Assembly: GCA_913009285.1 (NCBI GenBank)
Contig: CAJVYE010000008.1
Location: forward strand, 1-12,927
Direction: 5' to 3'
From: an uncultured Nitrospirota bacterium
GTDB taxonomy: Bacteria > Nitrospinota > Nitrospinia > SZUA-224
DNA length: 12,927 nucleotides
The notes under the pieces are model-generated. The model ran no database searches and was not told the origin of the DNA. It saw only the letters and a program-made list of their open reading frames with translations. Within the stretch, counting starts at the first letter, position 1. Every line of letters begins with the position of its first letter. The position numbers and the translations under genes were made by a program. Of the stretch, positions 1-12,927 are shown piece after piece.

Positions 1-30
1 CTCTTTCCCTACACGCCGCTCTTCCGATCT
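1..30 (+). other. Illumina adapter remnant (not genomic)
   Basis: These 30 bases match the 3' end of the Illumina TruSeq universal adapter, ending in GCTCTTCCGATCT, with a single mismatch at position 16 (C instead of A). This is library-construction sequence left on the contig. The biological sequence starts at about position 31, so the open frame that runs through 1-30 must not be translated as protein. Confidence 0.97.
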
Positions 31-142
31 CCTGGATCGCGACAACGCAATCGCCGCACACTATGGCCTGGAAATTGCCCTCCCTTTTCTTGATGGTGCT
101 TTGGTCAAATACTCATTGGCTTTGCCTGCTGAGTGGAAGATA
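31..142 (+). pseudogene. Fragment of an AsnB-type asparagine synthase domain, fused to the next gene
   Basis: Read in the frame starting at position 2 (first full codon after the adapter at 32), this stretch encodes LDRDNAIAAHYGLEIALPFL followed by DGALVKYSLALPAEWKI. The pattern RDN-x(n)-GLE-x(2)-PFLD-x(2)-LV-x(2)-SL-x-LPAEWK is typical of the C-terminal synthetase (PP-loop) domain of glutamine-hydrolysing asparagine synthases and their archaeal-type relatives, which form asparagine from aspartate with ATP. It is not part of a P-type ATPase, yet it runs in frame into one. The first 70 bases (31-100) hold 39 G+C by my count and look richer than the A+T-rich gene that follows. Both ends are missing: the 5' end is cut by the adapter and the 3' end by the join. 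I read it as a chimeric piece rather than a real fusion protein. Confidence 0.72.
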
Positions 143-1630
143 GAAGGCGATGCCACAGAGGGCGCCCTAATAGTGGTAGCCGGGAAGGCGTTTTTTGAAC
201 AAGACAATGAAAAGGCAGCAATGCCGAAGAATGACTCCATCCCCTTTGAGTCGGAGCAGCAGTTTATGGCAACCCTTCACCATAACCATTATGGTAAGGG
301 CGCTATATATATGAAAGGCGCACCGGAAAGGGTTATCACTTTATGCGCCCTTGAATGGGGAAAGGCAAATGAAAATATAGACAGGGATTCATGGGAAGAC
401 CTTGCAAAAAAGATGGCCTCAGGGGGACTGAGGGTTCTTGGCATTGCCCTCAAACATGCACCTGAAGATCATGTAATCCTGAGGTTTACAGATATTGAAA
501 GGGGCGGATTTACATTCTTAGGGATTGTAGGAATGATCGACCCCTTACGGCAGGAGGCTATGGATGCGGTAGATGCTTGCAAAGATGCAGGCATCAGGGT
601 GAAGATGATTAACGGTGACCATGCACTAACAGCAAGGGTCATTGCAACCGAGATGGGGTTGGGAGAGGATGTTAAAACAGGGTTAGAGCTCGACCAGCTT
701 AATGATGAAGACTTTGATGAGGTAGTCTCTAAGGTGAATGTATTTGCAAGGGTAAATCCCAGCCACAAGCTCAGGCTGATCAGGTCATTACAGAGGAAGA
801 GAGAGATAGTTGCAATGACAGGTGACGGGGTGAATGATGCCCCCGCTCTCAAACAAGCAGATATAGGTATTGCAATGGGTATAACCGGAACGGAGGTCTC
901 AAAAGAGGCATCGGATATGGTAATTACTGATGACAACTTTGCAAGTATCGAACGGGCTGTAGAAGAGGGTCGCACTGTGTTCAACAATCTTAAAAAAACC
1001 ATTATGTTCATACTCCCCACAAATGGCGGCGAATGCCTTATAATCATATGGGCAATCATCACCGGGGCCTTATTGCCGGTTTTACCGCTTCATATCCTCT
1101 GGATAAATATGGTCACCACCGTAGCTCTGGCCATAACCCTGGCATTTGAACCAATAGAGCAAGGGACGATGAAGGTACCCCCACGAAAACCTGATGCCCC
1201 TATCATTGAACCATATCTCTTGTGGCGAATAGTTCTGGTATCCGTTGTTATGGCAGTGGGTTCTTTCGGACTGTTTTTTTACGAAAAGGGGCATGGGGCA
1301 AGCATTGAGACAGCAAGGACCATTACGGTTAACACTATAGTCTTCTTCGAGATATTCTATGTATTTAATATGAGATACCTGACCGGGAGTGTTTTAAGCA
1401 TTAAGGGGCTGTTTGGCAATAGGATAATACTCATCGGAGCGGCAGCGGTGATTGTGTTGCAGATAATCTTTACTTATTGGCCCGTCTTAAACCATCTGTT
1501 CAAGACAAAACCGATTGATCCATGGAGCTGGTTAAGAATCATAGCCGTTGCAGCAATTATTTTCTTTATAGTAGAGATGGAAAAGACTATTAAGAGAAAG
1601 TTGCACAGAGTGGGCACAAAGACAGAATAG
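134..1630 (+). CDS. P2-type cation-transporting ATPase, C-terminal two thirds (5' truncated)
   Basis: This is the C-terminal part of a membrane ATPase that pumps a cation using a phospho-aspartate intermediate. Visible landmarks are GDATEGAL of the nucleotide-binding domain (from 146), the KGAPE ATP-binding motif (314-328), GLRVLGIA (around 428-450), MINGDH (around 605, where MxTGD is usual), and the hinge motif MTGDGVNDAP (815-844). Six membrane segments follow, M5 to M10 (about 1000-1600). M5 keeps N and E in PTNGGE; M6 reads WINMVTT, so the Asp of the Ca2+-pump NLVTD motif is Thr, as I recall also for CtpF-like bacterial pumps. The actuator domain, M1-M4 and the DKTGT phosphorylation site are absent because the reading frame joins an unrelated synthase fragment upstream. 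The ion (Ca2+, Na+, K+ or another) cannot be told. The gene converges on the antiporter operon, 46 bases from its 3' end. Confidence 0.93.
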   Translation, partial: WKIEGDATEGALIVVAGKAFFEQDNEKAAMPKNDSIPFESEQQFMATLHHNHYGKGAIYMKGAPERVITLCALEWGKANENIDRDSWEDLAKKMASGGLRVLGIALKHAPEDHVILRFTDIERGGFTFLGIVGMIDPLRQEAMDAVDACKDAGIRVKMINGDHALTARVIATEMGLGEDVKTGLELDQLNDEDFDEVVSKVNVFARVNPSHKLRLIRSLQRKREIVAMTGDGVNDAPALKQADIGIAMGITGTEVSKEASDMVITDDNFASIERAVEEGRTVFNNLKKTIMFILPTNGGECLIIIWAIITGALLPVLPLHILWINMVTTVALAITLAFEPIEQGTMKVPPRKPDAPIIEPYLLWRIVLVSVVMAVGSFGLFFYEKGHGASIETARTITVNTIVFFEIFYVFNMRYLTGSVLSIKGLFGNRIILIGAAAVIVLQIIFTYWPVLNHLFKTKPIDPWSWLRIIAVAAIIFFIVEMEKTIKRKLHRVGTKTE

Positions 1631-1631
1631 C

Positions 1632-1655
1632 TGGAAATTGGAGTGGTCATTTCCA
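1632..1655. terminator. Weak hairpin between two convergent genes
   Basis: TGGAAAT (1632-1638) and ATTTCCA (1649-1655) can form a 7-bp stem with a 10-base loop, in the 46-base gap between the convergent P-type ATPase and NuoL-like genes. The position suits a bidirectional terminator, but the stem is A+T-rich and has no T-run, so this call is weak. Confidence 0.25.
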
Positions 1656-1676
1656 TTTGAACTTCTTAGGGTTCGC

Positions 1677-3599
1677 TCAAAAATCGGTCAATTCTGTATC
1701 AAACTGGTCATCTGCCTGGGATTGGTGAGCGATAGCGCTAGCCGTAACGCTTTTAAGATGACCCCCTTGAGACCCATTTGAATCCCAATGCGGTAATAAG
1801 TATATAAGTAAATATACAAGGAGGAACAGGGTAACCCAGACCACGGTTGAGCCTATAGGCCAGTGTTTGATTATATCTCCAGGATAGATCTTTTTTTCTC
1901 TATTTATTCTTTTCTTGACCTGTTCCGGATGGGCCAGATTCAACATCTTTGATAGATAAAGGATAATATTATCTGAGGCTATCTTACCTGCTGCTAATGG
2001 GTTCCTGCTAAACCATGCAAGTGACCGTGGTATATAATCTAAAAATATCTTCTCCATCTGATTGCTTAATTGAGCCAATGGATTATCAACAACCCACATA
2101 AATGCCCTGGCCCCTTTCCTGTAAAACCAGTCGCTATCAAGATTGATAGCCCTCATCTCTTTAGGATATATTCCGGAGAGCATGAGGTATGTGAAGGCCA
2201 ATCCGGAGAAGAAAAGGAGCTGCAATTGTGTTATAACATGTGATGCTGTATATGGGACAAACTCAGCAGCAACTTCAGGATATGGGAGAATACTATAGAG
2301 TGGATAAGGATATACTCCAATAAAGATGCATAAGAAGGCAGTGATTCCCATGGCAATGAGCATATTGAGGGGGGGCTCCTTTGTCCTTATACCAGAGTCA
2401 TGGGCAAAAAAGGCAAAATAAGGGATCTTAATCCCTGAATGGTGGAAGACACCTGCTGAGGCAAATATAAGCATAAACCATACAATATAATAGGATCCTT
2501 CGCCAGACGCGGTTATTATCATTGATTTACTTATAAAACCACTGAAAAGAGGAAATCCAGAGATTGATGCAGCGCCTATCATACAGAATACGGCTGTAAG
2601 TGGCATGGTCTTATACAATCCGCCCAGATCTGTACCATTGATCTTTCCTGTCATATGAAGAACAGAGCCCATAGACATAAATAGTAATGCCTTGTACAGG
2701 ATATGACTAAAGGCATGAGCAGCCGTGCCATTTAATGACATCTCAGTACCTATTCCAATGCCGACTACCATAAATCCAACCTGGTTAATCAGACTATAAG
2801 AGAGTACCCTCCTCAGATCATTCTCGATTACGGCATAAAAGATGGGAAATACAGCCATGATAGCTCCAATCCATATAAGGATCTCAACCCCGGGATAGGC
2901 CCTTGCTAAAACATATACCGCAGTCTTGGTTGTAAATGCGCTTAAGACTACTGTTCCGGCAATTGTGGCTTCAGGGTATGCATCGGGAAGCCATGCATGG
3001 ATAATAGGCCAGGCGCAATTCACGCCAAATCCAATAAATATAAGATAGGTCCCTAGTCCATTTAATCCTAAATATCCAAACTCAATGGAGCCTGTATTAT
3101 TGGCATAGATTATTATACCTGCCAGAAGGAACAAACCTCCTGTAACATGAATTAAGGAATATCTAAATGCCGCGGCATACGATTTCTTTGTCTTACGCGC
3201 CAAAATAAGGCATACTGAGCCTATTGTCATCATTTCCCAAAAGCAGAAAAGGCTAATCAGGTCTCCAGCAAAGGTAACACCAAGGGCGCTCCCAGAGTAG
3301 AAAAATGCTGACCAGTATTCTATATCATTCTTTACATGAATAGCGTAAAGGATGGCTATAAAGGCTATCAAATGGAATATATACCCAAAAACCAGACTAA
3401 GCCGGTCCACTTTGACAAGAACGAGATTAAAATCCAGGAAATTAATGACCCAATGTGTCCCTATAGGTATATTAATAAGATTTATAAAGCCAAGAACAGG
3501 CAGAAGTAGTAAGTATGCAGATTTTACCTTTCCCCTTAGAAACGGGATAAGAAAGGCCCCTAAGATAAATATTAATGCTGGAGGAACAGTCTTAATCAT
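1677..3599 (-). CDS. NuoL/MrpD-like antiporter subunit with C-terminal extension (third antiporter-like subunit)
   Basis: This 640-residue polytopic membrane protein belongs to the proton-conducting transporter family shared by complex I (NuoL/M/N) and Mrp antiporters. The conserved TM5 glutamate is in FCFWEMM (E122) and a conserved lysine is in AFTTKTAVY (K225). The TM7 motif reads GFGVNCAWPIIHAWLPDAYP, so the usual channel lysine is replaced by N194; I recall a similar Asn in related subunits annotated as Na+/H+ antiporter subunit D. After the antiporter core (about 1-480) come LDSDWFYRKG, a long amphipathic stretch, a final membrane segment near 595-615 and a hydrophilic tail, which suggests a lateral arm. 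It is the last gene of the operon and overlaps the small upstream gene by 8 bases (ATGATTAA). It may stand in for the missing NuoL-like half of MrpA. That role is inference. Confidence 0.9.
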   Translation of the reverse strand: MIKTVPPALIFILGAFLIPFLRGKVKSAYLLLLPVLGFINLINIPIGTHWVINFLDFNLVLVKVDRLSLVFGYIFHLIAFIAILYAIHVKNDIEYWSAFFYSGSALGVTFAGDLISLFCFWEMMTIGSVCLILARKTKKSYAAAFRYSLIHVTGGLFLLAGIIIYANNTGSIEFGYLGLNGLGTYLIFIGFGVNCAWPIIHAWLPDAYPEATIAGTVVLSAFTTKTAVYVLARAYPGVEILIWIGAIMAVFPIFYAVIENDLRRVLSYSLINQVGFMVVGIGIGTEMSLNGTAAHAFSHILYKALLFMSMGSVLHMTGKINGTDLGGLYKTMPLTAVFCMIGAASISGFPLFSGFISKSMIITASGEGSYYIVWFMLIFASAGVFHHSGIKIPYFAFFAHDSGIRTKEPPLNMLIAMGITAFLCIFIGVYPYPLYSILPYPEVAAEFVPYTASHVITQLQLLFFSGLAFTYLMLSGIYPKEMRAINLDSDWFYRKGARAFMWVVDNPLAQLSNQMEKIFLDYIPRSLAWFSRNPLAAGKIASDNIILYLSKMLNLAHPEQVKKRINREKKIYPGDIIKHWPIGSTVVWVTLFLLVYLLIYLLPHWDSNGSQGGHLKSVTASAIAHQSQADDQFDTELTDF

Positions 3600-3837
3600 A
3601 GTAATCCTCTTCTCTTTTTACTAATGTTCGTAATATATGCTTTGCTGCTACTACAAGACCTACACAGCAGACAAAACCATATATAGAAAAAAATCCGATC
3701 CACTCTTCCCATGCAAAATGGCCATGTTTATGAATAAAAAGGTCACATATAAAAAGGATTGCGCATGACACGTATAAAACTATCCGTACCTTTTTTACAT
3801 TTTCCGGTTTATCAAAAATGGTTAGTTCTTTTTTCAA
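3592..3837 (-). CDS. Small two-helix membrane protein of the Mrp operon, function unknown
   Basis: This 81-residue protein starts with TTG, directly after the stop of the upstream reading frame; GGGGGAA lies a few bases before it as a plausible ribosome binding site. It has a charged N-terminus with FDKPENVKKVR, a membrane helix at about 18-35, the polar loop HKHGHFAWEEW, a second helix at about 46-66, and a charged tail ending KREEDYYD. I recall similar short proteins, with DKP-x-NV near the N-terminus and EDYYD at the end, beside NuoL-like subunits in other Mrp operons, but I know of no assigned function. Overlapping start and stop with the NuoL-like gene suggest translational coupling, and perhaps a structural role next to that subunit. 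A spurious ORF is unlikely given the helix pattern and the tight packing. Confidence 0.75.
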   Translation of the reverse strand: MKKELTIFDKPENVKKVRIVLYVSCAILFICDLFIHKHGHFAWEEWIGFFSIYGFVCCVGLVVAAKHILRTLVKREEDYYD

Positions 3838-3838
3838 C

Positions 3839-4042
3839 TTAGCTTCCCCCTGTTACACCTGTAACAACTATTTTAACAATATCAAATAAGGCTGATGAAT
3901 AAAAGAATAGCAATAATGTCCCTACCGCTGTCAGCATAAGGGAGAAAACCATAAAGGCCGGGGCCTCTTTCCTCTCTTTCTTTTCGCCAGGAGGCAGGTC
4001 CTTAAAGAATGCTGCATATACTATTGAAAAAGTAACATGCAT
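3839..4042 (-). pseudogene. C-terminal piece of the second MrpD/NuoM-like subunit, displaced by a frameshift
   Basis: This open frame overlaps the 3' end of the upstream NuoM-like gene by 41 bases in another frame. Its start MHVTF is not a real N-terminus: from SIVYAAFFKDLPPGE onward it reads as the missing C-terminal end of that gene, followed by one last membrane helix (about 28-60). In mrpD of this window AIYFGRVINNIYFKD occupies the same place, and ACYFFSIVYAAFFKD aligns to it without gaps if two bases are added at the T-run (4027-4031 on the + strand). No ribosome binding site is seen before the ATG. It is best read as exon-like continuation of the upstream gene, broken by a homopolymer error, a real mutation, or recoding. 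Confidence 0.85.
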
Positions 4043-5318
4043 TCAATATGGTACTTGCCATTATTACAATGACAATCGGCATCTGATGGGCCTCAATCGA
4101 GCCAAGGACAAGATACCATTTGCTTATAAACCCTGCAGCAGGGGGAATACCTATCATCGAGAGGCTAGCAATGGTAAAGGCGGTCATGGTAAATGGCATC
4201 TGCTTCCCAATACCATTAAGTTCGCTTATCTTTGTCTTATGTGTGGCTACATATATTGCCCCGGCAGTAAAGAAGAGGGTTATCTTTCCAAAGGCATGGA
4301 TTATGATATGCATAATCCCGCCTGTAATAGCATCCGGAGATAGGAGTGCAACGCCAAGGATAATATAGGATAACTGGCTTATTGTTGAGTAGGCAAGTCT
4401 CAATTTTAGATTGTCCTGCCTCAAGGCCATAATCGATGATGCTATTATGGTGAAGGATGCAAAATATGCGAGGCCGTGGCCAAGACCCAGTTGAGAGGCC
4501 AAATCTACACCAAATACGAATAGTACTATCTTGATAATTGTGAAGACACCGGCCTTCACTACTGCAACAGCATGGAGTAAGGCGCTAACCGGGGTTGGGG
4601 CAACCATGGCAGCAGGAAGCCATGAGTGAAAAGGCATCAATGCCCCCTTTCCGATCCCGGCAATAAATAGTATAAATATTATGGTCAGTAATAAGGCCGA
4701 CCCATTACCAGCCAATATCCCGTTATTAGAAAACTCAAGGGTTCCAGCTGCATTATAGGTAAGGAATATGGCAAACAACTGAAAGCCGATGGATGTTCCT
4801 AATAGATATGTGAGGTATCTCTTTCCACCTTTTATCGCCTCTGGTGTCTCTTTGTGGATGACGAGAGGGTATGTACATAGGGTAAGCATCTCATAAAAGA
4901 CAAAGAGGGTAAATAGATTTGCAGAAAAGGCTATACCCATGGTAGCAGACAAGGCAATAGCAAAACAGATATAAAACCTGGTCTGGGCATGTTCCTTTAA
5001 TGCACGCATATACCCAATAGAATAAAATGAGTTGATAATCCAAAGGAATGACGAGGTTAACGCAAAGAATATACCAAAGGCATCAACCCTGAATTTTATA
5101 TCAAGGCCTGGCAGGACACTAATAAGGAAATATTCAATTACCTTACCTTTGAGTATTAATGGCAGCATTGAGACAACAAGGGAAAACTTTGTAATGGCAG
5201 CAAGTATTGTCCATGATTCCCTCAGGTTCGGGTACTTTCTTGATGCTGCTATAAGCAGAACAGCTATGAGGGAGACAGATATTATCAATAATGGTTTTAT
5301 AGATGTTATTATTTCCAC
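4002..5318 (-). CDS. Second MrpD/NuoM-like antiporter subunit (C-terminus lost to a frameshift)
   Basis: This is a membrane subunit of the proton-conducting transporter family, paralogous to the MrpD encoded just upstream. Counting from the GTG start, it shows the TM5 glutamate in FVFYEML (E143), the TM7 lysine in GIGKGALMPFHSWLP (K224, H231) and the TM8 lysine in AVVKAG (K255), so all core proton-path residues are present. I place the start at GTG 5318, four bases after the mrpD stop and 8 bases after GGGGGG; the ATG at 5351 would add 11 unlikely residues inside mrpD. The frame ends after ILNACYFF, with the wrong tail NSICSIL. Joined to the 3839-4042 frame by adding two bases at the TTTTT run, the protein would be 493 residues, nearly the same as the 495-residue paralogue. 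Confidence 0.88.
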   Translation of the reverse strand: MEIITSIKPLLIISVSLIAVLLIAASRKYPNLRESWTILAAITKFSLVVSMLPLILKGKVIEYFLISVLPGLDIKFRVDAFGIFFALTSSFLWIINSFYSIGYMRALKEHAQTRFYICFAIALSATMGIAFSANLFTLFVFYEMLTLCTYPLVIHKETPEAIKGGKRYLTYLLGTSIGFQLFAIFLTYNAAGTLEFSNNGILAGNGSALLLTIIFILFIAGIGKGALMPFHSWLPAAMVAPTPVSALLHAVAVVKAGVFTIIKIVLFVFGVDLASQLGLGHGLAYFASFTIIASSIMALRQDNLKLRLAYSTISQLSYIILGVALLSPDAITGGIMHIIIHAFGKITLFFTAGAIYVATHKTKISELNGIGKQMPFTMTAFTIASLSMIGIPPAAGFISKWYLVLGSIEAHQMPIVIVIMASTILNACYFFNSICSIL

Positions 5319-5322
5319 TTTC

Positions 5323-6810
5323 CTAACCCCCCAGAAGCATCTCAGCAGCAAATCTTGTTATGTATACAGGGATAAAGGCAGCGATTCCAAAGATTATGCA
5401 GCAGGAGGCAAGGGTAAGGGTCGGCACAAGCATACCTGCCGGTGCATCATCTATTTTTGTTGTATGTCCCCCCCCATCATCCTTAAAGTATATATTGTTA
5501 ATAACCCTCCCGAAATAGATCGCGCTTAGAAGGGAACTTATGAGTATAACCAGAACAAAGACCCACTTTCCAGCCTGAAGTGCACCAAGCGCCAGGTACC
5601 ACTTACTCACAAAGCCTACTGTAAGGGGCACACCCACCATTGAAAATGCCCCTATTGTGAAGGCAGCCATACTGAAAGGCATCTTTTTCCCCAATCCCTT
5701 TAGGTCATCTATATTAGTGATACCTGTTTTATAAACAATAGATCCAACAACAAGGAATAGTCCCCCCTTCATAAGGGCATGATTTAATATATGGATCAGA
5801 CTACCAATAATACTCAGCTTATTAGCAAGGGCAATACCAAACACTATGTATCCTATCTGCCCTATACTTGAATAGGCAAGCATACGCCTGATATCTTTCT
5901 GGCCAATGGCAAGTACAGAACCTGCTATGATGGCAACAGCAGATAAGTAGAGAAACATCTGGGAGACTGGTACCACCTCTAATATAAAGCGTGGTTTAAA
6001 CACTGTGAACATTATCCTTATCATAACGTATATCCCAACCTTGGTGGCAGTAGCAGCCTGGAGTGCGCCCACTACAGAGGGGGCATGGGTATATGCGTTT
6101 GGGAGCCATATATGGAGGGGAAAGAGGGCAATCTTTATACTGAGACCAACGGAGAAGAATGCAAAGGCTGTCCGGACAACCGTGCTGTCATAAAGAAGAG
6201 GCAATCTCTCCCTGAGATCTGCCATATTAAGGGTACCTGTCACCATATAGAGATATCCTATGCCAAGGAGTATAAAGGTAGCTGCAATAGTGCCAAGTAT
6301 TAGATAGTTATAACTTGCGATAAGGGCATCCCTTTTTCTGCCCACAGCAATTAAGGCATAACCTGCCAGAGATGATATCTCAATAAATACATAAAGATTA
6401 AATATATCACCTGTTATAATCATTCCGAGGAGCCCTGCGACAAAGAACATATAGATGGAATAAAAGCTTGTTATCTTGTCTTCAGGGATCTCCTTACCAA
6501 CACTCTTCATTGAATACAGGGTAATAATAAAGGTAATAAAGGAGATAACCACCAGGACAAATCCACTTAGATAGTCCACTACATATTCTATACCCCATGG
6601 TGGCTCCCAGTTTCCAAGCCAATAGCTGATTCTCCCCTTCTCAAATACAGTTCTTAAAAGGGAGATTGATAGCAAGAGAGATGAAAAGGTTGCAGCGATT
6701 GATACATACCAACCATATATCCTCCTTATTCTTCCTACAAGGGGGATAATGACCGCTGAAATCAATGGAATAATAATAACAAAAACAGGGAAATGCTGGG
6801 ATATATTCAC
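5323..6810 (-). CDS. mrpD: Mrp Na+/H+ antiporter subunit D
   Basis: This 495-residue subunit of the Mrp multi-subunit antiporter has the 14-helix proton-conducting fold shared with NuoN/NuoM. Early landmarks are YWLGNWEPPWGIEYVVD (about 63-79), a typical MrpD signature. Key residues seen are E144 in TM5 (YVFIEIS), K226 and H233 in TM7 (SIKIALFPLHIWLP), K257 in TM8 (TATKVGIY), H344 and K348 (NHALMKGG) and K403 in TM12 (FVSKWY). All charged residues expected for proton transfer are therefore intact. It starts with GTG, overlapping the mrpC stop by four bases (GTGA), which indicates translational coupling. It is followed after four bases by a second, related subunit. The annotation as MrpD rests on both sequence and its place after mrpB and mrpC. 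Confidence 0.95.
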   Translation of the reverse strand: MNISQHFPVFVIIIPLISAVIIPLVGRIRRIYGWYVSIAATFSSLLLSISLLRTVFEKGRISYWLGNWEPPWGIEYVVDYLSGFVLVVISFITFIITLYSMKSVGKEIPEDKITSFYSIYMFFVAGLLGMIITGDIFNLYVFIEISSLAGYALIAVGRKRDALIASYNYLILGTIAATFILLGIGYLYMVTGTLNMADLRERLPLLYDSTVVRTAFAFFSVGLSIKIALFPLHIWLPNAYTHAPSVVGALQAATATKVGIYVMIRIMFTVFKPRFILEVVPVSQMFLYLSAVAIIAGSVLAIGQKDIRRMLAYSSIGQIGYIVFGIALANKLSIIGSLIHILNHALMKGGLFLVVGSIVYKTGITNIDDLKGLGKKMPFSMAAFTIGAFSMVGVPLTVGFVSKWYLALGALQAGKWVFVLVILISSLLSAIYFGRVINNIYFKDDGGGHTTKIDDAPAGMLVPTLTLASCCIIFGIAAFIPVYITRFAAEMLLGG

Positions 6811-7160
6811 TTACTCATCTCCAAGATCTTATCTTCCTCTATGGAGCCATATGCCTTATATATCCTTATGATAAGTGCAAGGGCAACCGCTGTAGTACTT
6901 ACAGAGACCACAATAGCAGTGAGGATCAAGACATGAGGGAGGGGGTTGTCATATAGTATTGCCTCTTCCCATACTATTGGGGCCGTACCTCCCTTAACCT
7001 TTGCTATAGATATATAAAAGAGAAACACCGATGTCTGAAATATATTCATCCCTATAACCTTCTTTATCAGGTTCTGCTTGGCTATCATGGCATAAAATCC
7101 TATCATCATAAGTGTTATGTATATCCAGTAGTTATATTTGCCAAGAAAAATTTCGATCAT
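6807..7160 (-). CDS. mrpC: Mrp Na+/H+ antiporter subunit C (NuoK-like)
   Basis: This 117-residue protein with three membrane helices is homologous to NuoK of complex I and to MbhG of membrane-bound hydrogenases. Seen in sequence: helix 1 at about 10-27 (YWIYITLMMIGFYAMIA), then NLIKKVIGMNIFQTSVFLFYI (helix 2), a loop with GGTAPIV and DNPLPHVLILTAIVVSVSTTA leading into helix 3. The pairing of NPLPHVLILTAIVVS with a preceding GG-x-API loop is the classic MrpC signature. Length matches the family. The ATG overlaps the mrpB stop by four bases (ATGA) and the stop overlaps the mrpD GTG, so B, C and D are probably translated in series and made in equal amounts. Confidence 0.95.
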   Translation of the reverse strand: MIEIFLGKYNYWIYITLMMIGFYAMIAKQNLIKKVIGMNIFQTSVFLFYISIAKVKGGTAPIVWEEAILYDNPLPHVLILTAIVVSVSTTAVALALIIRIYKAYGSIEEDKILEMSK

Positions 7161-7576
7161 CTTTCCCGTCTCGCTGTCTCAAAGAATATAGTAATCATTA
7201 CTGAGGCTACCGTAATCCCTACCCCAATTTCAATACCAAGGATCCCCATATCACTTGCAAGATGGGCAGAGCCAAGTGGGAGGATGTTATATTCGAGGTA
7301 TTTTCCACCAAAAAGCACACAGATTAGACCAATCCCTGCATATATCAAGACACCTACGCTATTTAAGGTATCGCTTAATTTTTCTGAAATTATCTTCCTT
7401 CCTTGATCAATACCAAAGACAATTGCATAAAGGATTATACTTGCACCAAGGATTACACCTCCCTGAAATCCCCCTCCTGGTCCACTCTCTCCATGCATAA
7501 TTACATAAAACCCATAAAGCTGAATAAAAGGGATCAAGATCCTTGTAACGGTTCTTAATATGATGTTATCCTGCAA
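7157..7576 (-). CDS. mrpB: Mrp Na+/H+ antiporter subunit B (MnhB domain)
   Basis: This 139-residue protein has four predicted membrane helices and the MnhB-domain signature: IQLYGFYVIMHGESGPGGGF (about 18-37) followed by QGGVILGASI. The glycine-rich HGxxxPGGGFQGG motif is diagnostic for MrpB/MbhF. Towards the end LGIEIGVGITVASVMITIFF forms the last helix. The start is TTG at 7576, supported by AAGGAG (7584-7589) seven to eight bases upstream; no ATG lies nearby. It is the first gene after a long hairpin of tandem repeats, so its translation or mRNA stability may be set by that structure. The stop overlaps the mrpC start (ATGA). Confidence 0.95.
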   Translation of the reverse strand: MQDNIILRTVTRILIPFIQLYGFYVIMHGESGPGGGFQGGVILGASIILYAIVFGIDQGRKIISEKLSDTLNSVGVLIYAGIGLICVLFGGKYLEYNILPLGSAHLASDMGILGIEIGVGITVASVMITIFFETARRER

Positions 7577-7583
7577 AATAATT

Positions 7584-7589
7584 CTCCTT
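7584..7589 (-). promoter_or_regulatory. Ribosome binding site deciding the TTG start of mrpB
   Basis: On the - strand AAGGAG lies here, seven bases before the TTG at 7576-7574. The strong match and good spacing support a TTG start for mrpB rather than an internal ATG, which would cut into the conserved first helix. Confidence 0.7.
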
Positions 7590-7637
7590 CATATCCAAAA
7601 TAGTCAAATTATCACTACCAGTGGTGGCTTGTTACAA

Positions 7638-7740
7638 GTGCCTAAAGTGCCTAAAGTGAGCTAAAGTGAGCTAAAATTAAAAAAAATATTCCATCAACTT
7701 TAGGCACTTTAGCTCACTTTAGCTCACTTTAGGCACTTTA
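7638..7740. repeat. Inverted tandem-repeat hairpin, 33-bp perfect stem, between mbhE and mrpB
   Basis: The left arm has four consecutive units: GTGCCTAAA (7638-7646, 7647-7655) and GTGAGCTAAA (7656-7665, 7666-7675). The right arm has the inverse units TTTAGGCAC (7699-7707), TTTAGCTCAC (7708-7717, 7718-7727) and TTTAGGCAC (7728-7736), then TTTA. Bases 7643-7675 and 7708-7740 pair perfectly over 33 bp, leaving a 32-base A-rich loop. The stop codon TAA of the mbhE-like gene (7740-7738) lies inside the stem end. With 7577-7637, where I see only the mrpB ribosome binding site, this fills the gap before mrpB. I see no flanking direct repeat. It could stabilise or attenuate the transcript, or be a mobile-element relic. 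Confidence 0.95.
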
Positions 7741-8016
7741 CTTCTCATCTCTCTTTCTTCTTAAAAGCAATATTACACTTATACCTGCTGTAAATATAAC
7801 AGTGGTCTCTCCCAGGGTGTCATACCCTCTATAGCTTGCCAGAACAGAGGTAACCATATTGATTACCCCTGTCTCTTCATGGGTCTTCTCTATGTATCTT
7901 GGGGCTACATGATGGTTTGCTGGCGCCTGTGGATCCCCAAAATCTGGCATATCAATAGTTCCATAAGCCAGCATAGCACCAGTTACAAGAACAACAAACA
8001 GGGATATAGTCTTCAA
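7738..8016 (-). CDS. mbhE: MbhE-like / MrpA C-terminal domain subunit
   Basis: This 92-residue protein matches the extreme C-terminal domain of MrpA, which in membrane-bound hydrogenase operons is a separate gene, MbhE. The signature NHHVAPRYIEKTHEETG, then INMVTSVLASYRGYDTLGE, is the family's NHV-x(3)-Y-x(5)-ETG-x-x-N-VT-x(3)-YRG-x-DTLGE pattern. There is one N-terminal helix (about 3-19), a periplasmic-type loop, and one C-terminal helix ending in LLLRRKRDEK. I place the start at TTG 8016, which overlaps the mbhD stop (TTGA) and has AGGAGG eight bases upstream; a longer frame to 8130 would translate mbhD in the wrong frame. The stop codon sits inside a long hairpin. In Mrp complexes this domain helps anchor the antiporter modules to each other. 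Confidence 0.9.
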   Translation of the reverse strand: MKTISLFVVLVTGAMLAYGTIDMPDFGDPQAPANHHVAPRYIEKTHEETGVINMVTSVLASYRGYDTLGETTVIFTAGISVILLLRRKRDEK

Positions 8017-8255
8017 TCCTCTTCCCTCCTCTTTGTCCTGCTCAGGGCCGCTATTACCAAAACAGTAGTAATTCCTGCGCCAACCGATGCCTCTGTAAAG
8101 GCTACATCCACAGCATTCAAGTTTGTCCATACCAGGGCCATTATCAGACTATAGGCTGTGAGGATCATTGTTGCACTCAACAGATCTTTCATGTGGACCG
8201 CTGCTATTGCACATATTACAAGAAAAAGGAGAAGTATTAAATCTAAATCTATCAT
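8013..8255 (-). CDS. mbhD: MbhD-like (DUF4040) / MrpA C-terminal subunit
   Basis: This 80-residue protein with three helices corresponds to the DUF4040 (MbhD) domain that in canonical Mrp systems is fused inside MrpA. Visible are two N-terminal helices and the family signature NAVDVAFTEASVGAGITTVL (about 46-65), matching the family pattern DVA-x-TEA-x-VGAG. The start is taken as the ATG at 8255, which overlaps the mrpG stop (ATGA); an upstream ATG at 8276 would only extend into mrpG. The stop overlaps the following mbhE-like TTG. A charged tail, SRTKRREED, ends the protein. Being a free-standing gene here shows that MrpA is split in this system. Confidence 0.92.
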   Translation of the reverse strand: MIDLDLILLLFLVICAIAAVHMKDLLSATMILTAYSLIMALVWTNLNAVDVAFTEASVGAGITTVLVIAALSRTKRREED

Positions 8256-8563
8256 TTTGACCCCTTCTTTTCCCATGGCTTTACCCCTGCTAAGTAGGCA
8301 GCCTTGGCAATGGCATGGGTCGCTGTTGGATTGACTATAAATATGAATATTATTATAAGGAGGAGTTTAATGCTTATAAAGGAAAACCCCTCGTAAATAA
8401 TAAGACCTGTTAAAATCAATGTCTGGCCAAGGGTATCATTCTTACCTGCGGGATGCATCCTGGAGTAAAAATCAGGGAATCTCACCACCCCGATCGCAGC
8501 GACTACACTAAAGAAACAACCCATGGTTAAGAAGATACCTGTTATGATTGTAGTTATATTCAT
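8252..8563 (-). CDS. mrpG: Mrp Na+/H+ antiporter subunit G
   Basis: This 103-residue membrane protein with three helices matches MrpG/MnhG/PhaG. The signature is the segment AIGVVRFPDFYSRMHPAGKN (about 23-42) followed by DTLGQTLILTG, matching the family's GVLRFPDFYxRxHAxxKxxTLG pattern. The second and third helices follow (44-58 and 64-80), and the tail holds the family's NPTATHAIAKAAY. Length agrees with the family (about 100-120). It starts with ATG; no strong ribosome binding site lies just before it, and the upstream sequence has been changed by a 191-base insertion (element plus target duplication). Its stop overlaps the mbhD-like start. Confidence 0.95.
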   Translation of the reverse strand: MNITTIITGIFLTMGCFFSVVAAIGVVRFPDFYSRMHPAGKNDTLGQTLILTGLIIYEGFSFISIKLLLIIIFIFIVNPTATHAIAKAAYLAGVKPWEKKGSK

Positions 8564-8575
8564 AATAGATTATAG

Positions 8576-8583
8576 ATTTAATC
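8576..8583. repeat. Left copy of 8-bp target duplication ATTTAATC
   Basis: ATTTAATC directly abuts the left terminal inverted repeat of the element at 8584-8766. The same eight bases directly abut its right end at 8767-8774. A perfect 8-bp direct repeat flanking inverted ends is the mark of transposition. Confidence 0.85.
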
Positions 8584-8766
8584 GTAAGCGTTCACAGAAC
8601 ACTGAAATTTGAAATTGGAAATTGGAAATTAGGTAATAAGCCATAATTTTAATCCTTAAAAAGCATAATACGTTACCACGGATATTCCGTATCTTTCCAT
8701 GGTGAATTATTACGATAACACAAATTTCCAATTTCTAATTTCCAATTTCTAACCGTGAACGGTTAC
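8584..8766. mobile_element. 183-bp MITE-like element with GTAA-type ends and internal 7-mer hairpin arms
   Basis: The ends are GTAAGCGTTCAC (8584-8595) and GTGAACGGTTAC (8755-8766), inverted repeats matching at 11 of 12 positions, flanked by the direct repeat ATTTAATC on both sides. Inside the left end are four tandem heptamers GAAATT(T/G/G/A) at 8604-8631. Inside the right end are their four inverse copies, (A/C/T/C)AATTTC, at 8722-8749. GTAATAA (8633-8639) and TTATTAC (8707-8713) extend the fold, and ACGGA-TAT-TCCGT forms a small hairpin near the middle. There is no coding capacity. Ends beginning GTAA with an 8-bp duplication are known for the IS66 family, so I infer mobilisation in trans by an IS66-type transposase. 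It sits between the mrpF stop and the mrpG start. Confidence 0.85.
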
Positions 8767-8774
8767 ATTTAATC
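8767..8774. repeat. Right copy of 8-bp target duplication ATTTAATC, containing the mrpF stop
   Basis: ATTTAATC follows the right inverted end of the element directly and equals the copy at 8576-8583. The mrpF stop codon (TAA on the - strand, 8771-8769) lies within it, so the duplication preserved the gene end. Removing one copy and the element would leave a 14-base gap between mrpF and mrpG. Confidence 0.85.
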
Positions 8775-9023
8775 GAGTCTGCCTCTCTCTATATACTTTA
8801 ATATTGCAAAGGTTGCAATAAAATTCATAAGGGCATAAACAAGGGCAATATCAAGAAAATGAGGACGTTTATATATAAAGCCTATTAAGGCTAAAATCAC
8901 TACTGTCTTGGTTCCAATAACATTTACAGCAAGCGCCCTATCATACATCCTTGGACCTTTTATTGCCCTATAGAGGACAAGGAAGGTTGCCAGAACTATT
9001 GCTATTGCAGAGGCATTAAACAT
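8769..9023 (-). CDS. mrpF: Mrp Na+/H+ antiporter subunit F
   Basis: This 84-residue, three-helix membrane protein matches MrpF/MnhF/MbhB. Diagnostic segments are YRAIKGPRMYDRALAVNVIG (about 18-37), corresponding to the family's RxxxGPxxxDRxxAxNxxG pattern, and DIALVYALMNFIATFAILKY (about 58-77), corresponding to D-x-A-x-x-YA-x-x-x-F. Length is normal for the family (about 85-95). The start is ATG, with only a weak upstream AGG. The last codons and the stop coincide with the insertion site of a small mobile element, but the protein is complete. MrpF is a small structural subunit of the antiporter and is encoded between mrpE and mrpG, as is usual. Confidence 0.95.
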   Translation of the reverse strand: MFNASAIAIVLATFLVLYRAIKGPRMYDRALAVNVIGTKTVVILALIGFIYKRPHFLDIALVYALMNFIATFAILKYIERGRLD

Positions 9024-9072
9024 TTTTTGCTAACCTGAAAATCTTCACCTTCCTACCTTCTCCATTCCCCCT

Positions 9073-9546
9073 CTACCCACCTTCCACTATTTTTACCCTC
9101 GCCTGCATTTCTCCTTCAAGGAGGTCTTCAGCAGGCTTTTCTGCTATGGCATGGACGATAAACTCCCCATTCTTTACATCTATGGTCACTGTACCAGGAG
9201 TCAGGGTGATAGAATTCGCAAGAGTAACTATTCCCATATCTGTCTTTAAGTCTGTCTTGAATTTTATTATTCTGGGGGCTATTGGCATGTTTGGATGAAG
9301 AGTACGATAAACAATATCTAAATTTGCTAATGCAATCTGATACAGGAGCCATGGCAGATATCTTATAAATCGTAGGAGTTTCTTGAAACCACGCCTTATA
9401 TTTACATCCCCAATCATCAAATCATGGGAGATAAATGCCACGAAAAGGCTCGAGATTATCCCTAGAAACAGGTGCATGAAATCAAAATAACCTGAAAGGA
9501 GTATCCAGAAAGAAAATAATATAATGAAGGTTAAAATGAAACTCAC
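9073..9546 (-). CDS. mrpE: Mrp Na+/H+ antiporter subunit E
   Basis: This 157-residue protein matches MrpE/MnhE/MbhA. Two N-terminal hydrophobic segments (about 2-18 and 22-42) precede RRGFKKLLRFIRYLPWLLYQ and then the conserved run ALANLDIVYRTLHPNMPIAP (about 73-92), equivalent to the family's NxxVxxxVLxP pattern. The soluble C-terminal domain contains LANSITLTPGTVTIDVKNGE (109-128) and FIVHAI, the most conserved MrpE signature. The start is GTG at 9546, supported by AGAGGT (9559-9554 on the - strand) seven bases upstream. It is the first gene of the Mrp cluster, 109 bases after atpC, so the operon promoter, if separate, should lie in that gap. Confidence 0.95.
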   Translation of the reverse strand: MSFILTFIILFSFWILLSGYFDFMHLFLGIISSLFVAFISHDLMIGDVNIRRGFKKLLRFIRYLPWLLYQIALANLDIVYRTLHPNMPIAPRIIKFKTDLKTDMGIVTLANSITLTPGTVTIDVKNGEFIVHAIAEKPAEDLLEGEMQARVKIVEGG

Positions 9547-9598
9547 ACTATATACCTCTATTGCTTAAAACATTTTATTCATAATCCTTTTTAAAGGA

Positions 9599-9628
9599 AT
9601 TTTAAAGGGAAAGGATATTGAAAAGCAA
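9599..9628 (-). promoter_or_regulatory. Possible sigma-70-like promoter for the mrp operon
   Basis: In the 109-base gap between atpC and mrpE, the - strand reads TTGCTT (9628-9623), an 18-base spacer, then TAAAAT (9604-9599). This resembles -35 and -10 boxes, 53 bases before the mrpE GTG. A+T-rich gaps give such matches by chance, and the organism's promoter consensus is unknown. No clear terminator for the atp genes is seen here, so read-through from atp is equally possible. Confidence 0.3.
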
Positions 9629-9655
9629 TACAAGTAAGAAAACTTCCAAATCTAT

Positions 9656-9922
9656 CTAACTCTCTAACTCCTTATCCACCAGGACATCAACTTTATCTCC
9701 CCTTACTTCCATAAAGCCACTGCTCAAGTTGAGTATCACCTCATTTAGTTGAGATTCTCTGATCTTCAGACTACCAGCCTTTAAAGCAGTAACCAATGGG
9801 GCATGTCTTGGCAGGATTCCCAGGGATCCTTCTGATCCTGATCCGATAATACTGACTACATCCCCGCTATAAATTACCTTCTCTGGAGTAATAACCTCTA
9901 ATTTGAAGGTTTTTTCTGCCAT
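9656..9922 (-). CDS. atpC: F1Fo ATP synthase epsilon subunit, short form
   Basis: This is the epsilon subunit of the central stalk, which couples gamma rotation to the Fo c-ring. The N-terminal beta-sandwich is complete: LEVITPEKVIYSGDV (about 8-22), then GSEGSLGILPRHAPLVTALK (29-48) and FMEVRGDKVDVLVDKE. The protein is only 88 residues, against 130-140 in E. coli or Bacillus, and it stops where the two C-terminal inhibitory helices would begin. I see no continuation in other frames after the stop, so this is a natural short form; I recall similarly short epsilon subunits in Chlorobium and Bacteroidetes. The ATG lies two bases after the atpD stop, with GAGGG just upstream. It is the last gene of the atp operon. 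Confidence 0.93.
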   Translation of the reverse strand: MAEKTFKLEVITPEKVIYSGDVVSIIGSGSEGSLGILPRHAPLVTALKAGSLKIRESQLNEVILNLSSGFMEVRGDKVDVLVDKELES

Positions 9923-9924
9923 AA

Positions 9925-11343
<1,419 letters not shown>

Positions 11344-11381
11344 TTATATCAGGTGAAAGGTGAAATCACCTATTACCTTCC

Positions 11382-12248
11382 TTACCCCCTAAGTGCATCT
11401 GCACCTGATACTATCTCTAACAATTCCCGTGTAATGGATGCCTGTCTTGCCTTGTTATAGCTCAGTGTTAAATCGTCTATCATCTCGCCAGAATTCTTGG
11501 TAGCATTTCTCATTGAGACGAGTCTGGATCCTAACTCACTGGCAATCGACTCCACTAATGAATTATATACCTCTGTCTCTATAAATCTAGGGAGAAGATC
11601 AGCCATCAACTTTTCAGCCGAAGGCTCAAATATATACTCTTGTACGACCTCTCCAAGCTCTTTACCTTTTGGCCTCTCAAGGGGGAGTAATCCCCTTTCT
11701 GTAGGACGCAGATTCATAACAGTAACAAATCTGGTAAAGAAGAGAATAACTTGATCAAACTCTCTTTTCTTATACCCATCAATCAATTCACCTGCTATCT
11801 CTTTTACCATTTCAATGGATACCCCTTTGACTGGCAATGGATGGAAGTTTATTATAGGAAGATTCCTTTTCTTAAAATAATCATATCCTTTTTTTCCTAT
11901 ACATAAGAGTACTATATCTTTATCAGAATTATAATTAATAAATTCCTGAATCTTGCGAATCATATTTCCATTATATGCACCGCATAGTCCCTTATCCGAT
12001 GTTATTATGGTAAGAGCAAGCTTTTTTATCTCCCTCTTCTCTAAAAGAGGGTGTTCAATATCATCTGATACAGATACCCATAGATTCTCCATCAACCCCT
12101 TCATCTTTTCGGCATAGGGTCTTGCGCTCTGGGCCATCTCTTGTGCCTTACGGAGTCTTGCAGCAGCTACCATTTCCATAGCCCTGGTGATCTGCTGGAT
12201 ATTCTTTACTCCGGCTATCCTCTTTTTTATATCCTTTGCTGTTGCCAT
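11382..12248 (-). CDS. atpG: F1Fo ATP synthase gamma subunit
   Basis: This is the rotor shaft of F1, 288 residues, a normal length. The N-terminal helix carries the signature DIKKRIAGVKNIQQITRAME (about 6-25) followed by MVAAARLRKAQ. The Rossmann-like middle shows LALTIITSDKGLCGAYNGN (about 76-94). The C-terminal helix has LGSRLVSMRNATKNSGEMID and ends LSYNKARQASITRELLEIVS (about 262-281), the strongest family motif. Both coiled-coil ends are present, so the gene is complete. The ATG has GAGG about four bases upstream, a slightly short spacing. It lies between atpA, 135 bases upstream across a repeat-built hairpin, and atpD, 53 bases downstream. Confidence 0.97.
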   Translation of the reverse strand: MATAKDIKKRIAGVKNIQQITRAMEMVAAARLRKAQEMAQSARPYAEKMKGLMENLWVSVSDDIEHPLLEKREIKKLALTIITSDKGLCGAYNGNMIRKIQEFINYNSDKDIVLLCIGKKGYDYFKKRNLPIINFHPLPVKGVSIEMVKEIAGELIDGYKKREFDQVILFFTRFVTVMNLRPTERGLLPLERPKGKELGEVVQEYIFEPSAEKLMADLLPRFIETEVYNSLVESIASELGSRLVSMRNATKNSGEMIDDLTLSYNKARQASITRELLEIVSGADALRG

Positions 12249-12260
12249 ACTACCTCGTTA

Positions 12261-12378
12261 TTTTCGATTTTCGATTTTCGATTTTCGAATGAAAGGAAAA
12301 AATATATTTTCGAGGGAAAAAACCTTCTCTTGGCTCTTTTCTTTAATAAATCAAAAATCAACATTAGAAAATCGAAAA
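12261..12378. repeat. Inverted tandem-heptamer hairpin between atpA and atpG
   Basis: The left arm is four exact tandem copies of TTTTCGA (12261-12288). The right arm carries inverse copies, TCGAAAA (12372-12378) and the variant TAGAAAA (12365-12371), with a further degenerate copy TCAAAAA at 12351-12357. The arms can form an imperfect A+T-rich hairpin around an A/T-rich centre. The feature fills most of the 135-base gap between the atpA stop (12384) and the atpG start (12248). No terminal GTAA repeat or flanking direct repeat is visible, unlike the element at 8584. A role in atpA-atpG mRNA processing is possible but not shown. Confidence 0.8.
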
Positions 12379-12383
12379 TTGAC

Positions 12384-12843
12384 TTACTTATCCTCTCCCA
12401 TACCGCAAATCCTCTTACACTCAGTGGCCACCTTTTTCAAGGTAGTTAGTATATCATCTGTAAGCTTCTTTTCTTGTTTGATCTTTTCCGTGATTTGAGG
12501 ATACCTGTTTTCAATAAATTTAAAAAATTCCTTTTCGCACTCTTTAAGCTTATTAACTGGTATATCATCTAAATAACCCTCACTAGCCAACCAGATGATC
12601 AATATCTGATCTTCCACTGGCATGGGTATAAACTGATCCTGCTTTAATATCTCAACCAGCCTCTCCCCACGGGTAAGCTGTGCCTGTGTGGCCTTATCCA
12701 GATCAGAGCCGAACTGGGCAAAGGCAGCCAACTCCCTGTACTGGGCAAGATTCAGACGTAAAGTACCTGCTACCTTCTTCATAGCTGGTATCTGGGCATT
12801 TCCACCGACCCTTGATACAGAGAGACCAACATTTACAGCAGGT
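12384..12843 (-). CDS. atpA: F1Fo ATP synthase alpha subunit, C-terminal part (5' truncated)
   Basis: This is the C-terminal third of the non-catalytic alpha subunit of F1. It opens with [20 protein letters not shown], containing the family's conserved SVSRVGG with the arginine finger that reaches into the beta active site. It continues with [20 protein letters not shown], then [20 protein letters not shown] and RLVEILKQ, and ends with the C-terminal bundle carrying EGYLDDIP. The first bases after the codon for Pro fit an arginine, as expected. The Walker A part is absent because the contig ends in adapter sequence at 12844, not because of a biological break. It is the first visible gene of the atp operon; delta, b and the c-ring genes are outside the window, so ion specificity cannot be judged. 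Confidence 0.97.
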
Positions 12844-12901
12844 AGATCGGAAGAGCGTCGTGTAGGGAAAGAGTGTAGATCTCGGTGGTCGCCGTATCAT
12901 T
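12844..12901 (-). other. Full-length Illumina universal adapter (not genomic)
   Basis: These 58 bases are the exact reverse complement of the TruSeq universal adapter with the P5 end: it begins AGATCGGAAGAGCGTCGTG and ends GCCGTATCATT. Translated on the - strand it gives the well-known artefact peptide [19 protein letters not shown]. It is library sequence, so the gene at the contig end is cut by sequencing and not by evolution. Confidence 0.99.
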
Positions 12902-12927
12902 CAAACAAAAACAGCAAGTCAGACACA
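12902..12927. other. Post-adapter read noise
   Basis: These 26 A- and C-rich bases lie beyond the P5 end of the adapter, where no library insert can exist. They are most likely unreliable read-through base calls and should be trimmed. Confidence 0.85.

Follow-up and report, generated by a model that had tools for sequence, protein, structure and literature searches.

The window analysed here is a stretch of 12,927 nucleotides from an uncultured Nitrospirota bacterium (contig CAJVYE010000008.1), whose assembly (G000) comprises 1.5 Mb in 304 contigs and is 59% complete. On its minus strand lies an Mrp-type operon in which mrpF and mrpG are separated by a 183-bp sequence with inverted ends, and this locus raises the question of what the sequence is, what moved it there and from what it was derived. 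A first-pass annotation had described a non-autonomous mobile element with 12-bp ends and a perfect 8-bp duplication of the target ATTTAATC, and the coordinates given for it were exact (Table 1). The ends GTAAGCGTTCAC and GTGAACGGTTAC are complementary at 11 of 12 positions, and in being short, gene-less and bounded by terminal inverted repeats the sequence has the build of a MITE. As had also been described, four tandem heptamers face four inverse heptamers in its interior. Between these two arrays lies an inner unit whose right end is GTAATAATTCACC read inward and whose left end, GTAATAAGCC, is a worn version of the GTAATAGTTCAGCC found in other copies; no target duplication of its own was seen for this unit.

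Table 1. Features of the mobile element and its surroundings (positions in the window unless a contig is named)
Feature	Position	Strand	Remarks
Mobile element, 183 bp	8584..8766	+	Plus is the orientation of the IVP gene in sister copies
Target duplication ATTTAATC, left copy, 8 bp	8576..8583		Same site and same duplication in sister species G001
Target duplication ATTTAATC, right copy	8767..8774		Contains the mrpF stop codon (8769-8771)
Left end GTAAGCGTTCAC (8584-8595) plus AGAACACT	8584..8603	+	Also present in L246 and L251 (IVP-coding)
Left array, four heptamers GAAATTN	8604..8631	+	From the sequence and TRF
Inner unit	8633..8713		At the place of the IVP gene in sister copies
GATAACACA	8714..8722	+	In L246 (IVP-coding), overlaps the stop codon of the IVP gene (read by eye)
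Right array, four inverse heptamers AATTTCN	8723..8750	+	From the sequence and TRF
Right end GTGAACGGTTAC	8755..8766	-	Equals GTAACCGTTCAC read inward
mrpG	8252..8563	-	PF03334; downstream of the insertion in the operon
mrpF	8769..9023	-	PF04066; upstream of the insertion in the operon
Palindrome GTAACCGTTCACGGTTAC, 18 bp	G000:C36:1982-1999, G001:C60:5321-5338, G003:C190:16978-16995, G007:C244:445-462		

The distance between mrpF and mrpG is 205 nt, and removal of the element and one duplicate would leave the 14-base gap that had been calculated before (205 - 183 - 8 = 14 nt). As the mrpF stop codon is inside the right duplicate, mrpF was left unchanged by the insertion, again in agreement with the first reading. 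Of 77 phylum genomes, 29 have MrpG matches, at 32 places in all, 30 of which were retrieved as loci. At the 28 loci besides those of the window's genome and its sister species (G001), the gap, measured between the mrpF stop and whichever mrpG start is closest to the match, ranged from -11 to 46 nt and was at most 10 nt in 27. The gap sequence is thus not shared by distant relatives; such sharing had been named beforehand as one observation that would speak against the element. A relative with an empty site and a single ATTTAATC had also been proposed as a check; no base-exact empty site was found when other insertion sites were compared, the third member of the genus (G002) having no MrpG match and the sister species being occupied, and the argument for insertion therefore rests on gap lengths.

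In the sister species, the insertion is present at the identical place with the identical duplication. It is therefore older than the split of the two species and not recent. In a hand-placed alignment, the two copies of the element differ by 5 substitutions in 176 sites and by two indels (7 and 4 nt), whereas 28 of 132 four-fold sites are substituted in the neighbouring mrpE, mrpF and mrpG (Fisher p 2.8e-7). This slow divergence could reflect either constraint or homogenisation among copies, and a second copy common to both species also appeared slow by eye. Both strands of the element are predicted to fold strongly, with z -6.91 for the plus strand and z -5.29 for the mRNA strand, each better than 200 of 200 shuffles. 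The large mRNA hairpin before mrpG that the first-pass annotation had proposed is supported as a predicted fold, with putative effects on the mRNA. We also considered a structured RNA family, which was dropped as the single match in Rfam was far below the cut-off.

Using the element as query, we obtained 121 match rows in its own genome, a number in which fragments and both strands of palindromes are counted separately. The exact end motif GTAASCGTTCAC occurs 83 times in this genome and its reversed pattern 0 times; in the same genus, we found it 66 times in the sister species and once in the third species. Among the 77 genomes of the phylum, GTAASCGTTCACRG is present in six (G000, 81; G001, 65; G002, 1; G003, 42; G007, 33; G004, 2), and the reversed control gave four single matches, each in a genome outside these six. 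End pairs were analysed in 74 stretches (211 kb) around GTAASCGTTCAC-type ends in the three species of the genus. With at most one mismatch per end, 14 of the 48 nearest end pairs in these stretches carried a perfect 8-bp duplication, compared with 0 of 1920 offset controls. The remaining 34 pairs had no perfect duplication, which is expected for old copies yet limits the evidence. With up to two mismatches per end and distances of up to 7 kb, 20 pairs had 8-bp flanks that were alike in at least seven of eight positions, 17 of them in all eight; two of these 17 were 18-bp palindromes. Dozens of copies sit at unrelated sites, with different 8-bp duplications. Many scattered copies with target duplications are what a MITE family would be expected to show, and the earlier reading as a non-autonomous mobile element was thereby supported. 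The number of heptamers per run in other copies of the window type was counted as about 2 to 6 and is often unequal on the two sides, so that four against four is no rule of the family.

Several other repeats were noticed during this survey. One copy in the window's genome (G000:C83:831-1155) matches a locus of the sister species (G001:C164) in its flanks and outer ends, and the interiors are very different, as though the internal part had been swapped. Four of the 77 genomes each contain one copy of the 18-bp palindrome GTAACCGTTCACGGTTAC (L242-L245), with perfect 8-bp flanks at three of the four places and none at the place in G007. It gave the first impression of an independent mobile unit, which we rejected; if the ACGGTT repeats at the two ends of one element were joined by deletion, exactly this 18-mer would remain, and the palindrome is probably a remnant of such an event. 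Isolated runs of some four heptamers (AAATTTG, for example) were seen within and between genes in other families of the phylum (L032-L047 in G003, G007, G009, G011, G013, G015 and G017), and these have no GTAA ends.

Members of the IS66 family have ends that start with GTAA and produce an 8-bp duplication. The window-type ends likewise begin with GTAA and are associated with an 8-bp duplication, and IS66-type mobilisation had been proposed on this basis. Matches to PF03050 were present in 7 of the 77 phylum genomes; there was no match in G000, which is 59% complete, and one in the sister species, in an open frame of 102 aa. Eight IS66 loci of the phylum were inspected by eye, and three of them had recognisable GTAAC- ends, namely GTAACCGTCCG at L149 and GTAACTATTCA / GTAACTATTCAG at L150 and L109. 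The right end of the window element, GTAACCGTTCA, is similar to the ends of both types. Smaller units with GTAACTATTCAG ends were also read by eye inside sister copies; one such unit in G001:C58 has the flanks AAAGGAAA/AAAGGAAA (8/8) and another in G000:C4 has ACAGAATG/ACAGAAAG (7/8).

On the other hand, we found no DDE transposase (PF03050) within GTAASCGTTCAC ends in the genome itself, the genus or the phylum, including the eight IS66 loci. ORFs of at least 60 aa just inside the ends were listed, and those of the IVP family described below were put to a family search; there was no autonomous partner among end pairs of up to 7 kb in the fetched stretches, and no IS66 coding sequence was seen in the interiors of end pairs. 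Two end patterns were searched in viral_contigs, one with 0 matches and the other with six single ends that had no partner and were taken as chance. As G000 is only 59% complete, the absence of an autonomous partner is not proved. Considering the similar ends of IS66 elements in the phylum and the GTAACTATTCAG-ended units with 8-bp flanks, an IS66-type transposase acting in trans is the likely mobiliser. The earlier proposal of IS66-type mobilisation is plausible from the ends, the duplication and the three similar IS66 loci, but no transposase gene was found with the GTAASCGTTCAC ends.

The arms of the window element were found to be those of a mobile element encoding an intervening-sequence-type protein of the family 23S_rRNA_IVP (PF05635; IVP). 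A scan of genome_contigs with the 26-nt left end GTAAGCGTTCACAGAACACTGAAATT gave 11 stretches, of which 10 were in the MAG Nitrospirae bacterium SZUA-224 and one (L251) in the MAG Candidatus Neomarinimicrobiota; no transposase was found beside the left end in these stretches. L251 is a 445-bp element with GTTTTATA on either side, a perfect 8-bp duplication, and its arms are tandem heptamers as in the window copy. An intact ORF of 117 aa is its only gene (PF05635, 4.4e-22; TIGR02436, 2.9e-22), with 2gsc as a solved relative (E 0.00038, and 7.7e-35 by profile), and its right end GTGAATGGTTAT is worn. The genes next to this element were read by eye as coding for a ThyX-like protein and for an M1-type peptidase that carries a sorting-type tail. 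The contig may therefore well belong to Neomarinimicrobiota itself, though a binning error is conceivable. In SZUA-224, L246 holds a frameshifted IVP copy preceded by the L251-type left end and left arm; this copy is 88% identical to that of L251 in the aligned protein part, and the right end of L246 is missing. The window copy has kept both arms and GATAACACA, with a GTAATA-type-ended inner unit at the place of the gene. It retains no IVP coding sequence except a few bases at the stop codon, and its link to the IVP gene therefore goes via the shared arms. Of these three, L251 has a PF05635 gene between complementary ends, L246 has one with a frameshift and without the right end, and the window copy, which shares their left end and arms, has lost it.

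Fragments of the IVP gene (33-145 nt) were identified at 17 places in the 74 stretches, 13 in G000 and four in G001. The same 145-nt piece occurs at six places and the same 3' piece of 75 nt at four, and these shared breakpoints imply that deletion derivatives have multiplied. At G000:C18, the beginning of the IVP protein continues directly into the right arm. A different IVP gene is located in a 447-bp unit of G007 (L292) with the ends GTAACTACTCAGGT and ACCTGAGTAGTTAC and the flanks CAAATTTT/CATATTTT, which agree in seven of eight positions.

To see these arms in a wider setting, we examined IVP genes in general. PF05635 matches were detected in 20 of the 77 phylum genomes and in none of 14 named control genomes. 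The fetched loci contained 84 distinct IVP matches; 26 partial or edge matches were left out, and 58 were full length with enough flank (57 from the phylum plus L251). An inverted repeat across the gene was counted at a score of at least 12 and arrays at a period of 7 or 8. Compared with 34 other ORFs from the same loci, some of whose flanks may extend into IVP arrays, and with 290 shuffled flanks, IVP genes had a flanking inverted repeat in 44 of 58 cases (controls 1/34 and 1/290), an upstream array in 42 (7/34 and 5/290), a downstream array in 42 (7/34 and 7/290), arrays on both sides in 32 (2/34 and 0/290) and an array on at least one side in 52 (12/34 and 12/290). The repeat word of these arrays varies between loci. 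Outside the phylum, 18 distinct full-length IVP loci were available, 17 from viral contigs and one from a cyanobacterial plasmid. Inverted repeats were present at 12 of them, upstream arrays at 14, downstream arrays at 11 and both arrays at 10, whereas 22 control ORFs outside the phylum showed no inverted repeat and two one-sided arrays; the plasmid gene was one of the six loci that lacked the inverted repeat.

The IVP gene and its arms travel together among close relatives. Arms were shared by 16 of 25 IVP pairs with at least 60% identity and by 9 of 2901 pairs below that value, and the outer flanks were unrelated in 21 of the 25 close pairs, 12 of which share arms. There was no overall correlation between the arm word and IVP phylogeny (Spearman 0.014 for 2926 pairs, with a maximum of 0.073 in 500 permutations). 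Both neighbours lay within 300 nt for 49 of 59 full-length IVP genes, and 44 of these 49 were co-directional with both. With regard to terminal duplications at the 58 loci, nothing convincing was observed outside the arrays. Perfect repeats of 5, 6, 7, 8 and 9 nt by the inverted ends were found at 2, 5, 1, 1 and 0 of the 58 loci, and the duplication matches printed for lengths 6 and 8 fall within arrays (swapped controls averaged 0 to 0.15); L251 is also missed by this test because its right end is worn. In one pair of loci from two families of the phylum, L270 (G000:C145) and L333 (G015:C265), the IVP proteins are 89% identical and the arms match (score 39), whereas the outer flanks are unrelated; a recent move between lineages is likely in this case.

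We consider it probable that the window element is a MITE derived by gene loss from an IVP-encoding mobile element and moved in trans, most likely by an IS66-type transposase. The ancestor would have been a small mobile element with GTAASCGTTCAC ends and inverted heptamer arrays, whose sole gene encoded the 23S_rRNA_IVP or four-helix-bundle protein. A trans-acting transposase, most likely of the IS66 type, would recognise the ends and insert the unit with an 8-bp duplication, and derivatives that kept the ends would also have been moved and so have multiplied. In the window copy, a second GTAA-ended unit now occupies the place of the gene. Insertion at the mrpF stop codon before the split of the sister species would have left mrpF intact and added a long potential hairpin to the mrp mRNA ahead of mrpG. 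In RNA the arms are predicted to form a long stem, and by analogy with rRNA inserts this stem may be cut by RNase III. Because its arms are those of an IVP-encoding element, the window element is best read as the derivative of a gene-bearing element, and no longer as an IS66-moved MITE of unspecified source. The first-pass annotation missed this origin of the arms, as well as the sharing of the insertion with the sister species.

Other explanations have to be weighed against this derivation. An ordinary IS66-derived MITE, formed by internal deletion of an IS66 element, with some copies having picked up heptamers and an IVP gene as passengers, would explain the GTAA ends, the 8-bp duplications and the similar IS66 ends in the phylum, and many end pairs of the genus do have short and varied interiors. 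This explanation appears unlikely since pieces of the IVP gene were found at 17 places but no IS66 coding sequence was seen in any interior, and since inverted 7/8-mer arrays flank IVP genes also where no GTAA ends are seen and in unrelated contigs. It is also conceivable that the IVP protein itself confers mobility and that the GTAA ends belong to it, with IS66 uninvolved. The intact L251, with gene, ends, a perfect duplication and no other gene, would suit such a role, as would the joint travel of gene and arms among close relatives. Proteins of the bAvd/Avd type (PF22296) belong to diversity-generating retroelements, where Avd works together with a reverse transcriptase, and one of two IVP proteins matched the bAvd profile weakly (28.5 bits, curated cut-off 40). 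However, the protein is a helical one of 117 aa for which we know of no catalytic site, most copies lack the gene and IVP loci in general gave no duplication signal, so we regard this possibility as quite improbable.

The notion that the sequence is no mobile element but a conserved RNA hairpin that regulates the mrp operon is hardly credible, given the dozens of copies at unrelated sites with their different duplications and the 28 other mrpF-mrpG gaps, which are too short to hold it. The strong predicted fold of both strands agrees with a regulatory hairpin, and the low substitution count relative to four-fold sites (5/176 versus 28/132) suggests that some constraint after insertion is possible.

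Beyond the derivation of the window element from an IVP-encoding ancestor, a broader idea may be put forward tentatively, and we would call it possible though doubtful: that repeat-armed IVP genes are widespread, undescribed small mobile elements, that the intervening sequences (IVS) of 23S rRNA are members caught in rRNA genes, and that the IVP protein is their mobility factor. The unit would then consist of the gene and its arms, the 7- or 8-nt word of which would drift while the two sides stay complementary. Such a unit would settle between operon genes and shed miniature hairpins, and its protein would promote mobility, possibly by acting on the RNA hairpin. In the present genus, one unit would have come between GTAA ends and so become visible as a cut-and-paste element.

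Among the closest known counterparts is the 23S rRNA IVS. According to a 2016 study, the 23S rRNA IVS of Coxiella burnetii is 428 nt long, with an S23p ORF, a 28-bp stem and tandem heptamers ahead of the start codon (two or three, depending on the strain), and is excised by RNase III in vitro; the study calls the origin and function of 23S rRNA inserts unclear (PMC4990558). A transposition origin of the IVS is given there only as a hypothesis, credited to Burgin et al. 1990; Ralph and McClelland 1993 is cited for the IVS as a mobile element (both cited in PMC4990558). In CPR bacteria, another study reports IVP ORFs in insertions of both 16S and 23S rRNA (PMC11270868). The family identified here resembles the Coxiella IVS in gene family, in length (445 bp in L251), in its stem-forming complementary ends and in the tandem heptamers just before the start codon. 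It differs from rRNA IVSs in lying outside rRNA and in having target duplications, GTAA ends and many gene-less derivatives, and the window copy, situated between mrpF and mrpG and outside 23S rRNA, was not classed as an rRNA IVS.

The window element shares its GTAA ends, 8-bp duplication and gene-less state with MITEs and insertion sequences of the IS66 family, but no IS66 gene with these ends was found, and its interior and arms are related to IVP elements, not to IS66 genes. Tandem heptamers between genes are also known from cyanobacteria as short tandemly repeated repetitive (STRR) sequences and resemble the arrays described here in this respect; to our knowledge, STRR sequences have neither an inverted partner array nor an IVP gene. 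In the open-licence PMC literature, we found no account of arrays as a general feature around IVP genes or of target duplications of IVP elements, an absence that is not proof. The probable origin of the window element from an IVP-coding mobile element is new here. An element that lies outside rRNA but has an IVP-family gene and the heptamer layout ties the rRNA inserts to mobile DNA: it has ends and target duplications, occurs intact in another phylum and has given rise to a family of derivatives without the gene. The old transposition hypothesis thus becomes testable. The inverted 7/8-mer arrays around PF05635 genes offer a signature for finding such elements.

Two further repeat hairpins were observed in the window. 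At 12260-12382, about four ATTTTCG heptamers face imperfect inverse ones (fold z -2.5; 3 of 200 shuffles were as good) in a 135-nt gap between two ORFs that, by our own reading, resemble AtpG and AtpA. No clear duplication was seen at this array, and the matching gap between aligned blocks of the sister species is about 20 nt. The other hairpin, at 7636-7740 (z -10.4), has perfectly complementary 33-bp arms built of 9/10-mer CTAAAGTG units and is flanked by the MnhB gene (7157-7576) on one side and the following ORF (7738-8130) on the other. At this site the sister species lacks the hairpin and has another repeat instead. With 97% identity over 34 nt, the arms match those next to a PF05635 IVP gene at the sister's locus L302.
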